A stretch of 41,146 nucleotides of DNA, from assembly GCA_020631375.1 (NCBI GenBank), contig JAHDHJ010000002.1:7889-49034 (forward strand). The letters are read 5' to 3'. Under the pieces are notes generated by a model. It ran no database searches, was not told the origin of the DNA, and worked only from the letters and a program-made list of their open reading frames with translations. The stretch is from Saprospiraceae bacterium (GTDB taxonomy: Bacteria > Bacteroidota > Bacteroidia > Chitinophagales > Saprospiraceae). Both the position numbers and the translations under genes were made by a program. Shown one piece after another: positions 1-41,146 of this stretch (position 1 is its first letter; each line of letters starts with the position of its first letter).

Positions 1-7
1 TGTAAAC

Positions 8-835
8 TTATTCTATTACACCGACTTCTACAGCTTGGAGGATATCCTTTTTAGATTGGAATTCATGCATAAAAATGATGACATGGCAATTTGCCTCATT
101 CCAATCAGCAGGTAATGTCATACTAAAGGACTTTTCTCCCGTATCTCCAACATTAGTACCTTCGGAATACAAGTCTCCATCAAAATTAGTCATCATTGTC
201 CTTAATACATGTTTATGGGAATAATCATTTACTTTTCCATCAGGAGTAAGCTGGGTATCCAGTATATTGTTTTCAGTAATCATTGCAGAAATCCGAATAG
301 GTTCTGAAACAGTTTCATTAAAAGATATTTTTGCAGTTACTTCCAATAAACGAGAATCAGTATTATAGTTTTTTTCCAAAACCAAAGCCATTTTGGGCGA
401 TTCTTCTTTTTCTTGAGCGATATATCCAGCCCATTTATTTCTTTCTATTAGTATTTCAGATTCACTATCGAATTGCCTCCGATTAACAGATGCAGTAGGA
501 TAGCCTGCTGCAGGACCCAGTAAACTCTCTATGCCACTTCCCTCAGTAGTACGGAAATCATATGTGCTTTCCGAATAAGGCTCTGCAAAAAAACCAGCAT
601 GGATAGAAACTGCTATCAAACTCTCTCCATAAATCCCTAGGAGCGTTTCAATTTGTTCGCTCCCTTCCGGGCAATTTACACATCGTACACCTGTAAATTC
701 TTCAATAAGAACTATCCTGTCGGGGGGAGTAATTTCTGTAGAACCCAAAAGGTTGATAGATGGACCGACTTCTGTACAGCCAATCCATAATATAATCAAT
801 AAAAATAAGGGTAATAAAAAGGTGATTTTTTTCAT
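8..835 (-). CDS. Omp28-like thioredoxin-fold lipoprotein
   Basis: A 275-residue exported lipoprotein. The N-terminus is a hydrophobic signal ending in a lipobox-like IGC with Cys20, so the mature protein is probably lipid-anchored in the envelope. Just after comes EEFTGVRCVNCPEG, a thioredoxin-like segment with a CxxC pair (Cys52, Cys55), followed by a region on surface antigen-like Omp28 lines (AGYPTASVNRR). Bacteroidota Omp28-related proteins share this layout. The CxxC suggests a thiol-redox or thioredoxin-derived role, but the substrate is unknown. The start is an ATG at 835 directly before the signal peptide. It is apparently a single-gene unit. The assignment to the family is good; the biochemical function is not known. 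Confidence 0.75.
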   Translation of the reverse strand: MKKITFLLPLFLLIILWIGCTEVGPSINLLGSTEITPPDRIVLIEEFTGVRCVNCPEGSEQIETLLGIYGESLIAVSIHAGFFAEPYSESTYDFRTTEGSGIESLLGPAAGYPTASVNRRQFDSESEILIERNKWAGYIAQEKEESPKMALVLEKNYNTDSRLLEVTAKISFNETVSEPIRISAMITENNILDTQLTPDGKVNDYSHKHVLRTMMTNFDGDLYSEGTNVGDTGEKSFSMTLPADWNEANCHVIIFMHEFQSKKDILQAVEVGVIE

Positions 836-964
836 GTCAATTCCATATTTATGATAGCATAGAAAATGAGTTTATTGTTCATTCATTTCTTATGAACCCT
901 AAAAATATGAAATTGGCATGAATACAAAGTATAAAATGGCTTATTAGATTCAACTAAAGGTGAA

Positions 965-1429
965 TTATTTGAGTTCTTGACTTCTATTGTTCACTTGGGA
1001 TTCATAAATGTTTTCAAAAAAACAATATTTTCCCTGGGATTCTATGCCTACTGTAATGGTAGGAGACAGACTTTCATTCATCCCTCCCAAATAATCATGG
1101 AAGTAATTGATTACTACATGTAAGTCATAACAAAGATTTTTTAAACGTTCAATGCTCTTACTAGTATTGGGTAAAGGAGTATTCCGTTCGAGCAGTACTC
1201 TTTCCTCTGCCAAAATGCCCACGATATAATCCGTTACTTCTATTTCAGGAAGTTCTACTAATTGTTCTACAATGGCGAGGACATCATTTAAATTTTCTTT
1301 CTTAGCTTGTTGGGGCTTGGCAGCCCATTGTTTATAGATCTCATATAATGATTCACTGCTACTTGAATAATCTTTGGCATAAAATGCCTCTTTGGCAAAA
1401 TTGATTTTACTAACAATCATTAAATTCAT
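965..1429 (-). CDS. Small hypothetical protein, no recognised domain
   Basis: A 154-residue protein that I do not recognise. It has no signal peptide or membrane segment. It is mostly helical-looking and acidic in the middle (LPEIEVTDYIVGILAEERVL), with a C-terminal part carrying scattered aromatic residues and two cysteines. It could start at Met1 or at Met4 (MIVSKINF), three codons later. It stands alone between the Omp28-like lipoprotein gene (same strand, 129 bp downstream) and the divergent mechanosensitive-channel gene. The length and base composition resemble its neighbours, so it is probably a real cytoplasmic protein, but no function can be assigned. Confidence 0.55.
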   Translation of the reverse strand: MNLMIVSKINFAKEAFYAKDYSSSSESLYEIYKQWAAKPQQAKKENLNDVLAIVEQLVELPEIEVTDYIVGILAEERVLLERNTPLPNTSKSIERLKNLCYDLHVVINYFHDYLGGMNESLSPTITVGIESQGKYCFFENIYESQVNNRSQELK

Positions 1430-1603
1430 ATTTTGAAAGATGTGGAAATTGATTTTCTTGCAATATAAAACAAATGATTTTATTAAAACAAATTGATTTA
1501 AAGTAATGAAAAAATATTAACATTCCTTAGAGAAAAATAGTATCATTACACCTTCAATTACGTCTTAAGTTTAAATTGTTTTAAAACATTAAAAGAAAAC
1601 ACA

Positions 1604-2425
1604 ATGGAAGAGTTATTAGCTAATATCCCAGAAAGTTTGCAAGGGGATATTTTTGGAATGTTAAAGACCCTATTACTAGCTATTGCAGCTTTGGTTATCG
1701 GGTTTATGATTATTGGTTGGGTAGTGAAATTCATTAAGAATATCATGTCCAAAAACAATGTGGACAGAGATCTCCAACCCTTTTTGGCATCAATTGTAAG
1801 TGTGGGGTTGAAAGTAGCACTGATGATTGCTGTTGCAGGAATGTTCGGAGTAGAGACAACTTCGTTTGTTGCCATTATAGGAGCAATGGCATTTGCAGTA
1901 GGTATGGCATTACAAGGAAGTTTGGGGCATTTTGCTTCAGGTGTGCTTATACTTTTGTTTAAGCCATATAGGACTGGGGATCTAGTAGATATACAAGGTC
2001 ATGTAGGTGTTGTAGAAGAAATCCAGATTTTCAATACGGTATTGCTTACTCCTGACAATAAGAAAATAATTATTCCTAACGGTAATGTTACCAATGGTGC
2101 GATTACGAATATTTCGGGGCAAGGAGAAATAAAGGTAGTCATGTCATACGGTATCGGCTATTCTGATGATATTGATAAAGCAAAAGCGACTATTCAGCAA
2201 GTAGCCGACGCTTGCCCTCATGTATTGCATGATAAGGATGTAGATATTTTTGTGGAGGCATTGGGAGATAGTTCTGTGAATTTTGCGGTTAGACCTTGGG
2301 CCAAAAGCGAACATTATTGGGATGTGTTTTTCTATATGCATGAAAACATAAAGAAAGCATTTGATAAGGAAAATATCGGCATTCCATATCCTACAATGGA
2401 TTTGAATGTGACAAACCAAAACTAG
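1604..2425 (+). CDS. MscS-family small-conductance mechanosensitive channel
   Basis: A 273-residue inner-membrane channel of the minimal MscS type, which releases solutes when membrane tension rises after osmotic downshock. Three hydrophobic segments are visible at about residues 19-42, 61-83 and 87-119. The third carries the glycine/alanine-rich pore helix typical of MscS (AIIGAMAFAVGMALQGSLGHFASG), cited here only by its first and last motifs: AIIGAMAFAVG and QGSLGHF. The cytoplasmic beta domain follows (FKPYRTGDLVDIQGHVG, then PNGNVTNGAITN). The length matches the E. coli MscS class. The ATG at 1604 sits just before a short amphipathic N-terminus. It is followed by a strong terminator, so it is probably transcribed alone. 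Confidence 0.93.
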   Translation: MEELLANIPESLQGDIFGMLKTLLLAIAALVIGFMIIGWVVKFIKNIMSKNNVDRDLQPFLASIVSVGLKVALMIAVAGMFGVETTSFVAIIGAMAFAVGMALQGSLGHFASGVLILLFKPYRTGDLVDIQGHVGVVEEIQIFNTVLLTPDNKKIIIPNGNVTNGAITNISGQGEIKVVMSYGIGYSDDIDKAKATIQQVADACPHVLHDKDVDIFVEALGDSSVNFAVRPWAKSEHYWDVFFYMHENIKKAFDKENIGIPYPTMDLNVTNQN

Positions 2426-2446
2426 GAGTTAGAAAATTTCTTATCG

Positions 2447-2484
2447 AAAAGGAGTAGTCACCAGAGAGATGGCTGCTCCTTTTT
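2447..2484 (+). terminator. Rho-independent terminator after the MscS gene
   Basis: A 13-bp stem (two or three G-U pairs) pairs 2447-2459 with 2471-2483 around an 11-nt loop and ends in a T run. It lies 22 bp after the channel gene's stop codon. Confidence 0.75.
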
Positions 2485-2544
2485 GGTAAGAAACAATGTT
2501 GTTTTTTTAAAAGGAGTATTAAAAAAATCGGTTCAGAGGATGTT

Positions 2545-2552
2545 TAAATTTG
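2545..2552 (+). promoter_or_regulatory. Candidate -7 box (TAAATTTG) for the DUF6029 gene
   Basis: It matches the Bacteroidota -7 consensus TAnnTTTG and lies 112 bp upstream of the chosen start codon. No clear -33 TTG was found at the usual spacing, so this is only a candidate. Confidence 0.35.
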
Positions 2553-2664
2553 CTATTTACAATATTTAACTAAGACCTATTTTATTGGCTATCCATTTTT
2601 TTTGTTTAATATTGCCTTACTAGAACTAATAAAATATGTTTGTTTCCAATCCAGAATCAGAAAA

Positions 2665-4305
2665 ATGAAAAATCAATTTATCCGCTTCACATCTTTTCTT
2701 TTCTTCATCCTAACGGCTACATTTGTTAATGCTCAGGACTCGGGCGTTTTCTCCGGTAGCCTCGAACTCAATACGAATTTTTTCATCAGGGATTCTGCTA
2801 TCGGAGCAATTGGCACACGCCAATACGAAGACCAGTTCATAGGAGGGGAAGCTTGGCTAAACCTAAACTACAGTTACAAAGGTTTTGACTTTGGACTCCG
2901 ATTTGATGCTTATCAGAATTCTAACGTGCCAAATCCCGAGGGTTCTTATTCTGCACAAGGGATTGGTTTTTGGCAGATCCACAAAAAAGTGAACAAGCTT
3001 GATATTACAGCAGGGCATTTTTATGATCAAATCGGGACAGGAATCATTTTCAGGGCTTACGAACAACGTCCCCTATTCATTGACAACTCCATGATAGGAT
3101 TTAGATTGACTTATGACCTAATACAAAAGGATGCAGGCGATTTGAAAATAAAAGCTTTTTCGGGACGGCAAAAAAGCCCCTTTAATACGGATCGGGAAGA
3201 TATTATTTCCAGGGCTTATAAGCCATTTATCAAAGGTTTGGCCTTAGATGGATTTTGGTCAAATGAGGATGGTACGATTTCCCTTGCACCCGGGGTGGGC
3301 GTTGTAAACCGCACATTGGATGACGGGACAATGGATCTAATCGTAGCACAGATAAACACTTATTCTCCTATTGACAGCTTCATTCCTAAGTATAATGTAT
3401 ATGCTGCAACAATTTATAATACATTAAGTATTAAGAATTGGACATGGTATATAGAGGGAGCTTATAAGTCCAATGAAGCGATAGAAGACCCTTACCTTTC
3501 CAGGTTAGTAGATCGCAGCGGCTATGTTGCCTATACTTCATTGGGCTATTCCCAAAAAGGCTTTAGTGTCTCGGGTGAATTTAAGAGAACTGAAAATTTC
3601 TTATTGAGAGCAACTCCCTTAGCAAACAATCCCATAGGTAACATACATTTCCTCCCTCCAATGAATCCCCAAAACACATACAGACTCACTTCCAGATATA
3701 ATCCTGCTACGCAAGAAATAGGAGAAAATGCTTTTCTGTTCGATATAAGTTACTCTCCCAAAAAGCGATTGAATTTTAGTTTCAATTATAGTGATATTTA
3801 TGATTTGGAATTAGGGCGAAACTATTATAGGGAGGCCCATCTTATTGCAAGGTATAGGAAACCCAAAAAATATTCCTTAGTAGCTGGTTTCCAATATCAG
3901 AGGTATAACCAAGAACTTTATGAGGAAAAACCCAATGCCCCTATCGTTCATGCGAAAATAGTTTATGGTGATTATCTGCATAAATTCACCAAGAAAATTT
4001 CCTTAAGAGTTGAAGCCCAATATATGCATACAGAACAAGACTTGGGACAATGGGCATTTGCATTGGCAGAACTGAGTTTTTCTCCACATTGGATTATTAC
4101 TGTTTCTGACATGGTAAATGTTGCCCCTAACGGAGGAGGCAAAAAACAACATTACCCTACAGGATCTGTCGTATATAATTATAAATCAAGTAGATTCGGA
4201 CTTTCTTATATCAAACAAGTGGATGGAATAGTCTGCTCGGGAGGAATATGTAGGTACGAACCAGCATTCAGTGGTGTGAAATTTAACCTTACAACTACTT
4301 TTTAA
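2665..4305 (+). CDS. DUF6029-type outer-membrane beta-barrel protein
   Basis: A 546-residue exported protein. The reading frame is open from 2602, but the ATG at 2665 is preferred because it begins directly with a signal peptide (MKNQFIRFTSFLFF, cleavage near VNAQ, residue 24). The rest is rich in alternating aromatic and polar residues, as in transmembrane beta strands, and the last residue is a phenylalanine, typical of BAM-assembled barrels. Phrases such as GEAWLNLNYSYKGFDFGLRFDAYQ resemble the DUF6029 family of Bacteroidota. No catalytic motif is visible. It is likely a surface or porin-like protein of unknown substrate. The family name comes from memory of similar proteins; the outer-membrane barrel call is inference from composition. 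Confidence 0.7.
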   Translation: MKNQFIRFTSFLFFILTATFVNAQDSGVFSGSLELNTNFFIRDSAIGAIGTRQYEDQFIGGEAWLNLNYSYKGFDFGLRFDAYQNSNVPNPEGSYSAQGIGFWQIHKKVNKLDITAGHFYDQIGTGIIFRAYEQRPLFIDNSMIGFRLTYDLIQKDAGDLKIKAFSGRQKSPFNTDREDIISRAYKPFIKGLALDGFWSNEDGTISLAPGVGVVNRTLDDGTMDLIVAQINTYSPIDSFIPKYNVYAATIYNTLSIKNWTWYIEGAYKSNEAIEDPYLSRLVDRSGYVAYTSLGYSQKGFSVSGEFKRTENFLLRATPLANNPIGNIHFLPPMNPQNTYRLTSRYNPATQEIGENAFLFDISYSPKKRLNFSFNYSDIYDLELGRNYYREAHLIARYRKPKKYSLVAGFQYQRYNQELYEEKPNAPIVHAKIVYGDYLHKFTKKISLRVEAQYMHTEQDLGQWAFALAELSFSPHWIITVSDMVNVAPNGGGKKQHYPTGSVVYNYKSSRFGLSYIKQVDGIVCSGGICRYEPAFSGVKFNLTTTF

Positions 4306-4357
4306 TACCAAGAAAAATGATTATATTTATTTTTACTTAATATCATAAATTATAAAA

Positions 4358-5179
4358 ATGAAACAAATATTTACACTTTTTAGCTTTTTGTTTTTTGCAG
4401 CTTTCGCCAATGGGCAATGTACCCCTGACGCTACTGCTACTACTTGGGGATTGCACCCGGCACCTTCGATAGATATTACCGGGCTAGGTCCGGTACCCGA
4501 AATTCCAGCATGTATTGGGGAGGCATATTCTTATACACTTTCATTGGTTGTCCCTAGTAGTTTTGATATACCGGGGGTTGGATCATTAGGGGTGGATCAG
4601 GCGACTATTGTAGGGATTACCGGATTGCCAAGTGGCATGTCTTATAGTGAATGTAACCCTAGTTCTTGCATCTTCCCAGGAGGAGCGACAAGTTGCTTCA
4701 ACATTACGGGGACACCTGATGCTTCAAATACTCCGGGCAATTTCATTTTGCAAATTACTATTAATTTTGCAGGAACAGTAGGGGTTCTTCCAATTGACCA
4801 AGACCTTAGTTTCCCTCCACTAAGTTCATCTTTCAATCCACTAAGCCTGCCTTTAGACCCTTATGTGATTGAATTAAGAGCAGCGGGAGCATGTGCAGAT
4901 GCGGCTTATAATTTAGAAAACGAGATTAGTTTGGGGTCTAATGTTCCCAATCCTTTCAGAGGTATGACATCGATTGCTGTTACAGCAGAAAAAGGAGGAG
5001 ACTATGATTTTTCCGTTTACAATCTTTTAGGAGAAAAAATAAGTGGACAAACGCATAATTTCAGAACAGGAGAGAATACAATAGAATTTGATGGTTCTGC
5101 ATTAGCTAGTGGTGTTTATGTTTATACAATTAGCAATGAAAAAGGAAGTGTTTCTAAAAAAATGATTATCAATAATTAA
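4358..5179 (+). CDS. T9SS-sorted secreted protein with Ig-like putative domain
   Basis: A 273-residue secreted protein. It starts with a signal peptide (MKQIFTLFSFLFFAAFANGQ) and ends with a type IX secretion C-terminal domain of about 80 residues: NVPNPF, then VYNLLGEKI, then SGVYVYTI and a basic end (KKMIINN). Such domains direct cargo across the outer membrane and are removed or anchored to the surface. The middle contains GLPSGMSY and ITGTPDASNTPG, which fit a putative Ig fold (He_PIG-like), and several cysteines that could form disulfides. It follows the DUF6029 gene by 52 bp on the same strand and may be co-transcribed with it. The ligand is unknown. The stop codon lies inside a repeat shared with the ahcY 3' end. 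Confidence 0.85.
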   Translation: MKQIFTLFSFLFFAAFANGQCTPDATATTWGLHPAPSIDITGLGPVPEIPACIGEAYSYTLSLVVPSSFDIPGVGSLGVDQATIVGITGLPSGMSYSECNPSSCIFPGGATSCFNITGTPDASNTPGNFILQITINFAGTVGVLPIDQDLSFPPLSSSFNPLSLPLDPYVIELRAAGACADAAYNLENEISLGSNVPNPFRGMTSIAVTAEKGGDYDFSVYNLLGEKISGQTHNFRTGENTIEFDGSALASGVYVYTISNEKGSVSKKMIINN

Positions 5180-5212
5180 ATAGATGGCTAGATAATTAGA
5201 TTTAGAGATTTT
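5177..5212 (+). repeat. TAGAT-rich 3'-end repeat, copy 1
   Basis: This 36-bp stretch starts exactly at the TAA stop of the preceding T9SS gene. It matches 33 of 36 positions of the sequence that starts at the ahcY stop codon (16051-16089, opposite strand). Inside it the pentamer TAGAT recurs every 8 bp (TAGAT-GGC-TAGAT-AAT-TAGAT). It runs directly into the terminator. Confidence 0.7.
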
Positions 5213-5252
5213 AAAAAACCCTCATTCAGTCTTGGCTGAATGAGGGTTTTTT
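5213..5252. terminator. Bidirectional terminator between T9SS gene and gcvP
   Basis: A near-perfect hairpin: CCCTCATTCAG (5219-5229) pairs with CTGAATGAGGG (5236-5246), flanked by six A on the left and six T on the right. It therefore terminates in both directions and serves the two convergent genes. Confidence 0.92.
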
Positions 5253-5295
5253 AAAATGTTATTCACCGTAAAGCAAAATCGCAATCCTGCAAGGC

Positions 5296-8163
5296 TTAAT
5301 CTTCATATGCCTCTATCGGAGGACAAGTACAAATCAGATTTCTATCCCCGTGTGCATTATTTACCCTTGCTACTGATGCCCAGAATTTATAACCATCGTT
5401 TAGATAAGCTAAGGGGTAAGCTGCTTTCTTCCTTGTATACGGTAAAACCCAAGTGTCAGAAACGATTTCTGCCAAGGTATGGGGAGCATTCGTCAAGACA
5501 TTATTTTCCTTATATTCTTCATTGCTAGCTACTTCGTCAATTTCCTTTCTGATTTCCAACATTGCATCACAGAATCGATCCAATTCATCCTTATCCTCAC
5601 TTTCAGTAGGCTCAATCATAATTGTACCCGCAACAGGGAAAGATAATGTCGGAGCGTGGAAACCATAATCTATCAAGCGCTTCGCTACATCTTCAGCTCC
5701 GAGCTTGATTGCTTTCAAATGCCTCAAATCAATAATCAATTCATGTGCAGAACGCCCCATGTGTCCCAGATACAACACCTTATATGCTCCCTCCAATCTC
5801 GATTTGATATAATTGGCATTTAAAATCGCATATTTTGTTGAATTCATAACCCCTTTGGCTCCCAACATTCTAATGTAGGCATAAGGAATCAATAAGATAC
5901 TCGCACTACCGAATGGAGCAGAGGAAACCGCATGGATTCCTTCCTTTCCTCCTGTTTCACTATGGACATGATTAGGCAAGTAAGGTGCCAAAGAATCATT
6001 CACACAAATGGGTCCCATACCTGGTCCGCCACCGCCATGCGGAATAGCAAAAGTCTTATGCAAATTTAAATGACAAACATCCGCACCTATGGTAGCTGGA
6101 TTCGTCAAGCCGCATTGAGCATTCATATTCGCACCGTCCATATAGACTTTGCCTCCATATTCATGGATCGTATCGCAAATTTCTTTGATTTCTGTTTCAA
6201 AGACACCATGGGTGGATGGATAAGTTACCATCAGCGATGCAAGGTTGTCCTTGTGTTTTTCTGCTTTGGCTTTCAAATCTTCTACATCAATATTTCCTTC
6301 TGCATCACATTTTACAACCACAACCTTCATACCTGCCATGACCGCACTCGCCGGATTTGTTCCATGTGCCGAAGATGGGATAAGCGAAATATTTCTATGC
6401 TCTTCCCCATTAGCCAAATGATATGCCCTTATTGCCAATAGCCCTGCGTATTCTCCTTGTGCTCCAGAATTCGGTTGTAAGGAACAGGCAGTGAAACCGG
6501 TAATCACACAAAGGTATTCCTCAAGGGATTGAATCATTTTTTGATAGCCCAATGTTTGCTCCTTAGGAGCAAAAGGATGGATGTTGGCAAACTCAGACCA
6601 ACTTACAGGACGTAATTGTGTAGCTGCATTCAGTTTCATTGTACAGGAACCCAATGGAATCATAGAATGGGTCAATGACAAATCCTTGTTCTCAAGGCGT
6701 TTGATATACCGCATCATTTTTGTTTCCGTATGGTAATTATTGAATACAGGATGGGTCAGGTATTCACTGGCTCTGATTAGTTCGCTATCAAATTGATATT
6801 CAATATTTTCCTTGTTGGTTTGGATTTGGGTTTTGTTTCCGGTAAAAATTTCTACCAGTTCTTCAATATCTTCCAACAATACCGTTTCGTCCAGAGCAAT
6901 ACCTAAATGCCGGTTATCAATCTTCCTTAGATTGACACCTTTTTCTATTGCTTTATTATAAATGTTGTCACGTTGGGTAGTATTGGCACAATCTATTTTT
7001 AAAGTATCAAAAAATCCTTTGTTGGTATTTTCAAATCCTGCTTTGGATAAATGCTCTGCTAATATTCCAGCCTTGTAGTGGATGTTTTTGGCAATGGATC
7101 TGATTCCATCTTCTCCGTGATATGCAGCATACATGCCTGCCATTATTGCCAACAAAGCTTGGGCTGTGCAAATGTTTGAGGTGGCCTTGTCCCTTCGGAT
7201 ATGTTGCTCCCTTGTTTGCAAAGCCATTCTCAAAGCAGAATTTCCATGCCTATCAATGGAAAGTCCAATGATTCTTCCTGGGATTTGTCTTTTGAAATCT
7301 TCTTTGGTTGCAAAATATGCAGCATGTGGTCCTCCGAATCCCATAGGGATTCCCATTCGTTGGGTATTTCCTACGGCTGCATCAGCACCCCATTCTCCTG
7401 GAGGAGTAAGTATTGCCAAAGAAAGAATATCTGCTGCAACAGTAACATAAATGCCTGCTTCTTTAGCTTGTTTGGCTAGTTCGGTGTAATTTTCTACGGC
7501 GCCCTCTTCATTTGGGTATTGTAATAAGATGCCAAAGGCATTCCCATTCAAATCAAATGATTTCCAATCTTGAACGATTATTTCTATTCCCAAAGGTTCT
7601 GCCCTTGTCAATAGGATGTCTATGGTATGTCGATGTGTTTTGTCAGAAACAAGGAATTGATTGATTGTATTGCCTTTGTTCTTCTTGTTTTTCATCGCAA
7701 AAAACATGGTCATGGCTTCTGCAGCGGCAGTTCCCTCGTCCAAGAGAGAGGCATTAGCAATTGGCAATGCCGTAAGGTCGGAAACCATTGTTTGGAAGTT
7801 CAATAGGGCTTCCAGCCTTCCTTGGGAAATTTCTGCTTGATATGGAGTATATTGGGTGTACCAACCCGGATTTTCAAAGATATTCCGAAGTATGACCGAT
7901 GGAGTAATTGTTCCATAATAACCCATGCCAAGATATGTGCGATTTACCTTGTTTAATGCGGCAAGGGATTTTAATTCCCTAAGAAATTCGTATTCTGTTT
8001 GGGCAGGAGGGAGATCCAATTCTCCTTTTAAACGAATGTCTTTGGGGACAGTTTGGTCAATCAATTGATCCAAATTTTCCAGACCTATGACTTTTAGCAT
8101 TTCTTTTTCTTCATTTTTGGAAATGCCAATATGTCTTTTCTCAAATTTATCGTGATGCTTCAT
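5296..8163 (-). CDS. gcvP: Glycine dehydrogenase (decarboxylating), P-protein
   Basis: The PLP-dependent P-protein of the glycine cleavage system. It decarboxylates glycine and passes the aminomethyl group to the lipoyl arm of the H-protein, feeding one-carbon units to folate. The start is taken at the ATG at 8163 ([13 protein letters not shown], the usual family N-terminus), giving 955 residues, close to E. coli GcvP. The upstream in-frame extension to 8220 would reach back to the -7 box and is rejected. The PLP lysine lies in [16 protein letters not shown] (Lys703). Both halves of the fused N- and C-domain enzyme are present ([30 protein letters not shown]). The genes for the T- and H-proteins are not in this window. 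Confidence 0.97.
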
Positions 8164-8217
8164 CTCACAGAATACAATTCGGTTTGTAATGAAAACCCGA
8201 AGGTTCGTTTTTCTTTG

Positions 8218-8225
8218 CAAAAGTA
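8218..8225 (-). promoter_or_regulatory. -7 box (TACTTTTG) for gcvP
   Basis: A match to TAnnTTTG on the minus strand. Transcription would begin near 8212, leaving a 5' leader of about 50 nt before the ATG at 8163. This supports the shorter gcvP start. No clear -33 element and no glycine-riboswitch core were seen. Confidence 0.55.
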
Positions 8226-8403
8226 CGAATAGAAATAGCTTAAATCATTTAAATTTTAAATTATTATCAATAGATGTTGATGAAGTGTTAGTTTGTCTGA
8301 ATATTAGCGAATCCCAATTGATTTGCCATTCATGGGTAAATGTTTATGGATTTGGATAGTTTTATGATTTATATGACTTTTTTCATGTGTAAAAAGTATA
8401 GAA

Positions 8404-8421
8404 TTGCGGTCTAAACCGCAA
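8404..8421. repeat. TTGCG palindrome, diverged copy
   Basis: A perfect 7-bp inverted repeat around CTAA. Its arm plus the following AACTT resembles the palindromes at 33681 and 38124 (TTGCG...CGCAACTT), although the loop is longer and the flank differs. Membership in the same family is tentative. Confidence 0.45.
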
Positions 8422-8436
8422 CTTAAACCAGATTAG

Positions 8437-8472
8437 TTTGGCTGATAAATGAGAAAAAGAGGTTTAGGTTTG
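8437..8472 (+). promoter_or_regulatory. Candidate promoter for the HD-PycTM gene
   Basis: TTTG at 8437-8440 and TAGGTTTG at 8465-8472 resemble the Bacteroidota -33 and -7 boxes, but their 24-nt spacing is slightly long. The -7 box is 73 bp before the start codon. Confidence 0.35.
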
Positions 8473-8545
8473 TCCAAAGCATTATATTAGCGGAAAATCT
8501 GCTTGCCAAAATTCATGGTGATTTATCAAAAGAGAATTTTTTAAG

Positions 8546-9760
8546 ATGGAACAAAAAACGGATTTACTTTTAGTTGTAGAAACTTATGCCAGCCAATATA
8601 TTGAAGAGAACATGCCTAAGAAATATGTTTACCATGATTTGGAGCATACGCAGAATGTCGTCCGTTCCTGTGGGGAATTGGGGGAGAAATATTTTCTTGG
8701 GGAGAAAGATATGGAGTTGTTATTGGTAGCGGCGTGGTTCCATGATTTGGGTTATGTGGATGGACCGGAGGACCATGAGGAAAGAGGGGCGGAGAAAGCT
8801 GCGGAATTCCTTAGGGAGAAAGGGCTTGGGGAAGAGGATATTGATAAGGTAAAGGCTTGTATCAGGGCAACTAAGATGCCCCAAAGTCCTGTTGACATAA
8901 TGGGGAAAATTATTTGCGACTCGGATCTGAACCACTTAGGTAAGAATTCCTATTGGGAGAGATGTGATAAGGTCAGACAAGAATTAACACTGGCAAAGAA
9001 TGTGGTGATGCCGGAGGGGGACTGGATTGATTTTGAACTTAGGTTTCTCGAAGCTCATAATTACCATACGGATATTGCACAGGCTTCTTGGGGGGAACAA
9101 AAAAAGGACCATATCAAGCAATTGTATAAGCGCAAGGAAAAATTATTCCCTCCGGTTGGGGGCATTAGCAAAAAAAGAAAAAAAAAGAAAAAAAAGATAA
9201 TTCCTGAAGGTTCTGAAATCCAGATTAAACAAATGAACTTGGGGCGTGGCGTGGAAACGATGTACCGTGCTACTTACCGGACTCATGTAAATCTTTCCGC
9301 AATGGCGGATAACAAGGCGAATATCATGTTATCCATTAACGCGATTATTGTTTCTATTGTGGTTTCTACTCTGGTTCCCCAATTCGATGATAAACCGCAA
9401 TTATTAATTCCTACGCTCTTGCTTTTGGGTACTTGCCTAATGGCAATAGTTTATGCAACGTTATCTACAAAACCCAAGGTAACTGAAGGGCGTTTTTCAA
9501 GGGAAGATATAGAAAAGAAAAGATCCAATTTATTATTCTTTGGTAATTTCTATAATATGGAATTAAAGGATTTTCATTGGGGGGTGATGGAGATGATTAA
9601 GGATGAGGATTTTTTATATAGTTCCATGACTAGGGATTTGTATTGGTTAGGGAAAGTACTCGCAAAAAAATATAAATTATTAAGTATTTGTTATAATATT
9701 TTCATGTATGGGTTAATCCTTTCCGTTATTGCATTTGGTGTGGCTTATGCCGTGATTTGA
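8546..9760 (+). CDS. HD phosphohydrolase fused to Pycsar-effector-like (PycTM) membrane module
   Basis: A 404-residue two-part protein. Residues about 10-200 form an HD-domain metallohydrolase: His34, the His66-Asp67 pair (AWFHDLGY) and Asp127 (CDSDLNHLG) are the expected metal ligands. A lysine-rich linker (KKRKKKKKK, near residue 210) leads to a C-terminal module with hydrophobic segments at about 257-280, 285-307 and 380-402 and the signature THVNLSAMADNKANIMLSIN, characteristic of the DUF5706/PycTM family. PycTM proteins act as membrane effectors gated by cyclic pyrimidine nucleotides in Pycsar defence. HD enzymes often cleave nucleotides. No pyrimidine cyclase gene is in the window, so a defence role is unproven; a housekeeping nucleotide-sensing role is equally possible. 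The linker is encoded by A-runs of 7, 8 and 8 (9170-9194). It ends directly against the next convergent gene. Confidence 0.85.
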   Translation: MEQKTDLLLVVETYASQYIEENMPKKYVYHDLEHTQNVVRSCGELGEKYFLGEKDMELLLVAAWFHDLGYVDGPEDHEERGAEKAAEFLREKGLGEEDIDKVKACIRATKMPQSPVDIMGKIICDSDLNHLGKNSYWERCDKVRQELTLAKNVVMPEGDWIDFELRFLEAHNYHTDIAQASWGEQKKDHIKQLYKRKEKLFPPVGGISKKRKKKKKKIIPEGSEIQIKQMNLGRGVETMYRATYRTHVNLSAMADNKANIMLSINAIIVSIVVSTLVPQFDDKPQLLIPTLLLLGTCLMAIVYATLSTKPKVTEGRFSREDIEKKRSNLLFFGNFYNMELKDFHWGVMEMIKDEDFLYSSMTRDLYWLGKVLAKKYKLLSICYNIFMYGLILSVIAFGVAYAVI

Positions 9761-11164
9761 TTATATTTTTTCACACTGCTGTAATAGCCAGGCTTTTTCA
9801 ATTAATGGACTTGTATTTTTTATTTTATTAATTAATTCCGATTTAATGTCATCTTCATTTAATATCTTAATTAAAGATTTCGTGAAATTTAAATAAGTTT
9901 GTTTGATGTTTTCTGCTATTAATTTATTCCGCCTCAAATAAGTCTGAAAAGAAGCGATTTGGAATTCCAAGGTTTCCATTTCCTGGGTTTCGTAATATAT
10001 TTTTGACATCATTAATTTAGTTCCTAGATTGTAATAAATATCAGTAAATTCCACTTGGGCAAAATTATATAAAGACTTGTCATACTGTTTTTTATGGTAA
10101 AACAATTCTGCCATATTATAGTGCAGGGCATTCTTCTGAAATTCCTTTTTCAGTTTCTTATGGTTATCCAAAATAAATTGTTCCGTCCTTTTGAAATTTT
10201 CTAATTTAAATCCGATTTTCACCACATTCTTAAAATCCCAAGGAGAAAGAAAACCATCTTCTAATAAAACGTTGGACTCGATTCCTTTCTGATAAGTTTC
10301 ATATAATTCAACATAGTATTTATTGTCATTTTCTTTTCTTAATTGTTTGATATAGTGATTAATTAAAAAATAATAAATACCTTTTAATTCATTGGCTTCA
10401 AAATAATAATTAAAAGCAAATAATATTTTTTTTATTTCATCCAAATAAATATCATCGCCTTCCGTCAACAAACGATAAAGATTATAATAAAGGTGGATTG
10501 CAGGATACTCCAGAAACGAACCCGCTTCTAAAAGCCCCATTATTTCATTGCTTAATTTTAAATCGGAGGAGCTATTTATTATCTGTTGGTCGCTAATTAA
10601 ATGGCAGCTATGTTTCAGGCGGTTTGCCAGATAGTAAACATCCAAAGAGTCAATCAGATTTTCCAAATGCTCATTATTTTTTCGGACTTTTTTATTTGTG
10701 AAATGTTGTGCAGCGACGTTGCTTAAAAGATATTCTTGATGGTAATAATCACCATCCCTCAATACCGATGCCTGATGTTGTTTTTTAGTTTTGTTGAAAA
10801 TGAAATTATAATTTTTATCCAAGCCCCTTTTTACATAAGCATTCAACAAATGATACTCTTTGATTAGATTCCTACTTTCGATTTCCGTATAGGAAATATA
10901 TTGTTCCGCTAATTTCAAAAGCAGATTCGATATGTATTTATATTTTTTTTCACAAAATTTCATTGTAGGATAAACCTTAGACATGATTTGTTGTCTTTCC
11001 ATTTTTTTAGAATTGCCTCCCCCCATTCTTTTCCTAATCTGTTTGTAAAACTCCTCCACTTCCTTATTCTGATTAAAGAAAGGAGAAGAAACAAATTTCG
11101 AGAAGTCCCTGGATTCCTTTTCCGTAAAAGTCCTGAACAATTGTATTAATTTACTATTTTCCAT
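9761..11164 (-). CDS. Hypothetical helical-repeat protein
   Basis: A 467-residue protein that I cannot place in a named family. It lacks a signal peptide and membrane segments, is rich in Lys, Asn, Tyr and Leu, and looks almost wholly helical. Segments such as ALHYNMAELFYHKKQYDKSL read like degenerate tetratricopeptide helices, so a scaffold or protein-binding role is conceivable. The N-terminus (LIQLFRTFTEKESRDFSKFVSSPFFNQN) is well defined and supports the ATG at 11164. Its stop codon begins at the base after the stop of the convergent HD-PycTM gene, with no terminator between, so the two transcripts probably overlap. Its AT content is higher than that of neighbouring enzyme genes. Confidence 0.65.
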   Translation of the reverse strand: MENSKLIQLFRTFTEKESRDFSKFVSSPFFNQNKEVEEFYKQIRKRMGGGNSKKMERQQIMSKVYPTMKFCEKKYKYISNLLLKLAEQYISYTEIESRNLIKEYHLLNAYVKRGLDKNYNFIFNKTKKQHQASVLRDGDYYHQEYLLSNVAAQHFTNKKVRKNNEHLENLIDSLDVYYLANRLKHSCHLISDQQIINSSSDLKLSNEIMGLLEAGSFLEYPAIHLYYNLYRLLTEGDDIYLDEIKKILFAFNYYFEANELKGIYYFLINHYIKQLRKENDNKYYVELYETYQKGIESNVLLEDGFLSPWDFKNVVKIGFKLENFKRTEQFILDNHKKLKKEFQKNALHYNMAELFYHKKQYDKSLYNFAQVEFTDIYYNLGTKLMMSKIYYETQEMETLEFQIASFQTYLRRNKLIAENIKQTYLNFTKSLIKILNEDDIKSELINKIKNTSPLIEKAWLLQQCEKI

Positions 11165-11397
11165 TCCACATCTATGATTTTAAATCATCGAATACGATTT
11201 TATTAAAGATAAATAAAGCCAATGTACAAATTTTTTACAACTTTTTTAATGTTATAAATAGTTGCCAATCAGATGATTGAATTTAAAAATAAAGTTATTT
11301 ACCTTATGGATTTTACAACTAATCAGAATAATTGTCTTTGCGGAAAGCTATCTTATATGGTATTTTTACATTGACAATCTAAAAAGAACAAGAAAAG

Positions 11398-12489
11398 ATG
11401 TTTAAAACCATATTTCATAAAACAATATCCACTATAAGCATTTGCTTTCTATTTGGAATCTTGGCTCTCGGGCAGAATCCGGATTCTTTAGTTTGGCCCG
11501 GAGATGTAAACAACAATGGGATAGTTAATCATGTGGATTTACTTTATCTGGGTTCCGCTTTCAATGCTGAGGGGAGTAGCCGGGACCTTGTTTCTACGGA
11601 TTGGCAAGGAATGTCCACACCAATGAATTGGAATCCCGCATTATTCAGCGATGAATTTCCTTCTTTCGCATTTGCGGATTGTGACGGAGATGGACTGGTA
11701 CAAGAAGCGGATATCGAAGCAATTATAAATAATTATGGGGAAACCCACGACTCTCTTTATAGTGAACAATTTTTCAAAATTCCGGGAGCTTTTAGTGAAT
11801 TGTATTTTTCGGCTTCTTCCGCCATAGAAGCTACCGCTGGAGGAGAGTATTTTGTCGATATTTTTTTAGGGGATGAAAATTCTCCAATTGAACATTTCTA
11901 TGGTGCCGCTTTTAAATTTAATATCGATACGGAGTTTCTAGATATGGATTCTTTTTCCTTTGCCCCTGATAATACATGGATGGATCCGGAACAAAACGGT
12001 TTACTTGAGATTCAAAAATACAATGGCAATTCTTTGGAAATAGCACTTTGTAGAAAAAACCAAAGTAATACTGCCGGCGGCGGAAAAATAGGAACTGCTC
12101 GTTTTATCATAGTAGATGACGTACCGGGATTTGCAGGAGAAACGGAAGTCATATCTATAGAAGAGGCATATGTTGTTAACAACACCCTTGATGCATACCA
12201 GCAAGTTTATGGGGGTTCAGTGTTCGTCGATTTTACGAACCCGATAGAAAATCCCATAAAACCTAGTGGATTCAAAATCTATCCCAATCCTTCTAATAAT
12301 GGAATATTCAAAATCAAGGGACTGGAAGATTACGAATCCATCTCAATAATGGATATCGCAGGACGAAGACAAAAATTCACATTGAATCATAACGAATTAA
12401 AAATCAACAATATCTCCAATGGCATTTACTTCATGGAAATCATTACTTCCAAAGGTAAATGGACGGAGAGATTAATCATTCAAAATTAA
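11398..12489 (+). CDS. T9SS-sorted protein with dockerin-like and cohesin-like parts
   Basis: A 363-residue secreted protein. A signal peptide (to about ALGQ, residue 26) is followed by two calcium-loop motifs of dockerin type, GDVNNNGIVNHVD (about residues 35-47) and DCDGDGLVQEADI (94-106), separated by an insert of about 45 residues. Residues about 135-278 resemble a cohesin-like beta-sandwich. The last 75 residues are a T9SS C-terminal domain (FKIYPNPSNNGIFKI, then MDIAGRR, then SNGIYFMEI). The combination suggests calcium-stabilised surface display or assembly with partners, but a cellulosome role is not implied. The next gene follows after 21 bp and encodes another T9SS cargo, so both are probably one operon. 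Confidence 0.85.
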   Translation: MFKTIFHKTISTISICFLFGILALGQNPDSLVWPGDVNNNGIVNHVDLLYLGSAFNAEGSSRDLVSTDWQGMSTPMNWNPALFSDEFPSFAFADCDGDGLVQEADIEAIINNYGETHDSLYSEQFFKIPGAFSELYFSASSAIEATAGGEYFVDIFLGDENSPIEHFYGAAFKFNIDTEFLDMDSFSFAPDNTWMDPEQNGLLEIQKYNGNSLEIALCRKNQSNTAGGGKIGTARFIIVDDVPGFAGETEVISIEEAYVVNNTLDAYQQVYGGSVFVDFTNPIENPIKPSGFKIYPNPSNNGIFKIKGLEDYESISIMDIAGRRQKFTLNHNELKINNISNGIYFMEIITSKGKWTERLIIQN

Positions 12490-12510
12490 TAAAATCAAAT
12501 CCATATTAAC

Positions 12511-15500
12511 ATGAAGAATCTAGTAACCTTTATCTTATCTCTATGTCTTTCCGTCGCCATGAGCGCACAGACATATAATGTATCCGGATATATCTATGAT
12601 ACGAATGGGGACATCATACCCGGAGCTTGTGGCTTTGTGGAATATGAGTGTAATGGCACTTGGCTAGGCGACCAAGTCTGTTCAGACCCCAATGGCTATT
12701 ACAGTTTTTCCTTCAGTAATTGTACACAAGGGCAAATAATCATAGGTTTTACCTGTCCTACAGACCCAAACATGTCTGTAGTTGTCGATTCCTTGTATTA
12801 TAATCCTACTTTTCCCTTTGTGAATTACGACATTACAGGTTTGTGCGAATCTCCGACAAATACAACCTGTTATGCGAACATAGCAGGGACTTACACTGTC
12901 AATCCTAATGGGGGAGAAACTTGGGTTTTCGACTCCCAAGTAGATGGAGGAACTGCTCCATACACCTACCAATGGGAAATAGACGGAGTTGCCTGGTCAG
13001 GCTTGACCAGTCCTTCTTTTACCGAAACATTCCAAACAGGGACACATTCCATATGCCTAACGGTAACAGATGCTAATGGGGCCATTTGTAGCAGTTGCTA
13101 TACTATTGTCGTCGAAGACCCCAATCCACAGGATAGTTGTCATGTAGAATTATATGTAGATCAAACAGCTACAGGATCTTATTATTTTATTGCTGAGCCT
13201 TTTTTTGGGACACCACTATATTATGAATGGGATCTAGGAGGAGGATCTACAGTGGATGGTACGGATCCAAATGGTTCTAACACAGGAGTAGTTGATCTTG
13301 TCTTCCCCCAAGTAGGAACGTACACGGTATGTGTATGGATGATTGATGAATTCCAGAATGTTTGTTCGGCTTGTAGTTCTGTAACGGTAACAGATCCTAA
13401 CCCGATAGATACTTGTACTGTTCAGGTATATGGGAACTTCTTGGGAAGTAATTCTAATGGGGATCAATGGGCGTTTGAAGCAGGGTCAATTGCGGGAGGG
13501 CAAACTCCCTTTGTTTTCGAATGGTCAATAAATGGAGCAATAGTCAATACAACAGGAGATACTTTCATTGAAACATTCTCGCCGGGTACATATCTCATTT
13601 GTGCTTCGGTAATAGATGCTGCCGGAAATGTTTGTGAAGATTGCTATACTATTGTCGTCGAAGATCCGACTCCTCAAGACACCTGTGAAATCTCTATGAC
13701 TTACATTCCGGGAGATTTTGCTCCTTGGTGGACCGTTGTAGCAGATCCCGGAGTAACAACCGCCAACACTACTATGATATGGGATTTAGGAGGCGCTGAA
13801 CTTGTGGACCCCACCCAAGCGAATAGTACGCAAGTAGATGTTACATTCCCCCAGAATGGAACTTACCTCATTTGTGCCAGTGTAATGGAATTGGCTACAC
13901 AAGAAATATTATGTACTGAATGTATCACCATAACTTACCCAGAAACAGGCACGAATTGTAATGCAACATTTACGACTATTGATACGCTTAATTCTTCCTT
14001 CCTAGAAGGTTGGGCTACAGGTGGAGCAGCTCCTTACACATACCAATGGTTAATTGGAGGAACAGCAGTAAGTACGTGGCAGACTTTAGATATGAGCAAT
14101 TGGGATGAGGGAACATACTTTACTTGTTTTGTTGCAACGGATGCTAATGGATTCTCTTGCGAATATTGCGAAGATGTTGTCATAGGAAATAATAATCCAG
14201 CGTGTTGGGTAGAATATGAGCAGATTATTGCTCCGGATTCCGGAGGAGTATTCTTACAGGTTTATGCTGGAGGAGGAAATGCTTCAGACACCTATACCTA
14301 TGTTTGGAATGATGGGACGCAATCCACCACAACTGCTGATCAAATTTATGACATGTCCGGCTATGTACCAGGAACATATTATGTGTGTGTAACGGCTATA
14401 AATAATACTACAGGAGACTATTGTGATTATTGTAATTATGTACAAGTACCTGACAATTCATTCTGTAGTACAGGTTTCAACCAATTCCAAAATCCGGCAG
14501 GAGGTACAAGCCTTGAGGCATGGGTACAAGGAACCGGTGCAAATTATACCTTTGCTTGGTATTTGCCTAATGGCGGAACAGGAACAGGAAACCTAGTGGA
14601 TTTATCCAATTACGCTGATGGTATCTACGACGTTTGTGTTGTAGCAACAGATGAAAATGGTCATGCTTGTGAATATTGCAGCACTGTAATAATAGGCAGC
14701 CCTGATGTTTGTTTGGATTGGAGTCAGATAGACCTGACAGAACCGGGTTGTACATTTGACTATGACCCAGTGTGCGGATGCGACGGAATAGAATACACCA
14801 ATGAATGCGTAGCATTTTATTGTTATGGAATAACAGAATGGACGGATGGACCATGTGATTATAATAATGGAGGAAACGGAAGTGGTGGAAACACCAATGG
14901 GAATCCGTCAGACCCTACATGTGATGTGACTGCGGAATATTTCTATTATGGAGAAATGAATGCTTCTGGGGATTATGAAATGTTCTTCTTCGGTTTCGGA
15001 GTGAATGCTGCTGAATACGTTTGGACTCTAGGAGACGGTTCTTCCGCTACGGGTGAATTTGTTGAATATACTTATACACCTAATGATAGTTTGCAGTCCT
15101 ATACTGTTTGTCTTACGACAATTTCATGGTTGGATTCATGTACTGCCACTATTTGCGAAACAATTGTTTTGGATGCTACTCCTAATGGTTACATCGGAGG
15201 AGAGGTAGTAGAAGGCAGTGGGCTTTGGAACGGAGGAGACCAAGTAGAAAAAGTTACTAATGGACAGGGAGATCCCTTGTCAGAAGTAGAAGTAGAATTA
15301 TTGGATGCCGCTGGCAATATCCTACGAACTACATCAACCAATGAGTTTGGTGAATACTTCTTTGGAGATTTACAATTCGGGGATTATTTTGTTCATATTA
15401 ATATTCCTAACGTAACACATACTCCTTACCATATCAAAGTCGTTCCGATTTTCCAAGTGGAAAAAAATCTGGACTTTGAAGTAAATGGAAATCAGGTTTC

Positions 15501-15777
15501 AACAGGTATTGACGGAATTTCATTTGCTTCCGAAATATCAATGGCTCCCAATCCTACGAAAGATTATGTGAACCTTTCCATGACATTGCACGAAAGTGCT
15601 GATGTAACTCTAGTTGTTAGGGATGTATTAGGGCAAGTCATCAGAGAAGAGCAATATAATTATTCTCAAGGAGTACAGACTGCAAGAATTGATATGTCCG
15701 GGCTTGCAAGCGGAATTTATATGGTTAGCTTACAAGCAGACGGAGAAGTTTATACGAATAAGGTCTTAAAACAATAA
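12511..15777 (+). CDS. Large T9SS-sorted PKD-like repeat protein with Kazal-like insert
   Basis: A 1088-residue secreted protein. In order: signal peptide (to about residue 19), a carboxypeptidase-regulatory-like beta-sandwich (VSGYIYDTNGDIIPGA), seven PKD-like repeats of about 85-95 residues, a Kazal-like segment (DPVCGCDGIEYTNEC), a Gly/Asn-rich linker, an eighth PKD-like repeat, an SdrD-B-like domain (SEVEVELLDAAGNILRTT) and a T9SS C-terminal domain (APNPTKDYVNLSM to the basic end). Each of repeats 1-7 opens with Cys and closes with C-x(8-11)-CxxC, for example SICLTVTDANGAICSSC, implying a conserved disulfide pattern. It is likely a surface adhesin or matrix protein. Whether the Kazal-like segment inhibits proteases is unknown. 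It is followed by two terminators. Confidence 0.88.
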   Translation: MKNLVTFILSLCLSVAMSAQTYNVSGYIYDTNGDIIPGACGFVEYECNGTWLGDQVCSDPNGYYSFSFSNCTQGQIIIGFTCPTDPNMSVVVDSLYYNPTFPFVNYDITGLCESPTNTTCYANIAGTYTVNPNGGETWVFDSQVDGGTAPYTYQWEIDGVAWSGLTSPSFTETFQTGTHSICLTVTDANGAICSSCYTIVVEDPNPQDSCHVELYVDQTATGSYYFIAEPFFGTPLYYEWDLGGGSTVDGTDPNGSNTGVVDLVFPQVGTYTVCVWMIDEFQNVCSACSSVTVTDPNPIDTCTVQVYGNFLGSNSNGDQWAFEAGSIAGGQTPFVFEWSINGAIVNTTGDTFIETFSPGTYLICASVIDAAGNVCEDCYTIVVEDPTPQDTCEISMTYIPGDFAPWWTVVADPGVTTANTTMIWDLGGAELVDPTQANSTQVDVTFPQNGTYLICASVMELATQEILCTECITITYPETGTNCNATFTTIDTLNSSFLEGWATGGAAPYTYQWLIGGTAVSTWQTLDMSNWDEGTYFTCFVATDANGFSCEYCEDVVIGNNNPACWVEYEQIIAPDSGGVFLQVYAGGGNASDTYTYVWNDGTQSTTTADQIYDMSGYVPGTYYVCVTAINNTTGDYCDYCNYVQVPDNSFCSTGFNQFQNPAGGTSLEAWVQGTGANYTFAWYLPNGGTGTGNLVDLSNYADGIYDVCVVATDENGHACEYCSTVIIGSPDVCLDWSQIDLTEPGCTFDYDPVCGCDGIEYTNECVAFYCYGITEWTDGPCDYNNGGNGSGGNTNGNPSDPTCDVTAEYFYYGEMNASGDYEMFFFGFGVNAAEYVWTLGDGSSATGEFVEYTYTPNDSLQSYTVCLTTISWLDSCTATICETIVLDATPNGYIGGEVVEGSGLWNGGDQVEKVTNGQGDPLSEVEVELLDAAGNILRTTSTNEFGEYFFGDLQFGDYFVHINIPNVTHTPYHIKVVPIFQVEKNLDFEVNGNQVSTGIDGISFASEISMAPNPTKDYVNLSMTLHESADVTLVVRDVLGQVIREEQYNYSQGVQTARIDMSGLASGIYMVSLQADGEVYTNKVLKQ

Positions 15778-15844
15778 GGGCTTTTCGAAAACCCGCATCA
15801 CTCTAAAACGACATTACGAGTGAAAATGTAATATTATCAAAATT

Positions 15845-15879
15845 AACTGGGTATCAAATCAATTTGGTACCCAGTTTTT
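15845..15879 (+). terminator. Terminator after the PKD-repeat gene
   Basis: AACTGGGTATCAAAT (15845-15859) pairs with ATTTGGTACCCAGTT (15862-15876) with one G-U pair, followed by a T run. The innermost pairs must open to form the loop. Confidence 0.85.
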
Positions 15880-15940
15880 CTTTTTATATTCTGCTGTTGA
15901 TGGATTGCTTTTTTATAAAGCTACGTTAGGATCAAAACAA

Positions 15941-15975
15941 AAAAAAGGGAGCGAATTAAATCCACTCCCTTTTTT
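15941..15975. terminator. Bidirectional terminator downstream of ahcY
   Basis: AAAAAAGGGAG (15941-15951) pairs with CTCCCTTTTTT (15965-15975) around a 13-nt loop, giving a T run in either direction. On the minus strand it lies about 110 bp after the ahcY stop. Confidence 0.75.
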
Positions 15976-16050
15976 CATGCTCGTAAATAAGTTCTTGGAT
16001 AAAAAGTATCCAATAGTGTATTGATATATGATTGAGAATTAAAGAATGGT

Positions 16051-16089
16051 CTAAAAATCTCTAAATCTAAATATCTAGTCGTCTATTTA
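16051..16089 (-). repeat. TAGAT-rich 3'-end repeat, copy 2
   Basis: On the minus strand this begins at the TAA stop of ahcY and reads TAGAC-GAC-TAGAT-ATT-TAGAT, then TTTAGAGATTTT. It matches 33 of 36 positions with the copy that begins at the stop of the T9SS gene at 5177. The two host genes are unrelated. Confidence 0.7.
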
Positions 16090-17397
16090 ATATCTATAAT
16101 ATTCCGGCTTGTAAGGTCCTTTCACTTCCACACCGATATATTTGGCTTGGTCACTGGATAACTCTTCTAATTCAACACCGATTTTAGCCAAGTGCAAACG
16201 TGCGACTTCTTCATCCAAATGTTTAGGTAACATATAAACATCATTTGTATAATTACCTGTATTTTCCCAAAGTTCCATTTGAGCCAATGTCTGGTTCGTG
16301 AAAGAGTTTGACATTACGAAGGATGGGTGTCCCGTAGCACATCCAAGATTCACTAATCTTCCTTCTGCAAGAACCAATACATCAGAACCATCAATAGTAT
16401 ATTTATCTACTTGTGGTTTGATTTCAACCTTAGTGTCACCATACGTTCCATTCAACCAAGCCATATCGATTTCGTTATCGAAGTGACCGATATTACAAAC
16501 GATAGCTTTGTCTTTCATTGCACGGAAGTGCTTTTCTGTCAAAATATCTTTGTTTCCCGTAGCAGTAACGATGATATCTGCATTCTTAACAGCATTTTCC
16601 ATTTTCATTACAGCGAAACCGTCCATAGCGGCTTGTAATGCACAAATCGGATCAATTTCAGTTATGATTACACGGCAACCCGCTCCTTTCAGTGAAGCGG
16701 CAGAACCTTTACCCACATCTCCGTAACCACCTACAACAGCTACTTTTCCAGCCATCATCACATCAGTTGCACGGCGGATGGCATCTACACATGATTCCTT
16801 ACATCCGTATTTGTTATCAAACTTGGATTTTGTTACAGAATCATTGATGTTGATAGCAGGGATAGGCAATGTTCCATTCTTTACCCTTTCATAAAGACGG
16901 TGTACACCAGTGGTTGTTTCTTCACTGATCCCTTTAATTTCTTTTGTCAATTCAGGATAACGATCCAAAACCATATTGGTCAAATCACCACCATCATCCA
17001 AAATCATATTCAATGGCTTTCCATCAGCGAAAGCGAAAAGAGTTTGTTCTATACACCAGTCAAACTCTTCCTCGTTCATGCCTTTCCAAGCGTAAACAGG
17101 AACGCCGGCAGCAGCGATAGCAGCAGCGGCATGATCTTGTGTAGAGAAGATATTACAAGATGACCAAGTAACTTCTGCTCCTAATTCAACTAATGTTTCT
17201 ATTAGGACAGCAGTTTGGATTGTCATATGTAAACAACCCGCTATTCTTGCTCCAGCCAAAGGCTTTGTTTTCCCATATCTCTCACGGAGGGACATTAGAC
17301 CGGGCATTTCTGCTTCGGCCAAATCCATTTCCTTACGGCCCCAATCAGCCAATGATATGTCTTTTACTTTGTACTTCAAGTCTGATGCAGTCTGCAT
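16087..17397 (-). CDS. ahcY: Adenosylhomocysteinase
   Basis: Cytosolic NAD-dependent enzyme that splits S-adenosylhomocysteine into adenosine and homocysteine, relieving product inhibition of methyltransferases. It has 436 residues, the usual bacterial length without the longer insert. Visible signatures are the substrate region ([16 protein letters not shown]), the catalytic stretch [12 protein letters not shown] (Lys191), the Rossmann motif [13 protein letters not shown] (about residues 219-231) and the C-terminal KPEYYRY that completes a neighbouring subunit's NAD site. The ATG at 17397 is 50 bp downstream of a consensus -7 box, so it has its own promoter although the HD gene upstream lies on the same strand. 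No SAM- or SAH-riboswitch was recognised in the leader. Confidence 0.97.
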
Positions 17398-17446
17398 TTT
17401 ATTGATTTTTAGATTTTTGAAATTTTCCTAAAATCGGAATTCGGGT

Positions 17447-17454
17447 GCAAAGAT
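17447..17454 (-). promoter_or_regulatory. -7 box (TATCTTTG) for ahcY
   Basis: An exact match to the TAnnTTTG consensus followed by CAC, 50 bp upstream of the ahcY start codon. No -33 TTG was found at the standard distance. Confidence 0.6.
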
Positions 17455-17552
17455 ACGGCTATACTTGCAATAATTCCATAATTCTGGCTTTGTTTAGCCA
17501 AAATATGAACGGAAAGTGTTTGGGAAATTGCTAGAATGAGTATCAGTAAAAT

Positions 17553-18227
17553 TTAAAATACCTTTAGGCTGATGTCTTTTACATTGCTTTCAAACCAATG
17601 CAAAGGCTCTTGGTTCTTATCTCCCGTTTTGGTATCACATTTAAAAAAAAGGTAGAATAATTGTAGATTATCATCTAAGGCATCAAATAATTTATCCAGC
17701 CTAGTTTGACATTCTAAATGACGATGGGCTTTATGTAATTGCCAAGCATAATAAGCTTCGTCATGTAGTTTGATGAGTTGTATCAAATTGTCATCATCCA
17801 AATATTTTTTGGCAAAATTAGCCGCAAAGACAGCGTGGTGATTGTCTGGCGTTCGCCCTTTTATTTTTCTGGATTCGTGCTCCTTGTATTTAAAGGTATC
17901 ATGTAGTATTGTGATGAGCCTTAATTTCTCCCTTGTAGCTGGACTGATGTTTTTAATCCTATCAACATTATCAAGGACTTCCCTAATGTGGTAGATGACT
18001 TCTCCCTCAGGATGGCCATAGCGGGGTTTGCCCCAAAACAAGCCCTCTCGGAATTCAGGATCAGCTACAATTGCCTTTTCCAAGTCTGTTTCCATGCGGA
18101 TGAGTTCCGCAATGATTACTTCCTGCTCTTCTAATGTTCTAATAGGCACCTCTATGTCGCTCTTATAGTTATGAAGCAAAATATTCAAATTAATTAATTC
18201 AAGTTGTGTCTTACGCAACTTGTCCAT
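17553..18227 (-). CDS. HD-domain phosphohydrolase-like protein
   Basis: A 224-residue cytoplasmic protein with an HD-type metal site: His80 (EVIYHIREVL), the His109-Asp110 pair (TILHDTFKYKEH), His130/His131 (PDNHHAVFAANFA) and His155-Asp156 (KLHDEAYYAW). HD proteins hydrolyse phosphoester bonds of nucleotides or other small phosphates; the substrate here is not indicated. The segment KPRYGHPEGEV just before the domain is distinctive. The start at 18227 is ATG, but codons 3-14 coincide with a diverged copy of the palindromic repeat found at 33681 and 38124, so the extreme N-terminus may derive from that repeat. It lies 155 bp upstream of ahcY on the same strand. It is not closely similar to the HD domain at 8.5 kb. 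Confidence 0.8.
   Translation of the reverse strand: MDKLRKTQLELINLNILLHNYKSDIEVPIRTLEEQEVIIAELIRMETDLEKAIVADPEFREGLFWGKPRYGHPEGEVIYHIREVLDNVDRIKNISPATREKLRLITILHDTFKYKEHESRKIKGRTPDNHHAVFAANFAKKYLDDDNLIQLIKLHDEAYYAWQLHKAHRHLECQTRLDKLFDALDDNLQLFYLFFKCDTKTGDKNQEPLHWFESNVKDISLKVF
18191..18219 (-). repeat. Palindrome-family repeat inside the HD gene's first codons
   Basis: On the minus strand GTTGCGTAAGACACAACTTG is followed by AATTAATTAA. Compared over 34 positions with the copy at 33666-33697, about 27 match, including the right arm and the CAACTTGAATTA flank. The left arm is imperfect. It spans codons 4-13. Confidence 0.45.
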
Positions 18228-18561
18228 AGACTATAGTCCATAGTTTTAAACAAAAAAGAGTTTTCTATGGACTTTGCGGACTTGTTCGCAACTATAGGTT
18301 AATTAGTAATTAATTTCTTTTGCATATGTTTATGTATCACTAAAGTACAACCTTTTGACTAAATGAATCCAATATAAGTCCAATTATTAAAGCACAATCT
18401 TTATTTCTATGCAACTTACTTTATATAATTGGTGTCCTGTTAATGTACCGTTAAAATAGCTTTACTTTAGAAACAACTATGAATAATAAAGCGTTATACT
18501 ATCCAAAGGAAATGATTTTAATTCAAGCTATTTTCTTTTAAATAAAACACTAAATAAATCA
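18228..18561. other. 334-bp divergent intergenic region with GTCCATAG repeats
   Basis: The region between the HD gene and the HtrA gene. GTCCATAG occurs at 18222-18229 and 18236-18243 and inverted (CTATGGAC) at 18265-18272, so 18236-18272 can fold into an 8-bp hairpin with an A/T loop. ACTATAGT lies between the direct copies. The remaining 280 bp are AT-rich; no exact TAnnTTTG box was found for either gene. Confidence 0.5.
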
Positions 18562-19707
18562 ATGTATTTGAAAAGTTTACTTTCGTTGGTATTTGCAGGA
18601 ATGATTGGAGGCTTAATTACATTAAGTGGCATATATTTTCTTTTTCCAAACACTGTTACAAGTGAAACCAAAGAAAATTACGCAACACCAATCAGTAACA
18701 TTAACGTAAAAGCAGGACAGAATGCTGTTCCCTTTGATTTTAAATCGGCTTCCAAAAAGGCAATGCCTGTAGTTGTACATATTACGGCGAGTGAATCGGA
18801 ACAAACGGCTAGTAGGAATAAAAGAGGTAATAGTCTTTTTGAAGATTTTTTCGGAGGAGGTTGGTCTTATGGAGGGCCACAGAAAGGTACTGGTTCAGGA
18901 GTGATTTTTAGCGATGATGGCTACATTATTACAAATAATCATGTTGTCGATTTTGCAGATATAGTAGAGGTTACACTTTATGATAATAGAACATTCCAAG
19001 CAAAAGTGGTTGGAACGGACAAGACAACCGATTTAGCGGTTTTGAAAATAGAAGCGGATTATTTGCCTACATTAAAAATGGCAGATTCGGATAAAGCAGA
19101 AGTAGGGGAATGGGTTTTAGCTGTAGGGAATCCTTTTGATTTGACATCAACGGTTACCGTAGGGATCATTAGTGCGAAAGCCCGGGATATCAATATCCTA
19201 AGAGGCAACAAATCAATAGAATCTTTCATACAGACTGATGCGGCAGTGAACCCGGGAAATTCTGGTGGGGCATTGGTTGATGCTGAAGGAAACCTGTTGG
19301 GTATCAATACAGCCATTGCAACGCAAACGGGTTCTTTTTCCGGATATTCTTTTGCGATTCCAATCAATATCGTAACCAAAGTGGTAGATGATTTGATTCA
19401 ATATGGGAAAACACAAAGAGGATTGATAGGAATAGACATTCAAGATTTGGATAGCGAACATGCCAAAGAATTAGGATTGAGCATTAATCAAGGAGTCGTG
19501 ATAGTAGGGATAATAGATGGAGGAGCTGGACAATTCGCAGGTTTGCTTCCTGACGATGTAATTACTAAAGTTGATAATAAAACAGTAAAATCGGGTCCTG
19601 AACTACAAGAGATTGTAGGAAGGAAAAGACCTGGAGATATTGTGAATCTTTCCATCATTAGAGATGGTAATATAAAAAACATACCTGTCCGCCTGAAAGA
19701 AGGATAG
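18562..19707 (+). CDS. HtrA/Deg-family periplasmic serine protease, one PDZ domain
   Basis: A 381-residue envelope protease that degrades misfolded or signalling substrates. A hydrophobic N-terminal segment (about residues 5-28) acts as a signal or anchor. The trypsin-like domain carries the full triad: His127 (TNNHVV), Asp157 (TTDLAVLK) and Ser234 (NPGNSGGAL). A single PDZ domain occupies about residues 290-375 (RGLIGIDIQDL; GPELQEIVGRKRPGD). One PDZ and an N-terminal anchor resemble DegS more than two-PDZ DegP, but a DegS-like pathway cannot be inferred from this alone. A Gly-rich loop (FEDFFGGGWSYGGPQKGTG) precedes the active-site strand. It is transcribed alone, with a strong terminator downstream. 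Confidence 0.95.
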   Translation: MYLKSLLSLVFAGMIGGLITLSGIYFLFPNTVTSETKENYATPISNINVKAGQNAVPFDFKSASKKAMPVVVHITASESEQTASRNKRGNSLFEDFFGGGWSYGGPQKGTGSGVIFSDDGYIITNNHVVDFADIVEVTLYDNRTFQAKVVGTDKTTDLAVLKIEADYLPTLKMADSDKAEVGEWVLAVGNPFDLTSTVTVGIISAKARDINILRGNKSIESFIQTDAAVNPGNSGGALVDAEGNLLGINTAIATQTGSFSGYSFAIPINIVTKVVDDLIQYGKTQRGLIGIDIQDLDSEHAKELGLSINQGVVIVGIIDGGAGQFAGLLPDDVITKVDNKTVKSGPELQEIVGRKRPGDIVNLSIIRDGNIKNIPVRLKEG

Positions 19708-19756
19708 TCAAAGACTTTTATCTTGTTTAAAGTTGGTTTTTCGTTTTGTTTTGATG

Positions 19757-19790
19757 CGTCCGTCCCACTAACGTGGGGCGGGCGTTTTTT
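19757..19790 (+). terminator. Terminator after the HtrA gene
   Basis: A 12-bp stem (19757-19768 with 19773-19784, including three G-U pairs), the 4-nt loop TAAC, and six T. It is very GC-rich for this window. Confidence 0.92.
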
Positions 19791-19800
19791 ATGCACCATC

Positions 19801-19839
19801 AAAAAAGAAGGGCTTCATCCTTGGATGAAGCCCTTCTTT
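19801..19839 (-). terminator. Terminator after parC
   Basis: A perfect 17-bp stem (19804-19820 with 19823-19839) with a 2-nt core loop. On the minus strand it is followed by T from the A run at 19801-19806, so it closes the parC transcript; it is also a barrier to rightward transcription. Confidence 0.9.
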
Positions 19840-19868
19840 CATAATAATTTTCAAATTCAATAATCTGC

Positions 19869-22493
19869 CTAGAATAATTCTCCTTGTCCTCCGTCGACAT
19901 CGAATTCAATGGAATCTCCGGCCGATAATTTATTTTTGGGTTTGGTAGGAGCCTTTTTCTTTTTTTCAATTGGCTTAATGCCGGTTAGACGTTGGTCACT
20001 CAATTTATTTCCCAATGCTTTCCAACCTTTCACTCCTATGAATTCCTTTAGATTGATTTCTCCATCAATTTTCTGGGAACCGACTTTCATATTGTATTTT
20101 ATTCTTGGATTGGCTTCTAATGTTCCGTATAATAATTTGGATCTGGAATGATCGGAAATGAAACTGAATTTTTGGTCAATGGTTTGGGTTTCCACTTGGA
20201 AACGCTTCACCATAGTCCAACCTTTGGAGCCTTCATAATGTACTGCACTTATAACTGTTTTCTTTTCCAATTTAGAAATGCCACAAATATCATTCACTTC
20301 GATTTTTTGGTTCAGTTCGTAATTTTTCAATTCGTAACTTCCATCCTTATATAAAACGATGATACTGTCTCCTGTATCAAAATCACCTAAGAATTTCCCT
20401 CTTTCATCCACATTCAATCTACCACTTACTTCGTCCATCCAAACTTTGATTGCACCTAATGTCGATTTTCCTGTTTCCAAAAGGCTGACTTTCCTAACAG
20501 GATATTTTGTAAAGACATTTCCTTGGGAAGCACGCCCCTTGATATCCAATTCACTGAAGTCAAATTCCAATTGTTTTTTCCTTGCAGTGGAAGTCGGAGA
20601 AAGTTGGATGTTGATGGTTTCTGCTTCACCATTCGGATTAGCAGAAAAATATAGGATTTTGGATCTGGGTGTTCCTTTCGTTAGGTCATATTCTTTGTCT
20701 CGGGTAATTGCGGTGACATTGAATCGCTTGACAAAACTCTTGCCTGTCTTACCATCGAGATACATCATATTATAAGTAGTCCGATCATCTCCCTTCCGCC
20801 AAACAGCAACATGAAGCAGATTCGATCCGACGAAAGCCTTGTCAGAAATTTTGGTTACTGAGAATTTTCCATCCTTACGGAAAGCAATAACGCTATCCAT
20901 GTCGGAACACTCGCCTATGAATTGTTCTTTTTTCAAACCCATTCCCACGAAACCATCTTTCAAGTTTGCATAAAGTTTTGCATTGTTGGCAATGACGCTC
21001 ACTTTATTTACATCCTCAAAATCCGCAATCTTAGTTTTTCTTTCTCGTCCTTTTCCGTATTTCTCCAACAATCTTTCGAAATAAGCAATGGTAAAATCAG
21101 TCAAATTAGCCAAATCATGGCGGACTTGTTTTAATTCTTCTTCTAATTGTTTGATTTTTTCATCCGCCTTGAAAGCGTTGTACTTGGAAATCCGCTTGAT
21201 TTTGATTTCTGTCAATCGCACAATATCCTCATCCGTAATATCACGGAATAATTTTAATCTCTTATCCCCTCTTTTTGGTGTTGCACTAGGGGTGACAATA
21301 TATTTATCCAAACCGGTGCGGATAGCTTCAATGACTTCTTCCCATGTTTCGCATTCTTCTATGTCCCGATAAATTCGTTTCTCAATGAAAATTTTCTCCA
21401 AACTGGCAAAATGCCATTTTTCCATTAATTCGCCCTCCTTTATTTCCAATTCACGTTTTAGTAAATCACGGGTTTGTTCTGTGCAAACCCTAAGGATTTC
21501 ATGGACATCTGTGAAAAGAGGCTTATCATCCAAAATCACACAAGCATTGGGAGAAATGGATTCCTCACACCTTGTGAAAGCATATAGGGCATCTTCAGCG
21601 ACCTGTGGCGAAATACCCGGAGCCAATTCTATGAGTATTTCAACATCCTTTGCTGTATTGTCAATAACCTTTTTGATTTTGATTTTGCCTTTTTCATTGG
21701 CTTTGACAATACTATCAATAAGGGACGTAGTCGTTACGCCATAAGGCAATTCCCTTATGACCAAAGTTGTCTTATCAAATATTTCTACTTTCGCACGGAC
21801 TCTGATTTTTCCACCTCGATGCCCTTTTTTATAGTTCGAAACATCTACCAAACCTCCACCATCAAAATCAGGTAACAAACGGAAAGTCTTCCCTTTCAGA
21901 TGATTGATGGCTGCCTTAATGATCTCAATAAAATTATGAGGCATTATTTTGGTCGAAAGACCAACTGCTATTCCCTCCACTCCTTGTGCTAGTAATAATG
22001 GAAATTTTACGGGTAAGGTGATAGGTTCGTTTTTCCTACCGTCATAGCTCATTTGCCATTCCGTCGTCTGAGCATTGAACAGAATTTCCAATGCGAACTT
22101 AGTCAATCTCGCTTCGATATAACGAGGAGCAGCAGCTCCGTCACCGGTTCTATTATCTCCCCAGTTTCCTTGGCAATCTATCAGCAGGTTTTTTTGCCCT
22201 AATTTTACTAATGCATCTCCAATGGCAGCATCACCATGAGGGTGGTATTGCATGGTTTGCCCAATAATATTGGCTACTTTATGATAACGCCCATCATCCA
22301 TTTCTTTCATGGCATGGAGTATCCGTCTTTGGACAGGTTTTAATCCATCATTGATGCTAGGTACGGCTCTTTCTAGTATAACATAGGAAGCATAATCCAA
22401 GAAATAATTCTCATACATTCCCGAAAGGGTGATTACCCTTTCATCCCCAGTTCCATTCGGAGATATGCCATTATCGTTTTTTTGATCTGACAT
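19869..22493 (-). CDS. parC: DNA topoisomerase IV subunit A
   Basis: The DNA-cleaving subunit of a type IIA topoisomerase, which with ParE unlinks daughter chromosomes. The catalytic pair Arg124-Tyr125 lies in GAAAPRYIEARLT, and the cleavage-domain sequences NDGLKPVQRRIL and QYHPHGDAAIGDAL are intact. It has 874 residues: breakage-reunion domain, coiled-coil tower (KIKQLEEELKQVRHDL) and a beta-propeller-like C-terminal domain with an acidic tail. I call it ParC rather than GyrA because the layout matches Bacteroidota topoisomerase IV A subunits and no clear gyrase-box (QRRGGKG) was found; this distinction is the least certain part. ParE is not in the window. It has a promoter with both boxes just upstream. 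Confidence 0.92.
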   Translation of the reverse strand: MSDQKNDNGISPNGTGDERVITLSGMYENYFLDYASYVILERAVPSINDGLKPVQRRILHAMKEMDDGRYHKVANIIGQTMQYHPHGDAAIGDALVKLGQKNLLIDCQGNWGDNRTGDGAAAPRYIEARLTKFALEILFNAQTTEWQMSYDGRKNEPITLPVKFPLLLAQGVEGIAVGLSTKIMPHNFIEIIKAAINHLKGKTFRLLPDFDGGGLVDVSNYKKGHRGGKIRVRAKVEIFDKTTLVIRELPYGVTTTSLIDSIVKANEKGKIKIKKVIDNTAKDVEILIELAPGISPQVAEDALYAFTRCEESISPNACVILDDKPLFTDVHEILRVCTEQTRDLLKRELEIKEGELMEKWHFASLEKIFIEKRIYRDIEECETWEEVIEAIRTGLDKYIVTPSATPKRGDKRLKLFRDITDEDIVRLTEIKIKRISKYNAFKADEKIKQLEEELKQVRHDLANLTDFTIAYFERLLEKYGKGRERKTKIADFEDVNKVSVIANNAKLYANLKDGFVGMGLKKEQFIGECSDMDSVIAFRKDGKFSVTKISDKAFVGSNLLHVAVWRKGDDRTTYNMMYLDGKTGKSFVKRFNVTAITRDKEYDLTKGTPRSKILYFSANPNGEAETINIQLSPTSTARKKQLEFDFSELDIKGRASQGNVFTKYPVRKVSLLETGKSTLGAIKVWMDEVSGRLNVDERGKFLGDFDTGDSIIVLYKDGSYELKNYELNQKIEVNDICGISKLEKKTVISAVHYEGSKGWTMVKRFQVETQTIDQKFSFISDHSRSKLLYGTLEANPRIKYNMKVGSQKIDGEINLKEFIGVKGWKALGNKLSDQRLTGIKPIEKKKKAPTKPKNKLSAGDSIEFDVDGGQGELF

Positions 22494-22520
22494 TTATTAA
22501 AACAAAAATTTTATCCATCT

Positions 22521-22552
22521 CAAAAATAGACAATTTTTTGTTTCAAAACAAA
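22521..22552 (-). promoter_or_regulatory. Bacteroidota-type promoter for parC
   Basis: On the minus strand TTTG (22549-22552) is followed after 20 nt by TATTTTTG (22521-22528), matching both the -33 and -7 elements at standard spacing. The start codon is 28 bp downstream. A second TATCTTTG on the same strand (22605-22612) could be an additional start site. Confidence 0.65.
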
Positions 22553-22634
22553 TGAAATCCTATTGTTTCAAACAAAAAAGTCTATTATGTCAATAAGTGG
22601 CTAGCAAAGATATTCCTTTTCCTATTTTATCCCC

Positions 22635-22642
22635 TATCTTTG
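22635..22642 (+). promoter_or_regulatory. -7 box (TATCTTTG) for rhodanese-panC, probably leaderless
   Basis: An exact TAnnTTTG match only 5 bp before the ATG at 22648. Transcription would start at or next to the start codon, giving a leaderless or nearly leaderless mRNA. It also argues against the in-frame upstream start at 22597, which would precede the promoter. Confidence 0.55.
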
Positions 22643-22647
22643 CCTAC

Positions 22648-22941
22648 ATGAAAGAAATTTCTTACCATAATTTACTAGAATGGAAAAAGGAGGGCAAGGA
22701 TTTTGAACTGATTGATGTCCGAGAAAAATGGGAACATGAGGACTTTAATATTGGCGGTAAGCTGATTCCGCTTGGAGAAATCATGCAACGGAAAAATGAA
22801 ATTAATGGCAATGGGAAACCTATTGTTGTTTATTGTAAAAGAGGGATAAGAAGTCAGATTGCGATCCAAAGGCTCAGTCCTCATTTTGAGCATCTTGATT
22901 TTTACAATCTTGAAAATGGTGTTTATAATTTAATGAAGTGA
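22648..22941 (+). CDS. Single-domain rhodanese-like protein
   Basis: A 97-residue rhodanese fold. The ATG at 22648 (MKEISYHNLLEWKKEG) is chosen because the domain begins there and because a -7 box ends just upstream; the frame is open further back to 22597. The active-site loop is intact, with Cys63 in VYCKRGIRSQ, so it can carry a persulfide; LIDVREKWEHE is the conserved structural motif. Single-domain rhodaneses act in sulfur transfer or detoxification; the partner is not known. panC follows after 11 bp and is probably co-transcribed, without an obvious metabolic link. Confidence 0.88.
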   Translation: MKEISYHNLLEWKKEGKDFELIDVREKWEHEDFNIGGKLIPLGEIMQRKNEINGNGKPIVVYCKRGIRSQIAIQRLSPHFEHLDFYNLENGVYNLMK

Positions 22942-22952
22942 ATTTTTAAATC

Positions 22953-23798
22953 ATGAGAACGTATAAAACGATTAGGCATCTCCAAAATAGGTTGGACCGA
23001 TATAGGAAAGAAGGGAAGAGTATTGGTTTTGTTCCTACTATGGGTGCTTTGCACCAAGGTCATATTTCATTGATTGAGCAATCAAATAAAAAATCAGATA
23101 TTACGGTTTGTAGTATTTTCGTAAATCCAACACAATTCAATGTAAAGGAAGATTTGGATAAATATCCGAGAACTGAGGTGCAAGATGCTGAAATGTTGAA
23201 AAAAGCCGGTTGCGATATTTTATTCCTGCCTACGGAAAATGTTATCTATCCACCTAATCAAGACAATAGTTATCATGTGGATTTTGGGGATTTGGAAAAA
23301 GTCATGGAGGGAGCGCATCGACCCGGACATTTTGCTGGTGTTGCCCAAGTGTTGAAGCGTTTTTTAGATATTGTAAATCCTAGTGCCATGTATATGGGAC
23401 AAAAGGATTATCAACAATTTACAATTGTAAGGGCTTTGTTGAAGCATTTGAAATCCAAGACTAAATTGGTCATGGGAGAAACGGTGAGGGAAGCGGATGG
23501 ATTGGCGATGAGTTCTAGGAATGTTCGTTTGACTAAGAAAGAAAGAAGTATTGCTCCCTTAATTTCTAAGGCTCTTTTCGATGCTAAATCCAAATTGGGG
23601 AAAAAGTCTATTGCCAAGATAAAAAAGGAAGCACTGGAACAATTGGATATTCCCGAATTCAGGGTTGAATATTTTGAAATTGCGGACGGAATCAGTTTGC
23701 AAGCTATAAAATCATTGGATGGTGTTAAGACTGCGGTTGCTTGTACTGTGGTTCATTTGGGTAAAGTGCGGTTGATTGATAATGTTATTTTGAAATAA
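22953..23798 (+). CDS. panC: Pantothenate synthetase
   Basis: Cytosolic enzyme that joins pantoate and beta-alanine with ATP, the last step of pantothenate (vitamin B5) synthesis on the way to coenzyme A. The 281-residue length is standard. The HIGH-type motif is in PTMGALHQGHIS (residues 28-39), the pantoate region in NPTQFNVKEDLDKYPR, the central MYMGQKDYQQ is conserved, and the KMSKS-like loop is AMSSRNVRLT. It is the second gene of a short unit with the rhodanese and ends in a terminator. panB and panD are not in this window. Confidence 0.97.
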   Translation: MRTYKTIRHLQNRLDRYRKEGKSIGFVPTMGALHQGHISLIEQSNKKSDITVCSIFVNPTQFNVKEDLDKYPRTEVQDAEMLKKAGCDILFLPTENVIYPPNQDNSYHVDFGDLEKVMEGAHRPGHFAGVAQVLKRFLDIVNPSAMYMGQKDYQQFTIVRALLKHLKSKTKLVMGETVREADGLAMSSRNVRLTKKERSIAPLISKALFDAKSKLGKKSIAKIKKEALEQLDIPEFRVEYFEIADGISLQAIKSLDGVKTAVACTVVHLGKVRLIDNVILK

Positions 23799-23819
23799 AA
23801 ACTTGCCAAGTTTCCCAAT

Positions 23820-23854
23820 AAAAAATCCCGAATGAAATTCATTCGGGATTTTTT
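23820..23854. terminator. Bidirectional terminator between panC and ftsH
   Basis: AAAAATCCCGAATGA (from 23821) pairs with TCATTCGGGATTTTT around a 3-nt core, with A and T runs on opposite sides. It serves both convergent genes. Confidence 0.9.
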
Positions 23855-23874
23855 ATTGTTTGGAGAAAATGAGA

Positions 23875-25884
23875 TCATTTCACATCCTCTATTGTATCGT
23901 CAGTGCTATTATCCTTTTCTTCCTCAAAATCATTGACTATTTTTTTCTCGGCGGCAATTTTAGCATCCGATGGACGAAGCCCAATTAACTTAATAACATC
24001 TGATTTCAGTAAGACTTCTTTTTCTAGAAGTTTTTCTGCCAATGCAACGACTTCTTTCCTTTTATCTTTTAATAATTGCTTGGCTCGCTCATATTCAACG
24101 TCAATCATTTTACGGGTTTCTTCATCTATCAATCGAGCAGTATCTTCAGAATATGGTTTTGCGAATTGGTTGTCATTTTGCATTCCATGGAAAGAAACAT
24201 TCCCAACCTTATCATTCATACCATAAACGGCAACCATTCCGTATGCCATTTTAGTGACTTGATCCAAGTCATTTTGAGCACCCGTAGAAATTTTGCCAAA
24301 GAAAACAGATTCGGCAGCACGACCACCAAGCGTCATACACATTCTATCTTTTAGCTGTTCTGTGGTCGTCAAGTATTGTTCCTTTGGTAAATATTGGGCA
24401 TAACCCAATGTGCCTATTCCCCTAGGAACGATGGTTACTTTCACCAATGGAGAGGCATGCTCTAAGAACCATCCACAGATGGCATGACCAGCTTCATGAT
24501 ATGCGATGACTCTTTTTTCATCAGGCAAAATCACTTTGCTCTTTTTTTCCAAACCACCAATAACCCTATCCAAAGCATAATTGAAATCATCCATTTGGAC
24601 GGAAGTCTTGTTTCTCCTAGCAGCAACAAGTGCGGCTTCATTACAAACATTGGCAATATCCGCTCCTGCAAAACCCGGAGTCATTTCTGCCAATGCTTCC
24701 GATTTTACATCTTCCTTATCTATCTTGATATTTTTCAAATGAACTTTGAATATCGCTTCTCTTCCTTTCAGGTCGGGGCGACCAATACCGATTTGTCTGT
24801 CAAATCTTCCCGGACGCATCAAGGCACTATCCAGAACGTCCGATCTATTCGTAGCACCCATAAGAATGACTCCCTTATCTGTTCCGAAACCATCCATTTC
24901 TACGAGGAGTTGATTCAAGGTATTTTCCCTTTCGTCATTTCCGGAAAAATTAGAACGTCCCCTAGATCTTCCAATCGCATCTATTTCATCTATGAAAATA
25001 ATACAAGGGGCTTTTTCCTTGGCTTGTTTGAATAAATCCCTTACTCTTGAAGCACCCACACCTACGAACATTTCCACAAAATCAGATCCGGAAAGGGAAA
25101 AGAAAGGTACTTCGGCTTCGCCGGCAACGGCTTTCGCCAATAAGGTTTTACCAGTTCCCGGAGGGCCTACCAAGAGGACACCTTTGGGGATTTTTCCTCC
25201 AAGGGAAATATATTTGTCTTTATTTTTCAAGAAGTCCACAACTTCCATTACTTCTTCTTTCGCTTCATCCAATCCTGCCACATCCGCAAAGGTCACATCT
25301 ACCTTAGCTCCGCTTTGGAGTGTTGCTTTGGATTTTCCAATATTGAAAATTTGTGATCCGGGTCCACTTCCTCCGGTGCTTACCCGTTTCATGATATAAA
25401 CCCAAAGCAAGATGATAAGACCAAAGGGCAAAATCCAACCTAACATCGATCCTAACCAGTTATAACGTTCTACATGGTTAACTGTAAATTGTTTGTCTTC
25501 CGGCAATTCATTTCTCAAATCTTTCAGATCGTCCATGAAGCTTTCTATCGGCCCGGTCTTGAAAGTATAATGTGGAGAAAAGCCGAATTTATCTTTTCGG
25601 GCGTCTTTGTAAGCTTCCGGTTTGTTTTCAAGGCTTTCCTTTTTCAATTTGACCTCCACAAATGTTTGGTTGCCAATGACGGTTATATTGTCCACATCTC
25701 CGGCGCGGGCCATTTGTTTGAATTCATCGGAATTAATAACACTGCTTGTTCCGTTCATCCAAATAAAGACATTGAAAAGGAGTATGACAATGCCTATTAT
25801 TGCATAAATCCAATAAGGATTAATATCTCCAAAGGGTTTTTTTGGGATATTATTATTTTCGTTATTATTATTTTCTGTATCCAT
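23875..25884 (-). CDS. ftsH: ATP-dependent membrane metalloprotease FtsH
   Basis: Hexameric inner-membrane AAA+ protease that extracts and degrades membrane and short-lived cytosolic proteins. The ATG at 25884 ([12 protein letters not shown]) gives 669 residues; the longer frame needs a TTG three codons earlier. In order: Asn-rich N-terminus, transmembrane segment (about 26-43), periplasmic domain, second segment (about 145-165), Walker A GPPGTGKT (240-247), Walker [13 protein letters not shown], second region of homology [21 protein letters not shown], and zinc site HEAGH (463-467). The tail is acidic ([16 protein letters not shown]). It follows rsfS on the same strand after 100 bp, a conserved pairing in the phylum. 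Confidence 0.97.
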
Positions 25885-25984
25885 GTTTCTCAAGCAATTC
25901 TTGTTTGAACAATGCTTATTTTTTTATCCTTGTATATTTAATAACGATTGAAAAGTCCAATGGTTATAAAAATAGGCAAAAAAA

Positions 25985-26374
25985 TTAATCTAGGTTTTCA
26001 TATTCGGTTATTATTCCGTCGCTCCAGAGTTCTTCCAATTGATAAAATTCACGGGCTTCCGGATGGAATACATGAAGCACTGTATTGAAATAATCAACCA
26101 AGACCCACTGAGAAGTATCCGCACCCTCAAAATGAGCTGCTAGATTATTCGCTTCATTTTTAAGTCTCATATAAACATTGTCTGCAATGGATTTCACTTG
26201 TACTGTGGATTCTCCCTCGCAGATAATGAAAAAATCAGAGGGGGCATCTTCGAGATGGCGTAAATCCATTTTTATGATATTCTTTCCCTTGATATCTTGG
26301 ATGCTGTCTATAATAAGGTCGTTGAGTTCCTCAACGCTGATTTTATCTGTTTCTGTTTCTTTTTTGATATTCAA
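25985..26374 (-). CDS. rsfS: Ribosome silencing factor RsfS
   Basis: A 129-residue RsfS/Iojap-family protein that binds ribosomal protein uL14 on the large subunit and blocks subunit joining when nutrients are limiting. The family core is clear: IIDSIQDIKGKNIIKMDLRHL, cited by its ends, then PSDFFIICEGESTVQV and DTSQWVLVDYFNTVLHVFHPEAREFY. There is no ATG before the conserved core; the best start is the TTG at 26374, and an in-frame stop lies further upstream. It lies divergent from birA and upstream of ftsH. Confidence 0.93.
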   Translation of the reverse strand: MNIKKETETDKISVEELNDLIIDSIQDIKGKNIIKMDLRHLEDAPSDFFIICEGESTVQVKSIADNVYMRLKNEANNLAAHFEGADTSQWVLVDYFNTVLHVFHPEAREFYQLEELWSDGIITEYENLD

Positions 26375-26508
26375 AATAAATATTAAAGTTTGGTTTAAAT
26401 AAAATTTCCAATGTAGGGATGCTTATTTTTATTGGAATCAAACTATGTTTGTTTCCTGTTTCAGCATGTAATATTTACATTAGACAATAAAAATAACTAA
26501 TTCCTAGT

Positions 26509-27270
26509 ATGGATGCCCGATATAACACATTATTTATAGGGAAAGTTCTAAAAGTATATGATATACTGGACTCTACGAATAGTGAGGCGGAAAGATTATT
26601 GCAAAAAAACAAAATTCCAGAGGGTTCAATTGTTTATGCAAAAAAACAAAATAAAGGGCGTGGTCAAATGGGGAGCCAATGGTTGAGTGGAGCAGGCTTG
26701 AATCTTACTATAAGCCTTATTCTTTATCCGAAAATAGATTTCCCTAAAGAACAATTCCTCCTTAATCAAATCATTTCTTTGGGAATTAGGGATTGTTTGG
26801 ATATTCTGGAACTCAAAAATGTATCCATCAAATGGCCGAATGATATTTATATTAATGATAAGAAAATTTCGGGCATATTGATACAAAATTCTATTTCGGG
26901 CAAAAAAATATCGCATTCGATTATTGGAATCGGATTGAATGTGAATCAAAGTGGATTTGAGTATGGTGCAGGAAACCCTACTTCTATTTTTATTGAAAAA
27001 GGAAAAACATTTGAATTGGATAAGGTTTTAGAAATACTTTGTTCTACTTTGGAGAAAAGATATTTGATGTTGAAATCCGGAAAACAGGAATTATTGAAAG
27101 AAGAATATTACAAATACCTTTATAGGAAAGATTTGCTTTCTGAGTTCAAGAAAAAAGATGGGAGTTTATTCCAAGGAATAATACGGGGAATAGGTCCAGA
27201 GGGGAAATTGATCGTGGAAAATAAAGGAGTGATGGAATCTTTTTATTTTAAGGAAATTTCTTTTGCATGA
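26509..27270 (+). CDS. birA: Biotin--[acetyl-CoA-carboxylase] ligase
   Basis: Cytosolic enzyme that activates biotin with ATP and attaches it to the carrier domain of biotin-dependent carboxylases. It has 253 residues with the biotinyl-AMP loop NKGRGQMGSQW (about residues 48-58), the catalytic stretch SIKWPNDIY and KISGILIQ, and a small C-terminal SH3-like domain. The N-terminal helix-turn-helix of E. coli BirA is absent, so it is a ligase only and not a repressor. The last four bases (ATGA) overlap the start of the GSCFA gene, indicating translational coupling. Confidence 0.95.
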   Translation: MDARYNTLFIGKVLKVYDILDSTNSEAERLLQKNKIPEGSIVYAKKQNKGRGQMGSQWLSGAGLNLTISLILYPKIDFPKEQFLLNQIISLGIRDCLDILELKNVSIKWPNDIYINDKKISGILIQNSISGKKISHSIIGIGLNVNQSGFEYGAGNPTSIFIEKGKTFELDKVLEILCSTLEKRYLMLKSGKQELLKEEYYKYLYRKDLLSEFKKKDGSLFQGIIRGIGPEGKLIVENKGVMESFYFKEISFA

Positions 27271-28238
27271 ACTTTAGAACGGAAATAATTCCGGAACATA
27301 AGCCGAAAATAGTTTACGGAAATAAAATGTTTTGCATCGGTTCTTGTTTCGCAGAAAATATTGGGAATAAATTATCGGAATCTAAATTTGATGTAAATAC
27401 TAATCCTTTTGGAATTTTATATAATCCGATTTCTATTGCTGATGGATTGGAGAGGATATTATCAGGAGAAAATTTCGAGGGAAGCGATTTGTTTTTTGAT
27501 GGCGAACTGTGGCACAGTTGGATGCATCATGGACAATTTTCTTCAATGGAAAAAGGAGATTGTCTTTTGAAAATAAATTCTGCCTTGGAAAAAGCGATTG
27601 ATTTTTTTGCTAAAACAGATGTCTTAATCATAACATTGGGGACGGCTTTTGTTTACAAGAAGAAAAATGAAAATAAAATTGTAGCGAACTGCCATAAGGT
27701 TCCAAACCACCAATTTAATAAAATCAGATTGGATGTAGAGGAGATTTATAATGCCTTGCATCAATCATTGGAAAAAATCAAATCCCGATTTCCCAAAATC
27801 AATGTTATTTTGACGGTTAGTCCTGTCAGGCACGTCAGGGACGGACTTTTGGAAAACCAGAAAAGCAAATCTATTTTGCTATTGGCTATTGAAAAATTAA
27901 TTCGTGAATTGGAAGATGTGGATTATTTTCCCTCTTATGAAATTCAAATGGATGAACTAAGGGATTACCGTTTTTACAATCCGGATCTGATTCATCCGAA
28001 TGAAATGGCAATTGAATATATTTGGAAAAAATTCAGAGCCGCTTATTTTTTTGAAAAGACAAAAGAGGAGTATATTGAGGTGATGAAAATAGTACAAGGA
28101 TTCAATCACAGGGTTTTGCAAGAGGGGACTCCATCCCATATTCAATTTGTCGAATCACAGGTTAGGAAAGCGACTGAAATAATGAAAAAAATCCCTGTAA
28201 ATTTTGAATTGGAAATAGAATCTATTCAAGGGAAATGA
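27267..28238 (+). CDS. GSCFA-domain protein
   Basis: A 323-residue protein of the GSCFA family, named for the motif seen here as FCIGSCFAENIG near residue 22. The family is related to SGNH/GDSL hydrolases and is common in Bacteroidota and alphaproteobacteria; its substrate is not established. Other conserved stretches are NPFGILYNPISI, LIITLGTAFVY, LTVSPVRHVRDG and LIHPNEMA, the last resembling the Asp/His end of an SGNH site. There is no signal peptide. It is translationally coupled to birA by a 4-bp overlap. It meets the convergent anti-sigma-like gene after 17 bp. Confidence 0.88.
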   Translation: MNFRTEIIPEHKPKIVYGNKMFCIGSCFAENIGNKLSESKFDVNTNPFGILYNPISIADGLERILSGENFEGSDLFFDGELWHSWMHHGQFSSMEKGDCLLKINSALEKAIDFFAKTDVLIITLGTAFVYKKKNENKIVANCHKVPNHQFNKIRLDVEEIYNALHQSLEKIKSRFPKINVILTVSPVRHVRDGLLENQKSKSILLLAIEKLIRELEDVDYFPSYEIQMDELRDYRFYNPDLIHPNEMAIEYIWKKFRAAYFFEKTKEEYIEVMKIVQGFNHRVLQEGTPSHIQFVESQVRKATEIMKKIPVNFELEIESIQGK

Positions 28239-28255
28239 GTCAGCTCTCTTTAGAC

Positions 28256-29035
28256 TTACTCAATTTGCTCCAACAAAGTTTTCGCTTTTCTAGCATAAAA
28301 GGGCGGTCCATTTTTTTCCAGATCCCTTAGGGTTTCCTTGGCAGATTCTTCTTCTCTCATTTTTATTTGGGCCAATGCGAGAAACCATTTGGCAGAATCA
28401 TTATATTCCGAATCCAAGCCTGCAACGACAGAAAGATATTCAATTGCTTTTTTAGGGTTTTTCGTTTGCAAATGGGAAACGCCTAAATAGAATGTTGCTT
28501 GGGGTTCTCCTATGTTTTCTTCTAGATATGTCTCAAAATAAACAATAGCTTCACTATAATCTTCATCCAAATAGTGGCTTGTCCCTTGCTGAAGTACGGT
28601 ATTAATAGCTGTTCCGTCTTCTGAATTCCCATCCCTCAATTCAAACATTTTCGGATCATCATAACCTTGGAACTGCTCTGCAAAAGTTCGTTCTGGGGCG
28701 CTATCATTCCAATACATATAACTCCCCATCATGGTTACCACACCAATCATCGCTGCTGCAATTCTGTTTATGTAAGGAGAAATAGAATGTATTTTATGTG
28801 AACTGCTAGGAAATTCTACTTTGGATTTGAATTTATTGAAGCTAGGGATTTTATCTAACTCATCTATGCCGAATTCCTCGAAGCCTTCCATAGCATCTTC
28901 ATTTAAGGAAGATGATGACATGATTTTTTCAATTTCGTGCCTTTCCTTATTCGTGGTATCCCTATCTAAATATTTACGGATATCGTTTTTTGTAAGTCTT
29001 GTACTCTTACAGAATATGTCTCTTAGCTTCAACAT
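28256..29035 (-). CDS. Anti-sigma-like membrane protein with TPR-type C-terminus
   Basis: A 259-residue single-pass membrane protein. The N-terminal cytoplasmic part (LTKNDIRKYLDRDTTNKERHEIE, cited by its ends LTKNDIRKYL and RHEIEKIM, then NEDAMEGFEEFG) resembles the short helical sensor region found before membrane segments in Bacteroidota partners of ECF sigma factors, but without the HxxxCxxC zinc motif. The transmembrane helix spans about residues 89-109. The periplasmic part carries two or three TPR-like repeats (TFYLGVSHLQTKNPKKAIEYL). It begins 4 nt after the stop of the sigma factor gene, so the two are one operon. The role as its regulator is inferred from position and topology. Confidence 0.72.
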   Translation of the reverse strand: MLKLRDIFCKSTRLTKNDIRKYLDRDTTNKERHEIEKIMSSSSLNEDAMEGFEEFGIDELDKIPSFNKFKSKVEFPSSSHKIHSISPYINRIAAAMIGVVTMMGSYMYWNDSAPERTFAEQFQGYDDPKMFELRDGNSEDGTAINTVLQQGTSHYLDEDYSEAIVYFETYLEENIGEPQATFYLGVSHLQTKNPKKAIEYLSVVAGLDSEYNDSAKWFLALAQIKMREEESAKETLRDLEKNGPPFYARKAKTLLEQIE

Positions 29036-29039
29036 GAGC

Positions 29040-29654
29040 TTATGCCCTTGATTTTAGTTCTAATATAATTGTTCTAAGGTTCCTTTTTCCGTTCTGAATG
29101 TGACTTTTGACCTTTATCAAAGGATAATTTAGTTTTTCAGCTATTTCCTTATACGAAAGGCTATCCATAAAGAATGCGTGAATACATGCTTTTTGGTCAG
29201 CATTCAATCTTTTCATCGCTTTTAGAATTAGGATTTCATCCAATTCTGAACCCTCCCTATTATATAGACTCAAAAAGCCCTCATTTTCCATAAAAAAATC
29301 AGAGTTTTTTTCAAATTTTTTTTCATCGAGTTCCGAAACAATGATTTTGTTTTTCCCCCTAAACCTACTCAAACAATGATTCCGTACCACTTTATGCAGC
29401 CATGTACTAAAAAAATCAATTTTTTCCTGTTGGGGAATCTTATGGATAAGTGCCTCAAAGATATCATTAGTTGCATCTTTGCTATCCTCTACATTCTTAA
29501 GGTATTTTAGGCAGGAGCCATATACTAGGTATACATAACGTTGATAAAGCTCTTCAAATGAATCCATGTCCCCTGTCTTAGAAAAGCGAACGGTGAGTTC
29601 CTCATCTGTACATGGTTTAAGATCCCTCTTTTTTTCTTTGGAAAAAAAAGCCAT
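29040..29654 (-). CDS. ECF-type RNA polymerase sigma factor
   Basis: A 204-residue sigma-70-family factor of the extracytoplasmic-function class, which directs RNA polymerase to a specific promoter set. Region 2 is visible as FEELYQRYVYLVYGSCLKYL and DATNDIFEALI, and region 4 as LNADQKACIHAFFMDSLSYKEIAEKL, cited by LNADQKACIHAFF and SYKEIAEKL, then VKSHIQNGKRNLR as the recognition helix. The ATG at 29654 is preceded by an A/T-rich leader without a TAnnTTTG box, so it may be autoregulated from a different promoter type. It is followed by its probable membrane regulator. Confidence 0.9.
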   Translation of the reverse strand: MAFFSKEKKRDLKPCTDEELTVRFSKTGDMDSFEELYQRYVYLVYGSCLKYLKNVEDSKDATNDIFEALIHKIPQQEKIDFFSTWLHKVVRNHCLSRFRGKNKIIVSELDEKKFEKNSDFFMENEGFLSLYNREGSELDEILILKAMKRLNADQKACIHAFFMDSLSYKEIAEKLNYPLIKVKSHIQNGKRNLRTIILELKSRA

Positions 29655-29820
29655 TTTGAAAATACTTTATCTTTATATCGAGTAAATTGTGTGTGTGTTT
29701 GAAACCTGAAAACTAATGATTCTTTTTTGAATGAATTAGCAATGCTAGTATTCGACTAGCCAAGATAAGAAAATTTGGATATTCCATTAATAATAATGGA
29801 GATAAGAAAGCAATAAAAGA

Positions 29821-30921
29821 TTATTCAAGCACCTTGGTTTTGGATAAAATGAGTTCAACCCCTTGCATAAGATCCCTTTTTTTCTTTCCTGGAGCATAGA
29901 CAAATCCATCAACAAAAATCAATTCATTTTTATCTGCATCATGAATGACATAAGTAGCGAATGGACCTCCCATCATATCTCTCGGATCACTCATTTCCCA
30001 TATGCCTTTGAGTTGCTTTGAGAATTTGCCGTCTATGGGGCGGTTTTCATGATATAGAGATAAATCTATATCGTTTACTCTCATGAAAGAACCATCTACC
30101 TGCCCAGATTCGACATACCATTTCCCTATGGAATCCCTCATGGATTTGATGTTTTCGGGTTTCAATTGGTCAGTATCCTTATAAGGAACCTTGTAAACGA
30201 AAATATTATTATGGGCATGTTTATTGAACTTTCGCATCCAGATGAAACCTTTCTCTTTATTATGGTGTGCCAATATATAATCTCCAGGTACTTGGACTTC
30301 CAAGCCAAAATCTTCTTTGATAAGATTCATAAGGCTGGAACTTCTGCCACTGATATACGTTCTGGCATCCAGCATACTGGCATCGCTTTTTCTTACGAGG
30401 CTGGAAATAGATGCACTTTTATCTTTGATGTTTTGAATCATTGCAGCTTCTCCCTTAGAATAGAAGAATAATACATTTTGATTGTTCGCCCAACGGTTTT
30501 CACTGATTTTAATACCTGATTTTTCTTCGGATTCATCTAATTTCAACATGTTTTCTTCTCCCAAAATATTACTAATAAATGTTCCTGTTGGAGAACTCGT
30601 ACCTTCTACATCTCCTAGAAAAATCATAAAACGGAATCTTTTCCTATGATTATCTTCGTCGATTTCATGCATCGTAAAATGTTGCAAATCAAAGAGAGGC
30701 TCAGGTTGTGGCAATACGGGATAGGCTGCTGCCAGATAATAACGTAATGTATCCCCAACAGGTCCATCCCAGACATTCTGATCCGCAACGACAACTATTC
30801 TATTCAGAGAACCAAAAGATTGGGGTGCCGGTTGAAGCGACACCGTGTTACAACTTATAATAAGGGAATATCCTATTACAACGATGGTCAACCACAGGAT
30901 TTTGCTTAGTTTGTTATTCAT
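29821..30921 (-). CDS. DUF4837-family lipoprotein
   Basis: A 366-residue envelope lipoprotein. The frame is open to 31059, but the ATG at 30921 is preferred because it begins a signal peptide (MNNKLSKILWLTIVVIGYSL) ending in a lipobox, IISC, with Cys24. The conserved block VVVADQNVWDGPVGDTLRYY followed by LPQPEPLFDLQHF is the hallmark of DUF4837, a Bacteroidota family of unknown function. The C-terminal half contains a second globular part ending in GVELILSKT. It lies downstream of the lytic transglycosylase gene on the same strand but beyond a strong terminator, so it probably has its own promoter. Confidence 0.88.
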   Translation of the reverse strand: MNNKLSKILWLTIVVIGYSLIISCNTVSLQPAPQSFGSLNRIVVVADQNVWDGPVGDTLRYYLAAAYPVLPQPEPLFDLQHFTMHEIDEDNHRKRFRFMIFLGDVEGTSSPTGTFISNILGEENMLKLDESEEKSGIKISENRWANNQNVLFFYSKGEAAMIQNIKDKSASISSLVRKSDASMLDARTYISGRSSSLMNLIKEDFGLEVQVPGDYILAHHNKEKGFIWMRKFNKHAHNNIFVYKVPYKDTDQLKPENIKSMRDSIGKWYVESGQVDGSFMRVNDIDLSLYHENRPIDGKFSKQLKGIWEMSDPRDMMGGPFATYVIHDADKNELIFVDGFVYAPGKKKRDLMQGVELILSKTKVLE

Positions 30922-31082
30922 ATTCTGAAACCCCAGATTGGGAATTTGTATAATATCAGTTTCCCTCTTTATATATTTTGGAAAACTATAAGGTTTGTAA
31001 AATAAATGGCAACTTGGGTAAATATAAGCACGATATTCTAATAGATGCGAAGATCGCAAATTTTGTTGTTTTATCGCTAAAC

Positions 31083-31125
31083 AAAAATAGCCTATAAAAC
31101 CGAATTTGTTTTATAGGCTATTTTT
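31083..31125 (-). terminator. Terminator after the lytic transglycosylase gene
   Basis: A perfect 18-bp stem (31083-31100 with 31108-31125) and 7-nt loop, with A/T runs on both sides; it lies 20 bp beyond the stop codon of the transglycosylase gene. It also blocks readthrough toward the DUF4837 gene. Confidence 0.92.
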
Positions 31126-31145
31126 ATTGTAAGAACATTCTAATG

Positions 31146-32654
31146 CTATAATTGCCTTATCATAAGGACATTTCCAGACTTTATCTGCCCAATGGAACTT
31201 ATATGGTTATCTTCCAGTATGTCTTCTATCGTAACACCTTCGAATTTATCTGCAATATCATTAATGGATTCTCCCCGCCTTATCGAATAATAAATATAAT
31301 CACCCGACTGTTCTTTTGAGTTTGGATCATTGGATTTTGGACGGGGTTTAGAATGTTTATATGCAAGCTTGACCTTTTCTGTATAAATTGGTTGTACGCT
31401 TTTTGCTTGTTCAGATTGAATAGGATCCAATGCTACATAGTGTCTGGGTTTCTTATGAAATGCCACTCGTTCAAAAAGTACCAAATGTTGCCCCGAATGA
31501 AGAATAGAGCTAGCTAGCTGATTCCAGGAACGAATGTTTTCAGGCTTACAATTAAAAATCCTAGCCACAGAAACAATATCATCTCCATCCCTTACTATAT
31601 ATTCCGTTTGAACTGTTTTATATACGACTCCGGGAAGTTCATTTTTCTTAGGAACATGGTAATTTATAGATTCAGAGTCCGGAGGAAGGTTTTCATGGAT
31701 AAAACTACCTATGTAATGATAGGGAAGAATCAGGAAATCACCCTCAGTGCTTCCGGGTATATAGCCACGCGCATAGGATGGGTTCAGTTTTTGTATGATG
31801 TGGACGGGAGCACCGGATTGTTCAGATATTTCATTGAATGTGGTTCTTTTATAGACTTTTGTAGTTTCAGTGATTTGTAAGTCAAATTCTGGATAAACGG
31901 GAGTCAGACCATGATATGTGTAGTAATTCGCAATATAGGAAGCAGCAATATAACCAGGAACATAACTTCTGGTCTCTTTGGGTAGATATTTTTGTATTCT
32001 CCAAAAATTCTTGCTTCTGCCTTTTTTGATGGCTTTGTTGACCCTCCCCGGACCTGCATTATATGCTGCCAACGCCAATGCCCAATCTCCGTATCTTCTA
32101 TGGAGATCTTTAAGGAATTTAGCTGCTGCTTCGGAAGATTTATGTGGATCTTTCCTTTCATCCACAGTATCATTGATTTTTAGGCCGTATGCTCTTCCTG
32201 TAGCTGGCATGAATTGCCAAAGCCCAACTGCTCCTGCTTTTGATTTCGCAGTGGGATTTAGGGCTGATTCTAAAATTGGTAAATATTTAAGTGCTTCGGG
32301 TAGGTTGTATTTTTTTAAATATTCTTCGAAAATCGGAAAGTACATTGCTGTTTTGCCGAGCCATACTTCTGTGGACTCATGCTTCCTTACTGTGTAAGTC
32401 TTGATAAAGGCTCTTACTCCGCTTGTTAATCGGGGGCGGACAGTATTAATTGACAATTCGGATAAGCGCTCCCTTAGCTCATTATCAGTATAGGATGGAT
32501 AGATTTCAGGAAGCACAGCATAAGGTCCCGGTGTGCTACTGACATTCGCAACGGCATTTTGATTGACTGGATTGTTTGGATTTTGGGCTTTGGAAATAGC
32601 ATTGCCAAATAACAAAATGCACCAGAATATTAATGATAATATGGTTTTCTGCAT
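31146..32654 (-). CDS. MltD-like lytic transglycosylase with two LysM domains
   Basis: A 502-residue periplasmic murein enzyme that cleaves glycan strands to form 1,6-anhydro ends. A signal peptide (to about SKAQ, residue 24) precedes a family-1 SLT domain. The catalytic Glu129 is in [10 protein letters not shown], with [18 protein letters not shown] and [17 protein letters not shown] completing the fold. Two C-terminal LysM modules bind peptidoglycan: about residues 353-400 ([16 protein letters not shown]) and 455-500 ([17 protein letters not shown]). The architecture matches MltD, but without an obvious lipobox. Ends at a strong terminator; a -7 box lies just upstream. Confidence 0.94.
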
Positions 32655-32679
32655 TCTTTTGATTGTTCACAGTTCTTGC

Positions 32680-32687
32680 CAAAGATA
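32680..32687 (-). promoter_or_regulatory. -7 box (TATCTTTG) for the lytic transglycosylase gene
   Basis: An exact TAnnTTTG match, 25 bp upstream of the start codon. No -33 TTG was found at standard spacing. Confidence 0.55.
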
Positions 32688-32821
32688 GGAAATAAACCTT
32701 GTTTTTATAGGGCTTTAAGCAAAACGAAGCATTCTATTTTTGCTTCCTTAGATGTTGGAAACCATGTTAATAACTTTTATGAAGAATAATTGTCAATCAT
32801 TATGCCTTGTTTGACAGTAGC

Positions 32822-33463
32822 TTACTTGTTTTCTTCTATAAAGCCTTTGATGAATAAGGATATTTCTTGTGGTTCGGTGTTAGACAAAATTTTAACAAGT
32901 TTTGTCTGCATTCCTTTCTTAGATTGGGTGTTAAACGTCACTAATATCTCTCCTTTCTCACCCGGAGCAACGGGTTCTCGGGACCATTCAGGTACCGTAC
33001 AACCACAAGGTGCAGACACATCGTAAAAGTAAAGGGGATTTTTCCCCGTATTTGTAAAATGATAGGTGAATTGTAATACTTCGCCCTCCTTTGCCTTATC
33101 GAAATTCATTGTTTGTGATTTGAACCTAACGATTGTACTGGGAATATTATCCGAATCCATTTGTTCTTTAGGCGTCATTTGGGTGGCAGTCATATAACGG
33201 GAATATTCCATTATCTTCTTAACAGTTGCTTCCGTAGGCATATTATTGTCGGCTTTGTAAATCCGTTCTTGTTTTTCCTCTGCAGTTTCTTTGCTCCGGG
33301 TTAATAAGTATTCGGAGAATTTAAGGAGTTCTTCCTGTTCTGCTTTCGGCAATTCGGCAGCTATGGCTTTAATTTTGTCAACATTGTTGTCTTTTTGGGC
33401 TAGTAAAATATTGGAAACAGCTAGAAAGAATAAGATGCTAAGGGAAATTTTTAAAATATTCAT
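32822..33463 (-). CDS. DUF1573-domain secreted protein
   Basis: A 213-residue exported protein. A signal peptide (MNILKISLSILFFLAVSNILLAQ, cited here as MNILKISLSILFFLAVSN) is followed by a charged helical region and then a DUF1573 immunoglobulin-like beta-sandwich. Its typical core is visible: FTNTGKNPLYFYDVSAPCGC, then VAPGEKGEILVTFNT. The CGC in that motif is characteristic of the family. DUF1573 proteins are abundant in the Bacteroidota envelope and their role is not established. The gene is separate from its neighbours, with a candidate promoter upstream. Confidence 0.88.
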   Translation of the reverse strand: MNILKISLSILFFLAVSNILLAQKDNNVDKIKAIAAELPKAEQEELLKFSEYLLTRSKETAEEKQERIYKADNNMPTEATVKKIMEYSRYMTATQMTPKEQMDSDNIPSTIVRFKSQTMNFDKAKEGEVLQFTYHFTNTGKNPLYFYDVSAPCGCTVPEWSREPVAPGEKGEILVTFNTQSKKGMQTKLVKILSNTEPQEISLFIKGFIEENK

Positions 33464-33490
33464 ATGACCTGATAATGATTTAATGAGGCA

Positions 33491-33521
33491 CGAAGCTAGT
33501 TAGGAAAAAGAGTTTCGACAA
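33491..33521 (-). promoter_or_regulatory. Candidate promoter for the DUF1573 gene
   Basis: On the minus strand TTG (33519-33521), a 20-nt spacer, then TAGCTTCG (33491-33498). It has the right spacing for the Bacteroidota -33/-7 pair but one mismatch in the -7 box. Confidence 0.35.
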
Positions 33522-33665
33522 GTTTTTAACTTTATTTAATGTGTAATATTGGCAAAGCCAGCTTGTGAGAAAGCGGAAGGGGTGCCGGATTGCTATTGAT
33601 TTCTTACAAAAACCATCCCATTAATGCTGTTTTTCTGATATTGAATCAGAATTAATTTCAAAACC

Positions 33666-33697
33666 AATTAGATAATTCAAGTTGCGTAAAACGCAAC
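33666..33697 (-). repeat. TTGCG palindrome with conserved flank, copy A
   Basis: GTTGCGTTTTACGCAAC on the minus strand (33681-33697) followed by TTGAATTATCTAATT. The same palindrome and flank (two differences) recur at 38124-38155. It begins 5 bp after the nadB stop codon. It has no T run, so it is not a standard terminator. Confidence 0.75.
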
Positions 33698-33702
33698 AGA
33701 CT

Positions 33703-35313
33703 TTAGATAATAGTCTTATCCACAAAATCCAGAGCTTCCGGATAATCTGTTGTGAAATGCAAACCCCGACTTTCTCTTCTCATGGAAGCAGAATGTGTCA
33801 CGAGATAACCGATAGTTATAAGGTTCCGTAATTCGCACAATTGAGGCGAAATGGCAGTTGAACGATATAATTCCTCTGTTTCCGCATGTAATAATTTCAA
33901 TCGGTCCAAGGCTCTTTTTATACGGACATTAGAACGGACAATACCTACATAACTACTCATGATTTCCTTGAGTTCTTTCATGCTTTGGGTGATAAGGACC
34001 ATTTCCTTGGGTTCCATGGTTCCCATTGCGTCCCAATCCGGTATTTCATACTTGATATCGAAACGAGAAATTTCTTTAATAATATCAAAATGTATCCTGT
34101 GGGCATAAACCATTGCTTCCAACAGGGAGTTAGAAGCCAAACGATTCGCTCCGTGCAGACCTGTTTGAGTACATTCGCCGCAGGCGTACAATCTCCTGAT
34201 GGAAGTCCTGCCATTGGTGTCAACCTTAATACCACCACACATATAGTGACAAGCGGGAGTAACGGGTATGTAATCTTTCATTGGGTCTATTCCCAAGCTC
34301 ATGCACTTATCATAAATCGTAGGGAAATGTCTATAAAAGCCTTCCTTGTCCAAGTGGGTGCAATCCAGATATACATGCTCCGATCCGCTTTTTTTCATTT
34401 CGTTATCAATAGCCCTTGCTACAATGTCACGGGGAGCCAAGGATTTCCTTGGGTCATAATTCTGCATGAATTCTTCCTTGTTGATATCCCTCAGAATTGC
34501 TCCATAACCCCTCACAGCTTCTGAAACCAAAAAGTCAGGATTCTCTCCTGCCGGATTATAAAGAGCCGTTGGGTGGAATTGTACGAATTCCATGCTTTCA
34601 ACCCTCCCTTTTGCTCTGTAAACCATAGCAACACCATCCCCTGTTGCGATTGTCGGGTTTGTGGTATTCCTATATATCTGTCCAGCCCCTCCTGTCGCAA
34701 CGACCGTTATCTTCGCCAAGAATGTTATAATGTCCCCATCTGTCTTATCCAAGATATACGCACCATAACAGTCGATATTGGGTGTAACCCTTGTTATATT
34801 GTAACCCAAATTATGCGGGGTCAGCAAATTGATTGCAAAATAATGTTCATAAACATCAATGTTCTCAAGGGATTTGGCTTTTTCCATCAGGGCCCGTTGG
34901 ATTTCCCAACCCGTTAAATCCTTATAGTGGAGAATTCTGTTTTCGGAATGCCCTCCCTCTTTCCCAAGGTCATATTCTTCATCATTACTTTTGTCCTTGT
35001 CAAAACGGGTTCCCCAATCTATGATTTCCCTTACACGTTCCGGACCTTCCTCTACAACAATACGGACAACTTCTTCATTGCACAAACCATCTCCGGCATC
35101 CAAAGTGTCCTCAATGTGTTTCTGATGGTTGTCTGTATCCTTGTTCCATACGGCGGCTACGCCCCCTTGGGCATATCGGGTATTACTTTCCCCTTGTTCC
35201 ACTTTCGTGATAATGGATATTTTCAAATCAGGTCTTGCTTCTGCTGTTTTGATAGCCAATGTTAAACCTGCAATACCCGAACCCAATATTAATACGTCAG
35301 TAGTCTTTTTCAA
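33703..35313 (-). CDS. nadB: L-aspartate oxidase
   Basis: FAD enzyme that oxidises L-aspartate to iminoaspartate, the first step of de novo NAD synthesis. It has 536 residues. The FAD dinucleotide fold begins at once (LILGSGIAGLTLAI), followed by TRYAQGGVAAVW, MEFVQFHPTALYNP, ARDIVARAID and YACGECTQTGLHGANRLASN, cited by YACGECTQTGLHGANRL, all typical of NadB rather than of succinate dehydrogenase. The expected start residue is encoded by TTG (35313); no upstream in-frame ATG exists, and a -7 box lies 20 bp upstream. nadA and nadC are not in the window; nadD is two genes upstream. Confidence 0.95.
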   Translation of the reverse strand: MKKTTDVLILGSGIAGLTLAIKTAEARPDLKISIITKVEQGESNTRYAQGGVAAVWNKDTDNHQKHIEDTLDAGDGLCNEEVVRIVVEEGPERVREIIDWGTRFDKDKSNDEEYDLGKEGGHSENRILHYKDLTGWEIQRALMEKAKSLENIDVYEHYFAINLLTPHNLGYNITRVTPNIDCYGAYILDKTDGDIITFLAKITVVATGGAGQIYRNTTNPTIATGDGVAMVYRAKGRVESMEFVQFHPTALYNPAGENPDFLVSEAVRGYGAILRDINKEEFMQNYDPRKSLAPRDIVARAIDNEMKKSGSEHVYLDCTHLDKEGFYRHFPTIYDKCMSLGIDPMKDYIPVTPACHYMCGGIKVDTNGRTSIRRLYACGECTQTGLHGANRLASNSLLEAMVYAHRIHFDIIKEISRFDIKYEIPDWDAMGTMEPKEMVLITQSMKELKEIMSSYVGIVRSNVRIKRALDRLKLLHAETEELYRSTAISPQLCELRNLITIGYLVTHSASMRRESRGLHFTTDYPEALDFVDKTII

Positions 35314-35333
35314 TGCTTTAGAATTTTACTGAA

Positions 35334-35341
35334 CAAAAATA
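35334..35341 (-). promoter_or_regulatory. -7 box (TATTTTTG) for nadB
   Basis: An exact TAnnTTTG match 20 bp upstream of the TTG start. It gives a leader of about 14 nt and so supports that start. Confidence 0.55.
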
Positions 35342-35342
35342 A

Positions 35343-35367
35343 ACATTCATTCTTTAGGAATGAATGT
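35343..35367 (-). terminator. Hairpin terminator after menE
   Basis: A perfect 10-bp stem (ACATTCATTC with GAATGAATGT, 5-nt loop) followed on the minus strand by TTATTTTTG. The T run overlaps the nadB -7 box, so termination of menE and initiation of nadB are packed into 35 bp. Confidence 0.65.
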
Positions 35368-35387
35368 GCTTAAAATATTTTTGGTTT

Positions 35388-36470
35388 TTAGCCAATTAAT
35401 TTCTGTGTTTCAAATCTTTTGATTTTTCCCGAAGCTGTTTGGATGAACGCTTTGATACAAAATATTTTTTTAGGTTTTTCGTATTTGTCAAGGACTAAAG
35501 CCAAGTCCTTATTAAGGGAAACCTTATCTAAATTTTGTTCTTTATCCTCTATGATGAGAATCAGTTCTTCTCCTAGAGATTCGTGTTTTCGAGAAGAAAT
35601 GAAGAAAGGTTTTTTGATTAGTTTGCTTATTTTTCTTTCAATTTCTTCGGGATGGATTTTCACCCCCCCTGAATTAACCACATTGTCATATCTGCCCAAC
35701 CACTCGAATTCGGTATCGGATATTAATTTGACAACATCGTTAGTAGTTATGACATTCTCTGTGACCATTGGTGCATTTATGACCAAGCAATCCCGATTAT
35801 CCAAGGAAATGGAAACATTCTCTAAGGTTTTATAATAGGGCGTTTTGTTTTCACCATTCAGTTGCTTCACAGCTATGTGGGTCACGGTTTCCGTCATGCC
35901 GTATGTAGCAAAACATATTGTAGGGATTTTTTGGACTTTTGACAATAATGAGGACGAAACTGCAGCACCTCCTATAATCAGCTTTTTTATTTGATTGAGA
36001 CTTACTCTTTCCAGTGTTTTTTCAACTTGCAAGGGAATCATGGCTGCAAAGTCTATCCCTTTAGATATTTGCTTTATGGGATTGCTTGTAGGTTTTACAC
36101 AAATAAGATCTAGTCCCAAAACGAATGCTCGTACAAGCATCATCTTGCCTGCGATATAATGTATTGGCAAACAAAGCAAGCCCTTGTTTCCTTTTTGTAA
36201 ATCGAAATATTTTCCGGTTGCCTTAGCTGAATTCACCATGTATTGCTTCGCAATTTTAATGGGTTTCGGTTTTCCCGTAGAACCGGAAGTATTCGCAAGG
36301 ATGTAGTCTTTATCATCTATCCATTCTAGGATGAAAAGCCAAATGCTTTTTCCCCATTCATCAAAATCCTTGGAATTTATGACAGAATCAATGTTTTTTT
36401 CCAATGCTTGTTTATCATAAAAGACGCCGTCAATAGTAATTGAATTAAAGGAGGAATAAGTTTTTTTCAT
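35388..36470 (-). CDS. menE: o-Succinylbenzoate--CoA ligase-like AMP-binding enzyme
   Basis: A 360-residue acyl-adenylate-forming enzyme, assigned to menaquinone synthesis (activation of o-succinylbenzoate with ATP and CoA). The ATP loop is ANTSGSTGKPKPIK (about residues 59-72), the second motif is FATYGMTETVTH, the hinge region YDNVVNSGGVKIHPEEIE, and the catalytic lysine is near the end in TASGKIKRFET. The start at 36470 is used because its ATG overlaps the nadD stop as ATGA; the reading frame extends five codons further. The protein is shorter than typical MenE (about 450 residues), which is usual for Bacteroidota versions. The precise acid substrate rests on family resemblance. Confidence 0.82.
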   Translation of the reverse strand: MKKTYSSFNSITIDGVFYDKQALEKNIDSVINSKDFDEWGKSIWLFILEWIDDKDYILANTSGSTGKPKPIKIAKQYMVNSAKATGKYFDLQKGNKGLLCLPIHYIAGKMMLVRAFVLGLDLICVKPTSNPIKQISKGIDFAAMIPLQVEKTLERVSLNQIKKLIIGGAAVSSSLLSKVQKIPTICFATYGMTETVTHIAVKQLNGENKTPYYKTLENVSISLDNRDCLVINAPMVTENVITTNDVVKLISDTEFEWLGRYDNVVNSGGVKIHPEEIERKISKLIKKPFFISSRKHESLGEELILIIEDKEQNLDKVSLNKDLALVLDKYEKPKKIFCIKAFIQTASGKIKRFETQKLIG

Positions 36471-37084
36471 TCTTTGACTTTCCATAATTTATGATAAATC
36501 TTATCGGCAATAATCGCATCATGAACCCTGTCTGGAACTAGATATCTGATGGAATGTCCCTCCCTGAGTTGTTTTCGGATATAGCTCGCAGAAATGTTCA
36601 ATAAAGGGGCCTCGAGCAACTTTATTCTTGGGTGGTTTTGTAGCTCACCGAGTTCATATTCGGGTCTTTTATAGACAAGGATGTCATGATGTTGGAGAAT
36701 CAATTCATAATTTTTCCATTTATGTAGGGTTCCCAAATTATCTCCTCCCATGATGAGGGAGAATTCTTTATCTGGATATTTTTCCTTCAAATAAGTCAGC
36801 GTATCAATTGTATAGGAAGGTTTCGGAAGGCTGAATTCTATATCCGAAGCGTCCAGTTTTGTGTTGTCACCTATAGCTAGTTTTACTAAATGTAAACGAT
36901 CGTAATCATTGGCGAGCGTACTCTTTTTTTTGTGTGGATTTTGTGGGCTGACCACCATCCAAACCCTATCTACTTCGGATCTTTCTGCCATGAATTCAGC
37001 AATGATCATATGTCCGGTATGCACCGGATTAAAAGAACCGAAAAACAAACCTATCTTATTCAATCTAATGTGTTTTTTATTCAA
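36467..37084 (-). CDS. nadD: Nicotinate-nucleotide adenylyltransferase
   Basis: Transfers AMP from ATP to nicotinate mononucleotide, making deamido-NAD. The nucleotidyltransferase signature is IGLFFGSFNPVHTGHMIIAEF, cited by GLFFGSFNPVHTGHM, and the C-terminal motif is LNISASYIRKQLREG (SxTxxR-like). No ATG precedes the conserved core. Two TTG codons are possible: 37084 (205 residues) and 37063, which would give MNKIGLFFGSFNP, closer to the usual family N-terminus. An in-frame stop lies just upstream. It overlaps menE by ATGA at its 3' end. The gene borders the gene-poor island. Confidence 0.92.
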   Translation of the reverse strand: MNKKHIRLNKIGLFFGSFNPVHTGHMIIAEFMAERSEVDRVWMVVSPQNPHKKKSTLANDYDRLHLVKLAIGDNTKLDASDIEFSLPKPSYTIDTLTYLKEKYPDKEFSLIMGGDNLGTLHKWKNYELILQHHDILVYKRPEYELGELQNHPRIKLLEAPLLNISASYIRKQLREGHSIRYLVPDRVHDAIIADKIYHKLWKVKE

Positions 37085-37124
37085 GTTGATAGTTGCAACT
37101 TGGGTTTTTTATTGAGAAAATAAT

Positions 37125-37265
37125 TCAATGCTTTTTTTGCAAATCGCTGGTTCTGTCTAATTCCTTTAGGTCAATAAAAATATTATAAACTTTCCATTTA
37201 TTTTTGCCCTCTTCCAAAATGGAAATTTCTTCTTCCCCATCATTACAAGAATATTTACAAGACAT
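37125..37265 (-). CDS. Possible small ORF or remnant (46 aa)
   Basis: Reads from an ATG at 37265 as MSCKYSCNDGEEEISILEEG and on through a Trp-containing stretch to QKKH. The open frame extends about 18 codons upstream without an ATG (GISYVTIENINCSLNDKTK). It overlaps nothing and has a plausible amino acid mix with three cysteines. It could be the frameshifted 3' part of the ORF at 37328, whose stop lies just before it in another frame. No family is recognised; it may be non-functional. Confidence 0.25.
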   Translation of the reverse strand: MSCKYSCNDGEEEISILEEGKNKWKVYNIFIDLKELDRTSDLQKKH

Positions 37266-37327
37266 TTTGGTTTTATCATTAAGGGAACAATTAATGTTTT
37301 CAATGGTAACGTAGCTTATCCCCCTTA

Positions 37328-37630
37328 CTATCTATGCCCTTTAGGAAATATTTCCATATCTTCCACATAAGCCAAAATACTTCCTGTACTGATTTTTTTC
37401 ATTTTGCTGAAATTCCCATTCTCTAACCATTCCGACCACCTGAATCGTGGTGGTTTTGGGTCATTTTGCAATTCTTTATTCGCAGAACCCGATTGGCGGA
37501 TGCAAAAAGAAAGAATATGCCTGGAATTAGAGGGAATTTCAATTTCATCCTTAAGAGCATGTTTAAATTTAACATTTTGGGCTAAAAATATCCCTTTTCC
37601 GATTATATTTCCACGCCTCTGTCGTGGCAA
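37328..37630 (-). pseudogene. Chimeric ORF: unknown gene remnant running into an inverted-repeat element
   Basis: A 100-residue open frame with no ATG (first candidate start is TTG). Its first 26 codons lie inside the inverted-repeat element at 37552-37783, whereas residues 27-100 (KDEIEIPSNSRHILSFCIRQ onward, including PKPPRFRWSEWLENG) lie outside. The outside part looks protein-like and may be the end of a gene interrupted by the element. Deleting 37552-37783 would join it in frame to an ATG at 37814 (MFGIAFALEY), making 84 residues, but that ATG itself lies in a terminal-repeat-like sequence. No family is recognised, so the call is tentative. Confidence 0.35.
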
Positions 37631-37783
37631 ACTGTTTCAAAATACTCATTTAGCTAAGGCTAAATTACTCACGATAGATTATCTATGGTGTTCGTGAAAC
37701 TTGCGGTTTCCGTTTTTTGTGCCTCGTCTAATCAAAAAAATGACTGTTTTTAACTCCAAAAGCCAATTTTAAACATGCTCTTA
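37552..37783. mobile_element. 232-bp MITE-like inverted-repeat element
   Basis: The ends are inverted copies of TAAGAGCATGTTTAAA (16 of 16 identical), continuing imperfectly for about 12 bp. The interior has no transposase but a perfect 7-bp hairpin, ATTTAGC-TAAG-GCTAAAT, at 37648-37665. If the repeats begin at AGAGC, the flanking TA on each side could be a target duplication; if they begin at TAAG, no duplication is seen. A third end-like sequence lies 18 bp further out (37801-37819). Confidence 0.65.
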
Positions 37784-37800
37784 TATATTCCAAAGCAAAA

Positions 37801-37819
37801 GCAATTCCAAACATGCTTT
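37801..37819 (-). repeat. Third terminal-repeat-like sequence
   Basis: Read on the minus strand, AAAGCATGTTTGGAATTGC is close to the right end of the neighbouring element (AGAGCATGTTTAAAATTGGC), in the same orientation. It suggests a nested or tandem insertion. Confidence 0.4.
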
Positions 37820-38264
37820 ATTTTAAGTAATCAATTAGCTTTAAGCAATAAAGTTAATAATTATTACAACAATGGGAAATTGCCTTGGCTATTGATACTG
37901 TGGTCAATGCGGTATTGAAGTGGAAATGCAATTTTGTTTCTCTCCTGTTATGGCAATGTTCCAATCCGGGACTCTGCTTGGAATTCCGATAGAGGAATTC
38001 GTTTCGTTTCGCAAAATCAAAACTATGGCTTTTACCTTTTTTATGTCTATATAATAGAAATCTTCACGAACCATTGCTACGAAAACCACCTGATAAATAT
38101 GAATCGTCTAACATCTGAAATCGGTTGCGTTTTACGCAACCTGAATTATTTAATTCCGGATTACATCATAAAAATCCAAGCATTAGTCGATAAGAAATGA
38201 ACCGTATGTTCATTTGCTACATCTTTGTTTTAGTATTGTATCATAAAATAAAAAATTATAGATC
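37820..38264. other. Gene-poor part of the island
   Basis: About 445 bp before the DUF4870 gene. It contains an EcoRI-site hairpin (GAATTCC-GATAGA-GGAATTC, 37981-38000) and the palindrome copy at 38124-38155. A 61-residue minus-strand frame (37904-38089) has no ATG-based start and no recognised family. No convincing gene is present. Confidence 0.5.
38124..38155 (+). repeat. TTGCG palindrome with conserved flank, copy B
   Basis: GTTGCGTTTTACGCAAC followed by CTGAATTATTTAATT. The palindrome is identical to the copy at 33681-33697 and the flank differs at two positions. Here it is intergenic, about 110 bp upstream of the DUF4870 gene. Confidence 0.75.
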
Positions 38265-38642
38265 ATGGAAGATATGTTTGTTCCTTCAGAATCAGAAACC
38301 TTAGCTGGACAAGATGAAAAGCTTTGGGGCATGTTGTCACACTTGAGTACCTTTTTGGGAGGTGCTTTTCCCATTGCTAATATCATAGCTCCTCTTATTC
38401 TAATGTCTTATTATCAGGATAAATCGGAATTTGTTTCCAATCATGCCAAGGAAGCCTTGAATTTTCAGATTTCTTTGGTACTTTATTATTTCATTGCCGG
38501 TTTATTAGCATTCGTATTCATAGGTTTTCTTTTCATACCTATAATATTTATCGGTTCAATAATATTGACAATTAAAGCAGCATTAGATGCAAACAAAGGA
38601 GAAAGGGTTTCCTATCCATTCTCCATAAGATTCATAAAATAA
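38265..38642 (+). CDS. DUF4870 small membrane protein
   Basis: A 125-residue inner-membrane protein. A short acidic N-terminus precedes DEKLWGMLSHLSTFLGG, the usual DUF4870 opening, then hydrophobic segments at about residues 30-50, 66-95 and 90-112 separated by DKSEFVSNHAKEALNFQ. The family is widespread and its function unknown. The ATG at 38265 is the only reasonable start. It is closed by a strong terminator and is probably transcribed alone. Confidence 0.88.
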   Translation: MEDMFVPSESETLAGQDEKLWGMLSHLSTFLGGAFPIANIIAPLILMSYYQDKSEFVSNHAKEALNFQISLVLYYFIAGLLAFVFIGFLFIPIIFIGSIILTIKAALDANKGERVSYPFSIRFIK

Positions 38643-38664
38643 ATTCTAACAATAAAATTATTGG

Positions 38665-38699
38665 AACGCCCACTTTGAAAAGTCAAAGTGGGCGTTTTT
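38665..38699 (+). terminator. Terminator after the DUF4870 gene
   Basis: A perfect 14-bp stem (38665-38678 with 38683-38696), 4-nt loop AAAG, and a T run. Confidence 0.93.
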
Positions 38700-38743
38700 A
38701 TTTCATGTTTTATAAAATTGTATTTTTACAAAAAAAATATAAT

Positions 38744-39196
38744 ATGAAAATATTAATGGTTTGTTTGGGGAATATATGCCGTTCTCCATTGGCGGAAGGA
38801 ATTATGAAAGCTAAGATTGAAGAAAATAATTTGGATTGGGAAGTGGATTCCGCAGGAACGGGAAGTTGGCATGTAGGGAATTTACCTGATATACGTTCCA
38901 TTAAAGTAGGCAAAACCCACGGAATAGATATTACAGACCAGCAAGCAAGGCAGTTCACAAAATCAGATTTTGAAAAATTCGATTTAATCTTCGCAATGGA
39001 TGCTTCCAATTATCAGAATATTGTCCGTATGTCAAATAATGAAGATCAAAAAAACAAAGTCCATCTCATTATGAATATGGTCAATCCCGGAATGAACCAA
39101 ACCGTGCCTGACCCATATTATGGAGACGATGGTTTTGAAAATGTATATCAAATGCTGGACTTGGCTTGTGGAAAAGTGATTGAGAAGTATGGTTAA
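38744..39196 (+). CDS. Low-molecular-weight protein-tyrosine phosphatase
   Basis: A 150-residue cytosolic phosphatase. The ATG at 38744 is chosen because the domain starts immediately (MKILMVCLGNICRSPLAEGI); the open frame extends 23 codons further without sense. The P-loop C(x)5R is CLGNICR (Cys7, Arg13), and the general acid Asp123 lies in VPDPYYGDDGFE. All catalytic residues are present. The LMW-PTP fold acts on phosphotyrosine or on arginine phosphate; no kinase partner is nearby to say which. It converges on pcm after 50 bp. Confidence 0.95.
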   Translation: MKILMVCLGNICRSPLAEGIMKAKIEENNLDWEVDSAGTGSWHVGNLPDIRSIKVGKTHGIDITDQQARQFTKSDFEKFDLIFAMDASNYQNIVRMSNNEDQKNKVHLIMNMVNPGMNQTVPDPYYGDDGFENVYQMLDLACGKVIEKYG

Positions 39197-39246
39197 AAGT
39201 GATCAAAATTAAAATAATGAATAATACTAAAAATTAGAATGAAACA

Positions 39247-39906
39247 TCACTTCTCGGATTCATTCACTCCCTCTAAAAAAGGAACAAAACGAAAAATTCC
39301 ACCCTCTTTCAGCACTTCCATTTTCCCCTCTTCCGTTTTTGTAAAACAAAGCATTTTTTTCTTTTCATTCTCTCCAAAAGGAATCACCATCTTTCCTCCT
39401 ACTTTCAATTGTTGGAAAAGCTTATCAGGAAATTTATCAGCACCCGCAGTAATGATTATCCCATCGAAAGGAGCAAATTCGGGGACCCCTTTAAAACCAT
39501 CCTTATAATACATCCGTATCCTTTCCAACCCCACTTGCTCCAAAAGTTTTTTTGTTTTATGGTATAAATCCTCCTGTCGTTCAATCGTAAAAACCCTGGC
39601 ACCCAACAATGCTAGAATTCCCGCCTGATAACCGGAACCCGTTCCGATTTCCAAAATCTTATCCCGTTTTTTCACTTCTAGCATTTCCGTTTGGTAGGCA
39701 ACAGTGTAAGGCTGGGAAATCGTCTGTTTGTTTCCGATAGGAAAAGCCTTATCCTCATAAGCGTGTTCCTCGAAAGCATTATCAAGGAAAAAATGTCTGG
39801 GCAAAGAAAAAATAGCGTCCAATACCCTCTTATCCTTGATGCCCTTGGATTGGAGTGTGCGGACTAATTTTTTCCTCAATCCCTTATGTAAATATGTGTC
39901 TTTCAA
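39247..39906 (-). CDS. pcm: Protein-L-isoaspartate O-methyltransferase
   Basis: Repairs isomerised aspartyl residues in aged proteins by SAM-dependent methylation. It has 219 residues. The conserved N-terminal substrate loop is present (YEDKAFPIGNKQTISQPYTV, cited by AFPIGNKQTISQPYTV), as are SAM motif I, ILEIGTGSGYQAGILALLG, and the later motif FDGIIITAGADKFPDKL. The start is a TTG at 39906 (LKDTYLHKGLRKK read as MKDTYLHKGLRKK); an in-frame stop lies upstream and there is no ATG. Homocysteine and SAM turnover (ahcY) is encoded elsewhere in this window but is not linked. Confidence 0.94.
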   Translation of the reverse strand: MKDTYLHKGLRKKLVRTLQSKGIKDKRVLDAIFSLPRHFFLDNAFEEHAYEDKAFPIGNKQTISQPYTVAYQTEMLEVKKRDKILEIGTGSGYQAGILALLGARVFTIERQEDLYHKTKKLLEQVGLERIRMYYKDGFKGVPEFAPFDGIIITAGADKFPDKLFQQLKVGGKMVIPFGENEKKKMLCFTKTEEGKMEVLKEGGIFRFVPFLEGVNESEK

Positions 39907-39990
39907 GTAAGAAGCAATAAGGATTTGTTATAAAATAAAACGGACGATGTTATTTAGTGACAGCAAGATAGCCATTTCGCTAATCTTCCT

Positions 39991-39998
39991 TATATTTG
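39991..39998 (+). promoter_or_regulatory. Candidate -7 box (TATATTTG) for the phosphohexomutase gene
   Basis: An exact TAnnTTTG match 53 bp upstream of the start codon. No -33 TTG was seen at the expected distance. Confidence 0.45.
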
Positions 39999-40051
39999 AA
40001 CTCTTTTTTAGGGATATTAATTCCTAGAACCAATATAAATCAAGACCTAAG

Positions 40052-41146
40052 ATGACAAAAATTAAATTCGGCACAGATGGATGGCGAGCGATAATCGCCC
40101 AAGAGTACACAGTTGATAATGTAAAAAGAGTAGCTGAAGGAACAGCATTATGGATGAAGAGCCAAGGCTTCAAGAAAGTGGTCATCGGGCATGATTGTCG
40201 TTTTGCTGGGGCAATGTTTTCCCAAACTACAGCTAGAATTATGGGATTGCATGGAATCAAGGTGAATCTCGCAAAGGACTTTGTTTCGACACCTATGGTT
40301 TCTCTGGGAGTCGTCAAAACCAAGTCAGATTTGGGTATTGTCATCACAGCGAGCCATAACCCTCCATCTTATAATGGATTCAAACTGAAATCTTCTTATG
40401 GTGGTCCAACAATTCCCAAGGATATTGCAGCAGTGGAAGCATTATTGCCTGATACGCCGACTACGGAAACTTTACCGACACTGGAAAAAATGTTCGATGA
40501 CGGTCTTTTGAATTATATAGATTTAGAAGACATGTACATTGAGAATGTAAAGGAAAATTTTGATTTGGATGCTATCCGCAATTCCAATATCGGATTGGCA
40601 TATGATGCAATGTATGGAGCCGGGATGAATGTCATCAAACGTTTATTGCCTGATTCCAAAATGCTACACTGCGATTATAATCCATCTTTTATGGGACAGG
40701 CTCCCGAACCGATTCATCGTAACTTATTGGAACTATCAAAAACTTTGGCAAATGACCCTAAATTGAATTTAGGCTTAGCCAATGATGGCGATGCCGATCG
40801 TATAGGCATGTATGATGAAGATGGCAATTTTGTGGATTCGCATCATTTATTGCTTTTGCTTTTATATTATATGCACAAGCATAAAGGATTGACGGGAAAG
40901 GTCATCATAACGTTTTCAGTTACCGACAAGATGAAAAAATTGGCCGAAAAATTCGGCTTGGAAATAGAAGTCACCAAAATCGGATTCAAGTACATTGCAG
41001 AAATCATGATTAATGAAGATGTAATCGTAGGAGGTGAAGAGTCTGGAGGTTTGGCTGTGAAAGGTTACATTCCGGAAAGGGATGGAATTTGGAATGGGTT
41101 GCTCATCATGGAATTCATTGCCAAGACAGGAAAAACCATTAAGGAA
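40052..41146 (+). CDS. Alpha-D-phosphohexomutase (phosphoglucomutase/phosphomannomutase family), partial
   Basis: The first 365 residues of a cytosolic enzyme that moves phosphate between C1 and C6 of hexose phosphates; the gene runs off the window's right edge without a stop. The catalytic phosphoserine is Ser101 in TASHNPPSYNG, the magnesium loop is NDGDADR (244-250, Asp245/247/249), and the sugar-binding loop is GEESGG (328-333). The N-terminus KFGTDGWRAIIA is the standard opening. Whether the substrate is glucose-, mannose- or glucosamine-phosphate cannot be settled from this part. Full family members are about 450-470 residues, so roughly a fifth is missing. Confidence 0.95.
   Translation, partial: MTKIKFGTDGWRAIIAQEYTVDNVKRVAEGTALWMKSQGFKKVVIGHDCRFAGAMFSQTTARIMGLHGIKVNLAKDFVSTPMVSLGVVKTKSDLGIVITASHNPPSYNGFKLKSSYGGPTIPKDIAAVEALLPDTPTTETLPTLEKMFDDGLLNYIDLEDMYIENVKENFDLDAIRNSNIGLAYDAMYGAGMNVIKRLLPDSKMLHCDYNPSFMGQAPEPIHRNLLELSKTLANDPKLNLGLANDGDADRIGMYDEDGNFVDSHHLLLLLLYYMHKHKGLTGKVIITFSVTDKMKKLAEKFGLEIEVTKIGFKYIAEIMINEDVIVGGEESGGLAVKGYIPERDGIWNGLLIMEFIAKTGKTIKE

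Follow-up and report, generated by a model that had tools for sequence, protein, structure and literature searches.

A 226-bp element at positions 37555-37780 of the window, the whole 41,146-nucleotide stretch of Saprospiraceae DNA analyzed here, is best read as a rearranged and probably inactive copy of a TWA-inserting MITE. It would belong to a superfamily of about 160 bp, carried by Saprospiraceae-like bacteria and selected for the fold of one strand, for the letters of an outer loop, and for length; we give this reading a probability of about 0.7. Put most cautiously, this is a MITE superfamily in which selection maintains the folding of one strand.

The constant part of the superfamily would be a central hairpin made of an outer stem, an internal loop (RAGGCR / AACGAA), a second stem, a second internal loop, and an apical hairpin. 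Selection would preserve how one strand folds, which letters its outer loop has, and how long the element is, with the stems and the terminal inverted repeats drifting through compensating changes. Transposases of the IS4/5 group probably move at least the GAGC, GAGT, and GAAGC lineages, and the fold would act as RNA or as single-stranded DNA, recognized by a factor indifferent to the sequence of the ends. Where compensating changes keep a fold inside a mobile element, the implication is that some factor reads it in one of these two forms.

MITEs are found and classed by their ends because transposases read ends, and the interior of a normal MITE is free. Here, the ends vary most and the folded interior least, the reverse of an ordinary MITE, and search software based on ends would split this superfamily into many unrelated families.

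The element in the window

The sequence-only reading had placed a MITE-like unit with perfect 16-bp inverted ends at 37552-37783. The perfect ends, TAAGAGCATGTTTAAA, are present at 37552-37567 and 37768-37783, and the element is one of many copies; the limits, by contrast, move inward, because the other copies set the boundary at 37555-37780, with ends GAGCATGTTTAAA. TAA on the left and TTA on the right belong to the target, and their being reverse complements of each other is a coincidence; each "16-bp end" is accordingly made up of a 13-bp end and 3 target letters. In this copy, the 2 triplets are unequal, and the 3-bp duplication is therefore imperfect. With up to 3 mismatches allowed, the 16-mer end occurs 3 times in the window (0.96 expected), and the 2 exact occurrences are the ends of the element. 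The inverted arms reach 47 nt at 77% complementarity. Folded as DNA, the plus strand reaches -34.6 kcal/mol; 200 shuffles average -17.03 (sd 3.22), and none is as low (z -5.46). The element contains no ORF of 60 residues of its own; 2 ORFs reach into it from outside. Features are collected in Table 1.

Table 1. Features of the element and its surroundings, in window coordinates.
Feature	Position	Strand	Basis and remarks
MITE-like element, 226 bp	37555..37780	-	Strand with GAGGC, whose fold is kept in relatives; boundary from other copies, strand from the excess of G.T over A.C in relatives
Left inverted end, GAGCATGTTTAAA	37555..37567	+	Inverted-end comparison, other copies
Right inverted end	37768..37780	-	Inverted-end comparison, other copies
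Left target letters, TAA	37552..37554		Other copies
Right target letters, TTA, differing from the left	37781..37783		Other copies
GAGGC side of the outer internal loop, intact	37721..37725	-	Column counts in relatives
Site of the AACGAA side of the outer loop, interrupted at 37612-37633 by a 22-bp insert that forms a hairpin	37609..37638	-	Comparison with shorter copies: C37 and C313 (162 bp each), C167 (184 bp)
Apical hairpin, TTTAGC-TAAG-GCTAAA	37649..37664		Fold
45-bp insert with its own hairpin, beside the apical hairpin	37665..37709		Missing from those 162- and 184-bp copies
Relic of the element's right part, 81% alike, outside the element; contains the ATG at 37814	37797..37817	-	Inverted-end comparison
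ORF entering the element; no family match	37328..37630	-	ORF list, homology searches

Comparison with other copies shows that this one is an untypical, rearranged member with 2 extra hairpins and a broken core. The 184-bp copy on contig C167 carries an insert at the place of 37612-37633 only. A sister copy on contig C83, cut by the contig end, matches positions 60-229 of the 232-bp query at 93% identity. The model of the conserved core described below gives the window copy 15.6 bits (E 0.51), weaker than another match in the window (E 0.09). That top, weak match, at 5210-5255, is a terminator-like bidirectional hairpin with A and T runs between convergent ORFs.

As had been pointed out, the minus-strand ORF runs into the element. 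The excision arithmetic was also reproduced: with 232 bp cut out, translation from the ATG at 37814 stays open for 84 residues, against 53 residues for the alternative cut of 230 bp. A canonical excision, which takes 229 bp (the 226-bp element and one of the 3-bp target copies), restores the same frame with 85 residues, and hence the frame gives no preference to the 37552-37783 boundary. The proposed start codon itself sits within the relic element end. The sequence-only reading saw a decaying gene here. A 74-codon open stretch adjoins the element and is matched in 0.15% of mononucleotide shuffles (one frame, picked after it was seen to be open), and a second open frame follows it in the same direction. 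However, the flanking ORF has no Pfam match; searched against 8 other genomes of the genus, the 467-bp flank gave only weak matches of 26-51 bp, in 3 of them, with no useful DNA match, and no empty site was found in the 8. The decaying gene is thus unproven, and a coding remnant is plausible.

A folded core shared by relatives

Copies from different species have similar lengths and form one long hairpin despite their differing sequences. They share an 88-nt hairpin in which the stems co-vary and the outer internal loop (AGGC / AACG) changes little. Conservation of this interior was not visible to the sequence-only reading. Core seeds were picked by a text rule (AGGC, an AACG-like word, and a 6-bp hairpin), and 17 of them were aligned on a 27-pair structure (alignment A2). 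Since the rule asked for AGGC and an AACG-like word, the constancy of loop letters in A2 is partly by choice; the 2 outer stems were no part of the rule, and 93.7% and 85.7% of their cells are paired. Covariation in A2 is 0.478, against 0.178 (sd 0.017) after shuffling and at most 0.142 with the partners slid, and 21 of the 27 pairs have changes on both sides.

Later core matches come from the model built on these seeds (covariance model R1, the core without its ends). Alignments A3 and A4 were fitted to R1 and contain related rows, and the E-values are rough. In A3 (91 cores from fetched loci, 76 of them distinct), 97.2% of cells are paired compared with 69.1% in shuffles, covariation is 0.684 compared with 0.162, and both-side changes are seen in 26 of 27 pairs. 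The columns AGGC, GGAG, TGA, and AACG are nearly fixed, and most stem columns vary. In A4, drawn from the element's own genome (G000), covariation is 0.437 compared with 0.135 shuffled; the apical stem is paired in 52.6% of cells, partly because subtypes in this genome shift the stem. In the 154-bp elements of genome G002, the fold is kept and the loop words are replaced by GGCGAA and AAAGAC, which counts against constancy of the letters. A kink-turn reading of the outer loop was weighed by eye and dropped.

The stems also carry an asymmetry. Cells with G.T or T.G outnumber those with A.C or C.A by 30:5 in A2 (2 stems), 92:14 in A3, and 161:25 in A4, counts that are not independent since the rows are related. 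An excess of about 6:1 indicates that one strand is folded, namely, the GAGGC strand, which is the minus strand in the window. This bears on an explanation that we regard as unlikely, in which these elements are an IS5-type MITE family of the ordinary sort that contains a long palindrome. Their interior would be passive, its 2 arms changing together as gene conversion or template switching carried changes across, and different ends would follow different transposases. Conversion between arms would favor neither strand, contrary to the excess seen.

Many ends on one core

The ends of these elements are of many kinds. In a set of 27 genomes, 82 cores were kept from 91 matches (places covered by 2 loci were counted once, and 2 weak matches were removed). 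An inverted pair with at least 14 of 18 letters flanks 72 of the 82 cores, with 10 lacking acceptable ends, and 65 of these 72 copies measure 159-169 bp. Examples of the ends are GAGCNTGTTTAAA, GAAGCTGTTTGAA, CTAGTGCNTCAGGAAC, TAGACTTTATTCTAAA, AAGTAATCAGACAAAA, and AGGGAGTAGGAAATAA.

The host genome alone repeats this picture. From 78 matches in G000, 72 copies were placed (duplicates, contig ends, and one partial match were left out); 51 have at least 11 of 14 end letters paired and a length of 150-190 bp, 40 of them falling at 158-162 bp, and 21 have no acceptable ends. The 2 ends of one element agree at 87% of letters, compared with 40% for ends of different elements. Six end families are present in several copies: GGAATG (14), GGGA[CG]TAGG (6), GTAGTTA (6), GAGC (4), GAGTATGTTAGG (4), and TACGCAATTG (4), one copy of the last being 200 bp long. 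Flanking triplets are equal in 32 of the 38 copies of these families, as opposed to 1 of 38, 0 of 37, and 2 of 37 for control triplets 3, 6, and 9 bp further out; the end finder gave TWA a bonus, and the families were made with simple text rules.

Conservation across the 6 families is graded. Members of different families share 38% of end letters (30% with one end shuffled), 52% of stem letters, and 82% of outer-loop letters, and members of the same family 92%, 81%, and 90%, in that order. Single comparisons of ends range from 64% (GAGC/GAGT) through 51% (GGGA/GTAGTTA) and 50% (GGGA/GGAATG) to 25% (GAGT/GTAGTTA), and judging by these identities, the end families are not all unrelated. Because the stems are 81% alike within an end family and 52% alike between families, end swapping by recombination is less likely than drift of whole lineages, and the divergence of the ends looks like such drift. 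The joint drift of ends and stems is also what a passive palindrome would give; the near-fixed length and the near-fixed letters of the outer loop speak against it.

One 319-bp copy in G002 (contig C139, locus L134, 504-822) seems to have a second hairpin, with its own TACACTGTAAC-type inverted ends, nested in one arm, and a G000 copy (locus L459) has similar ends.

Transposases with matching ends

The lineage of the window copy is recognized by its GAGC-type ends. The host draft genome (4.14 Mb in 328 contigs, 88% complete) gave 65 matches to the window element at E<=10, self-pairing ones included. The end pattern TWAGAGCNTGTTTAAA has 24 exact matches in this genome, and the same pattern written backwards has none; genomes G002, G005, and G007 hold 121, 29, and 13 such ends, with at most 1 backwards match in any of 40 genomes. 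Copies on contigs C37, C313, C167, C84, C7, C318, and C216 start with GAGC and have equal TTA or TAA flanks, the one on C216 ending in GCTT instead of GCTC. Among the pairs listed for G002, G005, and G007, there are 20 end pairs on the same contig; by eye, 19 of the 20 have an equal TWA on both sides, and the span including target letters is 159-168 bp in 18, with one of 69 bp and one of 325 bp. Three derivatives of 39, 53, and 53 bp (loci L023, L027, and L013, on C318, C7, and C84) contain little beyond the 2 ends and still have an equal TWA, which suggests that ends alone may suffice for movement in the GAGC lineage.

A search with PF13586 led to an 886-bp element in genome G014 with GAGCATGTCTAAAA ends and TTA on both sides, whose transposase matches PF13340 and PF01609. 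Relatives of this transposase occur in 25 of 199 genomes of the family, including G006 of the same genus and not including G000. In 12 of 30 transposase loci, an end pair of the GAGC, GAGT, GATC, or GAAG type is readable, with an equal TWA in 10 of the 12 by eye; 3 further loci of the 30 have GAAGCTATTTG ends, with the outer border not read. The ends of the transposase elements in G180 (GAGCTTGTTTAAAA), G092 (GAGCCTGTTTAAAA), and G014 (GAGCATGTCTAAAA) match MITE ends; such matches were seen for the GAGC, GAGT, and GAAG types, and none for the other end families. In G014 itself (contig C10), 2 near-identical cores (L274 and L278) lie under TATACTTCACGCGG-type ends, which do not match that genome's GAGCATGTCTAAAA transposase element.

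The classification as a MITE therefore stands: elsewhere in the family, IS4/5-group transposase elements have ends that are nearly the same and duplicate a 3-bp TWA, and the copies are many, with equal triplets. The genome search with the ends that had been proposed as a check found the further copies; the transposase-bearing elements in related genomes were reached through the PF13586 search. The transposase had been reported missing from the window, and the whole draft genome (88% complete) likewise has no match to PF01609, PF13586, or transposase protein P0001; genome G006 has matches to P0001.

The agreement of GAGC-type ends with those of IS4/5-group transposase elements that make TWA duplications, and the equal TWA of the 39- and 53-bp derivatives, are what the ordinary palindromic MITE would predict. 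The same 2 observations count against a further possibility, which we hold to be improbable: a mobile family addressed by shape, in which the machinery would read the internal loops of the folded strand and cut at TWA at a fixed distance, leaving terminal repeats that need only pair and are free to drift. Cutting of this kind would account for a length that hardly varies, for loop letters that are kept, for the asymmetry between strands, and for several end families with one target in a single genome. If it were true, GAGC-ended elements of the IS4/5 group would make use of these ends too, without being the only mobilizers.

Less likely readings: a host RNA or a REP-like element

Compensating stems and constant loop letters are also what one would expect if the host had a structured RNA, as a gene or acting in cis, that a transposon spread and that now serves a cellular role. 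We consider this quite improbable. The tens of young copies, nearly identical and flanked by fresh duplications, suggest a selfish element, and the cores have no preferred orientation to their neighbors: among the 71 of 82 cores that could be counted (8 lay in loci shorter than 2800 bases and 3 were without 2 flanking ORFs), the 4 arrangements of flanking ORFs number 21, 21, 16, and 13, which does not favor a role in host mRNA. Rfam 15 has no match in window positions 37300-38300, and its 6 matches in 8 other loci all lie away from the core.

A REP-like element moved by a RAYT (REP-associated tyrosine transposase), which reads single-stranded hairpins, would suit the one-strand fold, the high copy number, and the Y1 transposases found in 42 of 61 genomes of the family, yet it is very improbable: a core lies beside 1 of 30 Y1 loci examined (of about 110 Y1 matches listed) and 0 of 13 weaker loci, such that a REP-transposase partner is not supported; genome G079 has 22 cores and no Y1 match; and inverted ends with 3-bp duplications are not known as features of RAYTs. 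The column counts show AGGC, GGAG, TGA, and AACG, with no GT[AG]G foot at the hairpin. Excerpts of one study describe atypical secondary structures flanking the RAYT genes of Bacteroidetes (subclass 2.6), a point in favor of such a mover (PMC6006769).

Comparison with known systems

The superfamily shares features with several known systems. IS5-family MITEs with a TWA target are likewise short and non-coding, with inverted ends and a 3-bp TWA duplication, and IS4/5-group transposase elements of related genomes have the same ends as the elements here; the plant Tourist / PIF-Harbinger MITEs are comparable. The present elements differ from IS5-family MITEs in their reversed conservation, with fold and outer loop kept and ends free, in their nearly fixed length, and in having several end families on one core. 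Structured-RNA candidates from comparative genomics resemble them in co-varying stems and constant internal-loop letters, whereas the present core has no Rfam family match and is part of a mobile element present tens of times in a genome.

Among bacterial repeats, ERIC, NEMIS (Correia), RUP, Chunjie, and other MITEs are described by their terminal repeats in the excerpts of the sources used, and they have in common with the present elements an intergenic location, long hairpin folds, and many copies (PMC10969869, PMC3733652). Set against these excerpted descriptions, the difference is that one core here runs through several end families of one genome. REPs and REPINs with their RAYTs are, in the excerpted source, palindromic and of high copy number, and one strand matters (PMC6006769); compared with that partial account, the present elements have no GTAG foot, no RAYT neighbor was found in the loci examined, and their inverted ends come with a 3-bp duplication.

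Distribution

Model R1 finds the core in 120 of 199 genomes of the family (the best 22 candidates per genome were scored, with strict filters), and the host genome has 74 core matches at E<=0.1. In a sample of the phylum, the core appears in 6 of 395 genomes, 4 from the same family and 2 from another family of the class (the best 11 candidates per genome were scored, again with strict filters), and the superfamily may reach beyond one family. An exact core pattern, searched across 84,980 species with one genome apiece, retrieved 97 stretches, most of them from one assembly. The titles among the 80 listed of these 97 are Saprospiraceae, Chitinophagales, or Lewinella sp. W8, and the label "Saprospiraceae-like" rests on them. 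The exact pattern had no match on viral contigs. No published description of this element was found in titles and the beginnings of abstracts, a coverage that leaves out most subscription journals. The closed genome G419, from another family of the class, has 8 more distant cores (loci L271, L277, L281, L284, and L287), several of which carry TATACCAA-type ends.
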